In this document: piece after piece, positions 1-64,000 of the stretch
Layout: every line of letters begins with the position of its first letter
Numbering within the stretch: the first letter of the stretch is position 1
Origin: Saccharothrix sp. S26
GTDB lineage: Bacteria; Actinomycetota; Actinomycetes; Mycobacteriales; Pseudonocardiaceae
DNA length: 64,000 nt
Direction of reading: 5' to 3'
NCBI RefSeq assembly: GCF_021390395.1
Contig: NZ_JAJUWT010000001.1
Coordinates: forward strand, 434,001-498,000
Position numbers and translations under genes: made by a program
Notes under the pieces: model-generated
What the model was told of the DNA's origin: nothing
The model's input: the letters and a program-made list of their open reading frames with translations, nothing else
Databases searched by the model: none

Positions 1-452
1 GCCAGTCCCAGCAGCTTCACCGCCCGTGCGCGGTCCTCCGGCGCCTCCCGTTCCGACAGCACCAGCTCCACCAGCGCCGGGTCGGCCAGGTGCGGCGTGT
101 GGCGGGGCGGTTCCAGCACCCGCAGGGTGATCGCGCAGCGCTCCAGCACCAGGTCGTCCAACGGGCGCGGGCCGTCCGGGCGTTCCAGCCACACGCGGCC
201 GGACGTGCCGACCGCCGCCTGCGCCGTCACCGCGACCGGCCTCGAGGCGGGCTTGCCGTCGGGACCAAGGCGCACCGGCGGCCTGCCGTCCAGCTCCACG
301 CCGACCACGCCGTCGGCCAACCCGGCCGTCGCGCGCACCACCTCGACCACCGTCGCACGGCTCTCCACCAACGTGTCGAAGTACGCGATCACCCGGATCG
401 CGGTCTCGGCGTCGGCGTCGAGGGCGGAGAGTTTGCGCAACAGTCCCCTCAT
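1..452 (-). CDS. PucR-like transcriptional regulator, N-terminal part only (cut by window edge)
   Basis: About 150 N-terminal residues are present; the C-terminus lies beyond the left edge. The start ATG is at 452. The protein opens MRGLLRKLSALDADAETAIR and continues with AIRVIAYFDTLVESRATV, an arrangement I associate with actinobacterial PucR-type regulators, which have an N-terminal sensor-like region and a C-terminal helix-turn-helix. The DNA-binding part is outside the window, so the family call rests on the N-terminal style alone. It is transcribed divergently from the esterase at 607. Confidence 0.55.
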   Translation of the reverse strand, partial: MRGLLRKLSALDADAETAIRVIAYFDTLVESRATVVEVVRATAGLADGVVGVELDGRPPVRLGPDGKPASRPVAVTAQAAVGTSGRVWLERPDGPRPLDDLVLERCAITLRVLEPPRHTPHLADPALVELVLSEREAPEDRARAVKLLGL

Positions 453-606
453 CGTCCCCACCCTAGCCACGGCGGATGTGGCCGGGGACCGGCGCGAACG
501 TCGGGTTCCGGGCGGCGGATCACCGACACGTGGCGGAGGTGCCCGCCCGCGCCCGCCGACCACACTCGCCGAAGACGCCCACCCCGTGACCGCAGGAGAC
601 GAACCC

Positions 607-1536
607 ATGGCCTACGCGATCGACCCGGAACTCGCGGCCGCCGTGCACATGCTGCCGGAAGTGGACCTGACCGACCTGTCCGCCGTCCGCGCGCTCATGG
701 CCGACCACGTCCGCGAGGCCGAGGTGGACGAGACCGGCGTGACGGTGACCGAGCGGGCGACCACCCGGGCCGACGGCACCGACCTGACGCTGCGCGTCTA
801 CCGGCCCGACGACGCCGCGCCCGCCGCGATCCTGGCCGTCCACGGCGGCGGGTTCGTCATCGGCAGCATCGACGCCGACCACGGCCGCAACGTGCGGCTC
901 GCCCGGCAGACCGGCGCGGTCGTCGTGGCCGTCGGCTACCGGCTCGCGCCCGAGACGCCGTTCCCCGGCGGCCTGGAGGACTGCTACGCGGGCCTGGAGT
1001 GGCTGGCGGCGAACGCGGTCGAGCTCGGCGTCGACCCCGACCGCATCGCGGTCAACGGGCACAGCGCGGGCGGCGGCCTGTGCGCGGCGCTGGCGCTGCT
1101 GGCCCGCGACCGGGGCGGACCGCGCATCCGCTTCCAGTTCCTCGGCGTGCCCGAGGTGGACGACCGGTTGGAGACCCGCAGCGCGCGCCATTTCGTCGAC
1201 ACCCCGGTCTGGGACCGGCGGCGTGCCGAGATCAGCTGGGACTGCTACCTGGGTCCGGGTCGGCGTGGCGGTCCGGACGTCTCGCCCTACGCCGCACCCG
1301 CCCGCGCCGAGGACCTCACCGGTCTGCCGCCGGCCTACGTGTCGGCGATGGAGTTCGACCCGCTGCGCGACGAGGCCGTCGCCTACGCGGTGCGGCTGAT
1401 GGACGCGGGGGTGCCGGTCGAGCTGCACGTGTTCAGCGGCACGTTCCACGGCTCGGTGCTGGTCGAGCACGCCCAGCAGGCGCAGCGGGAGCTGGAGGAG
1501 GAGGTCGTGGTGCTCCGCCGTGCGCTGGGCCTGTGA
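607..1536 (+). CDS. Alpha/beta-hydrolase, acetyl-esterase/HSL family
   Basis: 309-residue cytoplasmic esterase/lipase of the hormone-sensitive-lipase type. The oxyanion motif HGGGF lies near residue 81, the nucleophile elbow GHSAGG near residue 155, the acid in EFDPLRDEA near residue 250 and the catalytic histidine in the GTFHGS stretch near residue 280. These are the full HSL signatures. The ATG at 607 follows AGGAGAC at a good distance, which decides the start. There is no signal peptide. Substrate is unknown; the family cleaves short-chain acyl esters. It stands alone between a divergent regulator gene and a dead PhoD gene. Confidence 0.9.
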   Translation: MAYAIDPELAAAVHMLPEVDLTDLSAVRALMADHVREAEVDETGVTVTERATTRADGTDLTLRVYRPDDAAPAAILAVHGGGFVIGSIDADHGRNVRLARQTGAVVVAVGYRLAPETPFPGGLEDCYAGLEWLAANAVELGVDPDRIAVNGHSAGGGLCAALALLARDRGGPRIRFQFLGVPEVDDRLETRSARHFVDTPVWDRRRAEISWDCYLGPGRRGGPDVSPYAAPARAEDLTGLPPAYVSAMEFDPLRDEAVAYAVRLMDAGVPVELHVFSGTFHGSVLVEHAQQAQRELEEEVVVLRRALGL

Positions 1537-2420
1537 GCGACGGGTGGCGTTCACCCGGACTTGCAAACCCGCGCACGAGCGAAGGTGTGGTGAACCGGCG
1601 GACGCTGCTGCGCGCTGGTGCGATCGGTGCGGCCGTGGCGGTCGTGCCCGGCGGCGTGGCGTTGGCCCGCGGCGACCGGCCCGTGCCGACGCACGGCGTG
1701 CAGTCCGGTGACGTGACGTTCGACGGCGGTCTGGTGTGGACGCGGGCCGACCGGCCGGCGCGGATGCTGGTGCGGGTGTCGGCGGACCCGTCGTTCCGGC
1801 ACGCGCGGACCGTGCGCGGTCCGCTGCCGACGCCGGAGACCGGCGGCACGGGCCGGGTGCGGCTGCGCGGCCTGCCGAACGCGCGGGAGGTGCACTACCG
1901 CGTCGTCGCCGAGGACCTCGACGGCCGCACCCGCAGCGAGGCCGTGACGGGCAGCTTCCGCACCGCGCCGCTGGGCCGTGACGAGGTGCGGTTCGAGTGG
2001 TCCGGTGACACGGCGGGCCAGGGCTGGGGCGGCAATCCCGACCTGGGCGGCATGCCGACCTTCGGCGCGATGGCCGCCCGCCGCCCCGACTTCCTCATCA
2101 ACAGCGGCGACACGGTGTACGCGGACGGCCCGTCGCAGGAGGAGGTGACGCTGCCCGACGGGTGGGTGTGGCGCAACCTCGTCATCCCGGAGAAGCTGAA
2201 GGTCGCCGAGACGCTGGACGAGTACCGCGGCCAGTTCGCCTACAACCTGCTCGACCCGCAGTACCGGTCGTTCGCCTCGCGGGTGCCGATGATCGTGCAG
2301 TGGGACGACCACGAGGTGACCGGCAACTGGTACCCGGGCGAGATCGTGGACTACTGCTTACCTGGGGCACAGCAACACGCAGTCGATCACCACCTCTCTG
2401 ATCAAGCCGCGCCGACCCGG

Positions 2421-2651
2421 TCAGCTCTGGTGGACCAGCCGATCAGGCGCGGCCTTCGTGTCGAGCCAGGCCCTGGCCAACTTGCCCGCCGCCGCGCGGA
2501 ACACGCCATCGCGGTTGCCGTCGTCGGGCGTGATGGTCTCCGACCGCTTGTCCAGCACGAGGTACCGGTCCGAGCCGCCGTCGGTGTGGAACCGGTAGCG
2601 CGCCTCGGTCTCGGTCTCGTTCTCCTTGTGCAAGTACACGAGCATCGCCAT
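2421..2651 (-). CDS. Small hypothetical protein inside the phoD insertion
   Basis: 76 residues starting MAMLVYLHKENETETEARYR. The ATG at 2651 is preceded by GGAGGTGATC, an excellent ribosome-binding site that lies partly in the end of the upstream gene. It has a possible beta-rich N-terminus (YLVLDKRSETI) and a helix near GVFRAAAGKLARAWLD. No family is recognised. It is coupled to the gene at 2657..3055. Confidence 0.6.
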   Translation of the reverse strand: MAMLVYLHKENETETEARYRFHTDGGSDRYLVLDKRSETITPDDGNRDGVFRAAAGKLARAWLDTKAAPDRLVHQS

Positions 2652-2656
2652 CGCGA

Positions 2657-3055
2657 TCACCTCCAGGGTTCGCTGTAGTCCTCGTTGGACGCGGGCGGGA
2701 TCTGGGTCTCCCACCGCGATACGTCATTGGCCGCCGCGCGGGCTTCCCGGTACGAGGCATTCGGGTTCTGCCGCCAGTATCGTGCCGCGGCGAGTTCGTG
2801 TTCGAGCAGGGCGATGTCCAATGGCTGCGCCCGGCTTGATCGCAGCCTCAGCCACGCCTTCGCCATGTCGGGGTCGGGATCGAAGCGGGCCATGACCGTG
2901 CCGCCTCCGACCCGTACTCGGATCCGCCCCACCTGGTCACGCAACGCCTGCAAGCGGTCTGCCCGGCTGCGCATCCCCTCGACCCAGTCATCGATGCTGC
3001 GTTCGGCCTGCGCCGGGTCTCCGCTCAGCGATCCGTCCCAACGTGGCTCCGCCAT
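2657..3055 (-). CDS. Hypothetical protein inside the phoD insertion
   Basis: 132 residues, ATG at 3055, no strong Shine-Dalgarno. The N-terminal third (ERSIDDWVEGMRSRADRLQA) is predicted helical and faintly recalls the helical start of actinobacterial YbaB/EbfC-like proteins, but I would not assign it. The C-terminal half holds EHELAAARYWRQNPNASYRE. There is no signal peptide or membrane segment. Its stop is five bases before the start of the next small gene (2651), so the two form a bicistron. Both lie inside the interrupted phoD gene and look less GC-rich than their neighbours, which suggests they arrived together. Confidence 0.55.
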   Translation of the reverse strand: MAEPRWDGSLSGDPAQAERSIDDWVEGMRSRADRLQALRDQVGRIRVRVGGGTVMARFDPDPDMAKAWLRLRSSRAQPLDIALLEHELAAARYWRQNPNASYREARAAANDVSRWETQIPPASNEDYSEPWR

Positions 3056-3764
3056 GCGTCGGCTATAGCCGGACACCGTCGGGGAGATCACGCGATCGGG
3101 AGATTTCCACCGGATGAGCGTCTCGGCAGCGAGCGCGATTGCCTGGAGACCACAGAACGTCTGTATGCCCTGAACCGACGCTGACGCTGCCGCAGTACAC
3201 CGAGAAGCGGGTGGCCGTGCTGGCCGCGCGGGCGTTCCACGAGTGGCAGCCGATCGACCCCCGGCAGGCGGTGGACGGCCGGGGGTACCGCAAGTTCCGC
3301 CGCGCGACGGCCGGGGCGTGGTGCTGGGTGCGGCGCAGGCCCGGTGGCTGGTTGACTCGCTGGACCGCAGCCGGGCCACGTGGAAGGTCATCGCGGCCGA
3401 CCTGCCGATCGGCCTGACCGTGCCGGACGGTGCGGACGTCGAGAGCGTCGCCAACGGCCTGCCGGGTGCGCAACACCGTGTGGCCGACCGCGGACGTGCA
3501 CTACACGGCGGCGCACCACTACTCGCCGGAACGGGCGTCGTTCCAGGACTTCGACCCGTTCTCGCGCTGGGCCCGACGTTCGGCCCGGAAGCGGTGTCCG
3601 TCAACGCGCCGCCGGCGGCCAACACCAGCCCGTTGGACGGCTTCCAGCACTTCGGGGAGGTCCCCGTGACGCGCGACGGCGAGCTGACCGTGTGGCTGCG
3701 CGGCATCAAGGGCCGGTCCCTGTGGAGCAAGACCCTCCAGCCCGATCGCCGGTGACGTAAGGGT

Positions 3765-3780
3765 CTGCAAGGACTTGCAG
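3765..3780. promoter_or_regulatory. Perfect inverted repeat, probable LacI-family (MalR-type) operator, distal site
   Basis: CTGCAAGGACTTGCAG is a perfect 7-2-7 inverted repeat about 100 bases before the amylopullulanase start. The half-site CTTGCA matches what is known of maltose/starch operators bound by MalR-type LacI regulators in Streptomyces. A second site lies at 3854..3869. Confidence 0.65.
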
Positions 3781-3853
3781 CCGTCTGGACCTTGTCCCGG
3801 TGGAGATCGTCGTGGTTTCGTGCACCTCGCCCCGGCTCGACGTCGGGGCGGGT

Positions 3854-3869
3854 TTGCAAGATCTTGCGA
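3854..3869. promoter_or_regulatory. Second palindromic operator directly before the amylopullulanase RBS
   Basis: GCAAGATCTTGC (3856..3867) is a perfect palindrome within TTGCAAGATCTTGCGA, ending only a few bases before the AAGGAGG ribosome-binding site. It shares the half-site of the repeat at 3765. Two sites about 88 bases apart would suit cooperative repression of the starch-degrading gene. Confidence 0.65.
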
Positions 3870-3882
3870 CAAGGAGGTCGCG

Positions 3883-9398
<5,516 letters not shown>

Positions 9399-9402
<4 letters not shown>

Positions 9403-10040
9403 TGGTCGGCCAGCTCGACGCGTGACCGGACGTCCTCGGCGCGCAGGATGCGGAACCCCCGCTCCTGCGCGCCGAGCACTTTCAGGAACCCGGGGCTGGT
9501 CTCCATCACGTAGGCCTCGACCGCGTCGTCCCCGACCTCGATCCGCTCCAACGGCACCCACGGCGTGCCCACGACCGCCGCCACCACCAACGCCACCGCG
9601 CCCACCACGTACCCGAACCGGCGCAGCACGAAGTCCATCTGAGCGTGCAACCGCCGCATCCGCTCCACGAACACCAACAGCACCGTGAGCACCAGCGCGC
9701 CGACCGGCACCCACCACCGGTGGTACGAGAGCACGTGCGCCACCAGGAACGCCAGCAACACCGCCACCGCCAGCGGCGCCGCCCGCGACCGCCTCCCGAC
9801 CGCGTAGAACACGGTCAACGGCACCATCACGACCAACAGCACACTGCTGATCCACGCGTCCGCCATGAACGTCCCCAGGAACAGTCCCGGCGCGTCCTCC
9901 AAGTCCAACGTGTGCAGCAGCGCGAACGCCGTGTGCCAGTCATAGTGCGACACGGCGAGCAGCCGCAGCAGGACGAACAGCACCGCGGCGCCGGTGAGGG
10001 TGCTCCCCAGGTGGGGTTTCTCGGTGGCCACGGCCGGCAC
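9399..10040 (-). CDS. Hypothetical multi-span membrane protein
   Basis: 213 residues, GTG start at 10040. About four or five hydrophobic helices are visible (for example [70 protein letters not shown]), followed by a soluble C-terminal tail of about 55 residues. I do not recognise the family. It is convergent with the amylopullulanase (four-base overlap) and divergent from ndk. Confidence 0.75.
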
Positions 10041-10103
10041 TATCGCAGCTCCGGCTACCCTTTACCGAGTTGCACAATCCCGTACGAAGGAGTACTGACC
10101 GCC

Positions 10104-10514
10104 GTGAGCGAGCGCACCCTGGTCCTGGTCAAGCCCGACGGCGTCAGCCGCGGCCTGGTCGGCGAGGTCATCTCCCGCATCGAGCGCAAGGGCCTGCACC
10201 TGGCCGCGCTGGAACTGCGCACCGTGGACCGCGCGACCGCCGAGCAGCACTACGCCGAGCACGACGGCAAGCCGTTCTTCGCCGACCTGGTCGAGTTCAT
10301 CACCGGCGGCCCGCTGGTCGCGATGGTGGTCGAGGGCACGCGGGCGATCTCGGCGTTCCGCCAGTTGGCCGGCGGCACCGACCCGGTCGAGAAGGCCACG
10401 CCCGGCACGATCCGCGGCGACTTCGGCCTGGAGGTCCAGTTCAACCTGGTCCACGGCTCGGACTCGCCGGAGTCGGCCGAGCGCGAGATCAAGCTCTGGT
10501 TCCCGAACCTCTGA
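10104..10514 (+). CDS. ndk: Nucleoside diphosphate kinase
   Basis: 136 residues, the usual length. It transfers the gamma phosphate from ATP to NDPs through a phosphohistidine. It opens [20 protein letters not shown]. The active-site histidine is in [13 protein letters not shown] near residue 117, and [10 protein letters not shown] is present. The GTG at 10104 has GAAGGAGT upstream. A strong hairpin (10532..10559) ends the transcript. Confidence 0.98.
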
Positions 10515-10531
10515 CGAGGCGTGAACCGCCG

Positions 10532-10559
10532 CGGCCCGGGCCTCACGAGGTCCGGGCCG
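10532..10559 (+). terminator. Hairpin terminator after ndk
   Basis: CGGCCCGGGCCT, loop CACG, AGGTCCGGGCCG: a 12-pair stem with one G-U pair and no U-tract. It abuts the TAGTCT hexamer of the next gene's probable leaderless promoter. Confidence 0.75.
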
Positions 10560-10572
10560 TAGTCTTCGGGCG

Positions 10573-11046
10573 GTGACCTACACGATCCTGTTCCAACGGG
10601 TCCGCCCGGGCCGGACGTTCCTGGAGACGTTGGACGAGCTCAACGCCGCCTACGACGCGGACGCCGAGCCGACGCCCATGAACCTCACGGCCGACCACCG
10701 CGCGGCCTGGGACCGGATCACGCGGCGGGTGTCGGAGGACGCCGACCGCGTCGAGCTCGAAGAGTTCCGCTACAGCCTGAACCTCTGCTGGTACGGACCC
10801 GCCGGCAGCCTGATGCTCGACTACGACGGCGAGTCGGCCTCCATCGACATCACCTACCGCTACCCGGGACCGGCGGCGCTGCCGATCATGACGCGGGCCT
10901 ACCGGGTCGCCCGGGTGGTCGAGCACGAGAGCGGCTTGGAGGGCTACGACGCCGTGGTGGGCCAGTCCGTGGCGACCGGTGACGTCGGCAAGGCCGCGGC
11001 AGCTCTCGGCGGCACGTCGGGCTGGGCCCAGACCACCCTGACCTGA
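10573..11046 (+). CDS. Hypothetical cytoplasmic protein
   Basis: 157 residues, opening MTYTILFQRVRPGRTFLETL. It has no membrane segment or signal peptide and no family recognised; the central part (WYGPAGSLMLDYDGESASID) looks beta-rich. GTG at 10573 lies exactly seven bases after TAGTCT, consistent with a leaderless transcript. Its end is four bases from the convergent GNAT gene. Confidence 0.75.
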   Translation: MTYTILFQRVRPGRTFLETLDELNAAYDADAEPTPMNLTADHRAAWDRITRRVSEDADRVELEEFRYSLNLCWYGPAGSLMLDYDGESASIDITYRYPGPAALPIMTRAYRVARVVEHESGLEGYDAVVGQSVATGDVGKAAAALGGTSGWAQTTLT

Positions 11047-11050
11047 CGTC

Positions 11051-11644
11051 CTAGCTCCGGCTGAGAGAAGGGCGCGCGGGCGACGAGCCCAGACCTCCCG
11101 GCGCGGAGCCGTGCAGCACGACGCCCTCGCGGTGGCCCAACGGCAGGTACATGCGCACGTCGTCGAACCGGAAGTCGCCCACCGCGATCACGTTCGGCAG
11201 GCGGCCCCACTCGCGGAAGCCCAGGCTCTCGTACAGCTGGATCGCGCCGTGGTTGTTGCCGCGCACGCCGAGCGTCAGCATCTCCAACCCGGCCGCGCGG
11301 GCGTGCTCGATCACCGCGCCCACCAGCCGCGCGCCCAGCCCCAGGCCGCGGGCGGCCGGGTGCGCGGTCACCCGCCGCACCTCGGCCATGTGCTCGAAGA
11401 CCTCGCTCTCGGACCGCTTCCACGTCGCCGTGCCGCGCAGCACGCCGTCCACGCGCGCCACGACGAGCGCACCGTCACGGGGCGACGCGAGCACGCCGTC
11501 CAGCCACGCGTCGGTCTCGGCGCGCCCCGGCGGGGCCTTCCAGCCGATCGCGCCGCCGGCGGCCACCACGGCGTGCAGCACCTCGTGCACCTCGGCCCGG
11601 AGGCGTTCGTCGGCCTCGGTGGGCCAGCTCAGGTCGATCTCCAC
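11051..11644 (-). CDS. GNAT-family N-acetyltransferase
   Basis: 197 residues, GTG start at 11644. Acetyl-CoA-binding motif A is visible as VRRVTAHPAARGLGLGARLV (Q/RxxGxG/A type), then LGVRGNNHGAIQLYESLGF. The substrate is unknown. It is transcribed divergently from the ABC exporter, which starts 56 bases away. It could act on a compound exported by that system, but only adjacency supports this. Confidence 0.85.
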   Translation of the reverse strand: MEIDLSWPTEADERLRAEVHEVLHAVVAAGGAIGWKAPPGRAETDAWLDGVLASPRDGALVVARVDGVLRGTATWKRSESEVFEHMAEVRRVTAHPAARGLGLGARLVGAVIEHARAAGLEMLTLGVRGNNHGAIQLYESLGFREWGRLPNVIAVGDFRFDDVRMYLPLGHREGVVLHGSAPGGLGSSPARPSLSRS

Positions 11645-11700
11645 CGCGCCACCCTAAAACGGTTCCGAGAATGTCGGACCTCGCCGCTAACGTGACGAAC

Positions 11701-12621
11701 GTGACCTCCACCCTCGTCCACGCCAGGGGCCTGACCAAGCGCTTCGGCTCCTTCGAAGCCGTCCGGGGCATCGACGTGGAGGTGAGCAAGGGCGAGGCGT
11801 TCGGCTTCCTGGGCCCCAACGGCGCGGGCAAGTCCTCGACCATGCGGATGGTGTCGTGCGTGTCCCCGCGCACGGGCGGCGAGCTGCGCGTGCTGGGCCT
11901 GGACCCGGACACCGACGGCCCGCGGATCCGCTCCCGCATCGGCGTGGTGCCGCAGCAGGACAACCTCGACACCGAGCTGACCGTCCGGCAGAACCTCCAG
12001 GTCTACGGCCGCTACTTCGGCCTGTCCCGGTCGGCGGTGCGGGAGAAGGCCGTCGAGCTGATGGAGTTCGCCCAGCTCAGCGACCGCGCCGACGCCGAGG
12101 TGGAGCCCCTGTCGGGCGGCATGAAGCGGCGGCTCACCATCGCCCGCTCCCTGGTCAACGACCCCGACCTGCTGCTGCTCGACGAACCGACCACGGGACT
12201 GGATCCGCAGGCCCGCCACCTGCTGTGGGACCGGTTGTTCCGGCTCAAGCAGTCCGGCGTCACGCTGATCATCACCACGCACTACATGGACGAGGCCGAG
12301 CAGTTGTGCGACCGGCTGGTGGTGATGGACGGCGGCCGGATCGCGGCCGAGGGCTCGCCGTCGGAGCTGATCCGCCGCTACTCGACGAGGGAGGTGCTGG
12401 AGCTGCGGTTCCCACCGGGTGAGCAGAGCGGCGACCAGGTGCGCGACCTGGCCGAACGGGTCGAGGTGCTGCCCGACCGGGTGCTGCTCTACACCCCCGA
12501 CGGCGAGGCGGCGCTGGCGGCGGCGCACGCGCGGGGCGTGCGGCCGGTGTCCAGCCTGGTGCGCCGCAGCACGTTGGAGGACGTGTTCCTGCGCCTGACC
12601 GGCCGGACGTTGGTGGACTGA
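11701..12621 (+). CDS. ABC transporter ATP-binding protein (DrrA/daunorubicin-resistance type)
   Basis: 306 residues if started at the GTG at 11701; an ATG at 11671 is in frame. I prefer 11701 because TAACGT (11688..11693) lies seven bases upstream, a leaderless arrangement, and ATG 11671 has no ribosome-binding site. Walker A is GPNGAGKSS, signature LSGGMKRR, Walker B LLLLDEPTTGLD, followed by TTHYMDEAEQLCDR. The C-terminal extension of about 80 residues is typical of DrrA-like proteins. It powers the two permeases encoded directly downstream; the cargo (drug, lipid or glycolipid) cannot be told. Confidence 0.93.
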   Translation: MTSTLVHARGLTKRFGSFEAVRGIDVEVSKGEAFGFLGPNGAGKSSTMRMVSCVSPRTGGELRVLGLDPDTDGPRIRSRIGVVPQQDNLDTELTVRQNLQVYGRYFGLSRSAVREKAVELMEFAQLSDRADAEVEPLSGGMKRRLTIARSLVNDPDLLLLDEPTTGLDPQARHLLWDRLFRLKQSGVTLIITTHYMDEAEQLCDRLVVMDGGRIAAEGSPSELIRRYSTREVLELRFPPGEQSGDQVRDLAERVEVLPDRVLLYTPDGEAALAAAHARGVRPVSSLVRRSTLEDVFLRLTGRTLVD

Positions 12622-12622
12622 G

Positions 12623-13411
12623 GTGGACGCGCACGTCCTGGGCCCGTGGCGGGCCGCGCTGATCGCCGTGGAGCACCAGTGGACCTGGTACCGCCGCAAC
12701 TGGCGGGCCACGGTGATCTCGAACTTCCTGCAACCCGTGCTGTTCCTGCTGGCCATGGGCGTCGGGTTCGGCTCGCAGGTGCGCGAGGGCGCGGCCACCG
12801 GCGGCCACCCGTACCTGGTGTACCTGGCACCGGCGCTGCTGGTCATCACCGCCGTGCAGAACGCCGTCTTCGAGTCGACGTGGGCGGTGTTCTCGTCGTT
12901 CAAGTGGCAGCGCACGTACCTGGCGATGGTGTCCACCCCGGTCACGCCGGCGCAGGTGCTGCACGGCCAGTTGCTGTGGATCGCGTTGCGCCTGGCGTCG
13001 GGCACCGCGGTGTTCCTCGCCATCGCCGCGGCCCTGGGGGCGATCACCAGCCCGTCGGCGGTGCTGGCCGTGCCGTTCGCCACGCTGGCGGGCATGGCGT
13101 TCAGCGCGCCCGTGGTCGCCTTCGCCGCCACCAGGGAGAAGCCGGACTCGTTCAACGCGGTCTTCCGCTTCCTGGTGATGCCGATGACCCTGTTCACCGG
13201 CGGGTTCTTCCCGTTGAGCCAACTGCCCGGCTGGGTGCACCCGCTGGCCTGGCTCACCCCGGTCTGGCACGGCATCGAGCTGGCCCGCGGCGCGACGTTC
13301 GGCACCCTGCGCCTGCTGCCCGCCCTGGGCCACGTCGCCTACCTGTCCGCCCTGGTCGCGCTCGGCGTGGTCCTGGGCCGCCGCTACTTCCGCCGGAGGC
13401 TGGCCGTATGA
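12623..13411 (+). CDS. ABC-2 type permease, first subunit
   Basis: 262 residues, GTG start one base after the ATPase stop. Six membrane segments are visible, including FLQPVLFLLAMGVGFG, YLAPALLVITAVQNAVFES and YLSALVALGVVLGRRYF, in the ABC-2/DrrB layout. It pairs with the next permease. The stop overlaps that gene's ATG (ATGA), so the three genes are translationally coupled. Confidence 0.92.
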   Translation: MDAHVLGPWRAALIAVEHQWTWYRRNWRATVISNFLQPVLFLLAMGVGFGSQVREGAATGGHPYLVYLAPALLVITAVQNAVFESTWAVFSSFKWQRTYLAMVSTPVTPAQVLHGQLLWIALRLASGTAVFLAIAAALGAITSPSAVLAVPFATLAGMAFSAPVVAFAATREKPDSFNAVFRFLVMPMTLFTGGFFPLSQLPGWVHPLAWLTPVWHGIELARGATFGTLRLLPALGHVAYLSALVALGVVLGRRYFRRRLAV

Positions 13412-14271
13412 CCAACGAGACCTCCACCGCCGACGTGGCCGCGCCGAGCAGGCCGTTCGCCTCGCGCACCGGCGCGGGCCTGCTGCTGCGGCTGGTCCCG
13501 CCGGGCCTGTACGCGGGCCGCGCGCACGTCCTGGTCGAACGGTCGTACCTGGTCAGCACCCGGGCCTGGATGTCGGTGCTCTCCGGCTTCTTCGAGCCGC
13601 TGTTCTTCCTGTTCTCGCTCGGCTACGGCCTGGGGCAGCTCGTCACCACCGTCGAGGGCCCCGCCGGTCCCATGTCGTACGCCGCGTTCGTCGCGCCCGC
13701 GCTGCTGGCCGCCTCGGCGATGAACGGCGCGGTGTTCGAGGCGACGTTCAACTTGTTCTTCAAGTTCAAGTACGCCAAGACCTACGACGCCGTGCTGGCC
13801 ACCCCGCTCGGCCCGGTCGACATCGCCGTGGGGGAGGCCACGTGGTGCCTGATCCGCGGCGGCCTTTACTCGGCGGGCTTCATCGTGGTCATGCTCGGGT
13901 TCGGGCTGGTCGGCTCGCCGTGGGCGCTGCTCGCCCTGCCCGCCTGCCTGCTGGTCGCGCTGGCGTTCGCGGCGGTGGGCATGGCCGCGGCCACGTTCAT
14001 GCGCTCGTGGCACGACTTCGACCTGGTGCAACTGGCCGTGATGCCGCTGTTCCTGTTCTCGACCACGTTCTACCCGCTGTCGGTCTACCCGGGCTGGTTG
14101 CAGGCCGTGGTGCAGTGGACGCCGCTGTACCACGCGATCGAGCTGATGAGGGCGCTGACCACGGGGTACGTCGGCTGGGGCGCGTTGGCGCACGTCGCGT
14201 ACTTCGCCGTGATGGCGGTCGTCGGGGTGGTGGTCGCCGCGCGCAGGCTCGGCAAGTTGCTGCTGACCTGA
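13408..14271 (+). CDS. ABC-2 type permease, second subunit
   Basis: 287 residues with an N-terminal cytoplasmic stretch of about 40 residues and six membrane helices (for example FFEPLFFLFSLGYGLGQLV and PLFLFSTTFYPLSVYPGWLQ). It is homologous to the preceding permease, so the exporter is probably a heterodimer of two permeases with an ATPase dimer. ATG at 13408 overlaps the previous stop. Confidence 0.92.
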   Translation: MTNETSTADVAAPSRPFASRTGAGLLLRLVPPGLYAGRAHVLVERSYLVSTRAWMSVLSGFFEPLFFLFSLGYGLGQLVTTVEGPAGPMSYAAFVAPALLAASAMNGAVFEATFNLFFKFKYAKTYDAVLATPLGPVDIAVGEATWCLIRGGLYSAGFIVVMLGFGLVGSPWALLALPACLLVALAFAAVGMAAATFMRSWHDFDLVQLAVMPLFLFSTTFYPLSVYPGWLQAVVQWTPLYHAIELMRALTTGYVGWGALAHVAYFAVMAVVGVVVAARRLGKLLLT

Positions 14272-14313
14272 CCTGGTCCAACACTGGACGGACCCCGAGC
14301 ACCGGAGGTCGTC

Positions 14314-14724
14314 ATGGACGTCATCGCACTCATCGGCCGCATCCTGTTCGTGCTCCTGTTCTTCGGCTCGGCGATGGGGCACCTCACGCAGACGGCGGCG
14401 ATGGCCGGTTACGCGGCGTCCAAGGGCGTCCCGTCGGCCAAGGCCGCCACGTTCGGCAGCGGTGTGCTGATGGCCATCGGCGGGTTGATGCTGCTCCTGG
14501 GTGTGTGGGCGGATCTCGGCGCGCTGCTGCTGGTGCTGTTCCTGCTGCCCACGGCGTTCCTCATGCACAACTTCTGGAAGGAGACCGACCCGCAGGCCAG
14601 GCAGATGGAGATGATCCAGTTCAACAAGGACTTGGCCCTGGCGGGCGGCGCGTTGATGTTCTTCGGCCTGTACGCGGGCCCCGGCTCCGAACTGGGCCTC
14701 ACCATCACCGGACCGCTGTTCTGA
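14314..14724 (+). CDS. DoxX-family membrane protein
   Basis: 136 residues with four hydrophobic helices (ALIGRILFVLLFFGSAMGHL, GSGVLMAIGGLMLLLGVWAD, ALLLVLFLLPTAFLMHNFW, LALAGGALMFFGLYA). The first helix and the HNFWKETDPQ loop are typical of DoxX/DoxD-like proteins linked to redox balance. CCGGAGGTCGTC before ATG 14314 is a good ribosome-binding site. It sits just before the radical-SAM gene. Confidence 0.88.
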   Translation: MDVIALIGRILFVLLFFGSAMGHLTQTAAMAGYAASKGVPSAKAATFGSGVLMAIGGLMLLLGVWADLGALLLVLFLLPTAFLMHNFWKETDPQARQMEMIQFNKDLALAGGALMFFGLYAGPGSELGLTITGPLF

Positions 14725-14756
14725 TGCCCGTAGGCACTCCCGTTACCCTGGTCGAC

Positions 14757-16721
14757 GTGAGTGTCGAGTCGGTTTTCCCCGCCCTGGAACCCCTGCTGCC
14801 GAGGGTGTCCAAGCCGGTGCAGTACGTCGGCGGGGAACTCAACGCCACCGTCAAGGACTGGGACGCCGCCGCGGTGCGGTGGGCGCTGATGTACCCGGAC
14901 GCCTACGAGGTCGGGCTGCCCAACCAGGGCGTCATGATCCTCTACGAGGTCCTCAACGAGCAGCCGGACGTGCTGGCCGAGCGGACCTACGCGGTGTGGC
15001 CCGACCTCGAGCGGCTGATGCGCGAGCACGGCGTGCCGCAGTTCACCGTGGACTCGCACCGGCCGGTCGGCGCGTTCGACCTGCTCGGCGTGAGCTTCGC
15101 GACCGAGCTGGGCTACACGAACCTGCTCAACGCGCTCGACCTGGCCGGCATCCCGATCCACGCCGCCGACCGCACCGATGACCACCCGATCGTGGTGGCG
15201 GGCGGGCACGCGGCGTTCAACCCGGAGCCGATCTCGCCGTTCGTGGACGCGGCCGTCCTCGGTGACGGCGAGGAAGCCGTCCTGGAGATCACCGACCTCG
15301 TCCGCGCGTGGAAGGCCGAGGGCCGCCCCGGCGGGCGTGACGAGATCCTGACCAGGCTCGCCGAGACCGGCGGCGTGTACGTGCCCCGGTTCTACGACGT
15401 GGAGTACCTGCCCGACGGCCGCATCCAGCGCGTGGTGCCCAACCGCGAGCGGGTGCCGTACCGGGTGTTCAAGCGGACCACGATGGACCTCGACGCGTGG
15501 CCGTACCCGAAGCAGCCGCTGGTGCCGCTCGCGGAGAGCGTGCACGAGCGGATGAGCGTGGAGATCTTCCGCGGCTGCACGCGCGGCTGCCGGTTCTGCC
15601 AGGCGGGCATGATCACCCGCCCGGTGCGCGAGCGGTCCATCGAGGGCATCGGCGCGATGGTGCAGCGCGGCCTGGAGGCGACCGGGTTCGAGGAGGTCGG
15701 CCTGCTGTCGCTGTCCAGCGCGGACCACTCGGAGATCGCCGAGATCACCAAGGGCCTCGCCGACCGCTACGAGGGCACGAACACCAGCCTGTCGCTGCCG
15801 TCGACCCGGGTGGACGCGTTCAACATCGACCTGGCCAACGAGCTGTCCCGCAACGGCCGCCGCTCGGGCCTCACGTTCGCCCCGGAGGGCGGCAGCGAAC
15901 GCCTCCGCCGCGTGATCAACAAGATGGTGTCGGAGGACGACCTCATCCGCACGGTCAGCGCGGCGTTCAGCGCGGGCTGGCGGCAGGTGAAGCTGTACTT
16001 CATGTGCGGCCTGCCCACCGAGACCGACGACGACGTGCTGCAGATCGCCGAGATGGCCAAGAACGTCATCCGCGCGGGCCGCGAGGTCTCCGGCCGCAAG
16101 GACATCCGCTGCACGATCTCCATCGGCGGGTTCGTGCCCAAGCCGCACACCCCGTTCCAGTGGGCCGCGCAGTGCGACCCGGACACGGTGGACGACCGGT
16201 TGAAGAAGCTGCGTGACGCGGTGAACTCCGACCGCGCGCTGGGCCGCAACATCGGCATGCGCTACCACGACGGCAAGCCGTCCCTGATCGAAGGGCTGCT
16301 CTCGCGCGGCGACCGGCGCATCGGCAGGGTCATCGAGCGGGTGTGGCGCGAGGGCGGCCGGTTCGACGGCTGGTCCGAGCACTTCTCCTACGACCGCTGG
16401 GTCCGGGCGGCCGAGGCGGAGCTGACCCCGTTGGGCGTGGACCTGGCCTGGTTCACCACGCGGGAGCGCGAGGAGCTGGAAGTCCTGCCCTGGGACCACC
16501 TGGACTCGGGCTTGGACAAGGAGTGGCTCTGGGCGGACTGGCAGGACGCGCTGGACGAGCGCGAGCAGGACGACTGCCGCTGGACGCCGTGCTTCGACTG
16601 CGGCGTGTGCCCGGCCATGGGCACCGACATCGAGGTCGGGCCGACCGGTCGGACGCTGCTGCCGATCTCCCCGGTCGGCAAGGGCTCGCCGGTGCGCAAC
16701 CCGACGTTGACCAAGGGCTGA
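14757..16721 (+). CDS. B12-binding-domain radical SAM protein, TIGR03960 family
   Basis: 654 residues from the GTG at 14757, placed seven bases after TACCCT (leaderless pattern); an upstream ATG at 14724 gives a less typical N-terminus. The N-terminal B12-binding-like domain includes MYPDAYEVGLPNQG. The radical-SAM cluster motif CTRGCRFCQAG lies near residue 275, followed by FAPEGGSERLRRVIN and FMCGLPTETDDDV. A C-terminal cysteine set (CFDCGVCPAMGT) may hold a second Fe-S centre. The family is usually immediately followed by a TIGR03936/DUF2344 gene. Here the partner is at 19056, 2.3 kb away, separated by a dead barstar gene and a protease. The reaction is not established; tRNA or rRNA modification is often suggested. 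Confidence 0.93.
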   Translation: MSVESVFPALEPLLPRVSKPVQYVGGELNATVKDWDAAAVRWALMYPDAYEVGLPNQGVMILYEVLNEQPDVLAERTYAVWPDLERLMREHGVPQFTVDSHRPVGAFDLLGVSFATELGYTNLLNALDLAGIPIHAADRTDDHPIVVAGGHAAFNPEPISPFVDAAVLGDGEEAVLEITDLVRAWKAEGRPGGRDEILTRLAETGGVYVPRFYDVEYLPDGRIQRVVPNRERVPYRVFKRTTMDLDAWPYPKQPLVPLAESVHERMSVEIFRGCTRGCRFCQAGMITRPVRERSIEGIGAMVQRGLEATGFEEVGLLSLSSADHSEIAEITKGLADRYEGTNTSLSLPSTRVDAFNIDLANELSRNGRRSGLTFAPEGGSERLRRVINKMVSEDDLIRTVSAAFSAGWRQVKLYFMCGLPTETDDDVLQIAEMAKNVIRAGREVSGRKDIRCTISIGGFVPKPHTPFQWAAQCDPDTVDDRLKKLRDAVNSDRALGRNIGMRYHDGKPSLIEGLLSRGDRRIGRVIERVWREGGRFDGWSEHFSYDRWVRAAEAELTPLGVDLAWFTTREREELEVLPWDHLDSGLDKEWLWADWQDALDEREQDDCRWTPCFDCGVCPAMGTDIEVGPTGRTLLPISPVGKGSPVRNPTLTKG

Positions 16722-16812
16722 CGGCTCAGGGACGGGCCTCGGCGACGTCGACCAGAGCGCGCGCATCGGGCAGACGCGAGCGGCCGCACGTGTCCGCGGT
16801 GCAGGTGGAGCA

Positions 16813-17300
16813 TCAGTCCTCGGTCGGGCGACGCTCGGAGTCCAGCCACTCGGCGTCGTTCCACGTCACCGGTGTGGCGCCGACGGGCGCGAACCGGATG
16901 TCCGGATCGTCGCTCTGCACCAGGCACAGGAGGCGGCGGCCGAAGAGGGCGGCGCTGCGGGAGTGGTCGGCCAGGGTGTCGAGCGTGATCTGAGCCGGAC
17001 GTGTTCGGTGCCCAGCCGTAGTCCTGGTTCACCACGTCCCGCACGCAGTCGTTGAAGGAGTCGAAGCTGGAGCCGTGGTAGTCGGGAACCCGAGTGCGAC
17101 GGCCATGTCGCGGTGGAGGTCGCGTTCAGAACAACGTCACCGGCGAGTTGATCAACAAAGGGGACGCGAGGTCGTCACCGAGGTCCGACTCGGGGTCGAA
17201 AGCCGCCATGGTGGCGAGGTTGGTCAAGCCGGCCCACCACGGCTCGTGTTTTCCGGGTCGCGCAGCCAGACGTTGATGGCGGTGTGGACGCGGGACCCTC
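16813..17300 (-). pseudogene. Decayed barstar-family (ribonuclease inhibitor-like) gene
   Basis: Minus-strand pieces in three shifting frames rebuild one protein. They are INVWLRDPE / PWWAGLTNLATMAAF / FDPESDLGDDLASPLLINSP, then SERDLHRDMAVALGF, then PDYHGSSFDSFNDCVRDVVN, then ITLDTLADHSRSAALFGRRL and FAPVGATPVTWNDAEWLDSE, ending at the stop 16813..16815. The D-Y-H-G-S-S-F-D-S-F-N-D-C core is the barstar signature. There is an in-frame stop after NSPVTLF and at least three frameshifts. The exact 5' limit is uncertain. No barnase-like RNase gene lies nearby. Confidence 0.75.
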
Positions 17301-17353
17301 TTCACCGGCGCTGACGGCGCACTGGCGGCCTCCCCGCGTGGCAGGCCGCCGAC

Positions 17354-18835
17354 CTAGTCCCGCACCGCGGCCAGCGCGTCGACCAGGCCGTGGCCGTAGA
17401 AGCCGTTGTACTCCGAGTGGCCCGTGCAGAACGCGTCCTGCACGCCCGTGCCGTTGAGGTCGTAGTCCGCCGGGCACGGCAGCCGCTCCGCCCGCGCGTT
17501 GAGCATCTTCGACAGGTCCAGCGCGGACGCGCCGGGGTGCGCGGACGCCAGCAGCGCCGCCACCCCGCTGACGTGCGGCGCGGCCATCGACGTGCCGCAC
17601 GAGTAGTCGTACCCGGCCGCCGGCACGGTCGACAGCACGCAGCCACCCTGCCCGTCGTCGGGCGACTGCCTGCGGTCGCCGCCCGGCGCGGTCACGTCCA
17701 CCGCGCCCAGCCCGTAGGAGCTGTACCCGGCCTTCACCTTGTCCGCGCCCACCGACGACACGGCCACCACGTTGCGCAGCTGCGCCGGCAGCACCAGGCA
17801 CGTGTTGTCCACCGGCCGCGGCTTGACGTCCTCCGGCGCGGCGTTGGTCGGGCTCATCGCGTCACGGCCCGGCTTGGTCAGGTCGGCCGCCGCGTTGCCC
17901 GTCGCCGCCACCGTCAGCACACCGCGCCCGGACGCGTGCTCGACCGCCCGCCGCACCGCCTCGTAGACCACCGACTGGCCCTGCTCGTCCTGGCAGGTGA
18001 ACACCCACGGGTCGATGAAGTAGCTGTTGTTGGTGATGGTCATGCCCCGTTCGGCGGCCCACATGAACCCGCACACCGCGTACTCGGGGTAGATGAACCC
18101 GGCGTCGTCCACGACCTTCACCGACGCGATCCGCACGCCCGGCGCCACGCCCGTCGTGCCCATGCCGTCGTCGGCCGCCGCGATGGTGCCCGCCACGTGC
18201 GTGCCGTGGCCGGACGTCGTCGGCGCCCACGCCGCGGGCGACGGGTCGGCCACCCCGGTCGTGCAGCCGGCGGACAGCGCCGGGTCCAGCGCGCCGACCA
18301 GGTCGGGGTGCGTCGGGTCGATGCCCGAGTCGAGCACGCCGACCACCACGTCCCGGCTGCCCTTGCTGATCGCGTGCGCCTCGGCCGCCCGGATCAGGTC
18401 CATGTCCCACTGCTCGGCCGTGCGGTCCGCCGTGCCGCCCGCGGCGCGCGCCCCGGTGACCTCGTCGTCCTTCTTCGTCTGCCGGGCCGGCGCGCCGTTG
18501 CGCCTGGACAGGCCGTCGGCCTGCGCGCTGTAGGCCCGGTCCGGGCCGATGCGCCGGCCGAACCGGGGGTCCGGCGAGACGGCCACGGCCACGGCGATCT
18601 CGGGGTAGTAGTGGGCGGTCGTGCCGCACGCGGCGGCGATCTGCGCGTCGGCCAGCGGCGCGCTGGTGCCCGGGGTGAACACGACCAGGTAGCGCAGCGT
18701 GGGGCCGGGTTGGACGCAGTCGACCGCGGTCGCGGGCTGCTCGGGCTCGGCCGCGGCCGAGGTCGCCGAGAAGCACCCGGTCGCGAGCAGGGCCGCGCTG
18801 ACCGCGACCGCTTGGACGCGGCGGTGCAGAGGCAC
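17354..18835 (-). CDS. Secreted subtilisin-like serine protease (S8 family)
   Basis: 493 residues, GTG at 18835 after TGGAGGTCCCCC. The signal peptide ends near residue 30 (ALLATGCFSATSAAA); a cysteine in LLATGC leaves a lipoprotein possible, though the lipobox is poor. A propeptide region runs to about 150. Catalytic residues: Asp in VLDSGIDPTHPD, His in SGHGTHVAGT, Ser in CGTSMAAPHVSG; the oxyanion Asn is in AATGNAAAD. The C-terminal stretch has paired cysteines (RLPCPADYD, DAFCTGHSE). It is an extracellular peptidase of broad type. It lies opposite to, and inside, the normally adjacent TIGR03960/TIGR03936 pair, so it was probably inserted there. Confidence 0.95.
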   Translation of the reverse strand: MPLHRRVQAVAVSAALLATGCFSATSAAAEPEQPATAVDCVQPGPTLRYLVVFTPGTSAPLADAQIAAACGTTAHYYPEIAVAVAVSPDPRFGRRIGPDRAYSAQADGLSRRNGAPARQTKKDDEVTGARAAGGTADRTAEQWDMDLIRAAEAHAISKGSRDVVVGVLDSGIDPTHPDLVGALDPALSAGCTTGVADPSPAAWAPTTSGHGTHVAGTIAAADDGMGTTGVAPGVRIASVKVVDDAGFIYPEYAVCGFMWAAERGMTITNNSYFIDPWVFTCQDEQGQSVVYEAVRRAVEHASGRGVLTVAATGNAAADLTKPGRDAMSPTNAAPEDVKPRPVDNTCLVLPAQLRNVVAVSSVGADKVKAGYSSYGLGAVDVTAPGGDRRQSPDDGQGGCVLSTVPAAGYDYSCGTSMAAPHVSGVAALLASAHPGASALDLSKMLNARAERLPCPADYDLNGTGVQDAFCTGHSEYNGFYGHGLVDALAAVRD

Positions 18836-19055
18836 GGGGGACCTCCAGGGCTGGACCGGTGACGGGGGAGCCGTCGGTCCGACTTCCGGCGAACCGTCGA
18901 TCGGACTGCTGCTGCCGGACCGTAGCCAGACGGGGCGGAGCAGACAAGCGCAACGGTGCCGAACAGGTCCAAGGTACCGTCCTCGTGGAGTAGGAGCGTG
19001 GACCGTTGGGGTGCTCATCCCCGTGGCGGGCCACCCGCACCCAAGGGGAGTAGCA

Positions 19056-19838
19056 CTGAGCCGCCAGCAGCAGCCCAACCCGTCGGCCGCACCCGTGCAG
19101 AAGCTGCGACTGCGCTACGCCAAACGCGGTCGGCTGCGGTTCACGTCACACCGTGACATCGCCCGCACCTTCGAGCGCGCGCTGCGTCGTGCGGGCGTAC
19201 CCATGGCTTATTCCCAGGGCTTCAATCCTCACCCGAAGGTGTCATGGGTGGGCGCGGCGCCCACCGGCGTGGCGAGCGAGGCCGAGTACGTCGAGGTGTC
19301 CGTCGTCGACCCGGTCGACCCCGAAGCGCTGCGGACCGCGCTGGACGCCGTGCTGCCGCCCGGCCTCGACGTGCTGGAGGTCGTCCAGTCGGCCGGCGGC
19401 GCGCTGCCCGAGCGGATCGAGGCGAGCGCGTGGCGGGTGGAGCTGCCCGGCGTGTCGCCCGAAGAACTGACCGAAGCCGTGGCCGCGCTGATGGCGTCGG
19501 AATCCGTGCAGGTCGAGCGGCTGACCAAGGATGGGAAGAAGATCGTGGACGTGCGGCCGGCGATCGTGTCGGCCGAGGTCGGGGCTCCCGCGGACGCGCA
19601 TTCGAGCGATGCGGGACACGATGCACGAGATTTGTCACAGCCGTGTGGGATACTCATGACGGTCGTACGGCAGACAACACCTACCGTGAGACCCGACGAC
19701 GTGCTGAGCGCGCTCCGAGTCGTCGCCGACCTGGTTCCGCCGGTCCCCGCGAAGGCGACCCGGATGGCGCAGGGGCGGCTGGACGATGAAGGCGGCCTGG
19801 TCGACCCGCTTGCCCTGGACAGGGCGGCGGAGGTCTGA
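19056..19838 (+). CDS. TIGR03936/DUF2344 protein, partner of the radical SAM protein
   Basis: About 260 residues; the core begins VQKLRLRYAKRGRLRFTSHR, then FERALRRAGVPMAYSQGFNP, the family hallmark. No ATG fits. The best site is a CTG at 19056 preceded by AAGGGGAG at a five-base gap; in-frame GTGs at 19011 and 19023 lack a ribosome-binding site. The family resembles tRNA-binding or archaeosine/TruB-like folds by reputation only; the role with the radical SAM enzyme is unproven. It leads into rne and is divergent from the protease gene. Confidence 0.88.
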   Translation: MSRQQQPNPSAAPVQKLRLRYAKRGRLRFTSHRDIARTFERALRRAGVPMAYSQGFNPHPKVSWVGAAPTGVASEAEYVEVSVVDPVDPEALRTALDAVLPPGLDVLEVVQSAGGALPERIEASAWRVELPGVSPEELTEAVAALMASESVQVERLTKDGKKIVDVRPAIVSAEVGAPADAHSSDAGHDARDLSQPCGILMTVVRQTTPTVRPDDVLSALRVVADLVPPVPAKATRMAQGRLDDEGGLVDPLALDRAAEV

Positions 19839-20029
19839 CCGGGCGGTGATCGGCGCGGCGCTGACGGCGTCGTCGAAGCAGTTATGGGACCTGCTGTGCC
19901 GCGTGCCCCACGGGTGGGCGCCACAGCGCGAGGCAAGGATTCCCGCCGCCAGCCGCGGCGGTGAGTGGACAAGAGAGGCCCCTGCGCGGCCGCGTCGATT
20001 CCGACGCGCCCGGGGGCGGAGGAGCTGCA

Positions 20030-23000
20030 TTGTCGAACACGGAAAAGCCTGCCGGCCCCGCCGGCGGGGGTAGCGCCACACCCGGACACCCGGACCTGGC
20101 GGATCTGCCCGCCAAGCTGCGGGTGCACGCGCTGGCCAAGCTGCTCGGCGCGAGCAGCAAGGACGTGGTGGCCGCCCTCGCCGACCTGGGCGAGACGGTG
20201 AAGGGCGCGCAGTCGAGCGTGAGCCGAGACCTCGCGCTCAAGGTCGCCGAGAGCCTGCTGGGCTGGGACGACATCGTCACCGGCGAGGTGGACGAGCAGA
20301 CCGAGGAACCGGTGGCGGTGGCCCGCGAGGTCGCGCCGCTGGTGCCGCTGTTCGCGCCGCCGTCCGCGGTGTTCCTGCCGCCGACCCCGGTGGTCAAGGA
20401 CGTCCCGGTCAGCCGGGACGACGACCTCGACGACAACGAGGACGAGACCGACGAGCACGCAGCCGCCGACGACGCCGGCGACGAGGGCGAAGGCCGCCGC
20501 CGCCGCCGTCGTGGTCGGCGTGGCCGCGGTCGCGGCAAGGGCGTCGGCGAGGACAACGGCGAGGACGAGCACGGCGAGGAGGAGGCCGAGGTCGCCGAAG
20601 CCGAGTCCGAGGCCGAGGCCGCCGACGAGCCGTCGGCCGACGAGGAGGGCGCGGGCAGCCGCCGCCGTCGGCGTCGCCGCCGGCGCAAGACCGGCGCCGA
20701 GGAAGAGGCCGCGCCGAGCGAGGACGACCCGCCGAACACGGTCGTGCACGTCCGCGAGCCCGCCCGCGACGCCCGGGACGACAAGGCCGACTCCGAGGCC
20801 GCGCAGAGCGAGGTGCGCAGCGTCCGCGGGTCGACCCGGCTGGAGGCCAAGCGCCAGCGCCGCCGGGACGGCCGCGAGGCCGGTCGCCGCCGTGCCCCCG
20901 TGCTGTCGGAGGCCGAGTTCCTGGCCCGCCGCGAGGCCGTGGAGCGCACGATGGTGGTGCGCGAGCGCGGCGACCGCACGCAGATCGGCGTGCTCGAGGA
21001 CGGCGTCCTGGTCGAGCACTTCGTGACCTCGTCGGGCAGCGGTTCGCTGGTCGGCAACGTCTACCTCGGTCGGGTGCAGAACGTGCTGCCCTCGATGGAG
21101 GCGGCGTTCATCGACATCGGTCGCGGCCGCAACGCGGTGCTGTACGCGGGCGAGGTCGACTGGGACGCGGCCGGCCTGGAGGGCAAGGCCCGCAAGATCG
21201 AGCAGGCCCTGTCGACCGGCGACAGCGTCCTGGTGCAGGTCACCAAGGACCCGGTCGGCCACAAGGGCGCCCGGTTGACCACCCAGATCAGCCTGCCCGG
21301 CCGCTTCCTGGTGTACGTGCCCGGCGGCGGCGCGACCGGCATCAGCCGCAAGCTGCCCGACAACGAGCGCAAGCGCCTCAAGGACATCCTCAAGCGCGTC
21401 GTCCCCGAGGACGCGGGCGTCATCATCCGCACCGCCTCGGAGGGCATCGCCGAGGAGGAGCTGGCCCGCGACGTGACCCGCCTGCAAGCGCAGTGGCAGG
21501 TCATCAAGGACAAGGCCGACACGCCCAAGGCCCAGGCGCCCCAGCTGCTGTACGAAGAGCCGGACCTGCTGGTGAAGGTCGTGCGCGACCTGTTCACCGA
21601 GGACTTCTCGGCGCTCGTCGTCCAGGGCTCGGACGCGTGGGAGACCATCGACGGCTACGTGCGGCACGTCGCGCCGGACCTGCAGGAACGGTTGCGCAAG
21701 CACGTGGGCAACAGCGACGCGTTCACCGAGTACCGCATCGACGAGCAGCTGCTCAAGGCGCTGGACCGCAAGGTCTGGCTGCCGTCGGGCGGCTACCTGG
21801 TCATCGACCGCACCGAGGCGATGACGGTCATCGACGTCAACACCGGCAAGTTCACCGGATCGGGTGGAAACCTCGAGGAGACGGTGACCCGGAACAACCT
21901 GGAGGCGGCCGAGGAGATCGTCCGCCAGCTCAGGTTGCGCGACATCGGCGGCATCATCGTCATCGACTTCATCGACATGGTGCTGGAGTCGAACCGCGAC
22001 CTGGTGCTGCGCCGGTTGACCGAGTGCCTCGGCCGCGACCGCACCCGCCACCAGGTGGCGGAGGTGACGTCGCTGGGCCTGGTGCAGATGACCCGCAAGC
22101 GGGTCGGCACGGGCCTGCTGGAGGCGTTCTCCACCACCTGCGAGCACTGCCGCGGGCGTGGCCTGGTCGTGACGACCGAGCCGATGCACGCGCACGGCAA
22201 CGGCAACGGCAGCGGCAACGGCGGTGGCCAGCAGCAACAGCAGCAGCAGCAGCAGGGCGGTGGCCGCAAGTCGCGCCGCGCGAAGCACGCGGAGGCCCCC
22301 GAGCCGGTGGCCGAGCAGACCGTGGAGCCGACCGAGGAGCCGGAGGCGATCGCCGAGCAGCCGACCTCGGAAGATCCCGTGGCCGCCGTGGTGGAGGAGG
22401 AAGCCGCGCCGGAGACCCCGAAGCGCGACCGCCGCCAACGCCGCCGGGCCCGCCGCGAAGCCGGTGCCGTGGTCAAGCACGGCGACGAGCCCGCCCCGGC
22501 CCCTGCCGCCTCGACTCCCGTTGCCCCGGCCGAGCCGGTCGCAGCCGAGCCGGTCGCGGACACGGCCGCCGAGCCCGCACCGGTGGCCTCGCCGGCCAGG
22601 ACGCGTCGGGTCACCCGGGCGGCCGGGACCGCCGAGCCCGCCACGACGAGCCCTGCCGCGGCCGTCGCCGAGCCCGCGCCGGTCGAGACCGGTCGGATCG
22701 CTCCGCCGGTCGAGACCGCCGAGCCCGCGCCGGTCAAGACGGGTCGGATCGCCCCGGCGGCCGCGACCGTCGAGCCCGCCGCTGCCCCGGCCGCCGAGCC
22801 GGCGCCGTCGACCGCGCCGGTCAAGACCGGCCGGATCACCCCGGTGGCCCGGACCGCCGAGCCCACCACCGAGGCGGAGCCCACGGCCGCGCCGACGGCG
22901 CAGCCCGTCCAGCCGGAGCCCCAGCCGCCCGCCCAGGTCGAACCGACCCGGCCGGCGCGGCCCGAGCCCTCGGCCGACCAGCCGCTCAACGGCCAGCCCA

Positions 23001-23092
23001 CCCCGCCGGTGGTGACCACGCGTCGCCGCACGGCCCGCCGCGCCGCCTCCAGGCCCGCCGGCCCGCCCCTGGGCGCGGTCAAGGAGAGCTGA
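20030..23092 (+). CDS. rne: Ribonuclease E/G
   Basis: About 1,020 residues from a TTG at 20030 with GGAGGAG seven bases upstream; a GTG at 19961 is in frame but has no such site. An N-terminal helical module (LPAKLRVHALAKLLGASSKD, about 25-75) resembles the IF-2 N-terminal repeat. A highly charged region (about 125-300) follows. The S1 domain starts near 338 (VGNVYLGRVQNVLPSMEAAF), the DNase I-like catalytic region holds VIDVNTGKFTGSG near 600 and GIIVIDFIDM, and the Zn-link CEHCRGRG lies near 703. The tail of about 300 residues is Ala/Pro/Glu rich, with a Gln run and repeats of the type EPAPVKTGRI. It processes rRNA and degrades mRNA; the tail may recruit degradosome partners. A long hairpin follows. 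Confidence 0.96.
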   Translation: MSNTEKPAGPAGGGSATPGHPDLADLPAKLRVHALAKLLGASSKDVVAALADLGETVKGAQSSVSRDLALKVAESLLGWDDIVTGEVDEQTEEPVAVAREVAPLVPLFAPPSAVFLPPTPVVKDVPVSRDDDLDDNEDETDEHAAADDAGDEGEGRRRRRRGRRGRGRGKGVGEDNGEDEHGEEEAEVAEAESEAEAADEPSADEEGAGSRRRRRRRRRKTGAEEEAAPSEDDPPNTVVHVREPARDARDDKADSEAAQSEVRSVRGSTRLEAKRQRRRDGREAGRRRAPVLSEAEFLARREAVERTMVVRERGDRTQIGVLEDGVLVEHFVTSSGSGSLVGNVYLGRVQNVLPSMEAAFIDIGRGRNAVLYAGEVDWDAAGLEGKARKIEQALSTGDSVLVQVTKDPVGHKGARLTTQISLPGRFLVYVPGGGATGISRKLPDNERKRLKDILKRVVPEDAGVIIRTASEGIAEEELARDVTRLQAQWQVIKDKADTPKAQAPQLLYEEPDLLVKVVRDLFTEDFSALVVQGSDAWETIDGYVRHVAPDLQERLRKHVGNSDAFTEYRIDEQLLKALDRKVWLPSGGYLVIDRTEAMTVIDVNTGKFTGSGGNLEETVTRNNLEAAEEIVRQLRLRDIGGIIVIDFIDMVLESNRDLVLRRLTECLGRDRTRHQVAEVTSLGLVQMTRKRVGTGLLEAFSTTCEHCRGRGLVVTTEPMHAHGNGNGSGNGGGQQQQQQQQQGGGRKSRRAKHAEAPEPVAEQTVEPTEEPEAIAEQPTSEDPVAAVVEEEAAPETPKRDRRQRRRARREAGAVVKHGDEPAPAPAASTPVAPAEPVAAEPVADTAAEPAPVASPARTRRVTRAAGTAEPATTSPAAAVAEPAPVETGRIAPPVETAEPAPVKTGRIAPAAATVEPAAAPAAEPAPSTAPVKTGRITPVARTAEPTTEAEPTAAPTAQPVQPEPQPPAQVEPTRPARPEPSADQPLNGQPTPPVVTTRRRTARRAASRPAGPPLGAVKES

Positions 23093-23106
23093 CGAGAGCA
23101 CCGCGC

Positions 23107-23145
23107 GCCGAACCGCTGCCCGGCCTGGCCGAGCAGCGGTTCGGC
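23107..23145 (+). terminator. Hairpin terminator after rne
   Basis: GCCGAACCGCTGC and GCAGCGGTTCGGC form a perfect 13-pair stem with a 13-base loop. There is no U-tract, as is common in actinobacteria. Confidence 0.8.
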
Positions 23146-23206
23146 GTGTGCGCGCCCGCCTGCGGTGTGGTCCTGACCAGGGCGAACGGGGTTCGCCGAC
23201 CCCGGT

Positions 23207-23236
23207 TTGACCACGCCGTGCACCGCCACGTAACCT
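23207..23236 (+). promoter_or_regulatory. Promoter of rplU-rpmA
   Basis: TTGACC, an 18-base spacer and TAACCT, about 115 bases before rplU. It fits a vegetative sigma factor. The remaining leader (23237..23349) has no obvious L21-type structure that I can prove. Confidence 0.65.
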
Positions 23237-23349
23237 GATACACGGCCCGCCGTCCGGTGGGCCCAGTCGCGTGAAGCCCAGCTCGCCAGCCAGTGCGGCC
23301 GAGGCGCGCGCGATCCCGTCCCGTCGAGTAGCAGGAGACTTCCGTCCCG

Positions 23350-23664
23350 ATGTACGCGATCGTCAAGACCGGCGGCAAGCAGTACAAGGTGGCTGTCGGC
23401 GACGTCATCGAGGTCGAGAAGCTCGAAGGCGAGCCGGACACCGAGATCACCTTCGCGGCGCCGCTCCTCGTTGTGGACGGCGATGACGTCACCTCCGCGG
23501 CGGACGCCCTGGCGAAGTTCTCGGTGACCGGCAAGGTCGTCGAGCAGACCAAGGGCCCCAAGATCCGCATCCACAAGTTCAAGAACAAGACCGGCTACCA
23601 CAAGCGCCAGGGTCACCGCCAGAAGCTGACCCGCGTCGAGGTCACCGGCATCACCGGTAAGTGA
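23350..23664 (+). CDS. rplU: Large ribosomal subunit protein bL21
   Basis: 104 residues, [20 protein letters not shown] start and the C-terminal basic segment [18 protein letters not shown] that binds 23S rRNA. AGCAGGAGACTTCCGTCCC precedes ATG 23350. It is co-transcribed with rpmA 14 bases downstream. Confidence 0.98.
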
Positions 23665-23678
23665 GGATCTGACTAGCC

Positions 23679-23942
23679 ATGGCACACAAGAAGGGTGCGT
23701 CCAGCTCCCGCAACGGCCGTGACTCGAACCCCCAGTACCTGGGGGTCAAGCGGTTCGGCGGTCAGGTCGTCAAGGCCGGCGAGATCCTGATCCGCCAGCG
23801 CGGCACCAAGTTCCACCCCGGCGTCAACGTCGGCCGCGGCAAGGACGACACGCTGTTCGCGTTGGCGCCCGGTGCGGTCGAGTTCGGCACCAAGCGCGGT
23901 CGCAAGACCGTGAACATCGTCCCGGTCGAGGCTGCTGCCTGA
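23679..23942 (+). CDS. rpmA: Large ribosomal subunit protein bL27
   Basis: 87 residues beginning [20 protein letters not shown], without the cleavable extension of Firmicutes. The N-terminal tail reaches the peptidyl-transferase centre. A strong hairpin separates it from obg. Confidence 0.98.
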
Positions 23943-23970
23943 GCAGTTCGAGCGAGACGGATCGACCTGA

Positions 23971-24015
23971 CGACGAGGGGCGGGGCCGGTGCAATCCGGT
24001 TCCCGCCCCTCGTCG
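23971..24015 (+). terminator. Hairpin between rpmA and obg
   Basis: CGACGAGGGGCGGG and CCCGCCCCTCGTCG form a perfect 14-pair stem around a 17-base loop, followed by CTTCTGCT. It probably ends or attenuates the ribosomal transcript before obg. Confidence 0.8.
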
Positions 24016-24037
24016 CTTCTGCTAGAGAGGAAATCCC

Positions 24038-25495
24038 GTGTCCCGCTTTGTCGACCGGGTCGTCATCCACGTCGCGGCAGGTGACGGGGGCAACGGGGTC
24101 GCCTCCGTGCACCGCGAGAAGTTCAAGCCGCTCGGCGGCCCGGACGGGGGCAACGGCGGCAAGGGCGGCGACGTCGTGCTCGTGGTCGACTCGCAGGTCC
24201 ACACGCTGCTCGACTTCCACTTCCGCCCCAACGCCTCCGCCGGCAACGGCAAGGGCGGCCAGGGCGGCAACCGCGACGGCGCGAACGGCGCGGACCTCGA
24301 ACTGCGCGTGCCCGACGGCACGGTCGTGATGACGCCCGACGGCGAGGTGCTCGCGGACCTCGTCGGCGAGGGCACCCGGCTGATCGCGGCCCAGGGCGGC
24401 CGTGGCGGCCTCGGCAACGCCTCGCTGGCGTCCAAGGCCCGCAAGGCGCCCGGGTTCGCCCTGCTGGGCGAGCCGGGCGAGCAGCACGACCTCGTGCTGG
24501 AGCTGAAGTCCGTCGCCGACGTCGGCCTGCTGGGCTTCCCGTCGGCGGGCAAGTCGTCGCTGATCTCGGTGCTGTCCGCGGCCAAGCCGAAGATCGCCGA
24601 CTACCCGTTCACCACGCTGGTGCCGAACCTGGGCGTGATCACCGGCGGCGAGACGATCTTCACCATGGCCGACGTGCCCGGCCTGATCCCCGGCGCCTCG
24701 GAGGGCAAGGGCCTCGGCCTGGACTTCCTGCGGCACATCGAGCGCTGCGCGGTGCTGGTGCACGTCGTGGACTGCGCCACGTACGAGCCGGGCCGCGACC
24801 CGCTGTCGGACATCGACGCGCTGGAGGAGGAGCTGGCGAAGTACACCCCCTCCCTGGCCGACGACCTGGCCGAACGGCCCCGCGTGGTGGTGCTGAACAA
24901 GATCGACATTCCGGAGGCGCGCGACCTGGCCGAGCTGGTGCGCCCGGACATCGAGGCGCGCGGCCTGCCGGTGTTCGAGGTGTCCACGGCCAGCCGCGAG
25001 GGCCTGCGCGAGCTGACGTTCGCGTTGGCGCGCGTGGTGGAGGAGTACCGCGCGGCGAAGCCGAAGCAGGAGTCGACCCGGATCGTGCTGCGGCCCAGGG
25101 CCGTGGACGACCAGGGCTTCACCGTGGTGGAGGACCCGCAGTCCGAGGGCGGCTTCATCGTGCGCGGCGAGCGGCCCGAGCGGTGGATCCGGCAGACCGA
25201 CTTCAGCAACGACGAGGCCGTCGGCTACCTGGCCGACCGCCTGGCCCGCCTCGGTGTCGAGGACGCGCTGGTCAAGATGGGCGCGGAAGCCGGCTGCCAG
25301 GTCACCATCGGCGACCTGGTGTTCGACTGGGAGCCGACGACGCCCTCGGGCATCGCGATGACCATGAGCGGCCGCGGCACGGACGTCCGGTTGGAGCCGA
25401 ACAACCGCGTCGGCGCGTCCGAGCGCTTGGCGGCGAAGAAGGCCCGCCGCATCCCCGGCTCCTACGACGAGTTCGAAGAGGACGACGACGAGTGA
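24038..25495 (+). CDS. obg: GTPase Obg
   Basis: 485 residues, GTG at 24038 after GAGAGGAAATCCC. The Gly-rich Obg fold ([20 protein letters not shown]) is followed by the G domain with P-loop GFPSAGKSS near 171, switch region [16 protein letters not shown] and NKID, then the actinobacterial OCT domain (about 350-430) and an acidic tail. It acts in 50S assembly and stress signalling. The stop overlaps the proB GTG (GTGA). Confidence 0.97.
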
Positions 25496-26622
25496 TCGGT
25501 TCGGTGGCGGCGTCGCAGGCTCGGCAGGCGGTGTCCGCGGCGTCCCGGGTCGTGGTGAAGGTCGGGTCGTCGTCGCTGACCACCGCCGCCGGCGGGCTGG
25601 ACCGGTCGCGGCTGGACGCGCTGGTGGACGCCGTCGCGGCGCGGTGCGCGGCGGGCAGCCAGGTGGTGCTGGTGTCGTCGGGCGCGATCGCGGCCGGCCT
25701 CGCGCCGCTGGGCGTCACGCGGCGACCCCGTGACCTGGCCACGCAGCAGGCGGCGGCGAGCGTCGGGCAGTTGGCGCTGGCGCACGCGTACGCGAACTCG
25801 TTCGGGCGGTTCTCGCTCACGGTGGGGCAGGTGCTGCTGACCGCGGACGACGTGGTGCGGCGGTCGCACTACCGCAACGCGCAGCGCACGTTCTCCCGGT
25901 TGCTCGCGCTGGGCGCGGTGCCGGTGGTGAACGAGAACGACACGGTGGCCACCGAGGAGATCCGGTTCGGCGACAACGACCGGTTGGCCGCGCTGGTGGC
26001 GCACCTGGTCGGCGCGGACGCGCTGTTCCTGCTCTCCGACGTCGACGCGCTCTACGACGGCGATCCGCGCCAACCGGGCGCGCGACGCGTCACCGAGGTG
26101 GCCGACGCGTCCGATGTGGACGGTGTGCGGGCGGGGTCGGTCGGCTCGTCCGGGCTGGGCACCGGTGGGATGGCGTCGAAGCTGGCCGCGGCCAGGCTGG
26201 CGGCGTCGGCGGGCATTCCCGTGCTGCTGGCGGGTGCGGCGGACGCGGCGCGGGCGTTGAGCACGGCGGACGTCGGCACGGCGTTCGCGGTGACCGGCCC
26301 GAGGCTGTCCGCGCGCCGCTTCTGGCTCGGGCACGCGGCCGACGCGTCCGGCAGGCTCGTGCTGGACGACGGCGCGGTGGCCGCGGTCGTGGGCCGGCGG
26401 CGTTCGCTGCTGGCGGCGGGCATCACCGGCGTCGAGGGCGCGTTCGAGGCCGGTGACGTGGTCGAGCTGGTCGACCTGTCCGGTCACGTGGTGGCACGCG
26501 GGGTGGTCGGTTTCGACGCCGCCGAGCTGCCCGCGCTGATCGGCCGCAAGACCGGCGACCTCCCGGCCGAGCAGCGCCGAGAGGTCGTGCACGCCGACGA
26601 CCTGGTGCCGTTGCGCGCCTAG
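25492..26622 (+). CDS. proB: Glutamate 5-kinase
   Basis: 376 residues. Amino-acid kinase domain with [49 protein letters not shown] and [12 protein letters not shown], then a C-terminal PUA domain (about 285-376). It is the first step of proline synthesis from glutamate. It is translationally coupled to obg. proA, usually next, lies 5 kb downstream at 31684, beyond inserted material. Confidence 0.96.
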
Positions 26623-26885
26623 CCTTCGCCCGGTCCTCGCCCGTCGCCTGGGCGCAGCCATCGGCCGGCCGCCCGCCAGATCACGTGCGGGTCGACGTCG
26701 TCGGTGTGCCAGGTGGTGGTGCGGGCGACGTCGAGATCCCGGTACTTGCGCATGATCGCCACGTGCGCGGGCAGACCGACGAAGCCGCGGATACCGGCGT
26801 CGTCACGCCACACCGACACTGAACCGAGCCGCTCGCGCAGGGGTTCGGCCCACAGCCACAGGCCCACCTCGCCGCGGTGCTGCAC
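26619..26885 (-). pseudogene. 5'-truncated ABM/DUF3291-like protein gene
   Basis: An 88-codon frame reading LGSVSVWRDDAGIRGFVGLP then AHVAIMRKYRDLDVARTTTW resembles the C-terminal two thirds of antibiotic-monooxygenase-like dimeric alpha-beta proteins, with the N-terminal strand missing. GTG at 26885 could start it, but the upstream DNA is a piece of another gene (MarR) on the opposite strand, so I read this as a remnant. It could still be expressed as a short protein. The 3' end overlaps the proB stop. Confidence 0.45.
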
Positions 26886-27033
26886 CGGCTGACCAAGGCG
26901 CTGGTGGCCGCGGAACTGCCCCTGCTGGAACGGGGCACGGGCCGGGCATGTGGCCTACGTGGTGCTCACCGAGCTGTCCCGCGGTGCCGCGCCGACCCAG
27001 TTGGCGTTGGCCCGGTTGACCGCCGAGGACTAG
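26880..27033 (+). pseudogene. Fragment of a MarR-family regulator gene
   Basis: LHRLTKALVAAELPLLERG in one frame is followed, after a frameshift near 26940, by HVAYVVLTELSRGAAPTQLA, the first helices of MarR regulators. The frame ends in TAG at 27031..27033 before the DNA-binding helices are complete. Only the first third of such a gene remains. Confidence 0.55.
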
Positions 27034-28307
27034 CGCAGCTCGCTGCCCTTCGTCTCGGGCATCGAGAGGATCACGAAGAACGCGATGGCCGCGCCGACGG
27101 CGACGTAGATGAAGAACGTGCTGCCCGGCAACCACTGGATCACCAGCGGCGCGGTGCCGCCGAACAGCGCCACGGTCAGGTTGTACCAGGAGCCGATGCC
27201 CAGGGCGCGCAGCTCGGTCGGGAACAGCTCGCTCATCGCGGCGGGCGCGATCGACGTCATGGCCGTGTACAGGCCCAGGCCCACGCAGAAGACCAGCAGC
27301 AGGTTGCCCACGCCCGGCCCGATCAACGTGGACAGCGGCACCACCAGCACCGCCGTCGCCGCCGACCAGACCAGCAACTGCGGCTTGCGGCCGAACCGGT
27401 CCGACAGCGCGCCCATCGGGTACTGCAACGCGATGAACAGGACCGTCGCGATGGACAGGGCGAGGAACACGTCCCCGGCGTCCGCGCCGCGCTTGGCCAC
27501 CGCGAACGGCGTCAGCGCACTGAAGAACGTGTAGTAGCACAGCGTCGAGAGCATGGTGAAGCCCACGAGCCGCCCGACCGCCTTGGGGTGCTCGCGCAGG
27601 GTCGTCAGCAGCGGGCGCTTGAGCTGCTGCGCCTTGGCCTTGTTGTGCTCGAACTGCTCGGTCTCCTCCAGGCTGCGCCGCATCCACAGGCCGACCAGCC
27701 CCAGCACACCGCCCACCAGGAACGGGATGCGCCAGCCGTACGACGCCAGCTCGGCCTTGTCGAGCGTGCGGGCCAGCACGTACCCGAGCAGCGACGCGGC
27801 CAGCACCGCGGCCCCGGTCGAGATGTAGAAGAACGCCGAGTACCGGCCCCTCCGGTTCGCCGGCGCGATCTCCGCCAGGTACGCCGAGGCGTTGGAGACC
27901 TCACCGCCCAGCGACAGGCCCTGCGCGACCCGGGCCAGCAGCAACAGGACCGGTGCCAACCACCCGACCTGCGCGTAGGTGGGCAGCACACCGATGGCGA
28001 CCGAACCGCCGGCCATCAGGATGATGGTGAGCAGCATCGCCGTCCGCCGCCCGCGCAGGTCGGCGAACCGCCCGAGCAGGTACCCGCCCAACGGCCGGAA
28101 GAAGAACGCGATCGCGTACGCCGCGAGCGTGTTGATCAACGCGAGCCGCGGGTTGTCCTTGGGGAAGACCTGGGTGGCGAAGTAGATCGAGAACGTCGCG
28201 TAGATGGTCCAGTCGTACCACTCGATGGCGTTGCCGATGCTCGCCGCGACCAGCTTGCGGACGGGCAGGCGGTGCTGGGTCGCGGTCTCCGTCTCCAGGG
28301 CAGCCAT
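27030..28307 (-). CDS. MFS transporter, metabolite:proton symporter (MHS/ProP-ShiA) family
   Basis: 425 residues, ATG at 28307, 12 membrane helices. N-terminal IGNAIEWYDWTIYATFSIYF, then RPLGGYLLGRFADLRGRRTA and the second-half RFGRKPQLLVWSAATAVLVV are the sugar-porter/MHS signatures. Substrates in this family are dicarboxylates, citrate, shikimate, proline or betaine; which one cannot be told. It has its own leader and no operon partners. Confidence 0.92.
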   Translation of the reverse strand: MAALETETATQHRLPVRKLVAASIGNAIEWYDWTIYATFSIYFATQVFPKDNPRLALINTLAAYAIAFFFRPLGGYLLGRFADLRGRRTAMLLTIILMAGGSVAIGVLPTYAQVGWLAPVLLLLARVAQGLSLGGEVSNASAYLAEIAPANRRGRYSAFFYISTGAAVLAASLLGYVLARTLDKAELASYGWRIPFLVGGVLGLVGLWMRRSLEETEQFEHNKAKAQQLKRPLLTTLREHPKAVGRLVGFTMLSTLCYYTFFSALTPFAVAKRGADAGDVFLALSIATVLFIALQYPMGALSDRFGRKPQLLVWSAATAVLVVPLSTLIGPGVGNLLLVFCVGLGLYTAMTSIAPAAMSELFPTELRALGIGSWYNLTVALFGGTAPLVIQWLPGSTFFIYVAVGAAIAFFVILSMPETKGSELR

Positions 28308-28401
28308 GGGTTGGACACAACCACACTGCGGCGGATGCCGGTAGATGGTTCACCGAACCCTGTCACGCTCGCCGCCCTTGTCGCCCGGGTCCAGCGTCCG
28401 G

Positions 28402-28938
28402 TCACGGCCTCCCCGCGCGCCACTCCTCGGCCAGCAACCCGAACAGCAAGTCGTCCGTCCACTCTCCCTTCAGCCACGTGCTCTGCACCCGGTGCCCCTC
28501 CTGCCGGAACCCGACCCTGGTCAACAACCGCGCCGACCGCTCGTTGCGAGCGTCGCACTCGGCGGACACCCGATGCAGCCCCCGCACCTCGAACAGGTGG
28601 GCCAACACCCGCCGCACCGCTTCCGCCGCGTACCCACGCCCCTGGTGCGCGGTCGCCAACGTGTACCCGATGTCAGCCTGCATCCGGTTCTCGTGCAGCC
28701 CGACACCGACATCGCCAACGAGCACCCCACCCACCTCGACCGCGTACTGGTACCAACCCGGCGCGGCCGGGTCGGACTCGGCGACGTCCCGCACGAACTC
28801 CTCGGCCTGCGCCAAGGTGAACGGCGCTTCCCACCCCTGGTACCGCGCCACGGCCGGATCCGACCGGTACTCGGCGAACGCCGGTGCGTCGGCTGCGGTG
28901 AAAGGCCGTAACACCAACCGTTCTGTCGTCAGTCTCAC
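28402..28938 (-). CDS. GNAT-family (RimJ/RimL-like) N-acetyltransferase
   Basis: 178 residues, GTG at 28938. It starts [20 protein letters not shown], then IGYTLATAHQGRGYAAEAVR (acetyl-CoA site) and ARLLTRVGFRQEGHR, the RimJ layout. Pieces of its 5' end are repeated upstream in decayed form (28999..29453). The target is unknown. Confidence 0.9.
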   Translation of the reverse strand: MRLTTERLVLRPFTAADAPAFAEYRSDPAVARYQGWEAPFTLAQAEEFVRDVAESDPAAPGWYQYAVEVGGVLVGDVGVGLHENRMQADIGYTLATAHQGRGYAAEAVRRVLAHLFEVRGLHRVSAECDARNERSARLLTRVGFRQEGHRVQSTWLKGEWTDDLLFGLLAEEWRAGRP

Positions 28939-28998
28939 CTCGTCGGTCCCACCTCTCCCATCACGCCGCCACCACCAGCACCGCTGAGCGACCGGCGC

Positions 28999-29453
28999 TT
29001 CCCGCTCTTGGTGTCGCGCCGTCACCATCGACGCGGACGGCAGCATCGCGGCGCAAGAGGGTTGCCCGCCCTTGCTGTCGCGCTACGTCCGTTCCGGCCG
29101 GTGGTCGGTGAATGCCGGTGCGTCGGCTGCGGTGAAAGCCCGTAGCACCAGCCGCTCGGTGGTCGATCTCGCCCTGTCCGTCCCACCTGGTCAGTCACGC
29201 TGCCAGCGTCAACAAGGACGGCAGCACCGCCGAGTGGACGGACCTTTCCGCCCTGGGGGCCGTGCCACGTCCGGGTCTGGCCGGTAGGTGGTCGGTCTCA
29301 CCGTGTTCGTCGGACCTCCTTCGTCATGCCGTCACTGCCCGAGGTGAACCGCAGGTCGGGTTTCCCGCCCTTGGTGTCGCGCCGCGTCCCACTCCGGCCG
29401 GTGGAAGGGTGCAGTGCCGGCCGTTCCGTCGTCAGGCTCACCCTCTCGGTACC
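28999..29453. repeat. Decaying tandem copies of the GNAT 5' end and its spacer
   Basis: A spacer of about 25-29 bases (TTCCCGCCCTTGGTGTCGCG type) occurs four times, at 28999, 29062, 29244 and 29360. Two copies of the GNAT start region follow. One at about 29091..29175 still reads (minus strand) VDLATTERLV-like, RAFTAADAPAFTDHRP; a poorer one is at about 29389..29453. No intact frame remains. The 525-base gap between the GNAT gene and recQ holds nothing else that I can see. Confidence 0.6.
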
Positions 29454-29463
29454 ACCTCCTCCG

Positions 29464-31542
29464 TCATGCCGTCACCGCCAGCGCGAACGGCAGGACTGCG
29501 GATGCGCCCGACCGCCTCAGCAGTCGTGCCGCGACCGTCACCGTCCAGCCGGTGTCGATCTGGTCGTCCACCAGCAGCACCGGTCCGTCCACGCCGGACA
29601 GGTCCGGCACGTCGGTGTCCCGCACCAGGCCCGCCAACCGCTGGGCGCTGTTGGCCCGCCGGGTCGCCTCGCCCAACCACACCTGCCCGAGCAGTGGCAG
29701 CCGGCCGACCTCCGCGATCCGCCGACCGAAGCTGCCCACCAGCGCGGGCCTGGTTCGCGAACCGACCGTCACCACGCCCACCGGCCGTTGCGCCCAACCC
29801 CACGCCGACAGCACCTTCACGCACGCGGCGAACACGTCCTCGGGGATCTCCTGGTCGTCCCCCGCGAACAGCGACCGCAAGCGGTTGCCCCACCCGATGT
29901 CGGTCAACCTGCCCAGCGCCCGGCCCGTCGCCGCGATCTCGCCGGGCGGGATCTTCCCGGACAACGACACCCCGGCCGCCGCCATCCCGGTCGGCCACAT
30001 CTTGCGCGGCTCCACCTCGACACCGGGCCGCAGCAGCCGTTCCCGCGCCGCCGACGCCGCCGCGTCCGACACCTCCGCCGACGGCCGCTGCCCCGTGCAG
30101 TTGTCGCACCGCCCGCACGGTGCCGCGTGCGGGTCGTCCAACTGCCGCAACAGGAACTCCATGCGGCAGCCGTCGGTGGCCAGGTAGTCGAGCACCGCCT
30201 GCCGCTCCACCCGCCGCGCCGCCTCGATCCGCTCGTACCGCTCGGCGTCGTAGGACCACGGCTGCCCCGTCGACACCCACCCGCCGCGCACCCGCCGCAC
30301 GGCGCCGTCCACGTCGAGCACCTTCAGCACCACTTCCAGCCGGGTGCGCGACAGCTCCACCATGGGCTCCAGCGCCGCCGTCGACATCGCTCGGTCCGAC
30401 GGCAGCACGTCGAGCACCTGCCGCACCACGTGCTCCGGCGGGAACGCCAGCGACGCGAAGTACGCCCAGATGTCCTTGTCCTCCGGGCCGGGCAGCAACA
30501 GCACCTCGGCCCGCTCCACGCCACGCCCGGCACGGCCGATCTGCTGGTAGTAGGCGATGGGGGAGGGCGGTGCGCCCAGGTGCACCACGAACCCCAGGTC
30601 CGGCTTGTCGAACCCCATGCCCAACGCCGACGTGGCCACCAGCGCCTTGACCCGGTTCGCCAACAGGTCCTCCTCGGCCCGCTGGCGCTCGGCCGGGTCG
30701 GTGCGCCCCGAGTACGCCATCACCTCGTAGCCGCGTTCGCGCAGGAACGCCGCCACGTCGTCCGCCGAGGCCACCGTGAGCGTGTAGATGATCCCCGAGC
30801 CGGGCAGCTGCGCCAGCCGCTCGGCCAGCCACCCCAGCCTGGCCTCGGCGGTCGGCAACCGCACGGCCGACAGCCGCAGGCTCTCCCGGTCCAACGGCCC
30901 CCGCAGCACCAACGTGTCGGTGCCCGAGCCCAGCCCCAGCTGGTCGGCCACGTCACGCACCACCCGGTCGTTGGCCGTGGCCGTGGTGGCCAGCACCGGC
31001 ACGCCCGCGGGCAGCTCGGTCAGCAACGTCCGCAGCCGCCGGTAGTCCGGCCGGAAGTCGTGGCCCCAGTCGGAGATGCAGTGCGCCTCGTCCACCACCA
31101 GCAGCCCCGCCGACGCGGTCAGCGACGGCAGCACCGTGTCCCGGAAGTCCGGGTTGTTCAGCCGCTCCGGCGAGACCAGCAGCACGTCCACCTCTCCGGA
31201 CGCCACCCGGTCCTGCACGTCCTGCCACTCGTCGGTGTTGGCCGAGTTGATCGTCGCCGCGTGCACGCCCGCCCGCGCGGCGGCGTCGACCTGGTTGCGC
31301 ATCAGCGCCAGCAACGGCGACACGATCACCGTCGGCCCCTCGCCCAGGGACCGCAGCAACGCCGTGGCGATGAAGTACACGGCGGACTTGCCCCACCCCG
31401 TGCGCTGCACCACCAGCGCCCGCCGCCGCTCGGACACCAGCGCGTGGATCGCCGTCCACTGGTCGTCCCGCAGCACGGCCTGAGGGCCCGCCAAAGCCCT
31501 CAGCCGTTCCTCGGCCAGTTCCCGCAGTGCGCTGTCGTCCAT
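29464..31542 (-). CDS. recQ: RecQ-family DNA helicase with C-terminal phosphoribosyltransferase-like domain
   Basis: 692 residues, ATG at 31542. Helicase motif I is [12 protein letters not shown] (unusual GWGKS), motif [21 protein letters not shown], motif [13 protein letters not shown], motif [11 protein letters not shown]. The RecQ zinc site is visible as DGCRMEFLL with CGRCDNC near 430-465. The last 150 residues end in [20 protein letters not shown], the PRPP-loop signature of type I phosphoribosyltransferases, replacing the HRDC domain. It unwinds 3'-tailed DNA; the added domain's role is unknown. It is divergent from proA. Confidence 0.92.
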
Positions 31543-31683
31543 GCCCGACACAGTGGCAGATGCCCCCGACAAGACGGACACCTGTGCGACCCTCCTCGGG
31601 CCGGCTTCACCCGAAGTGGTGACCGGTCCGTTCTGCGGGAACCTCGGCGACAGCCACGGCCGGGTGACCGTAGGCTGGACGAC

Positions 31684-32949
31684 GTGACTGATGACCTGCG
31701 CGAACAGGTGCACGCCGCCGCCCGGCGCGCCCGCGTCGCCGCCAACGAGCTCGTCCTCGCCACCCGGGAGAGCAAGGACGCCGCACTGCACGAGATGGCC
31801 TCCGCGCTGCGCACCCGCGCCGCCGAGGTGCTGGAGGCCAACGCCAAGGACCTCGAAGCCGGCCGCGCCGCGGGCCTGGCCCAGGGCCTGCTGGACCGCC
31901 TCGCGCTCACCGAGGCGCGGGTCGAGGGCGTGGCCCAGGGCCTGGAGACGGTGGCCGGCCTCCCGGACCCGATCGGCGAGGTGCTGCGCGGCTCGATCCT
32001 GCCCAACGGCCTGGAGCTCAAGCAGGTCCGCGTCCCGATGGGCGTGGTCGGCATGGTCTACGAGGCCCGCCCGAACGTCACCGTGGACGCGGCCGGCCTG
32101 GCGCTGAAGTCGGGCAACGCGGCCCTGCTGCGCGGCTCGTCCACCGCCGAGCACTCCAACACCGCGCTGGTGGCGATCCTGCGCGACGCCCTGGAGACCG
32201 CCGGCCTGCCCGCCGACGCCGTGCAGCTGCTGCCGTGCCACGACCGCGCCTCGGTCACCCACCTGATCACCGCGCGCGGCCTGGTCGACCTGGTCATCCC
32301 GCGCGGCGGAGCCGGGCTGATCAACGCCGTCGTGCAGCAGGCCACCGTGCCGACCATCGAGACCGGCGTGGGCAACGTCCACGTCTACGTGGACGCGAGT
32401 GCCGACCTCGACATGGCGCAGCGCATCGTGCTCAACTCCAAGACCCGCCGCACGAGCGTGTGCAACGCGGCGGAGAACCTGCTGGTGCACGCCTCGATCG
32501 CGGACGAGTTCGTGCCCCGCATCACCGACGCCCTCAACGGCCAGGACGTCACCATCCACGGCGACGAGCGGTTCGCGCGCGACCCCAGGGTCCAAGCCGC
32601 CACCGACGAGGACTGGGACACCGAGTACCTGTCCCTGGACATCGCCGCCCGCGTGGTCGGCTCGATCGACGAGGCCATCGCGCACATCGCCGAGCACGGT
32701 TCCGGCCACACCGAGGCCATCGTGACCAGCGACCTCAACGCCGCACGCCGGTTCACCGCGCGCGTCGACGCGGCCGCGGTCATGGTCAACGCCTCCACCG
32801 CGTTCACCGACGGCGGCGAGTTCGGCATGGGCGCGGAGATCGGCATCTCCACCCAGAAGCTGCACGCCCGCGGTCCCATGGGGCTGACCGAGCTGACCTC
32901 GTCCAAGTGGGTGGTCTGGGGCGAGGGGCACGTCCGGCCGACGTCGTGA
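31684..32949 (+). CDS. proA: Glutamate-5-semialdehyde dehydrogenase (gamma-glutamyl phosphate reductase)
   Basis: 421 residues. [20 protein letters not shown] and the catalytic Cys in [17 protein letters not shown] are typical. It reduces gamma-glutamyl phosphate made by ProB (25492). GTG 31684 lies seven bases after TAGGCT, a leaderless promoter pattern, so it has its own transcription despite losing proB as neighbour. The stop overlaps the TetR GTG. Confidence 0.97.
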
Positions 32950-33506
32950 GCAGGCCCAGGAACGCCGCCGCGACCAAGGCGGCGTTGCTGGAGGCCGCCG
33001 CGAAGCTGTTCGGCGAGCGAGGGTTCGACCGCACCACGGTGCGTGACATCGCGAGCCTGGCGGGCGTGAACCAGGCCCTGCTGTTCCGCTACTTCGGCAG
33101 CAAGGACGCGCTGTTCGCGACCGTGCTGGCCACGCAGAGCCGCGAGCTGCTGGAGGACTCGCCCGCCGAGCACCTGCTGCGCAACGTGCTGCTGCGCATG
33201 ATGGACGAGAAGCCGAGACCGGAGGACCACCCGTTGCACGCGGTGCTGAGGTCCTCGCACCACGACTCGGCGGCGGAGGTCGTGCGGCGGCAACTGGGGG
33301 AGGAGTACGCGCGCGCTCTGTCGTCCCTCACGGACGCGGAGGACGCGGCGCTGCGCGCGGACCTCGTCCTGGCGTGGGTGGTGGGCATCGGCGTGCTGCG
33401 CAGCGTGTTCGGCAAGCAGCCCCTGGCGGAGGCCGACCCCGCCAAGGTCGCGGCTCTGGTGGCCCAGGCTGCCTCCGTCCTGCTGGAACGCACCGATTCC
33501 GGTTGA
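32946..33506 (+). CDS. TetR-family transcriptional regulator
   Basis: 186 residues. N-terminal helix-turn-helix: [20 protein letters not shown] then [20 protein letters not shown]. The ligand domain of about 130 residues is divergent, as usual. It is translationally coupled to proA (GTGA) and ends just before the promoter of the first P450 gene, where an 18-base palindrome lies. It is the natural candidate to repress the P450-ferredoxin genes. Confidence 0.93.
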
Positions 33507-33531
33507 CGGTACGTAACGACCTGCCTACTGT
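33503..33531 (+). promoter_or_regulatory. Promoter of the first P450-ferredoxin pair
   Basis: TTGACG, a 17-base spacer, TACTGT. The -35 overlaps the TetR stop codon. The second P450 gene has the same CCTACTGTCGG block (35055..35065) but a poor -35. Confidence 0.7.
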
Positions 33532-33535
33532 CGGC

Positions 33536-33553
33536 TGTAAGCGAATGCTTACA
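33536..33553. promoter_or_regulatory. 18-bp palindromic operator (TetR-type) at the P450 promoter
   Basis: TGTAAGC GAAT GCTTACA is a perfect 7-4-7 inverted repeat beginning five bases after the -10 hexamer, where it would block transcription start. A TetR gene ends 30 bases upstream. TetR regulators commonly bind such sites. Confidence 0.7.
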
Positions 33554-33565
33554 TGGGGGTAGACG

Positions 33566-34750
33566 ATGGAGACCAGGTCCTATCCGTTCGCCGAACTCGA
33601 CCACCTGCAGGTCAATCCGCTCTACTTCGAGCTGCAGCGGGACGAGCCGGTGTCCAGGGTGCGCCTGCCGTACGGTGGCGAGGGGTGGCTGGCGACCCGC
33701 TACGAGGACGTCAAGACCGTGCTGGCGGACCCTAGGTTCAGCCGTGCGGCGGTGATGGAACCGGGCGCGGACGTGCCGCGCACGCTGCCGACGATGCCGA
33801 CCGAGACCAACATCCTGAGCATGGACCCGCCGGACCACACACGGCTGCGCAAGCTGGTCGCGAAGGGTTTCACGGCGCGGCGCACCGAGCAGTTGCGGGA
33901 GCGCGCCCAGGAGATCGTGGACGGCCTGCTGGACGCCATGGAGGAGCAGGGGCCGCCCGCCGACCTGGTCGAAGCGCTGGCCATGCCGCTGCCGATCACG
34001 ATCATCTGCGAGATGCTCGGCGTGCCGTTCGAGGACCGCGGGAAGTTCCGCGCCTGGTCGGAGGCGGCGGTGGCGATCACCGCGTTCACCCACGAGGAGA
34101 TCCAGGCGGGCAACAAGGCGTTGCGCGACTACATCGGCGAGCTGATCGCCCACAAGCGTGCCGAGCCTGCCGACGACATGCTGTCCGCGCTGATCGCCGC
34201 GCGGGACAACGAGGACCGGCTCAGCGAGGAGGAGCTGGTCTCGTTCGGCGTCACGCTGCTGGTGGCGGGGCACGAGACCACCGCCAACCAGATCGGCAAC
34301 TTCGCGTTCCACCTGCTGCGCATGCCCGACCGGCTCGGCGAGCTGCGGGCCGACCCGTCGCTGGTGCCCGCCGCCATCGAGGAGCTGCTGAGGTTCACCG
34401 CGCTGGGCGGCTCCGCGGGCTTCCCCCGGATCGCGACCGCCGAGGTGGAGCTGTCCGGCGTGACGATCAAGCCGGGCGAGGCGGTGTTCGTCAACAACAT
34501 CACGGCGAACCGCGACCCGTCGGTGTTCGAGAACCCGCACGAGGTGGACTTCCACCGCGAGCACAACCCGCACATCATGTTCGGCCACGGCGCGCACCAC
34601 TGCATCGGCGCTCCGCTGGCCCGGATGGAGCTCCAGGTGGCCATCGGCACGCTGCTCAAGCGGTTCCCGCTGCTGCGGCTGGACGGCGACGTGACGTTCA
34701 AGAAGGGCCGGTTGATCCGCGGTCCGCAGGCGCTGCCGGTGAGGTGGTGA
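33566..34750 (+). CDS. Cytochrome P450 (first copy)
   Basis: 394 residues, soluble bacterial class I P450. I-helix AGHETTANQ near 235, ExxR-type EELLRF, heme loop FGHGAHHCIGAPLARMEL with the cysteine ligand near 343. ATG follows GGGGGTAGACG. Substrate is unknown; style is that of the CYP105/CYP107-like group. A matching ferredoxin gene starts four bases after the stop. A close paralogue (35096) follows in tandem, about three quarters identical by eye. Confidence 0.95.
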   Translation: METRSYPFAELDHLQVNPLYFELQRDEPVSRVRLPYGGEGWLATRYEDVKTVLADPRFSRAAVMEPGADVPRTLPTMPTETNILSMDPPDHTRLRKLVAKGFTARRTEQLRERAQEIVDGLLDAMEEQGPPADLVEALAMPLPITIICEMLGVPFEDRGKFRAWSEAAVAITAFTHEEIQAGNKALRDYIGELIAHKRAEPADDMLSALIAARDNEDRLSEEELVSFGVTLLVAGHETTANQIGNFAFHLLRMPDRLGELRADPSLVPAAIEELLRFTALGGSAGFPRIATAEVELSGVTIKPGEAVFVNNITANRDPSVFENPHEVDFHREHNPHIMFGHGAHHCIGAPLARMELQVAIGTLLKRFPLLRLDGDVTFKKGRLIRGPQALPVRW

Positions 34751-34754
34751 GCCG

Positions 34755-34976
34755 ATGAGCCGGTGGACCGTGGGCGTCGACCGGGCCGCGTGCCTGGGCA
34801 CCGGGATGTGCACGTCGATCGCGCCCGCCCACTTCCGCCTCGACGGCGGCACGTCGTCGCCGGTCAGCACGGACGTCGAGCCGGACGACGCGGTGATCGA
34901 CGCGGCCGAGTCGTGCCCGATGGAGGCGATCCTGGTGCGTTCGGCGGACGGCGAGGTGCTCGCGCCGCAGCCCTAG
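34755..34976 (+). CDS. 3Fe-4S ferredoxin (first copy)
   Basis: 73 residues. Cluster ligands C13, C19 (ACLGTGMC) and C54 (ESCPMEAI) leave only three cysteines, hence 3Fe-4S. It should deliver electrons to the P450 encoded directly upstream. It is about 84% identical to the copy at 36285. No reductase gene is nearby. Confidence 0.93.
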   Translation: MSRWTVGVDRAACLGTGMCTSIAPAHFRLDGGTSSPVSTDVEPDDAVIDAAESCPMEAILVRSADGEVLAPQP

Positions 34977-34985
34977 CCGGCGTCG

Positions 34986-35029
34986 GCTCCGCAGCGCCGC
35001 CGGTGAAAGCCGTAGCGGCGCCGCGGAGC
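34986..35029 (+). terminator. Hairpin after the first P450-ferredoxin pair
   Basis: GCTCCGCAGCGCCGC and GCGGCGCCGCGGAGC make a 15-base stem with a single mismatch around a 14-base loop. It separates the two P450 units. Confidence 0.7.
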
Positions 35030-35095
35030 ACGTCCCGGGCGACCGTGCGCGGTGCCTACTGTCGGTGGCAGCGATCACGGGCAGTGGGGGTGCCG

Positions 35096-36280
35096 ATGCA
35101 GGTCAGGGCGTATCCGTTCGCCGAACCGGACGACCTCGGCGTGAACGGGACCTACCTGGAGCTCCAGCGGGACGAGCCGGTGGCCAGGGTGCGCCTGCCC
35201 TACGGTCGCGAAGCGTGGCTGGTCACGCGTTACGCCGACGCGAAGGTCGTGCTGGCCGACCCGAGGTTCAGCCGCGCGCCGGTGATGGACGCCGACTACG
35301 ACCCGCCGCGGACCATGCCCGAGGTGCCGGGCATCACGACCATCCTGAGCATGGACCCGCCGGAGCACACCCGGCTGCGCCGCATCCTGGCCAAGGCGTT
35401 CACCGCCCGGCGCACGGGACAGCTGCGCGAGCGCGCTCAGGAGATCGTGGACGGCCTGCTGGACGCTATGGAGGAGCAGGGGCCGCCCGCCGACCTGGTC
35501 GACGCGCTGGCCATGCCTGTGGCCATCACGCTCATCAGCGAGATGCTGGGTGTGCCCGCGCTGGACCGCGTGAAGTTCCGCGAGTGGTCGGACGCGGCGG
35601 TGGCGATCACCGCGTTCACCGTGCCCGAGATCGAGGCAGGCGCCGCGGCGCTGCGCGCCTACATCCGCGAGCTGGTCGAGGACAAGCGCCAGAACCCCGC
35701 CGACGACATGCTCACCGTGCTGGTGCACGCGCACGACAACGAGGACCGGCTCACCGAGGAGGAGCTGGTGTCGTTCGGCGTCACGCTGCTCATCGCGGGC
35801 CACGAGACGACCGGAAGCGAGATCAGCAACTTCGTGTACCAACTGCTGACCCACCCCGACCGGCTGGCCGAGCTGCGCGCCGACCCGTCCCTGCTGCCCG
35901 CCGCGATCGAGGAGCTCCTCCGGATCACGAAGCTGTCCGGCGCGCCCGGCTTCCCCCGGATCGCCACCGCCGACGTGGAGCTGTCGGGCGTGACGATCCG
36001 CGCAGGTGAGGCGGTGTTCGTGGACGGCCTGGTGGCCAACCGCGACCCGGCCGTGTTCCCGAACCCGCACGAGCTGGACTTCCACCGCCCGCACAACCCG
36101 CACTTCGCGTTCGGCCACGGCGTGCACCACTGCATCGGCGCGCCCTTGGCGAGGATGGAGTTGCAGGTGTCCATTTCGACCTTGCTCAACAGGTTCCCGA
36201 ACCTGGAGCTGGCCGACGACGTGGTGTTCAAGAAGGGCAGACTGGTGCGAGGGCCCGAACGCCTACTGGTGAGGTGGTAG
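35096..36280 (+). CDS. Cytochrome P450 (second copy)
   Basis: 394 residues, same length as the first copy. AGHETTGSE in helix I, EELLRI and heme loop FGHGVHHCIGAPLARMEL. ATG at 35096 follows GTGGGGGTGCCG. Long blocks are the same as the first copy at the DNA level (for example around GAGGACCGGCTC). Differences cluster in residues 60-75, 185-200 and 270-275, the regions around the substrate pocket, so the two may have different substrates. The upstream palindrome of copy one is absent here. Confidence 0.95.
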   Translation: MQVRAYPFAEPDDLGVNGTYLELQRDEPVARVRLPYGREAWLVTRYADAKVVLADPRFSRAPVMDADYDPPRTMPEVPGITTILSMDPPEHTRLRRILAKAFTARRTGQLRERAQEIVDGLLDAMEEQGPPADLVDALAMPVAITLISEMLGVPALDRVKFREWSDAAVAITAFTVPEIEAGAAALRAYIRELVEDKRQNPADDMLTVLVHAHDNEDRLTEEELVSFGVTLLIAGHETTGSEISNFVYQLLTHPDRLAELRADPSLLPAAIEELLRITKLSGAPGFPRIATADVELSGVTIRAGEAVFVDGLVANRDPAVFPNPHELDFHRPHNPHFAFGHGVHHCIGAPLARMELQVSISTLLNRFPNLELADDVVFKKGRLVRGPERLLVRW

Positions 36281-36284
36281 ACCG

Positions 36285-36506
36285 ATGAGCGAGTGGACGA
36301 TCGAGGTCGACCGGGGCGCGTGCCTCGGCACCGGCATGTGCACGTCGATCGCGCCCGACCACTTCCGCCTGGACGACGGCACGTCGTCGCCGGTCAAGGC
36401 GCGGGTGGACGCGGACGACGCGGTGATCGACGCGGCGGAGTCGTGCCCGATGGAGGCGATCCTGGTGCGTTCGGCGGACGGTGAGGTGCTCGCGCCGCAG
36501 CTGTAG
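36285..36506 (+). CDS. 3Fe-4S ferredoxin (second copy)
   Basis: 73 residues with the same three-cysteine layout as the first copy. It differs at 12 positions, mostly in the first half; the last 27 codons are nearly identical at DNA level. It starts four bases after the P450 stop. Confidence 0.93.
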   Translation: MSEWTIEVDRGACLGTGMCTSIAPDHFRLDDGTSSPVKARVDADDAVIDAAESCPMEAILVRSADGEVLAPQL

Positions 36507-36637
36507 CCAAGAAAGTTCCGCGGATCGCGTCATAGCCGCGTGACGTGCGCGTTCCTCCTCCGTGCGGCTCGGATTCGGGGAGGGTCGCGCGATCCGCGGA
36601 TGCGGCCCACTCCCCCAGGGCCGCGACGGGGAGACGA

Positions 36638-36680
36638 GTGCGCGGGCGGCCTTTCGGGGAGCGACCGGCCGCCCGCGCAC
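36638..36680 (+). terminator. Hairpin between the second ferredoxin and nadD
   Basis: GTGCGCGGGCGGCC and GGCCGCCCGCGCAC form a perfect 14-pair stem with a 15-base loop. It ends the P450 unit just before the nadD promoter. Confidence 0.75.
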
Positions 36681-36703
36681 CACCCGAACTAGGCTCACCT
36701 CCC

Positions 36704-37297
36704 ATGTCGAACCGGCGGATCGGCGTCATGGGTGGCACCTTCGACCCCGTGCACCACGGCCACCTGGTGGCCGCCAGCGAGGTCCAGGCCCGCTTCGACC
36801 TCGACGAAGTCGTCTTCGTGCCGACGGGTCAGCCGTGGCAGAAGAGCGAGCGCGAGGTCAGCGCGGCCGAGGACCGCTACCTGATGACGGTCATCGCCAC
36901 CGCGTCCAACCCGCGGTTCTCGGTCAGCCGGGTGGACATCGACCGGCCGGGGCCGACGTACACCATCGACACCCTCACCGACCTCAAGGTCCGCCACCCG
37001 GACGCGGACCTGTTCTTCATCACCGGCGCGGACGCGTTGGAGCAGATCCTGTCGTGGCGGCGGGCGGACGACGTGTTCGGCCTGGCCCACTTCATCGGGG
37101 TCACCCGACCGGGTTATGAACTGGACGACACCCACCTCCCACCAGGCGCGGTGTCGCTGGTGGAGGTGCCCGCGATGGCCATCTCCTCGACCGCCGTGCG
37201 CGCCCGGACGGCCTCCGGGTTGCCCGTCTGGTACCTCGTGCCGGATGGTGTCGTCCAATACATCTCCAAGCGCGGGCTTTACTCGATGCCGGACTGA
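36704..37297 (+). CDS. nadD: Nicotinate-nucleotide adenylyltransferase
   Basis: 197 residues. The nucleotidyl-transferase motif [16 protein letters not shown] and the C-terminal [11 protein letters not shown] (ISSTxxR) are diagnostic. It converts nicotinate mononucleotide to deamido-NAD. ATG at 36704 lies eight bases after TAGGCT, suggesting a leaderless or nearly leaderless mRNA. The order nadD-rsfS-gpgP-octT-degV matches mycobacteria. Confidence 0.96.
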
Positions 37298-37366
37298 GCC
37301 GGGTCGCCGGTACCCTCATTGACTCGTGCGGGCGTAACGGCGTCCGCCGGTGTGATGAGGAGTGAC

Positions 37367-37753
37367 GTGGCAGCCACCGACGAGGCACGACGGTTGGCGC
37401 TGGTCGCCGCTAGCGCGGCAGCCGACAAGAAGGCGCACGACGTGATCGTGCTCGACGTGTCCGACCAGCTGGTGATCACGGACTGCTTCGTGATCGCCTC
37501 CGCTCCGAACGAGCGGCAGGTCGGCGCGATCGTGGACAACGTTGAGGAGAAGTTGCGCGAGGCCGGGCGCAAGCCGGTCCGCCGTGAGGGCGCGCGCGAG
37601 GGTCGTTGGGTCCTGCTGGACTTCGTGGACGTGGTCGTGCACGTCCAGCACGTCGAGGAGCGCACCTTCTACGGCCTGGAGCGGCTGTGGAAGGACTGCC
37701 CGCGCATCGAGTTCGACGCCGGGCCCCCGGCCGACGAGGTCGCCGAGGCATGA
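37367..37753 (+). CDS. rsfS: Ribosome silencing factor RsfS
   Basis: 128 residues from GTG 37367, chosen because GAGGAG lies a few bases upstream; a longer in-frame start at 37319 has no such site. VIVLDVSDQLVITDCFVIAS and REGAREGRWVLLDFVDVVVH are family hallmarks. It binds uL14 and blocks subunit joining in starvation. It overlaps gpgP (ATGA). Confidence 0.95.
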   Translation: MAATDEARRLALVAASAAADKKAHDVIVLDVSDQLVITDCFVIASAPNERQVGAIVDNVEEKLREAGRKPVRREGAREGRWVLLDFVDVVVHVQHVEERTFYGLERLWKDCPRIEFDAGPPADEVAEA

Positions 37754-38364
37754 CCCTGAACCGGCTCGTGCTGTGGCGGCACGGTGAGACCGACTACAAC
37801 GCGACCGGCCGCATGCAGGGCCACCTGGACTCGTCGCTGACCGAGACCGGGTGGAACCAGGCGCGGTTCGCGGTGCCGGTGCTCGCCGGGTTCGCGCCCG
37901 AGCTGGTGGTCGCCTCCGACCTGCACCGCGCCCGGGACACCGCGACCGTGTTCACCGACGCGACCGGCGTCGAGCTGCGCATCGACGAACGGCTGCGCGA
38001 GACGCACCTGGGCAAGTGGCAGGGGCTCACCTCGACCGAGATCGAGGCGGAGTGGCCGGGCGCGCTGGACCTGTGGCGCGTCGACGGCACCTTGGCGCCG
38101 CCGGACGGTGAGACGCGCGTGGAGGTCGCCGAGCGCGCGCTCGCCGTGGTGGCCGAGGTGGACGAGGAGTTCTCCGGCACCGTGATGCTGTGCGCGCACG
38201 GCGGCCTGATCAGCGCGTTGACCGGGCGGTTGCTGGAGCTGCCGGTCGACCGGTGGGCGCTGCTGGGTGGCATCGGCAACTGCCACTGGACGGTGTTCGC
38301 CCGCCGCCCGCAGGGTGACGGCAGGTGGCGGCTGTCGTCCTACAACGCCGGAATCACCCGGTGA
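37750..38364 (+). CDS. gpgP: Histidine phosphatase, probable glucosyl-3-phosphoglycerate phosphatase
   Basis: 204 residues. The phosphoglycerate-mutase superfamily motif LWRHGETDYN holds the phospho-histidine; RLRETHLGKWQGLT and CAHGGLISALTGRLL (second His) follow. Position directly after rsfS and before an OctT-like gene matches mycobacterial GpgP, which makes glucosylglycerate for methylglucose lipopolysaccharide. The specific function is inferred from gene order. Confidence 0.8.
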   Translation: MTLNRLVLWRHGETDYNATGRMQGHLDSSLTETGWNQARFAVPVLAGFAPELVVASDLHRARDTATVFTDATGVELRIDERLRETHLGKWQGLTSTEIEAEWPGALDLWRVDGTLAPPDGETRVEVAERALAVVAEVDEEFSGTVMLCAHGGLISALTGRLLELPVDRWALLGGIGNCHWTVFARRPQGDGRWRLSSYNAGITR

Positions 38365-39092
38365 GGCTGCTCGTCCTCGGCGATTCGCTCTCGTTCCACG
38401 GTCCGCGGGGTCCGCTGCCGGCCGACGACCCCGGGTTGTGGCCGAACGTCGCCGCGTCGGCGTTGGGCGGGCACGCGGAGCTGGCGGCGGGGTTCGGCTG
38501 GACGGCCCGGGACGCCTGGTGGTCGCTGACGGGCGACCCCCGGGTGTGGTCGCTGCTGCCGCGCACGGACGTGTTGGTGCTGGCAGTGGGGCACATGGAC
38601 ACGCTGCCGTCGCCGTTGCCGACCTACCTGCGGCAAGGGCTGCGCTACCTGCGGCCCGACGGGCTGCGGCGGCGGGCGCGAGCCGGGTACCGGACGCTGC
38701 AGCCGGTGCTGTCGCGGGCGTTCTGCGGGTATCCGGTGGCCCTGCCGCCGCGTTTGACCGTGCGTTACCTGAACGATTCGGTGCGTGCTGTGCGTGCGCT
38801 GGAGCCGGGCATCAAGGTGGTCGGGATGACGCCTTCGGTGCATCGTTCGGCTGCTTACGCGGGTGTGCACAGCGGACGTGCGGCGGGGGAGCGCGCGCTG
38901 CGCGAGTGGGCGGAGGGGGCGGGCGTGCCGTTGCTCGACGTGCCTGCGTTGGTGGGTGAGCACGTTGGGTCACGGCGTGGCAACCCGGACGGCCTGCACT
39001 GGGGTTGGGAGGGCCACGAGCTGGTCGGGCGGGCCATGGCGGAACTGATCAGGTCCGTGGCGGTCGGCCACTCGGGTGCGGTGGAGCCGTAG
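38361..39092 (+). CDS. octT: SGNH-hydrolase-like protein, probable OctT-type diglucosylglycerate octanoyltransferase
   Basis: 243 residues, GTG overlapping the gpgP stop. The SGNH block I is LGDSLSFHGPRGPLP with the nucleophile Ser, and the Asp/His pair lies in NPDGLHWGWEGHELV. Gene order matches the mycobacterial octanoyltransferase of methylglucose lipopolysaccharide synthesis. Without enzymology it could be another acyl esterase. Confidence 0.72.
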   Translation: MRLLVLGDSLSFHGPRGPLPADDPGLWPNVAASALGGHAELAAGFGWTARDAWWSLTGDPRVWSLLPRTDVLVLAVGHMDTLPSPLPTYLRQGLRYLRPDGLRRRARAGYRTLQPVLSRAFCGYPVALPPRLTVRYLNDSVRAVRALEPGIKVVGMTPSVHRSAAYAGVHSGRAAGERALREWAEGAGVPLLDVPALVGEHVGSRRGNPDGLHWGWEGHELVGRAMAELIRSVAVGHSGAVEP

Positions 39093-39103
39093 TCTCGGCA
39101 CTC

Positions 39104-39946
39104 GTGTCCACCACGATCGTCACCGACTCCACGGCGTACCTGCCCGAGGGGTTCGCCGAGCGTCACGGCGTCCGGGTCGTGCCGCTGCACGTGGCCGTGG
39201 ACGGTCGCAGCAGGTTGGACGGGGTGGACTTCGGCCCGGCGGAGCTGGCAGCGGCGTTGGGGGAGCACCGTCGGGTGACCACGTCCCGGCCGACGCCGGG
39301 GGAGCTGGCCGAGGTGTACCGGTCGGCGTTGGCCGAGGGCGCGGAGGCGATCGTGTCCGTGCACCTGTCCCGTGATCTGTCGGGCACGTGGGAGGCCGCG
39401 CGGTTGGCCGCCGAGGAGGTCGACCCGACGCGGATCAGGGTGGTCGACTCGCGGGCCACGGGCATGGGGCTGGGGTTCGCCGTGCTGGCCGCGTGCGCCG
39501 CCGGTGGTGACGCCCGGTGCGCGGAGGAAGCCGCCGTGGCGGCCGCCGGACGGGTCAAGATGTTCTTCTGCGTGGAGACGCTCGACCACTTGCGGCGCGG
39601 CGGGCGCATCGGTGCGGCCGCGGCGTTGGTGGGGACCGCGTTGGCGGTGAAGCCGTTGCTGCACGTGGACGACGGCCGGATCGTGCCGTTGGAGAAGGTG
39701 CGGACGATGGGGCGGGCGATCGGCCGCCTGGTCGACCTGGCGGCGTCGGCGGCGGGTTCCGGGCCGGTCGGGCTGGCTGTCCACCACTTGGCCGCGCCGC
39801 AACGCGCGGCGGAACTGGCGACGTTGCTGGACGAGCGCGTCCCCGGCTCGACCGGGTGCCTGATTTCCGAGGTCGGAGCGGTGATCGGTGCGCACACGGG
39901 CCCGGGTGTGCTGGGTGTCGTGGTGCTGCCCGGCGGGGTGTCCTAG
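39104..39946 (+). CDS. DegV-family fatty-acid-binding protein
   Basis: 280 residues. It opens TTIVTDSTAYLPEGFAERHG (fatty-acid carboxylate site) and has VKMFFCVETLDHLRRGGRIG. DegV/FakB proteins present fatty acids to a kinase in Firmicutes; no FakA gene is seen here. GTG at 39104 follows TAGTCT by eight bases. Confidence 0.92.
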   Translation: MSTTIVTDSTAYLPEGFAERHGVRVVPLHVAVDGRSRLDGVDFGPAELAAALGEHRRVTTSRPTPGELAEVYRSALAEGAEAIVSVHLSRDLSGTWEAARLAAEEVDPTRIRVVDSRATGMGLGFAVLAACAAGGDARCAEEAAVAAAGRVKMFFCVETLDHLRRGGRIGAAAALVGTALAVKPLLHVDDGRIVPLEKVRTMGRAIGRLVDLAASAAGSGPVGLAVHHLAAPQRAAELATLLDERVPGSTGCLISEVGAVIGAHTGPGVLGVVVLPGGVS

Positions 39947-40033
39947 CGCCGCGTTATCCATCATTCAGCCACTTATCCACAGATCCCGAATTCCCGCCCC
40001 ACCCCCTGCTCCATCCGGCCTAGCGTCGACACC

Positions 40034-40756
40034 ATGTTCGACAACAGCCCGGAAACCGCAACGGCCCGCCTGAAATCCCTCATCTGCCAAGAACGCGGCA
40101 AACACCGCGCTTCCGATGCCGAGACGCTGGTGTTCGTCTCCGCGGACGGCAAAGGGCCGCCGCCCGCGCTACGTCGCCTGCTCCAGCGCTGGCTACCCGA
40201 ACCCGTCGTCCCTCATCGGCGCAGACTTCTGTTGGCCGGCGTCATGGCCGGTGTGGCGCTGGCGGTCGCCCTGGCCCTGTGGTGGCAGCGCCCCGTGCCG
40301 GAAACCCCACCGAACCTCCCCGTGGCCGAGGCCGCCGCCGTCACCCGCGCCGAGGACCAGGTGGTCGTGAACGTCGTGGGCCTGGTCCCGAACCCGGGCC
40401 TGGTGACCGTCCCGAACGGCGCACGGGTGGCCGACGCCCTCCAAGCCGCGGGCGGAGCCAACCCGGGAGCCGACCTGACCCCGCTGAACCTGGCCCGCAA
40501 AGTCGGCGACGGCGAACAGATAGCCGTCGGCATCCCGGCTCCTCAACCAACCACCACCGCCACCGAACCACTGAACCTCAACACCGCGACCAAAGACCAA
40601 TTGGACACCCTGCCAGGCGTGGGCCCGGTAACCGCCCAACGCATCATCGACCGAAGGCAGAAACGCGGCCCCTTCACCTCCCTGGACCAACTGAGCGAAA
40701 TCGAAGGCATCGGCGACGCCAAACTGACCAAACTCCGCGACCTCCTCCGCGTCTGA
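40034..40756 (+). CDS. comEA: ComEA-family DNA-binding protein
   Basis: 240 residues: an N-terminal cytoplasmic part of about 65, one membrane helix (LLLAGVMAGVALAVALALWW), a SLBB domain (VVVNVVGLVPNPGLVTVPNG) and the helix-hairpin-helix pair LNLNTATKDQLDTLPGVGPV / FTSLDQLSEIEGIGDAKLTK. It captures DNA outside the membrane for ComEC. ATG lies seven bases after TAGCGT. The gene is less GC-biased at wobble positions than comEC. Confidence 0.93.
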   Translation: MFDNSPETATARLKSLICQERGKHRASDAETLVFVSADGKGPPPALRRLLQRWLPEPVVPHRRRLLLAGVMAGVALAVALALWWQRPVPETPPNLPVAEAAAVTRAEDQVVVNVVGLVPNPGLVTVPNGARVADALQAAGGANPGADLTPLNLARKVGDGEQIAVGIPAPQPTTTATEPLNLNTATKDQLDTLPGVGPVTAQRIIDRRQKRGPFTSLDQLSEIEGIGDAKLTKLRDLLRV

Positions 40757-41156
40757 CCACTCCAACCACCTCCGGCCGACCCCAGTCCTGCCGTTCACCT
40801 CACCCGATCGCCGTCACCCACCTCTGTCCACCGCGGAGTCGACCATGAATACCCAGCCGCGTTCATCCCGGTCATCCATTCCCTGCCGGTCCATCCCGTT
40901 CCAGCGAACTGAACCGCCGAACCGCCTCCTGCCCGCAGCAAGCCCCTCCGCCGACGCACCCAATCGCCGCAACGCCCGCTCAGGGCGTGACCACCCTCGC
41001 TTCCGCATCCGCGCGGCCTTCACCCGCCTCATCACCCTGTCCAAGTTCCGCTGGATCAGCTCCTGAGCTCCGGCACATGCGGGCCAAACCCGAGAAACCC
41101 GTGCAGCCAAGCCCAATGGCGAGCTCGGCCAAGTAGTCGACTTCTGGAGGTGAGTC
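40757..41156. other. Gap between comEA and the comEC leader, no gene assigned
   Basis: About 400 bases. Short open frames exist on both strands (a 73-codon plus-strand frame at 40845..41066, and a minus-strand frame reading RMRKRGWSRPERALRRLGAS over the same DNA). Neither has a good ribosome-binding site or a recognised family. I see no stable hairpin or promoter that I would defend. Confidence 0.4.
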
Positions 41157-41240
41157 GTGAGTTCTCCTGAGCCTGCATACGTATCCGTTGTGCCGTTGAG
41201 GTTTCTCGACTGGGCTCCGGGATCGGGAGGCGGATCGTGA
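41157..41240 (+). CDS. Possible 27-residue leader ORF coupled to comEC
   Basis: GTG at 41157 with TGGAGGTGA upstream. It encodes MSSPEPAYVSVVPLRFLDWA followed by PGSGGGS and stops in TGA 41238..41240, overlapping the comEC GTG (GTGA). The strong ribosome-binding site and exact overlap argue for translational coupling; the peptide has no recognised family. Confidence 0.4.
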   Translation: MSSPEPAYVSVVPLRFLDWAPGSGGGS

Positions 41241-44092
41241 ACCCTCGCGCGCACCTGGTGCCGGCGGCGTTGGCGGTGTGGGCCACGGCATTGGCCGGGT
41301 TGCTCTGGGCGTGGTGGGCGGCAGTGGTGGTCGGGGTGGTCGCGGCCGTTCTCGGCGGGCTGATGTTGCGTCCGTGGCGGCCGGCGATGGTGGCGGTGGT
41401 TGTCGCCGGTCCGGTGGCGGCGTGTTGGATCGGCGTTCAGGTTCACGCGGCGGTCCACCACCCGTTGCGGGCGGCGGCGGAGCGTGGTGGGGCGGCCACT
41501 GTCCACTTCGAACTCGACAACCGGCCGCACGGCCTGCGCAGCAGTGGGTTCGGCTCGCGGGCGGGCGGGATCGACCTCGTCCTGGTGCGGGCGACGGTCG
41601 ACGGCGGTGGCCGGATCGCCGTGCTGGCACCCGCGGCGCGGTGGCAGGATCTCCTGCCAGGCCAACGGGTCACCGCGCGCGGCACCGTCGCCCTTCCGCG
41701 AGGTGGTGAGTTGACGGTCGCGGTGCTGCGGGTGCGAGGGCCGCCGCAGGACGTGTCCGAAGCACCGGTGTGGCAACGGATCGCCGAAGACGTGCGTGCC
41801 GGACTGCGGAAGGCGAGCACCACGCTCGACCCCGAACCGGCCGGACTGCTGCCAGCACTCGTCGTCGGCGACACGTCCGCCCTCCCGCCGAGGGTGGTGG
41901 AGGAGTTCCGCACGGCCGGTCTCGCCCATGTCCTGGCTGTCAGCGGTGCGAACCTGGCGATCCTCTGCGGTGCGGTCCTGTTGTTGCTGCGGTTGTTGAG
42001 GGTCGGGCCGCGTGGCTGCGCGGCGGGGGCGATGACGGCGCTGGTCGCGTTCGTGGTGCTGGCCGGACCGGAGCCGAGCGTGTTGCGGGCGGCCGTGATG
42101 GGCGCGGTGGCGTTGCTGGCGCTGGTGTTGGGGCGGGAGCGGTCGGCGTTGCCGGCGCTCGCGGCGGCGGTGGTGGTCCTGGTGCTTTACGACCCGGAGT
42201 TGGCCACCGAACCGGGGTTCGGGTTGTCGGCGGCGGCCACGGCGGCGCTGGTGCTGCTCGCACCCCGGTGGGCCGGTGCCCTGAAGGACCGGGGCGTGCC
42301 GGTGGGCTTCGCCGAGGCGCTGGCGGTGCCGTTGGCGGCGCACCTGGCGACCGCGCCGCTGGTCGTCGGGATCTCCGGCCAGGTGAGCCTGGTCGCGGTC
42401 GTGGCGAACCTGCTGGTCGCGCCGGTCGTGGCCCCGGCCACGGTGCTCGGCGTGCTGGCCGCCGTGCTGGCGCAGGCGCACGAGCCGACGGCACGGCTGG
42501 TCGTCGAGGTGGCCGGTCCGGCGGTGAGCTGGCTGATCACCGTCGGACGACACGCGGCGGCCGTGCCGGGTGCGGCGGTGGGGTGGCCCGGCGGTTGGGC
42601 CGGGGGTCTGCTGCTGGCCGGGGTGCTGGTGCTCGGTTACGCGATCACCAGGCTTCGCCGGGTGCGGACGTTGGTGGTGGCGGCCGCGGTGGGTGCGGTG
42701 GTGGTGATCGTGCCGCTCAACGTCGTCGCGCCCGGTTGGCCGGTATCGGGCTGGTCGGTCGTGGCGTGTGACGTCGGGCAGGGCGACGCGGTCGTCCTGG
42801 CCACGGCCGAGCGGGACCGGGCGGTGTTGGTGGACACCGGGCCGGACCCCGTGCCGGTGCTGTCGTGCCTGCGTCGGCTCGGGGTGCGGCGCATCCCGTT
42901 GGTGGTGCTCAGCCACCTGCACGCCGACCACGTCGGCGGGTTGGCCGCGGTGATGGCGGAGCGGGGTGTGGGCGCGGTGGCGGTGGGGCCGTCGCGGCGG
43001 CCGGAGTGGGCGTGGGAGGAGGTGGCGCAACGAGCGCGGGCCGCCGGGGTCCGCGTGGTCGAGCTGGCCGCCGGGCAGCGGCTGAGCTGGCCCGGGTTGC
43101 ACCTCGACGTGCTGGGTCCGCGCGTGGACCCGGTGGGTGAGACGAACACGGCGGTCAACGACGCGTCGCTGGTGCTGCGGGCCTCCACCCCGGCCGGACG
43201 GGTGCTGTTGACCGGCGACATCGAGCTGGCCGGGCAGGCGGACCTGCTCGGCGGGCACGTGGACCTGCGGGCCGACGTGCTCAAGGTGCCGCACCACGGG
43301 TCGCGGTACACGTCACCGGCGTTCCTCGCGGCGGTCCGGCCGCGGGTCGCGCTGGTGAGCGTCGGCGCGGGCAACCGCTACGGCCACCCCAGCGGGGTGC
43401 TGGTCGACGCGTTGACGAGTCGCGGCGCGCTGGTGCTGCGCACGGACCGGGACGGCGATGCCGCCGTCCTGGCAGGCCCGGACGGGCCGCGGGTCGCCCG
43501 CAGGGGCGGCGGCCCTCCCGACAACGGACAAGGGGACGACGATGAGGAACGACGTGTGGATCCGATTGCACTCCGGCTGGTCGCCGCAAGGCGACAACCG
43601 GGCCGTGGCGTGGGCGCTGTGGCAGCCCGGCTACACGGCCGAACCGTGGCCGCGCGACGAACTGCGGCCGGCCTTCACCTACTACGTGTGCGAGGAGCTG
43701 CCCGGCGGGGAGCGCGGCATCGTCGCCAGGGCCACCGCCACCGGCGTGATCCGCCTGGCGCAGGTTCCCTCGGCGGACACCGCCTACCGGTTGGTCGCCG
43801 ACGCCCTGTTCGACGCCGACCTCGCCATACCGCCGGAGGCGTGGCACGCCGAGCGCTACAACCAGGAGAAGGCGAAACGGCCCTGGCCGCAGATGCTCAC
43901 CGCCTGGCGCGTGGTGACCGAACCGGTCGGTCCGCACGTCCTGCCCGAGCTGACCGCGTTCCCGCGAACCGGCTGGTTGCGCTCGTCCCGGATCTCGCTG
44001 TGACGAGCACGGCGACGCTGCGGACCACGTCCGGTTCGACCGCCGGAGCACGAGCCAGTCGGTCGGCAGCGAGCCGCCCGCCGCCCGGCTGA
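41237..44092 (+). CDS. comEC: ComEC/Rec2-family DNA channel and metallo-hydrolase; frame runs on over the next gene
   Basis: The open frame encodes 951 residues. Real homology spans about 1-755: N-terminal helices and OB-like region, Competence domain (ALVVGDTSALPPRVVEEFRT, LAVSGANLAIL near 235), then a metallo-beta-lactamase domain with DVGQGDAVVL near 511, SHLHADHVGG near 560 and VPHHGSRYTS near 680. It should form the inner-membrane DNA channel. From about 43505 the frame loses coding character and reads low-complexity Arg-rich sequence through a well-supported gene in another frame (43542..44003). A lost stop or a frameshift near 43500 is likely. Confidence 0.85.
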   Translation: MNPRAHLVPAALAVWATALAGLLWAWWAAVVVGVVAAVLGGLMLRPWRPAMVAVVVAGPVAACWIGVQVHAAVHHPLRAAAERGGAATVHFELDNRPHGLRSSGFGSRAGGIDLVLVRATVDGGGRIAVLAPAARWQDLLPGQRVTARGTVALPRGGELTVAVLRVRGPPQDVSEAPVWQRIAEDVRAGLRKASTTLDPEPAGLLPALVVGDTSALPPRVVEEFRTAGLAHVLAVSGANLAILCGAVLLLLRLLRVGPRGCAAGAMTALVAFVVLAGPEPSVLRAAVMGAVALLALVLGRERSALPALAAAVVVLVLYDPELATEPGFGLSAAATAALVLLAPRWAGALKDRGVPVGFAEALAVPLAAHLATAPLVVGISGQVSLVAVVANLLVAPVVAPATVLGVLAAVLAQAHEPTARLVVEVAGPAVSWLITVGRHAAAVPGAAVGWPGGWAGGLLLAGVLVLGYAITRLRRVRTLVVAAAVGAVVVIVPLNVVAPGWPVSGWSVVACDVGQGDAVVLATAERDRAVLVDTGPDPVPVLSCLRRLGVRRIPLVVLSHLHADHVGGLAAVMAERGVGAVAVGPSRRPEWAWEEVAQRARAAGVRVVELAAGQRLSWPGLHLDVLGPRVDPVGETNTAVNDASLVLRASTPAGRVLLTGDIELAGQADLLGGHVDLRADVLKVPHHGSRYTSPAFLAAVRPRVALVSVGAGNRYGHPSGVLVDALTSRGALVLRTDRDGDAAVLAGPDGPRVARRGGGPPDNGQGDDDEERRVDPIALRLVAARRQPGRGVGAVAARLHGRTVAARRTAAGLHLLRVRGAARRGARHRRQGHRHRRDPPGAGSLGGHRLPVGRRRPVRRRPRHTAGGVARRALQPGEGETALAADAHRLARGDRTGRSARPARADRVPANRLVALVPDLAVTSTATLRTTSGSTAGARASRSAASRPPPG
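43542..44003 (+). CDS. Hypothetical protein overlapping the comEC frame tail
   Basis: 153 residues, ATG at 43542 after AAGGGGACGACG. High GC at third positions and ordinary protein composition (RLHSGWSPQGDNRAVAWALW, YYVCEELPGGERGIVARATA, EVWHAERYN-like EAWHAERYNQEKAKRPWPQM) show this is the real reading frame here. No membrane segment, no family recognised. It is convergent with the thrC-type gene. Confidence 0.7.
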   Translation: MRNDVWIRLHSGWSPQGDNRAVAWALWQPGYTAEPWPRDELRPAFTYYVCEELPGGERGIVARATATGVIRLAQVPSADTAYRLVADALFDADLAIPPEAWHAERYNQEKAKRPWPQMLTAWRVVTEPVGPHVLPELTAFPRTGWLRSSRISL

Positions 44093-44109
44093 GGCGGGCC
44101 CGTCCGTCA

Positions 44110-44137
44110 GGCGGCCGCGATCATGGCCGCGGCCGCC
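44110..44137. terminator. Bidirectional hairpin between the hypothetical gene and thrC
   Basis: GGCGGCCGCG, loop ATCATGGC, CGCGGCCGCC: perfect 10-pair stem in the convergent gap. Confidence 0.65.
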
Positions 44138-44151
44138 GGACGGGGGCGGTG

Positions 44152-45414
44152 TCAGTCCTGGAGCGCCTTCAGCACGGCCTCGGCCGAGGGCGGGACGTTG
44201 GCGCGGGGGCCGACGCTGCCGCCCAGGGCGTCGAGGGTCTTCAGGCCGTCGCCGGTGATGAGGAGCACCGTCTCGCCATCCGGGTCCAGCTGACCGGTCT
44301 CGATGAGCTTCTTCGCGGTCGCGACGGTGACGCCGCCGGCCGTCTCCGCGAAGATGCCCTCGGTCCGGGCCAGCAGGCGGATGCCCTCGACGACCTCTTC
44401 GTCGGTGACGTCCTCGATCGCGCCGTTGGTGCGGCGGACGGCGTCCAGCACGTAGGGGCCGTCGGCGGGCGCGCCGATCGCCAGCGAGCGGGCGATGGTG
44501 TCCGGGCGGACCGGGGTGACCACGTCGTGGCCGGACTTGAAGGCGGCCGAGACGGGGGAGCAGCCGGTGGCCTGCGCGCCGAACACGCGGTAGGGGGTCT
44601 GCTCGACCAGGTCGAGCTCGCCCAGCTCGCGGAAGGCCTTGTCGACCTTGGTCAACTGGGAGCCGGACGCGATGGGCACCACGATCTGGTCGGGCAGCCG
44701 CCAGCCGAGCTGTTCGGCGACCTCGTACCCGAGCGTCTTGGAGCCCTCGGCGTAGTAGGGGCGGACGTTGACGTTGACGAACGCCCAGTCCTCGTGCTCG
44801 GCGGCCAGTTCCTGCGCCAGCCGGTTCACGTCGTCGTAGTTGCCGTCGACGGTGATCAGGTTGCCGCCGTAGACGGCGGTCATGAGGATCTTCGCCTGCT
44901 CCAGGGTGGACGGTACCAGCACCACCGACTGCCAGCCGGCGCGGGCCGCCGCGGCGGCGACGGCGTTGGCCAGGTTGCCGGTGGACGGGCAGGCCAGGAC
45001 CTTGAAGCCCAGCTCGCGGGCGGCGGCGAGGGCGACGCCGACCACGCGGTCCTTGAAGGAGTGGGTCGGGTTGCCGGTGTCGTCCTTCACCCACACCTTG
45101 CGCACGCCCAGGGCCTTGGCGAGGCGGTCGGCCTCGACCAGGCGGGTCCCGCCGGGGTTGGTGTTGGGGTGCGACTCGACGGTGGTCGGCACGGGGAGCA
45201 GGCCGCGGTAGCGCCAGATCGACCGGGGGCCCGCCTCGATGTCCTCGCGACGGATCCGACCGAAGTCGTAGGCCACTTCCAGCGGCCCGAAACACTCGAG
45301 GCAGGCGTACTCGGCGGCGAGCGGGGTCTCGTGGCCGCATTCACGACACGACAGCGCGCGGGCGGGACCGAGGTCGAAGGAGGTGGTGGCCGGGGGCACA
45401 CTGACAGCAGTCAT
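44152..45414 (-). CDS. thrC: Threonine synthase-type PLP enzyme (threonine or homocysteine synthase)
   Basis: 420 residues, ATG at 45414. An N-terminal zinc-ribbon-like part (CRECGHETPLAAEYACLECF) precedes the fold-type II PLP domain. The PLP lysine is in NPTHSFKDRVVGVALAAARE near 125; STGNLANAV binds the phosphate and PIASGSQLTKVDKAF follows. It acts on O-phosphohomoserine. This Zn-ribbon subtype matches the Streptomyces thrC-like gene that, as I recall, travels with a MoaD/ThiS sulfur carrier; a homologue named MetM was reported to make homocysteine this way. No carrier gene is next to it here, nor hom or thrB. The leader is a SAM-I riboswitch, so control is by SAM. Confidence 0.9.
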   Translation of the reverse strand: MTAVSVPPATTSFDLGPARALSCRECGHETPLAAEYACLECFGPLEVAYDFGRIRREDIEAGPRSIWRYRGLLPVPTTVESHPNTNPGGTRLVEADRLAKALGVRKVWVKDDTGNPTHSFKDRVVGVALAAARELGFKVLACPSTGNLANAVAAAAARAGWQSVVLVPSTLEQAKILMTAVYGGNLITVDGNYDDVNRLAQELAAEHEDWAFVNVNVRPYYAEGSKTLGYEVAEQLGWRLPDQIVVPIASGSQLTKVDKAFRELGELDLVEQTPYRVFGAQATGCSPVSAAFKSGHDVVTPVRPDTIARSLAIGAPADGPYVLDAVRRTNGAIEDVTDEEVVEGIRLLARTEGIFAETAGGVTVATAKKLIETGQLDPDGETVLLITGDGLKTLDALGGSVGPRANVPPSAEAVLKALQD

Positions 45415-45427
45415 CGCGAGGTATCTC

Positions 45428-45539
45428 CTCATCTTTCCCGCGCGTCGCGGGTCGGAATTGGCACCGTGGTCGCCAGCGGACGCTGTGCGACGGGTTGCCG
45501 GGGCTTCTTCGGGCCGATCCCTCTGCCCCTCTGGATGAG
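45428..45539 (-). ncRNA. SAM-I (S-box) riboswitch in the leader of the thrC-type gene
   Basis: Read on the minus strand: CTCATC (P1 5' strand), CAGAGGGGCAGAGGGATC, GGCCC, GAAGAAGCCCCGGCAACC, a P3 hairpin (GTCGC...GCGAC), GGTGCCAATTCC, a P4 hairpin (CCCGCG ACG CGCGGG), AAAGATGAG (P1 3' strand). All the conserved SAM-I blocks are present in order. The P1 strand GATGAG runs into the ribosome-binding site (GATGAGGAG), 13-18 bases before the start codon, so ligand-stabilised P1 would hide it: translational OFF control. No U-tract terminator is seen. Confidence 0.93.
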
Positions 45540-45637
45540 CGGTATTCAGTTGTGCCCTCAACTTACGGCACCATCCCGACCCTCAGCCAGAGACGTCCAC
45601 CATCCGGACGCCCGGCGCGCGTGGGAGGATCGCGTCC

Positions 45638-46621
45638 GTGAGTGCGCCCGCTGACACGTCCGCCGCCGTGCACCTGATCGTCGGCGAGGAGGAGTTGCTG
45701 GTCGAGCGCGCGGTGCGCGGTGCGTTGGCGGTGGCGCGGAAGGCGGATCCGCAGGCCGACCTGACCCGCGTCCGCGTGACCGATCTCACCCCTCCCGAGC
45801 TGGCTGAACTGGTGAGCCCGTCGCTGTTCGCCGAGGGGCGGGTGGTGGCGCTGGAGGCAGCGCAGGAGTGCGGCAAGGAGGTCGCCGACGCGATCATGGC
45901 CTACGCCAAGGCACCGGCGGACGGGGTGACGCTGGTCGTCGTCCACAGTGGCGGCGGGCGCAGCAAGGTGGCCAAGGACCTGCCCGCGGTGCTGCGGAAG
46001 GCGGGTGCCGCGGTCACCGAGTGCCCCAAGATCACCAAGGCGGCGGACCGGGAGGCGTTCGTCCGCAACGAGATCCGCGCGGCGGGCGGCGGCAAGGCCG
46101 ACCCGGAGGCCGTGGCGGCGTTGATCGAGGCAGTCGGGTCGGACCTGCGCGAGTTGGCGGCGGCGGCCTCGCAGCTCGTCGCCGACACCGGCGGCAAGGT
46201 CGACGCCGAGGCGGTCCGCCGCTACCACCGCGGTCGGGCCGAGGTGACCGGGTTCGCGGTCGCGGAGAAGGCCGTGATGGGTGATCGGGCCGGTGCGCTG
46301 GAGGCGTTGCGGTGGGCGCTCCAGCTCGGCGTGCCGCACGTGCTGGTCGCCGACGCGTTGGCCGACGCGGTGCGCACGATCGCGCGGGTGTCCGCGGTGG
46401 GCCGGGGCGACCCGTTCAAGCTGGCGGGCGAGCTGGGCATGCCGCCGTGGAAGGTGAAGAAGGCCCAGGGCCAGTCGCGTGGCTGGGAGGACCGGGGCCT
46501 CGCCGCGGCGATGACGGTGGTCGCCGACCTGAACGCCGACGTGAAGGGCGTCGCGGCCGACTCGGGCTACGCCCTGGAACGCGCGGTGCTCAAGATCGTC
46601 GCCGCCCACGGCCGCCGCTGA
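45638..46621 (+). CDS. holA: DNA polymerase III subunit delta
   Basis: 327 residues. HLIVGEEELLVERAVRGAL at the N-terminus, then LSGGGRSK-like HSGGGRSKVAKDLPAVLRKA and the C-terminal helical collar (FAVAEKAVMGDRAGALEALR, MPPWKVKKAQGQSRGW). It opens the beta clamp in the clamp loader. GTG at 45638. It follows the comEA-comEC block as in mycobacteria, and is divergent from the thrC-type gene. Confidence 0.93.
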   Translation: MSAPADTSAAVHLIVGEEELLVERAVRGALAVARKADPQADLTRVRVTDLTPPELAELVSPSLFAEGRVVALEAAQECGKEVADAIMAYAKAPADGVTLVVVHSGGGRSKVAKDLPAVLRKAGAAVTECPKITKAADREAFVRNEIRAAGGGKADPEAVAALIEAVGSDLRELAAAASQLVADTGGKVDAEAVRRYHRGRAEVTGFAVAEKAVMGDRAGALEALRWALQLGVPHVLVADALADAVRTIARVSAVGRGDPFKLAGELGMPPWKVKKAQGQSRGWEDRGLAAAMTVVADLNADVKGVAADSGYALERAVLKIVAAHGRR

Positions 46622-46908
46622 CGGGGGAGCGGCCATGGCCCGCTACGGGGGGCCGGTTGCTGACGCCGGGGTGCCGGGGCTGGCTGCTGACGCCGGCTGC
46701 TGGGTCGACTGCCGGGCCGGCTGGTTGGGCCGACCGCCGCCACCGCCGGGGCCGACCCGTCGGGGTCGATCCGCCGGGGCCGGCTGCTGACGTCGGCTGC
46801 CGAGGCCGGACGTGGGAGCCGATCGCCGAGCCCGACGGCCCGAGTCGGGCTGCCCCGACCGTTGGTCGAGGCCGATCACGCAGGCCGGTCATCGATCGGT
46901 CGGCAGAC
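46622..46908. other. GC-rich gap with imperfect short repeats, no gene
   Basis: About 290 bases. A 15-mer GGCTGCTGACGCCGG occurs as three near-copies (46655, 46682, 46782) among many CCGGGGCCG runs. Open frames exist but show only Gly/Pro/Arg low complexity. I see no gene. Confidence 0.5.
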
Positions 46909-46945
46909 GAAAAGTGCCGTCCACCCCGTGCGGGGTGGACGGCAC
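46909..46945 (-). terminator. rpsT: Rho-independent terminator of rpsT
   Basis: GTGCCGTCCACCCC, loop GTGC, GGGGTGGACGGCAC: a perfect 14-pair stem. On the minus strand it is followed by TTTT, a classical intrinsic terminator downstream of rpsT. Confidence 0.9.
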
Positions 46946-46963
46946 CTCAGCGTGAGGACCAGA

Positions 46964-47224
46964 TCAGATCTGGTTGGCGCGCCGCGCCAGGGCCGACTTC
47001 TTGTTGGCGGCCTGGTTGGCGTGGATCACGCCCTTGGTGACGGCCTTGTCGAGCTTGCGGGAAGCCTCCCGCGCGAGCGCGGTGGCCTTCTCCTTGTCAC
47101 CGGCCTCGGCGGCCTCACGGAACTTGCGGATGGCGGTCTTGAGCGACGACTTGACGGCCTTGTTGCGCAGGCGCGCCTTCTCGTTCGTCTTGATCCGCTT
47201 CAGCTGGGACTTGATGTTCGCCAC
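46964..47224 (-). CDS. rpsT: Small ribosomal subunit protein bS20
   Basis: 86 residues, GTG at 47224 after [27 protein letters not shown] and [19 protein letters not shown] are typical. It binds 16S rRNA early in assembly. It is monocistronic with its own intrinsic terminator. Confidence 0.97.
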
Positions 47225-47353
47225 GCGAAAGCCACCTTTTCCTCGGTCTCGGAGTCGCACCGCGCTTGTCACCGGCTCCGCCCCGGCGAAGGGGCGGTTT
47301 TCCTCCACAGCGGAATGCCGCGCGGGTACGGCCCAGAAGGATATCAGGGCAGC

Positions 47354-49633
47354 TCACCGCACCGTGAATCGAGCCCTCCCGTCGCCGACCACGACCTCGT
47401 AGGCGCCCTTGGCGACCTCGGGCTTGTCCGAGCCGTCCATGTCGCCCGGCGTCACCGCGAGCCGCTTCACGTCGAACGCCACCTCGACCGCCCGCTGCTC
47501 GCCCGCCTTCAACGCCACCCGCGTGAAGCCGACCAGGCGCTGCTGCGGCGTGAGCACCTTGCTCACGGGCTGGTGCACGTACACCGGCACGACGACCGTG
47601 CCGTCACGCGAGCCGGTGTTGGCCACGGTCACCGACACCCGCACCTGGTCGTCCCGCCGCACCTCGGCGGACTTCACCGTCGGCGCGGACGTGGTGAACG
47701 TCGTGTACGACAAGCCGTGCCCGAACGCGAACGCCGGGTCGTAGTTCGAGCTGGGCGACGTGTTCGCGCCACGCGGCTGGTCGTAGGAGAACGGCTGGTC
47801 ACCGACCGTCTTCGGCCACGACACCGGCAGCTTCCCGCTCGGGTTCACCGCGCCGAACAGCACGTCGGCGATCGCGCTGCCGCCCTCGGAACCGGGCAGC
47901 CAGCCCGCGAGCAGCGCCGGGGCCTCGGCGACCGTGCCCAGCACCTGCGGACGGCCGGTGAGCAGCACCACCACGACCGGCTTGCCCGTGGCGCGCACCG
48001 CGTCGACCAGGCCCTGCTGCTCGGCGGTCAGCGCCGGCTCCTCGGTGTCCGCCTCACCTTCCGCGCCCGGGTCCTCGCCGAGCACCACGACGACCGCGTC
48101 GGCGTCGCCCGCCTGCGCCACCGCGTCGGCCTGGGTGGCCGCGGCGACCACGTTCGCCGACGGCGCGGCGGCCCGGATGCCCTCCAGCACCGTCACCGCC
48201 TCCGGCAGGGCCGACCCGCCGGGCACGCCCTGCCAGCCGACCGTCCAGCCGCCGAGCTGGCGGGGCACCGAGTCGGCCGCGTCACCGGTCACCACGAGCT
48301 TGGCCGCGCCGGTCGACAGCGGCAGCACGCCCTCGTTGCGCAGCAGCACCGTGCCCTCCGCCGCCGCCTGGCGGGCCAGCGCCCGGTCCGCGCCGTTGAC
48401 GATCGCGTCGGCCTTCTCCACGTCCACGAACGGCTTCTCGAACAGCCCCAGCTCGAACTTGAGCTTCAGGATCCGCCGCACGGCCTGGTCGATCCGCTTG
48501 CCGGGGATCGCGCCGCCGCGCACGCCCGCCAGCACCCCGGCGGTGAACGCGCCCGCGTCCGACGGCTCCATGGCCATGTCCACGCCCGCGTTGACCGCCA
48601 TCGCGATGGCCTCCTCGTAGTCCGCCGCCACGTGGTAGCGGTCCACCAGGAACCGGATGTCCTCCCAGTCGGTGATCGCCACGCCCCGGAAGCCCATCCG
48701 GTCGCGCAGCTGCGTGGTCAGCAGGTACTTCGAGGCGTGCGCGGGCACGCCGTTGACCGCGCCGGAGTTGATCATCACGGTGCCGACGCCCGCGTCGAAC
48801 TGAGGCTGGAACGCGGGCAGCACGGTGTCCTGGAGGTACCGGATCGGCAGCTGGGCGGGCGCGCGGTCGTGGCCGTTGAACGGCTCCGAGTAGCCCGCGA
48901 AGTGCTTGGCGGTCGCGGTCAGCTTCGCCGTGCCGTCGGTCGGCTCGGACTGCTGCCCGCGCACGTTCGCCGCCGCCAGCGTGCCGGCCAGCACCGGATC
49001 CTCGCTGTAGGTCTCGTAGTAGCGGCCCCAGCGGGTGTCGCGGGCGATGTCGGACACCGGCGCGAAGTTCCAGAACACGCCGGTGGCGCGCATGGCCCGG
49101 CCGGTGGACGCGCCCAGCTTCTCCTGCAACTCCGGGTCCCAGGTCGCGCCGAGGCCGATCTGGTGCGGGAACATGGTGGCGCTGAGCACGTTGTTGTGGC
49201 CGTGCACGCCATCCGCGCCGTAGATCAGCGGGATGCGCAGCCGGCTGTGGTCCAGCGCGTACTTCTGGATGGCGTTGGTCATCTCCGCCCACGCGCGCGG
49301 GGTGTTCGGGGTCGGCGCGTCGCCGCCGCCGGACAGGATGGACCCGACCTTCGCGTCCTCCAGGACGGCCTTCATGCAGTCCTCGCGCAGCGGTCCGGGG
49401 TTCCACTCGCAGTTGCCGCGCAGCTTGCCCAGCCGGATCTGCGTCATCTGGCCGACCTTCTCCTCCAGCGTCATCCGCCTGAGGAGGTTCTCGACGCGCC
49501 GGTCGACCGGTGCCCGCGCGTCCTGGTAGTCCTGCCCGGTCGGCTCCATCACGCCGCTGGCCTGCGCGCCGGTGACCAACAGGGCCAGCGTGGCCAGCAC
49601 GGCCACGGTGGTCCGCTTGCGGGATCTCAACAC
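47354..49633 (-). CDS. Secreted GH3 beta-glucosidase-like glycosidase
   Basis: 759 residues, GTG at 49633 after GGAGGTTCTCG. Signal peptide about 1-25 (VAVLATLALLVTGAQA). GH3 N-terminal barrel with IPLIYGADGVHGHNNV and KHFAGYSEP, nucleophile Asp in GVAITDWEDIRF near residue 319; GH3 C-terminal domain (about 420-620) and a fibronectin-III-like C-terminal domain. It should release glucose from beta-linked oligosaccharides outside the cell. A perfect CebR box (49718..49731) lies upstream, which points to cello-oligosaccharide control and supports a cellobiose or related substrate. Confidence 0.94.
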   Translation of the reverse strand: MLRSRKRTTVAVLATLALLVTGAQASGVMEPTGQDYQDARAPVDRRVENLLRRMTLEEKVGQMTQIRLGKLRGNCEWNPGPLREDCMKAVLEDAKVGSILSGGGDAPTPNTPRAWAEMTNAIQKYALDHSRLRIPLIYGADGVHGHNNVLSATMFPHQIGLGATWDPELQEKLGASTGRAMRATGVFWNFAPVSDIARDTRWGRYYETYSEDPVLAGTLAAANVRGQQSEPTDGTAKLTATAKHFAGYSEPFNGHDRAPAQLPIRYLQDTVLPAFQPQFDAGVGTVMINSGAVNGVPAHASKYLLTTQLRDRMGFRGVAITDWEDIRFLVDRYHVAADYEEAIAMAVNAGVDMAMEPSDAGAFTAGVLAGVRGGAIPGKRIDQAVRRILKLKFELGLFEKPFVDVEKADAIVNGADRALARQAAAEGTVLLRNEGVLPLSTGAAKLVVTGDAADSVPRQLGGWTVGWQGVPGGSALPEAVTVLEGIRAAAPSANVVAAATQADAVAQAGDADAVVVVLGEDPGAEGEADTEEPALTAEQQGLVDAVRATGKPVVVVLLTGRPQVLGTVAEAPALLAGWLPGSEGGSAIADVLFGAVNPSGKLPVSWPKTVGDQPFSYDQPRGANTSPSSNYDPAFAFGHGLSYTTFTTSAPTVKSAEVRRDDQVRVSVTVANTGSRDGTVVVPVYVHQPVSKVLTPQQRLVGFTRVALKAGEQRAVEVAFDVKRLAVTPGDMDGSDKPEVAKGAYEVVVGDGRARFTVR

Positions 49634-49717
49634 CGAGAACCTCCAGGTGGATCGGGGAACGCCCGGCATCACCCTCCCTGTGTGAGTCGGCCCACAACAG
49701 GGCCGAACGGCGGATTC

Positions 49718-49731
49718 TGGGAGCGCTCCCA
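49718..49731. promoter_or_regulatory. CebR-box operator
   Basis: TGGGAGCGCTCCCA is the exact 14-bp palindrome known as the CebR operator in Streptomyces, where cellobiose or cellotriose releases the LacI-family repressor CebR. It lies 85 bases before the GH3 gene and 49 before the divergent permease gene, so it could act on either. Confidence 0.88.
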
Positions 49732-49779
49732 TCGGCGTAAGGAGTGAAATGCAGTACGCCCGTCTTGTTTGATGTGGGC

Positions 49780-50583
49780 GTGACCGCCGCACTCGACTGG
49801 CCCGGCTTCGGGCACGTCTCCCTCGCCGCCCTGCTGTTCCTCTGCCTGGCCGCCGCCCTGGCCGGCGCGGTCGACGCCGTGGTGGGCGGCGGCGGGCTGA
49901 TCCAGCTGCCCGCGCTGCTGCTGATCGCGCCCGGCGGCCAGCCGCTCTACGCGCTGGCCACCAACAAGATCGCCTCCGTGGTCGGCACGGCCGCGGCGGT
50001 GCGCACCTACTCCCGGCAGACGTCGATCGACTGGTGGTCGGCGCTGCCGATGGCGGTGGCGGCGTTCGGCGGCGCGGTGGGTGGCGCGGCGTTCGCCGGC
50101 GCGCTGGCCCCGGGCGTGCTCAACGGCGTGGTGCTCGTCGCACTGGTCGGCGTGGGCCTCTACACGTGGCGCAAGCCGGAGCTGGGTGTGGCCGAGACGC
50201 CGAGGTTCACGCGCTTCGCCCAGGTCGCCGTGATGGCGCTGGGCGGCGCGGTGATCGGCTTCTACGACGGGCTGGCCGGGCCGGGCACGGGCGCGTTCCT
50301 GGTGTTCCTGCTCGTCGGCCTGGTGGGGTTCGCGTTCCTGCGCGCCTCGGCCACGGCCAAGGTCGTGAACGTGGCGACGAACCTGGGTGCGCTGTTGTAC
50401 TTCATCCCGGCCGGGAAGGTGTTGTGGGGCTTGGGCCTGGTGCTCGCGCTGTGCAACGTGACCGGCGCGGTGTTCGGTGCGCGGCTGGCCGTGCGACGGG
50501 GGTCGGCGTTCGTCCGCCGGGTGTTCCTCACCGTCGTGGTGGCGCTGGTGGTCAGTCTGGGGTGGAAGGCGGCGGTTGGATGA
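49780..50583 (+). CDS. TSUP (TauE/SafE) family permease
   Basis: 267 residues from GTG 49780 (GTGs at 49774 and 49744 are also in frame; the start is uncertain). Eight or so helices in two halves, with AGAVDAVVGGGGLIQLPALL and FYDGLAGPGTGAFLVFLLVG, the paired TSUP motifs. The family moves sulfite, sulfonates or small organic anions. Its 3' end overlaps the convergent VOC gene by 32 bases. Confidence 0.92.
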   Translation: MTAALDWPGFGHVSLAALLFLCLAAALAGAVDAVVGGGGLIQLPALLLIAPGGQPLYALATNKIASVVGTAAAVRTYSRQTSIDWWSALPMAVAAFGGAVGGAAFAGALAPGVLNGVVLVALVGVGLYTWRKPELGVAETPRFTRFAQVAVMALGGAVIGFYDGLAGPGTGAFLVFLLVGLVGFAFLRASATAKVVNVATNLGALLYFIPAGKVLWGLGLVLALCNVTGAVFGARLAVRRGSAFVRRVFLTVVVALVVSLGWKAAVG

Positions 50584-51322
50584 CCCGGAACGTGGCGCCC
50601 ATCGGGTCGCCGACCGTGGTGAACCGGCCGAACCGCGACTCGACCACGTCGCCGACCGTGACGCCGCCCAGCTCGTCCACCCGCCGGGCCGCCGCGTCGG
50701 CGTCGGCCACCGCGAAGTAGGTCATCCAGTGCGGCGGGATCTCGGCGGGGATCTCGTTGGACATCCCGAACACACCCGCCACCGGGCGGCCCTCGACCCG
50801 CAACTGCGTGTACGGGAAGTCCGGCAACGGGTCCAGCCCCACGCCGAACACCTGCTGGTAGAACTCCGCCGCGCCGAACGGGTCACGGGTGGCCAGCTCG
50901 TTCCACACCACCGAGCCCGGCTCGTTCACCACGTACGCGCCGATGTGCGTGCCGGCCTCCCACAAGCCGAACGCCGCGCCGTACGGGTCGACCGCGATCG
51001 CCCCGCGCCCCGGTCCGCCGGTGTCGAACTCCGGCACGAGCACCTTGCCGCCGTTGGCGTTGAGCTCGTCCAGCGACTCGTCGAGGTCGTCGGTGGCCAG
51101 GTAGGTCGTCCACACCACGGGGAACATCACGTCGGGCGGCATCTCGCCGAACCCGGCCACGGGCAGCCCGCGCACCAACGCCATCGTGTAGTGACCGGTC
51201 TCCGGGCCGCCGACCTCGAAGTCCCAGCCGAACAGACCCCCGTAGAACTCCATGGTGGCCTGGCGGTCCGTGGTCATCATGTCGACCCACGCCGGTGTGC
51301 CTGGCGGGTACGGGGAGTCCAT
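50552..51322 (-). CDS. Two-domain VOC (glyoxalase/bleomycin-resistance) family protein
   Basis: 256 residues, ATG at 51322 (GTG 51331 possible). Two repeated VOC modules: [20 protein letters not shown] ... [12 protein letters not shown] and [20 protein letters not shown] ... [12 protein letters not shown]. Similar to the actinobacterial Cfp30B-like group. Substrate is unknown. It is convergent with the TSUP gene. Confidence 0.88.
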
Positions 51323-51424
51323 CTCGCTCACCTGGCCAACAGTCGCACCAGCGGTGGCGCTCCGCGAGTCGATCAACGCTGGTGGACGCCGTCGGCGCGG
51401 TGGGCCCACGGCGACGGCGTCCGG

Positions 51425-51640
51425 TCACTCGTCCCGGCTCTCCCCGGCGTTCTTGCGGGGTCGGCCGCGCTTCGGTTGGGCGGCGGTCCCGGTGGGCAGC
51501 CGCCCGGCTTCGGCGAGCGCGCGGCGCAGCAGGAACTCGATCTGCGCGTTGGTGCTGCGCAGCTCGTCGTTCGCCCACCTCGTCAGCGCGTCGTGCACCG
51601 CGGGGTCGAGGCGCAGCAGGACGCTCTTGCGCTCGGCCAC
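51425..51640 (-). CDS. Ribbon-helix-helix (Arc/CopG-like) small DNA-binding protein
   Basis: 71 residues, GTG at 51640, one base after the SPFH stop. [20 protein letters not shown] then [20 protein letters not shown] is an Arc-like RHH fold; the tail [16 protein letters not shown] is basic. The likely target is the palindrome at 52597..52612 before its own operon. Confidence 0.8.
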
Positions 51641-51641
51641 G

Positions 51642-52562
51642 TCAGGTGTACAACGACCCGGCGTTGACCACGGGTTGGGTGGATCGGTCGCCGCAGAGCA
51701 CGACCAGCAGGTTCGACACCATCGCCGCCTTGCGCTCCTCGTCCAGTTCCACCACGTCCTCCTCGGCGAGCCGGTCCAGCGCGAGCTGGACCATGCCGAC
51801 CGCGCCCTCCACGATCCGCGACCGCGCCGCGACCACCGCGCCCGCCTGCTGGCGTTGCAGCATCGCCTGCGCGATCTCCGGAGCGTAGGCCAGGTGCGTG
51901 AGCCGGGATTCGATCACCTTCACGCCGGCGGACTGCACGCGGGCCGCGATCTCCACCGACAGCGTCTCGGTGATCTCGTCCGCGTTCTCCCGCAGCGACA
52001 GGCCGGTCTCGTCGTGGTTGTCGTAGGGGTAGCTGGTCGCGATGTGGCGCACCGCGGTCTCGGTCTGGATGCCGACGAACCGCACGAAGTCGTCCACCTC
52101 GAACATCGCCCGCGCGGTGTCCTCGACCTGCCAGACCACCACGGCGGCGATCTCGATCGGGTTGCCGTCGGCGTCGTTGACCTTCAGCGTCGCGGTCTCG
52201 TGGTTGCGGATCCGGGTCGACACCTTCGCCTTCGTGGTGAACGGGTTCGCCCAGCGCAGGCCGTCCTGCCGGACGGTGCCGGTGTAGCGGCCGGCGAACT
52301 GGAGCACCCGCGACTCGCCCGGCGCGACGGTGAACAACCCGGCGGACGTCACGACGGTGACGACGAGCAGCAGGCCGCCGACGACGATCGCCGGGACGTT
52401 CGGCCCGTCGTCGCCGGGGATCGAGCCGAGCACGATCAGCGCCGTGCTCGCCAGCGCCCCGACCACCACCCCCACGAGCACGCCCCACCCCGATGGCGCG
52501 CGTGCTTCCTTCTCCCGGACCACCGGGACTGGCATCTGCACCGCAACGTCCGTGACGTCCAT
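51642..52562 (-). CDS. SPFH/Band-7 (stomatin-like) membrane protein
   Basis: 306 residues, ATG at 52562. Two N-terminal hydrophobic helices ([40 protein letters not shown]), then the SPFH domain ([40 protein letters not shown]) and a coiled-coil ([20 protein letters not shown]). It probably scaffolds a membrane microdomain. It is translated just before the RHH gene, forming a two-gene operon. Confidence 0.9.
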
Positions 52563-52596
52563 GGTCCACCCCTCGATGTCATATCTCGTGCCTAGC

Positions 52597-52612
52597 AAAG
52601 TGATATCACTTT
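52597..52612. promoter_or_regulatory. Perfect palindrome upstream of the SPFH-RHH operon
   Basis: AAAGTGATATCACTTT is a 16-bp perfect palindrome, strikingly AT-rich for this genome, 35 bases before the SPFH start. A partial second copy (GATGTCATATCT, 52575) lies between. This is a plausible autoregulatory site for the RHH protein. Confidence 0.65.
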
Positions 52613-52682
52613 TTCGTGGCCGCGGGCAAGGCACACCCAGATGAGGACGGAAGTTGACCGCAATCGGTCCTACGGTGGCCCC

Positions 52683-53792
52683 ATGACCCCGGTACTGAGC
52701 CGTCGCGCCCTCGGTCGGGCCACCCTGGCCCGCCAGTTCCTGCTCGCCCGCGCGGACGCGCCCGTGACCGAGGTCGTCACGCACCTGGTCGGGTTGCAGG
52801 CCCAGACCCCGCACACCTGGTACACGGGCCTGTGGTCGCGGATCGCGGGCTTCACCCCCGACCAGGCCGCCGACGCGCTGGTGAACCGGCAGCTGGTGCG
52901 CATCGCCGTGATGCGGTCGACGATCCACCTGGTCACCGCCGAGGACGCCCTCGCGCTGCGCCCGGCCGTCCAGCCCGCGCTCGACCGGGACCTGTTCCGC
53001 AACTACACGCACGGCCGGGACATGCGCGGCCTCGACGTGGACGCCGTGGTGGCCGCCGGGCGCGCGTTGCTCGCCGAGAAGCCGCGCACCAACAAGGAGC
53101 TGGGCGCGCTGCTGCACGAGCGGTGGCCCGACCGCGCGCCCGCGTCGCTGGCCTACGCGATCCGGTGCCTGGTGCCGCTGGTGCAGGTGCCGCCGCGCGG
53201 GGTGTGGGGCCGCAGCGGCTCGATCGCCCACACCAGCGCGGAGACGTGGCTGGGCGCGCCGGTGGCCGACAAGCCGTCGGTGCACGACCTGGTGTCGCGC
53301 TACCTGGCCGCGTTCGGACCCGCGACGGTGAAGGACGTGCAGACGTGGTCCGGCCTCACGCGGCTGCGCGAGGTGGTCGAGGAGCTGCCGCTGCTGCGGC
53401 TGCGCGACGAGGACGGCCAGGAGCTGTTCGACCTGCCCGACGCGCCCCGGCCGGACGAGGACGTGCCCGCGCCGCCGAGGTTCCTCTACGACTTCGACAA
53501 CGTCCTGCTCTCGCACGCCGACCGCCGCCGGGTCGTCACCGACGACGTGCGCGCGCAGGGCTACGAGCCGCACGGCCCCGTGCCGCAGTTCTTCCTGGTC
53601 GACGGCGTCACGGCGGGCGACTGGACGCTGCACCGCACCAAGGAGGCCGCCACGCTGGAGCTGCGGCCGTTCCGCCGTCTATCCACAATGGACGACGTGG
53701 TGCGGGAAGGCCGGCGGCTGCTGGCCTTCCTCGCGCCGGACGCGCCGAACCACGAGGTCCGGACAACCTCGCCCTCGGTGCCGCGTCCCTGA
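52683..53792 (+). CDS. Winged-helix DNA-binding-domain protein (HTH_42/YcaQ-AlkX type)
   Basis: 369 residues. [20 protein letters not shown] at the N-terminus, [20 protein letters not shown] and [19 protein letters not shown] are typical of the HTH_42 group, whose relatives include DNA glycosylases that unhook interstrand crosslinks (AlkX/YcaQ). The QxD/QxQ-type motif is not clear, so a repair role is only possible. It starts a plus-strand run of three genes spaced 4-13 bases apart. Confidence 0.88.
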
Positions 53793-53796
53793 CAGC

Positions 53797-54255
53797 ATGG
53801 GGACGATCACCGTGCGCCCGCCGCGGGCGGAGGACGAGTGGCCGCTCGTCGACGTCTACGTCAAGGCCCGCCGCAGCTACTACGAGGGCCACGTGCCCGA
53901 GGCGGAGCTCGCCGAGTGGGAGCGGTCGGCGCGGGCCACCGGTTACGCCTTCGACAAGCCCGACCGGGTGTGGCTGTGCGCCGAGCTGGACCGCGTCTTC
54001 GCCGGGTTCGCGCTGGTCACGCCGGGTGGTGACCTGTTGCAGCTCCAGGTCGCGCCGCCGTGCTGGGGCCGGGGCGTGGGCCACGCGCTGCACGAGGCGG
54101 CGATGGACGCGCTGCGCGACCTCGGCGTCACCACCGCGCGTCTGGACGTGTTCGCGGAGAACCACCGGGCGCGCCGCTTCTACACCGACCACGGCTGGCG
54201 CGAGACCGGCCGCGACGGCGACCACGTGCGAATGGCGCTGGAGCTGGCGGTGTGA
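53797..54255 (+). CDS. GNAT-family N-acetyltransferase
   Basis: 152 residues. APPCWGRGVGHALHEAAMDA is the acetyl-CoA motif A; VFAENHRARRFYTDHGWRET is motif B. ATG is four bases after the preceding stop. Substrate is unknown. Confidence 0.88.
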   Translation: MGTITVRPPRAEDEWPLVDVYVKARRSYYEGHVPEAELAEWERSARATGYAFDKPDRVWLCAELDRVFAGFALVTPGGDLLQLQVAPPCWGRGVGHALHEAAMDALRDLGVTTARLDVFAENHRARRFYTDHGWRETGRDGDHVRMALELAV

Positions 54256-54268
54256 TCGCCTGGACGCC

Positions 54269-54637
54269 GTGGAGATCCTGAGCAGCCGCGTCCTCATCCG
54301 CTCGGCCGACCCGGAGCGCGCCCGGGCGTTCTACCGGGACGTGCTCGGCCTGGCCGTCCACCGGGAGTTCCCCGGCGGCACGGTGTTCTTCCTCGGCCAG
54401 GGGTTCCTGGAGGTCTCCGGAACCTCCACTGAGAGCCCGACCGACGCCACCGGCCTCTGGTTGCAGGTGCGTGACCTGCGGCGAGCCGCCGAGGACCTGG
54501 CCGAGCACGTCGTGCGCCCCGCCCGGCGCGAGCCGTGGGGCCTGGACGAGCTGTGGGTCGCCGACCCCGACGGCCGGCCGATCGTGCTGGTCGAGGTGCC
54601 CGCCGAGCACCCGCTACGCCGGGACGCGCGCCAGTAG
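54269..54637 (+). CDS. Single-domain VOC/glyoxalase-like protein
   Basis: 122 residues, GTG at 54269. SRVLIRSADPERARAFYRDV and the C-terminal VADPDGRPIVLVEVP are the VOC strands. Distinct from the two-domain protein at 50552. The 3' end overlaps the convergent methyltransferase gene by 24 bases. Confidence 0.85.
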   Translation: MEILSSRVLIRSADPERARAFYRDVLGLAVHREFPGGTVFFLGQGFLEVSGTSTESPTDATGLWLQVRDLRRAAEDLAEHVVRPARREPWGLDELWVADPDGRPIVLVEVPAEHPLRRDARQ

Positions 54638-55210
54638 CTGCACCGCCGGGCCGACCACGCCGCCGTACTGGTGCAACGACGTGCGCACCTCGGTGAACCC
54701 GGCCGCCTCGGCCTCCCGGATCAGGTCGTACTCGGAGGTGTCCAGCACCCGCCGGTGCACCGACACGACCAGCCTGCCGCCGGGCCGCAACACCCGGGAC
54801 AGCTCGTGGAACGCGGCCGGCCGGTTTCCCCACAGCTGGAGGTTGTTCACCGAGACCACCACGTCCACCGAGTCCTCGGGCTGGCCGGTGCGCGTCGCCG
54901 CGCCCTCGCGCAGCTCGACCCGGCCCGCCACGATCAGCTCCGCGCACCGCGTGCGCGCCTCGTCCAGCATGACCTGCGACGGGTCGACGCCGATCGCCTT
55001 GAGGGCACGTTCGCCGGCGAGCTTGAGGCCGACGCCCGGACCGGGGCCGAGCACCAGCACGACCTCCTCGGGCGTGGGCGCGGCCACCTCGGTGACGTGC
55101 TCCTCCACCTTCGCGTTCAGCACGGCCATGACCCGGCCGCCCAGCTCGCCGACCTTGCCGCGCGGGTGCCCGAACGCCGCGTCCAGCGCCTTCATGAGGT
55201 TGTTCGCCAT
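54614..55210 (-). CDS. SAM-dependent methyltransferase-like protein
   Basis: 198 residues, ATG at 55210. Motif I is VVLVLGPGPGVGLKLA, then GVDPSQVMLDEARTRCAELI, DVVVSVNNLQLWGNRPAAFH and LRPGGRLVVSVH, class I Rossmann layout. Substrate is unknown. Confidence 0.88.
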   Translation of the reverse strand: MANNLMKALDAAFGHPRGKVGELGGRVMAVLNAKVEEHVTEVAAPTPEEVVLVLGPGPGVGLKLAGERALKAIGVDPSQVMLDEARTRCAELIVAGRVELREGAATRTGQPEDSVDVVVSVNNLQLWGNRPAAFHELSRVLRPGGRLVVSVHRRVLDTSEYDLIREAEAAGFTEVRTSLHQYGGVVGPAVQLLARVPA

Positions 55211-55287
55211 GCCTCCAGCGTCGCGGCGGCCCGTTCCCGCGGCATCGGGGACCGCCCGGAGACCGGCCCCGAGATGGCACTCAGGGG

Positions 55288-55734
55288 TCAGCGCCAGCCC
55301 AGGCGGCGCAGCGCGTCCACGACCAGCGAGAACCGCTCCGGCTCCAGCACCGAGCCCTCGCGCCGGATGTCGTGCTCGTCCAGCTCGAACACGCGGTCCA
55401 GCCGCACGTAGGAGCGCCTGCCGTCGCGGTCCCAGCGGCCCGTGCCCAGGTCGAGGCAGTCCTCCGCCTCGTGCCGGTCGGGGGTCCTGCTGGTCAGCAT
55501 GAGGCCGAGCAGCGCACGCCGGTGGCGGCCCACGACCAGCAGCGGCCGGTCCTTGCCCCGGCTCGGGTCCTCCTCGAACGGGACCCAGGCCCACACCACC
55601 TCGCCCGGGTCGGCCAGGCCGTCCAGGTCGGGGGAGTACTCCAGGGTGGCCGCCACCGCGGTCGTGTGGACCTCGCGCACCGCGCCCTTCGCCGGGCGGG
55701 CGTCTTCACCGTTCGCGTACACGGCGGGCAGCAT
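55288..55734 (-). CDS. PemK/MazF-like protein without adjacent antitoxin
   Basis: 148 residues, ATG at 55734. After a 45-residue extension, GEVVWAWVPFEEDPSRGKDR followed by PLLVVGR is the MazF/PemK core; DRDGRRSYVRLDRVFELDE and IRREGSVLEPERF follow. Related actinobacterial proteins are usually solitary. No antitoxin-like ORF is adjacent, so it may be a housekeeping relative, not a toxin. It is divergent from lepA. Confidence 0.85.
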   Translation of the reverse strand: MLPAVYANGEDARPAKGAVREVHTTAVAATLEYSPDLDGLADPGEVVWAWVPFEEDPSRGKDRPLLVVGRHRRALLGLMLTSRTPDRHEAEDCLDLGTGRWDRDGRRSYVRLDRVFELDEHDIRREGSVLEPERFSLVVDALRRLGWR

Positions 55735-55824
55735 ATGGTCTCGGTCACGTACGCGCGGGACGCCACGACGCCGTCACGTGAGATGATGGGCCGATCCCCC
55801 GTCCTTCGTGTGCGAGGAACCTGA

Positions 55825-57669
55825 GTGACCACGTTCGCCGACCAGACGTTCACGCCTCCGGAGCTCATCCGGAACTTCTGCATCATCGCGCACATCGACC
55901 ACGGCAAGTCGACCCTGGCCGACCGGATGTTGCAGCTCACCGGCGTGGTCGAGGAGCGGGCCATGCGCGCGCAGTACCTCGACCGCATGGACATCGAGCG
56001 CGAGCGCGGCATCACGATCAAGGCGCAGAACGTGCGGCTGCCGTGGCAGGTCGAAGGCCAGGACCACGTGCTGCACATGATCGACACGCCGGGTCACGTC
56101 GACTTCACCTACGAGGTCTCGCGCGCCCTGGAGGCGTGCGAGGGCACCGTGCTGCTGGTCGACGCCGCCCAGGGCATCGAGGCGCAGACGCTGGCCAACC
56201 TGTACCTGGCGATGGAGAACGACCTCACCATCATCCCGGTGCTGAACAAGATCGACCTGCCCGCCGCGGACCCGGACAAGTACGCCAAGGAGCTCGCCCA
56301 CATCGTGGGCTGCGAGCCCGAGGAGGTGCTGCGGGTCTCGGCCAAGACCGGCCTGGGCGTCGGCGCGCTGCTGGACGAGGTCGTCAAGCGGGTGCCCGCC
56401 CCCGTGGGCGACGCGGATGCGCCCGCCCGCGCGATGATCTTCGACTCGGTCTACGACACCTACCGCGGCGTGGTCACCTACATCCGCGTGGTCGACGGCA
56501 AGATCACCCCGCGCGAGCGGATCAAGATGATGTCCACCGGCGCCACGCACGAGCTGCTGGAAGTCGGCATCATCTCGCCCGAGCCGAAGCCGAGCCGCGG
56601 TCTGGGCGTCGGCGAGGTGGGCTACCTGATCACCGGCGTGAAGGACGTGCGCCAGTCCAAGGTCGGCGACACCGTCACCTGGGACAAGAAGGGCGCGACC
56701 GAGCCACTGGCCGGGTACCGCGAGCCCAAGCCCATGGTCTACTCCGGGCTGTACCCGGTGGACGGCTCCGACTACCCGGTGCTGCGCGAGGCGCTGGAGA
56801 AGCTCCAGCTCAACGACGCCGCGCTGACGTTCGAGCCGGAGACCTCGGCCGCCCTGGGCTTCGGCTTCCGCTGCGGGTTCCTCGGCCTGCTGCACCTGGA
56901 GATCACCCGCGACCGGCTGGAGCGCGAGTTCGGCCTGGACCTGATCTCCACCGCGCCGAACGTGGTCTACCGCGTGGTGATGGACGACGGCACCGAGCAC
57001 GTGGTGACCAACCCGTCCGACTGGCCCGACGGCAAGCGCGCCGAGGTGTACGAGCCGGTCACCAAGTGCACGATCATCGCGCCCAGCGAGTACATCGGCG
57101 CGATCATGGAGCTGTGCCAGTCCAAGCGCGGCCAGTTGGGCGGCATGGACTACCTGTCCGAGGACCGCGTCGAGCTGCGCTACACGATGCCGCTCGGTGA
57201 GATCATCTTCGACTTCTTCGACGCCCTGAAGTCGCGCACGCGCGGCTACGCGTCGTTGGACTACGAGGAGTCGGGCGAGCAGGACGCCGACCTGGTCAAG
57301 GTGGACATCCTGTTGCAGGGCGAGCCGGTGGACGCGTTCAGCGCGATCGTGCACAAGGACCACGCCTACGGGTACGGCACGAAGATGGCCAGCAAGCTGC
57401 GCGAACTGATCCCGCGGCAGCAGTTCGAGGTGCCGATCCAGGCGGCCGTGGGCGCTCGCGTGATCGCCCGCGAGACCATTCGCGCCATTCGCAAGGACGT
57501 GCTCGCGAAGTGCTACGGCGGTGACATCACGCGTAAGCGCAAGCTGCTGGAGAAGCAGAAGGAAGGCAAGAAGCGGATGAAGATGGTGGGCCGCGTCGAG
57601 GTTCCCCAGGAAGCCTTCGTCGCCGCCCTGTCCACCGAAGACTCCGGCAAGGACAAGGGCAAGAAGTAG
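55825..57669 (+). CDS. lepA: Elongation factor 4 (LepA GTPase)
   Basis: 614 residues, GTG at 55825. [17 protein letters not shown] (P-loop), [12 protein letters not shown] (switch I), [12 protein letters not shown], the EF-G-like domains and the C-terminal LepA domain (KASKLREL-type [36 protein letters not shown]). It back-translocates or assists 30S maturation. The rpsT-lepA neighbourhood matches mycobacteria. Confidence 0.98.
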
Positions 57670-57691
57670 AAGTACCACCGGCCAAATCCCC

Positions 57692-57724
57692 GCCGACCGG
57701 CACATCTTCGGGTGATCGGTCGGC
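57692..57724 (+). terminator. Hairpin terminator after lepA
   Basis: GCCGACCG and CGGTCGGC pair across a 17-base loop, followed 12 bases later by a short T run (GGTTTTG). Confidence 0.6.
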
Positions 57725-57790
57725 GCGGGAGGCCGGTTTTGTCGTCCTCGTTCGAGACAGTTGGCCGACCAACTGAACGTGAGGATGACC

Positions 57791-58309
57791 ATGATCGTTG
57801 ATGACGGACGCCGCTGCGAACTCATCGACGGGATGCTGCACGTCAGCCCGGTGCCCGGTCTTCGGCACCAGATGGCTGTATCCGGCCTGATCGTGCTCTT
57901 GCACGCCGATTGCCCGGACGCGCTGGTCGCTCTTCCAGGCCCGTTCCCGGTGCGTCCGGCCGAGTCGACGGAATTGCAGCCCGACTTCCTGGTGGCCACC
58001 GCCGAAGATCTCACGGAGGAGTCGCTGCCGGTCGCACCGCTGCTGGCGGTCGAGGTTTTGTCGGGCGAAACGGAACTGTACGACTGCACCCTCAAGAAGG
58101 CGGTGTACGAACGCATCAGGGTGCGCAGCTACTGGGTGGTCGATACCAGGGTGCCGAGCTTGACCGTGTTCGAACTCGACCCCGAGGGCCATTACCAGCA
58201 GGTGGCCGAGGTGCAGGGGGAGAAGCCGTTCGACGCGACGCTGCCGTTCCCGGTGCGGGTCGTGCCGGCCGAGTTGCTCGGCACGCTGTGGGAAGACCGG
58301 CCGGAATGA
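57791..58309 (+). CDS. Uma2-family (DUF820) putative nuclease, short N-terminus
   Basis: 172 residues from ATG 57791 (GTGAGG upstream); ATG 57785 and TTG 57761 are also in frame. DDGRRCELIDGMLHVSPVPG, ELQPDFLVAT, LAVEVLSGETELYDCTLKKA and YWVVD keep the E-D-E-K residues of the PD-(D/E)xK core. The usual first 10-15 residues are missing, though the catalytic part is intact. Function is unproven; such genes are multi-copy in actinobacteria. Confidence 0.85.
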   Translation: MIVDDGRRCELIDGMLHVSPVPGLRHQMAVSGLIVLLHADCPDALVALPGPFPVRPAESTELQPDFLVATAEDLTEESLPVAPLLAVEVLSGETELYDCTLKKAVYERIRVRSYWVVDTRVPSLTVFELDPEGHYQQVAEVQGEKPFDATLPFPVRVVPAELLGTLWEDRPE

Positions 58310-58314
58310 CGGAA

Positions 58315-58346
58315 GGGCCCTCAGGACGCCCCTGTCCTGAAGGCCC
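58315..58346. terminator. Bidirectional hairpin
   Basis: GGGCCCTCAGGAC and GTCCTGAAGGCCC form a 13-base stem with one mismatch and a six-base loop, in the convergent gap between the Uma2 gene and the small gene at 58365. Confidence 0.75.
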
Positions 58347-58364
58347 TCGAAGGGGTGTAGCGGC

Positions 58365-58586
58365 TCAGCCGTGGTTGCGGAGCGTGGTGCTCAGCGCCTG
58401 GCGGCGGAGAATCGCTTCGATCTCGCGAGCCTCGTGGCTCGAGTGCCGGGCGAGGATGGCTTCCATGTCCATCCGGGCGCTCGGGGTGTCGTAGGCGGCC
58501 AACTCGCGGTTCAGGCGGGCTTCGCGGTCGCGGAGCTGCCGTCGGGTGGCGAAGTACGTGCGAACGGTCTTCAGAGGGTTGGTCAT
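58365..58586 (-). CDS. Small hypothetical helical protein
   Basis: 73 residues, ATG at 58586 after AAAGGCGAC. Almost entirely helical and charged: RTYFATRRQLRDREARLNRE, MEAILARHSSHEAREIEAIL. No family recognised. It stands alone. Confidence 0.7.
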   Translation of the reverse strand: MTNPLKTVRTYFATRRQLRDREARLNRELAAYDTPSARMDMEAILARHSSHEAREIEAILRRQALSTTLRNHG

Positions 58587-58727
58587 GTCGCCTTTCGGTC
58601 GTCTCTCTGTATCGGTTCACCTACTATGATGCCGCACGTCAGGGCCTTGCGCTGCCAAATTCGGCGTGATCTCCACCGCAACTGTCACGGTCACGTCAAC
58701 CCCCGTCACGACGAGGTTGGCGGCACC

Positions 58728-59153
58728 TCACCGACCCAGGATGTCGAGGGCCCTGGAGTACTTCGCCAGCAGCCGGTCCTGGGTGGCCCGGTCGAGCAGC
58801 GCCAGCCGGGGCGGTGACGTGTTGTCGGCGATGTCGGCCCGCTTCACCTGCACGGCGACCGGGTCGGCCAGCACCCTCGCGAGGTAGTCCTCCTGTGACT
58901 CTCCGTCACGGTGGCTCAACGCGAGCACGGTCGCCACCACCTCCGGCGGGCACCCGGCCGCGAGCAGGTCGTCGGCGGTCACGGCGGTGTCCTCGACGAC
59001 GTCGTGCAGCACGGCCGCCATGCGCGCGTGCTCGCCGGACACCAGCGCCATCACGCGCAGCGGGTGGCCGATGTACGGCCGGCCGGACTTGTCGACCTGC
59101 CCGTCGTGGGCGGCCCGCGCGATGCGGATCGCGTCATCAACCGTGAACGTCAT
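58728..59153 (-). CDS. HD-domain protein, small alarmone hydrolase-like
   Basis: 141 residues from ATG 59153 (GTG 59168 in frame). IARAAHDGQVDKSGRPYIGH, AAVLHDVVEDTAVTADDL and VQVKRADIADN hold the H, HD, ED and D/N residues of RelA/SpoT-type hydrolase domains, without synthetase, TGS or ACT domains. It may degrade (p)ppGpp or a related nucleotide; this rests on motif order. It is divergent from the chitinase gene. Confidence 0.82.
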   Translation of the reverse strand: MTFTVDDAIRIARAAHDGQVDKSGRPYIGHPLRVMALVSGEHARMAAVLHDVVEDTAVTADDLLAAGCPPEVVATVLALSHRDGESQEDYLARVLADPVAVQVKRADIADNTSPPRLALLDRATQDRLLAKYSRALDILGR

Positions 59154-59184
59154 CGGATCATTGTTCACACCCTTGACAAGGCCC

Positions 59185-59200
59185 AGTGGTCTAGTCCATT
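59185..59200. promoter_or_regulatory. DasR-responsive element (dre-like) before the chitinase gene
   Basis: AGTGGTCTAGTCCATT matches the known DasR operator AGTGGTCTAGACCACT at 14 of 16 positions. TTGACA lies seven bases before it (59173..59178), so the site falls in the promoter spacer. In Streptomyces DasR represses chitin and GlcNAc genes until glucosamine phosphates accumulate. Confidence 0.78.
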
Positions 59201-59262
59201 TTTCGAGTGGCCCGCGTCACCTGTGCTGGGCTTTGGCCGCCGACGAGAACGTGGAGGTGGAC

Positions 59263-60738
59263 GTGGTTTCGAGGACGAGACGCGCACTGGGCGCGGTGCT
59301 GGCGGGTGTGCTGGCCATCGCGGGCCTGACCCTGGTGGTCGTGGGCAGCGCGTCGGCCGCCAACCTGGTCGCCAACCCCGGGTTCGAGGGCGGCACCAGC
59401 GGCTGGACGTGCAGTGCCGCGGCCACGGCGGTGACCACGACCAAGCGCAGCGGCACGCAGGCGCTGGCGGGCACGCCCGCAGGCCAGGACAACGCGCGCT
59501 GCTCGCAGACGATCTCCGTGCAGGCCAACACCGCTTACAAGCTGTCCGCGTGGGTCCAGGGGACCTACGTGTACCTCGGCGTGACCGGCACCGGCAGCGG
59601 CGACAAGAACACCTGGACCCCCGGCTCCGCCGGCTTCACCCAGCTCTCGCTCGACTTCACCACCGGCGCGACCGGCAGCGTCACGATCTACCTGCACGGC
59701 TGGTACGGCCAACCGACGTTCTACGCCGACGACGTGAGCCTCGACGGCCCCGGCACCCCGCCGACGAGCACGACCACGTCGACGTCCACGAGCACCACCA
59801 CCACGACTACGACGACCACCACCACCACCACCGGTAACCCGGACCCCACGCTGCCCAAGCACGCGCTCACCGGCTACTGGCACAACTTCGACAACGGCTC
59901 ACGCGTGCTCAAGCTCGCCGACGTGCCCACCACCTACGACATCGTGGCCATCGCGTTCGCCGACGCCACCACCACGCCGGGCGCGGTCGCGTTCAACCTC
60001 GACCCGACGCTGTCGAGCAAGCTCGGCGGCTACACCGACGCCCAGTTCAAGGCCGACGTGCGCACGCTGCAGAACCGGGGCCAGAAGGTGATCATCTCGG
60101 TCGGCGGCGAGAAGGGCACCATCAGCGTCGGCAACTCGACCGCGGCGACCAACTTCGCCAACAGCGTGAAGTCCCTGATCGCGACCTACGGGTTCGACGG
60201 CGTGGACATCGACCTGGAGAACGGCGTCAACGCCACCTACATGGCGCAGGCGTTGCGCGCGATCCACGCGGGCGGCGGCAAGGTGATCGCGATGGCGCCG
60301 CAGACCATCGACATGCAGTCCACCGGCCAGGAGTACTTCAAGCTGGCGCTGGCCGTGAAGGACATCCTCACCGTCGTCAACATGCAGTACTACAACTCCG
60401 GCACGATGCTCGGCTGCGACCAGAAGGTCTACGCCCAGGGCACGGTGGACTTCCTGGTCGCGCTGGCCTGCATCCAGCTCCAGAACGGCCTGCGCCCCGA
60501 CCAGGTGGGCCTGGGCCTGCCCGCCTCGCCGTCGGGCGCGGGCGGCGGCTACCAGTCGCCCGCCAACGTGAACCGGGCGCTGGACTGCCTGGCCAAGGGC
60601 ACGAACTGCGGTGCGTTCAAGCCCGCGCAGACCTGGCCCGGCATCCGCGGCGCGATGACGTGGTCGATCAACTGGGACGCGTCCAACAACTGGCAGTTCG
60701 CCAACACGGTCGCACCGCACCTGGACACGCTGCCGTAG
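59263..60738 (+). CDS. Secreted GH18 chitinase with N-terminal carbohydrate-binding module
   Basis: 491 residues, GTG at 59263 after GGAGGTGGAC. Signal peptide to about 33 (GLTLVVVGSASA). A CBM4/9-like jelly-roll (NLVANPGFEGGTSGWTCSAA, about 34-163), a Ser/Thr linker of about 27 residues, then GH18 with HALTGYWHNFDNG, VIISVGGEKG and the catalytic YGFDGVDIDLENG (DxxDxDxE) near 312, ending in a WSINWD strand. Bacterial GH18 enzymes of this layout cleave chitin to GlcNAc oligomers. DasR-type control is likely (59185). Confidence 0.95.
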   Translation: MVSRTRRALGAVLAGVLAIAGLTLVVVGSASAANLVANPGFEGGTSGWTCSAAATAVTTTKRSGTQALAGTPAGQDNARCSQTISVQANTAYKLSAWVQGTYVYLGVTGTGSGDKNTWTPGSAGFTQLSLDFTTGATGSVTIYLHGWYGQPTFYADDVSLDGPGTPPTSTTTSTSTSTTTTTTTTTTTTTGNPDPTLPKHALTGYWHNFDNGSRVLKLADVPTTYDIVAIAFADATTTPGAVAFNLDPTLSSKLGGYTDAQFKADVRTLQNRGQKVIISVGGEKGTISVGNSTAATNFANSVKSLIATYGFDGVDIDLENGVNATYMAQALRAIHAGGGKVIAMAPQTIDMQSTGQEYFKLALAVKDILTVVNMQYYNSGTMLGCDQKVYAQGTVDFLVALACIQLQNGLRPDQVGLGLPASPSGAGGGYQSPANVNRALDCLAKGTNCGAFKPAQTWPGIRGAMTWSINWDASNNWQFANTVAPHLDTLP

Positions 60739-60748
60739 CGCGGCGGAC

Positions 60749-60782
60749 GCCGTCCCTCCCGCCGCGCCGCGGGAGGGACGGC
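60749..60782. terminator. Bidirectional hairpin between chitinase and phoD genes
   Basis: GCCGTCCCTCCCGC, loop CGCGCC, GCGGGAGGGACGGC: perfect 14-pair stem exactly filling the convergent gap. Confidence 0.85.
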
Positions 60783-60783
60783 G

Positions 60784-62343
60784 CTAGCCGATCCGCTGCG
60801 TGCCGGACCGGACGGTCACCGTCCTCGCCAACGCGGCGGGCGAGTCGGACCGGGTCCGGTCGGCCAGGAAGTACCAGCTCATCCGCACGTGCTCGCGCCG
60901 CACGTCCAGCACGGTGTAGCCGTGCGAGTCCAGCTCCACCCACCTCAGGTGTCGGTTGAGGCCGACCAGCGCGGCCTCCAGCGCCAACGACGTGGTGCGC
61001 GGCGGCGAGCCGGTGAGCTCGTCGACGTTGTCCGAGGTGACCGACGGGACCACCAGCTCGGTGGCGACGGTCTTCGTCAGCGGGTACAGCGACTCGTCCA
61101 CCGGCACGTCGAACGCCCACGAGCTGTGCACGTCACCGGTGAGGAACACGGTGTCGCGCACGTCGTGCTCGGCCAGCAGCCCGATCACCGCGTCGCGGTC
61201 GTGCGGGTAGCCGTCCCACTGGTCGTTGTTGATCGTCGGCCCGATGAGCTGGGTCACCGCGCCGGCCTGCGGCACCGGCGGGACGAGCAGCGGCGAGAAG
61301 ATCACCGGGTTGCCGATCAGCTTCCACTGGACGTCGGTGCGCAGCAGGCCTTCGCGCAGGAACGCCATCTGGTCCGGGCCGGTGAGCGTGCGGCCGGGGT
61401 CGTCCACGTGGTCCTGGTCGACCTGTCGGCTGCGGTACGTGCGCAGGTCCAGCATGGTCAGCTCGGCGAGCGTGCCGAAGCGGAGGCGGCGGTGGACGCG
61501 GTCGCCGTCGAGCCGCACGGGCATCCACTCGTGGTAGGCGCGCATCGCGGCGGCACGGCGGTTCGCCCAGGTGCCCTCGGTGGTCTCGTCGTGGCTGGGG
61601 GAGCCGTCGGACCAGGCGTTGTCCGCCCACTCGTGGTCGTCCCACGTGATGATCCACGGGTAGGTGGCGTGCAGGCGCTGGAGGTCCGGGTCGGTCTTGT
61701 ACTGGGCGTGGCGGACGCGGTAGTCGGTCAGCGTCACCGCCTCGCCCGGTGGCTCGTGGGTGCGCGACCGCGTGCCGATGTAGTCCTCGTAGAGGTAGTC
61801 GCCCAGGTGCACGACGGCGTCGAGGTCGCCGCGCTCGGCGAGGTGCCGGTAGGCGGCGAAGCGGCCGGCGACCCAGCTGGAGCAGGAGACGACGCCGAAC
61901 CGCAGCCGGTCGACGTCGGCGTGGTGGGCCGGTGCTGTGCGGGTGCGGCCGACGGGGGAATGGGCGCCGTCGAACGTGAAGCGGTAGAAGTACCAGCAGC
62001 CCGGGTGCAGGCCGCCGACGTCCAGCTTGACGGTGTGGTCGCGGTCGGCTCCGGTGGTGACCTCGCCGCGCCGGACCACCCGGCGGAACTGAGCGTCCAC
62101 GGCCACCTCGTAGCCGACGACGACGGTCGGCCCCGCGCCGGAGCCGGGCGTGCTGTCGTCGGTGGGCGTGACGCGGGTCCACAGGACGACCCGTTCGGGC
62201 AGGGGGTCGCCGGACGCGACGCCGTGCCGGAAGTGCGGGGTGGAGGCCTCGGCGGAGGAGGCGGGCAGCGCGGGCGCGAGCAGCGCCACGCCGGCGAACG
62301 CGCCGAGGCGCAACGCGTCCCGCCGCGGGTGGGTGTTGGGCAT
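60784..62343 (-). CDS. phoD: PhoD-type alkaline phosphatase/phosphodiesterase (intact copy)
   Basis: 519 residues, ATG at 62343. Tat-like leader HPRRDALRLGAFAGVALLAP, N-terminal beta domain (FRHGVASGDPLPERVVLWTR), then the calcineurin-like PhoD core: VVSCSSWVAGRFAAYRHLAE, HLGDYLYEDY, TWDDHEWADNAWSDGS, RAYHEWMPVR and FLTGDVHSSWAF. Metal ligands all look present. It should release phosphate from phosphodiesters or monoesters outside the membrane. It is the intact counterpart of the dead gene at 1587, though the two are not close paralogues. Confidence 0.95.
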   Translation of the reverse strand: MPNTHPRRDALRLGAFAGVALLAPALPASSAEASTPHFRHGVASGDPLPERVVLWTRVTPTDDSTPGSGAGPTVVVGYEVAVDAQFRRVVRRGEVTTGADRDHTVKLDVGGLHPGCWYFYRFTFDGAHSPVGRTRTAPAHHADVDRLRFGVVSCSSWVAGRFAAYRHLAERGDLDAVVHLGDYLYEDYIGTRSRTHEPPGEAVTLTDYRVRHAQYKTDPDLQRLHATYPWIITWDDHEWADNAWSDGSPSHDETTEGTWANRRAAAMRAYHEWMPVRLDGDRVHRRLRFGTLAELTMLDLRTYRSRQVDQDHVDDPGRTLTGPDQMAFLREGLLRTDVQWKLIGNPVIFSPLLVPPVPQAGAVTQLIGPTINNDQWDGYPHDRDAVIGLLAEHDVRDTVFLTGDVHSSWAFDVPVDESLYPLTKTVATELVVPSVTSDNVDELTGSPPRTTSLALEAALVGLNRHLRWVELDSHGYTVLDVRREHVRMSWYFLADRTRSDSPAALARTVTVRSGTQRIG

Positions 62344-62434
62344 GTCCTCTACGACGGCCCGGCCACCGGGGCGTTGCGCCCTGTCCCGCCGGGCGGGCAC
62401 GACACCACCTGAACGCACGACACACCGCGCGTGA

Positions 62435-62462
62435 ACATAGGACTCTCGCGAGAGTCCTATGT
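62435..62462. repeat. Perfect 28-bp palindrome between phoD and the monooxygenase gene
   Basis: ACATAGGACTCTCG is followed directly by its reverse complement CGAGAGTCCTATGT, with no loop. It lies in the 245-base divergent gap, 91 bases before the phoD start and 126 before the next gene. It could be an operator, a cruciform or an interspersed palindromic repeat. The rest of the gap shows only the TAGGGT hexamer at 62576. Confidence 0.7.
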
Positions 62463-62588
62463 CCAGGCCGCGTGTGTCCTGCGTCCAGAACACCCGAGTT
62501 GCCCGCTCGGAACGTGCCGTTTTGCGCGAGAACGCCGTGGACCTGCAAATACGTGACCGCGGCGGTCGCGCGGGTTAGGGTCGGCGGC

Positions 62589-63626
62589 ATGTTGGACCGA
62601 CTCGAAGTGCCCGTCATCGCCGCGCCGATGGCGGGCGGGGCGTCCACCCCCGCGCTCGTGGCCGAGGTCGGCCGGGCGGGCGGCCTCGGGTTCCTGGCCG
62701 CCGGCTACCTGTCCGTGGAGGCGGTCGCCGAGCAGATCACCGCGACCGCGGCGCTGACCGACCGGCCGTTCGGCGTGAACCTGTTCGTCCCCGGCCCCCG
62801 GTCCACCACCGACCTGTCCGGCTACCGCGACCGCGTCAAGGCGCAGTCGCCGACCGAGCCCGGCGAACCGCGGTGGGACGACGACTCCTACGCGGCCAAG
62901 TTGGAACTCGTGATGGCGTTGCGCGTTCCGGTGGTCTCGTTCACGTTCGGCCTGCCCAACCCCGAGGACGTGCACCGCCTGCACGCCGCCGGCGCCACGG
63001 TCGTCGTCACGGTCACCACGCCGAAAGAAGCCGTGCAGGCGGCACAGGTCGGCGCGGACGCGCTGTGCGTGCAGGGCAGTGACGCGGGCGGGCACCGCGG
63101 CACGTTCGCCGACGACGGCGTCTCGCCCGGCGGCGGCGAGCTGTTCGGCGTGCTGGCCGCCCTGCGCCTGGTCCGCGCGAAGGTGGACCTGCCGCTCATC
63201 GCGACCGGCGGCCTGGTGCACGGCGCGGACGTGGCCGCCGTGATCACCGCGGGCGCGGTCGCGGCCCAGCTCGGCACGGCCTTCCTGACCACGCCGGAGG
63301 CCGGCACGTCCGCCGCACACCGCCAAGCCCTCGCCGAAGGCACCCGCCGCACGGCGTTGACCAGGGCGTTCAGCGGACGCCCGGCACGGGGTCTGGTCAA
63401 CCGGTTCCTGGTGGAGAACCAGGAGCAGGCGCCCGCCGCGTACCCGGAGGTGCACCACTTGACCCGGCCGGTGCGCGCGACCGGCGACCCGGAGCTGATG
63501 TCGTTGTGGGCCGGGCAGACCTACGCGCTGGTCCGACCGGCCCCGGCCGCCGAGGTGGTGGCCCGGCTGGTCGCCGAGGCGCGCGAAGCCCTTTCCGTCG
63601 CGATCACGCGCATTCCGCCCGCGTAG
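62589..63626 (+). CDS. Nitronate monooxygenase (2-nitropropane dioxygenase family)
   Basis: 345 residues, ATG seven bases after TAGGGT (leaderless pattern). FMN-barrel motifs: PVIAAPMAGGASTPALVAEV, GADALCVQGSDAGGHRGTFA with the catalytic His, LIATGGLVHGADVAAVITAG and AAQLGTAFLTTPEA. It oxidises alkyl nitronates using FMN and oxygen; physiological substrate may be propionate-3-nitronate. Confidence 0.93.
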   Translation: MLDRLEVPVIAAPMAGGASTPALVAEVGRAGGLGFLAAGYLSVEAVAEQITATAALTDRPFGVNLFVPGPRSTTDLSGYRDRVKAQSPTEPGEPRWDDDSYAAKLELVMALRVPVVSFTFGLPNPEDVHRLHAAGATVVVTVTTPKEAVQAAQVGADALCVQGSDAGGHRGTFADDGVSPGGGELFGVLAALRLVRAKVDLPLIATGGLVHGADVAAVITAGAVAAQLGTAFLTTPEAGTSAAHRQALAEGTRRTALTRAFSGRPARGLVNRFLVENQEQAPAAYPEVHHLTRPVRATGDPELMSLWAGQTYALVRPAPAAEVVARLVAEAREALSVAITRIPPA

Positions 63627-63644
63627 CACCACAGAATGGGCGGC

Positions 63645-64000
63645 GTGACCACCGCGCGAGAGCTCGCCGACGAGATGTTGACCGTGATCTTCGACGCCGA
63701 CCCCGTCACGGCGACGCTGCGCGGCGTCCCCGGCTGGGACGACCGGCTGCCGGACGTGAGCGCCGAGGGCGCGCGCCGGCTGCGGGACCGTGCCGCGGAC
63801 ATCGCCCGGCGCGCGGGCGTCGAGGGCGACGACCCGGCGACGCGCGCGGTGGTCGAGCACGAGGGGTGGAGCCTGGTGCACCACCTCGACGCCAACCTGG
63901 TCGAGCACACCCACTCGGACGGGCTCGCCGGCCCGGTGGTCGTGCTCCTCGCCACGCTGCCGCTGATCCGCCCGGCCGACGACCGCGCGTGCCGGGCCTA
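63645..64000 (+). CDS. DUF885 family protein, N-terminal part (cut by window edge)
   Basis: About 118 N-terminal residues: ARELADEMLTVIFDADPVTA, TLRGVPGWDDRLPDVSAEGA, the typical DUF885 beginning. These proteins are predicted zinc peptidase-like; the HExxE part lies outside the window. GTG at 63645 is preceded by CAGAAT at seven bases. Confidence 0.8.
   Translation, partial: MTTARELADEMLTVIFDADPVTATLRGVPGWDDRLPDVSAEGARRLRDRAADIARRAGVEGDDPATRAVVEHEGWSLVHHLDANLVEHTHSDGLAGPVVVLLATLPLIRPADDRACRA

Follow-up and report, generated by a model that had tools for sequence, protein, structure and literature searches.

The locus raises the question of why a SAM-I riboswitch should stand in front of a gene that can be annotated as a threonine synthase. 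A sequence-only reading of the window (the whole 64 kb stretch of DNA analysed here) had pointed out that switching off threonine synthesis when SAM is abundant would be metabolically backwards. This paradox disappears, as the gene is most likely metM, which would serve methionine synthesis, and a separate ThrC is encoded elsewhere in the genome, in hom-thrC-thrB. With a probability of roughly 0.85, sequence comparison points to a SAM-I riboswitch that would act at translation on a metM gene and turn it off in response to SAM. The features of the locus are the following; leader counts refer to the 130 metM leaders defined further below.

44152..45414, minus strand: metM-type gene (annotatable as threonine synthase), 420 amino acids plus stop codon, placed by family models and a tree
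45417..45421, minus strand: CCTCG element, the proposed anti-P1 arm, able to pair with TGAGG on the side of the P1 3' strand; putative function
45425..45429, minus strand: Shine-Dalgarno (SD) sequence AGGAG, read from the sequence, 2 nt inside P1
45426..45541, minus strand: SAM-I aptamer (RF00162), 83.9 bits, full model
45428..45433, minus strand: P1 3' strand GATGAG, read from the sequence; GATGAG in 120/130 and GATGGG in 9/130 leaders
45534..45539, minus strand: P1 5' strand CTCATC, read from the sequence; the same in 129/130 leaders
45542..45637, minus strand: upstream gap to the divergent gene, defined by position only; no sigma-70-like match
45638..46621, plus strand: divergent neighbouring open reading frame of 327 amino acids, from the list of reading frames

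The whole window was scanned against Rfam (cmscan), and the covariance model RF00162 verified the SAM-I aptamer that had been proposed from its conserved blocks. The match at 45426-45541 on the minus strand reaches 83.9 bits (gathering threshold 44.4, E 2.5e-18), spans model positions 1-108 of 108 and is the only gathering-level Rfam match in the 64 kb. The aptamer lies directly upstream of the metM-type gene on the same strand and ends 11 nt before the ATG. Provided that transcription starts upstream of the aptamer, the gap at 45542..45637 must contain the metM promoter; the divergent reading frame beyond it resembles the DNA polymerase III delta subunit and is presumably holA. The 9.08 Mb genome (54 contigs) contains two RF00162 matches, the window copy and C3:254135-254227 on the plus strand, the latter 194 nt upstream of an open reading frame whose top NCBIfam match is MetN, below the cut-off (277.5 versus 499.7).

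The P1 3' strand GATGAG had been described as running straight into GGAG ahead of the ATG at 45414. This is correct, with G45428 common to both, and the start codon (45414-45412, minus strand) follows the end of P1 after 13 nt. The direct link between P1 and the ribosome-binding site also held up and proved to be general. Among 130 metM leaders (80 named loci and 50 near-set loci including the window, with adjacent leaders of G035, G038 and G051 left out), the start codon lies 8-20 nt past P1 in 130/130, and SD and P1 overlap by 1-3 nt in 79/130. In G037 and G058, two genomes lacking MetM, P1 and the matching reading frame are 42 and 74 nt apart; SAM-I elements upstream of other genes are a poor control for this distance, their first mechanical starts ranging ambiguously from -1 to 194 nt. 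Folding, performed without pseudoknot and without ligand, predicted a modest drop in SD accessibility with P1 (0.373 versus 0.476), with lower values in 64 of 81 distinct leaders.

The leader had further been said to need no terminator, and a consensus scan of 45380-45760, covering intrinsic terminators only, detected neither terminator-like nor sigma-70-like sites in this interval. Intrinsic termination was rejected, since no terminator was found and the stretch between P1 and the start codon leaves no room for one. In Firmicutes, a terminator usually closes the S-box leader. The window leader shares their full-length RF00162 aptamer and, unlike the usual Firmicute S-box, has no terminator platform, P1 itself touching the SD. 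The SAM-I riboswitch of Xanthomonas campestris works primarily, not solely, at translation (PMC7270179, in the part available); in that riboswitch SD and AUG are sequestered by a hairpin platform separate from P1, whereas in the window leader P1 itself would take this part. The qualification "not solely" in the Xanthomonas case and the restriction of the scan to intrinsic terminators leave some room for a switch whose main route would be RNA decay or Rho-type termination instead of ribosome access, but the constant P1-to-start distance in 130/130 leaders points to the ribosome site, and such a mechanism is considered unlikely.

The description of the gene as threonine-synthase-type holds for the family and probably not for the role in the cell. 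Family models place the protein in the threonine-synthase family of PLP enzymes (TIGR00260 269.7 bits, cut-off 167.1; PF00291 252 bits; PRK08197 278, under its cut-off of 303), and its best relatives of solved structure are threonine synthases. These matches favor a true threonine synthase turned off by SAM, i.e. the reversed control originally envisaged. TIGR00260 fails to separate the groups, scoring 269.7 bits for the window protein, 268.3 for a metO-linked Streptomyces protein and 300.3 for the genome's own ThrC. This second threonine synthase is 36% identical to the window protein and is encoded between homoserine dehydrogenase and homoserine kinase (hom-thrC-thrB); the window gene lies outside that cluster, and the copy there is another gene. 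A ThrC-type match besides MetM was present, among the matches listed, in 60/60 genomes (the own genome and 59 others), partial in G048. In a tree of 38 rows, the 14 ThrC rows lie on one side of a branch with 100/100 support and adjoin, within the fetched stretch, a Hom match in 14/14 and a ThrB match in 11/14 cases. The window protein belongs to a group of 20 rows (100/100; duplicate row L239 counted) with proteins from Streptomyces, Actinomadura, Nocardioides and others, including metO-linked ones, and a tool warning marks that long branches meet between the MetM and ThrC groups. It is 66% identical to the metO-linked protein of Streptomyces aurantiogriseus, and cysteines 23, 26, 38 and 41 are nearly invariant (at least 90%) in 16 MetM-type sequences. 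By these comparisons the gene is probably not the threonine synthase of the cell and most likely encodes MetM, a homocysteine synthase using O-phosphohomoserine; its placement in MetM would put the SAM-I leader in front of a methionine/SAM-related gene. As the genome also encodes MetY (800.9 bits, cut-off 703) with a MetX-like neighbor (385 bits, below the cut-off of 500), MetM need be neither essential nor the sole route.

In Streptomyces, Hasebe et al. (2024) identified MetM as a homocysteine synthase of a novel kind; there, a metO-like gene encodes a putative sulfur carrier and metM of S. albulus has a SAM riboswitch upstream (PMC12172450, in the part available). The Streptomyces MetM/MetO route resembles the window in combining a ThrC-like enzyme with an upstream SAM riboswitch. 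In vitro, a Microcystis homologue sharing 51.6% identity with MetM works as a threonine synthase on O-phosphohomoserine and also turns threonine into 2-oxobutanoate (PMC12172450, same part), which counts in favor of a true threonine synthase in the window; by analogy, MetM-type enzymes may keep some threonine-synthase activity. In S. lividans, a survey in which 21/22 elements were transcribed, the available part not naming the exception, tabulated in 2021 a SAM element (RF00162) before SLIV_16930-SLIV_16925 under "threonine biosynthesis" (PMC8079986). That locus resembles the window in its RF00162 element, its "threonine biosynthesis" gene and a second gene behind, and the available part of the survey holds no MetM reading; we infer that SLIV_16930 is metM of S. 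lividans. According to the available part of a 2005 study (PMC1262725), neither threonine nor methionine operons of actinobacteria were found to be preceded by conserved RNA structures.

The linkage of SAM-I and metM is strongly conserved. A MetM-type match above 500 bits was found, among the matches listed, in 54/60 near-set genomes, and SAM-I lies upstream on the same strand in 53 of these 54; in the exception, G040, MetM and SAM-I are on different contigs, with SAM-I near a contig end. A class-wide draw of 118 genomes, sharing G000 and G049 with the near set, contained 87 with MetM at E 1e-90 or better, and SAM-I lies at most 400 nt upstream in 85/87 (two weak, G156 at 49.1 and G167 at 47.0 bits); in the two exceptions the match is confined to residues 151-417 and 162-415, with the gene start outside it. 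The named loci, which are the best 80 of at least 582 confirmed relatives, had SAM-I before MetM in 80/80 cases by our own covariance model, built partly from 4 of these loci, and Rfam confirmed 6/6 of those checked. Searching for the aptamer with a strict regular expression recovered 48/80 as compared with 80/80 by the covariance model, and the misses are put down to the pattern. A distant search with the locus among plasmid records yielded four records and added nothing. The switch-gene pair is widespread in actinobacteria and of a kind already known.

Six near-set genomes lack MetM, and two of them (G042 and G045) lack SAM-I as well. In the other four, SAM-I precedes a MetX-type gene (G058; 298.7 bits, cut-off 296), a cystathionine gamma-synthase/O-succinylhomoserine lyase gene (G037; TIGR02080 565.8, cut-off 504.55), an ABC transporter ATPase gene (G052) and a reading frame without family match (G055). 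As the G058 gene is MetX-type and the G037 gene lyase-type, SAM-I stands before another gene of a homocysteine route in 2/4 of these cases. Several further observations were made in the same genomes. G055 carries a divergent SAM-I/SAM-IV pair (L162:3093-3182, minus strand, and L162:3347-3461, plus strand) about 165 nt apart. G028 (L164-L168) has six SAM-I matches, one below the cut-off, some of them before oligopeptide-type binding protein and amino oxidase-like genes. In G020, the fragments C67:1-207 (at a contig end) and C62:410991-411125 are 83% and 89% identical to two MetM ends and are perhaps a second, split metM copy. A metagenome bin labelled Spirochaetaceae (L110) with an actinobacterial-type SAM-I and metM (75% identical) looks like a mis-binned contig.

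The surroundings of metM provide a second line of evidence on the function of the gene. A gene for a ThiS/MoaD-type carrier follows 3' of metM in 54/80 named loci (the best 80 of at least 582 relatives), the carrier match beginning at most about 135 nt after the MetM match; the carrier of S. aurantiogriseus ends in GG. This sulfur-carrier linkage, the separate ThrC with its place in a different tree group, and the placement of SAM-I before metX- or metB-type genes in two relatives lacking MetM all argue against a true threonine synthase under reversed control, which is judged improbable in spite of the family matches and the Microcystis activity. The apparent paradox arises from the family name "threonine synthase"; because the gene is best read as MetM, SAM OFF control would be ordinary feedback.

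Thiocarboxylated MetO is reportedly the sulfur donor of MetM. Unlike the Streptomyces MetM/MetO route, metM of the window has no adjoining metO, and the same is true of the loci read from its order: no CysO/MetO-type carrier was detected beside metM in 50/50 near-set loci, the window included (flanks up to 1.5 kb, some below 1 kb). The 26/80 named loci without a following carrier comprise 17 with Pseudonocardiales-type names (sorted by name only: Lentzea, Allokutzneria, Actinokineospora, Pseudonocardia, Actinopolyspora, Amycolatopsis, Thermocrispum, Prauserella, Actinomycetospora, Saccharomonospora), four Nocardioidaceae and five other metagenome-assembled genomes. The own genome has five ThiS-family matches, and its CysO, 65% identical to Streptomyces MetO, is encoded in mec-cysO-cysM, which shares a contig with metM of the window at a distance of about 250 kb. 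A second, more distant carrier of this type (L173:2950-3387, own genome C1:271611-271886; 41% identical to CysO) ends in GG and lies away from cysM.

A carrier match was found in 33/38 genomes searched, and the five without one (G037, G042, G045, G052, G058) all lack MetM; G055 lacks MetM yet has a carrier match, and the MetM-bearing G041 has a distant carrier only (44%, 62 bits). The carrier adjoins Mec and CysM in 29/29 loci examined, G039, G041 and G047 having given no locus and G055 being outside these 29. In the class-wide draw, a carrier match accompanies 86/87 MetM genomes versus 21/31 without MetM (Fisher p 4e-6, relatedness ignored), a correlation to be read with the fact that CysO has its own use with CysM; the one MetM genome without a match, G131, is 84% complete. 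In the CysO-CysM system of actinobacteria, the thiocarboxylated carrier gives sulfur to O-phosphoserine. The carrier is of the same type, and its use by MetM is our proposal: the missing metO beside metM in this order leaves CysO as the likely carrier, judging from gene content.

Between P1 and the start codon, a short element may compete with P1. A hairpin of at least 5 bp between the P1 3' strand and the start codon can be drawn in 59/81 distinct stretches, compared with a mean of 24.0 (sd 3.2, maximum 32) in 300 sets in which only the SD-to-start part was shuffled, and 56 of these 59 hairpins draw at least 2 bases of their 5' arm from the P1 3' strand. Within the 20 nt before the start codon, the hairpin was found for 50/81 metM starts versus 4/43 metO starts of the named loci and CCTC for 51/81 versus 1/43; these counts are drawn from related sequences, and their independence is overstated. 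The SD falls wholly into the hairpin loop in 16/59 and by at least half in 29/59 stretches, and the predicted hairpin may either help or hinder the ribosome. Covariation offers no check on the hairpin, because the 5' arm coincides with the P1 strand, which hardly varies. The weakest alternative, in which SAM would turn the gene on (the SD-overlapping CCUC hairpin as off state, P1 freeing the SD, and surplus SAM sending O-phosphohomoserine to threonine; plant threonine synthase is activated by SAM), can invoke a hairpin that takes P1 and SD bases in many leaders, but P1 itself overlaps or abuts the SD, folding lowered SD accessibility with P1 in 64/81 distinct leaders and gene identity points to methionine, so that this highly improbable switch was rejected, like the reversed-control threonine synthase, mainly on gene identity.

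Under the preferred reading of a translational OFF switch on metM, MetM would take O-phosphohomoserine from the threonine branch and replace its phosphate with sulfur to give homocysteine. When SAM is plentiful, its binding would lock P1, whose 3' strand overlaps the SD, and metM translation would decrease, providing negative feedback on methionine and SAM synthesis, with CysO of mec-cysO-cysM as the putative sulfur donor. A combined proposal goes further and is offered tentatively, with the odds somewhat against it. Actinobacterial metM SAM-I leaders would hold a minimal platform of at most 20 nt: a CCUC-type strand immediately ahead of the start codon would imitate the 5' strand of P1 and compete with it for the 3' strand, so that the SD switches between P1 and a very small hairpin. 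MetM of the window's order, without a private carrier, would take its sulfur from CysO, one thiocarboxylated protein serving both CysM (cysteine) and MetM (methionine). The lineage without metO, its presumed reliance on CysO and the candidate anti-P1 element are possibly new with respect to the open-licence literature searched, which leaves priority unsettled.

With the gene read as MetM, its regulation no longer looks contradictory, and many "threonine synthase" genes of actinobacteria may be methionine genes that can be told by their SAM-I leader. If true, the order to which the window belongs would be a case of one sulfur carrier acting in two amino acid pathways, and the metM leader would be a case of an unusually compact SAM-I platform for translational control.
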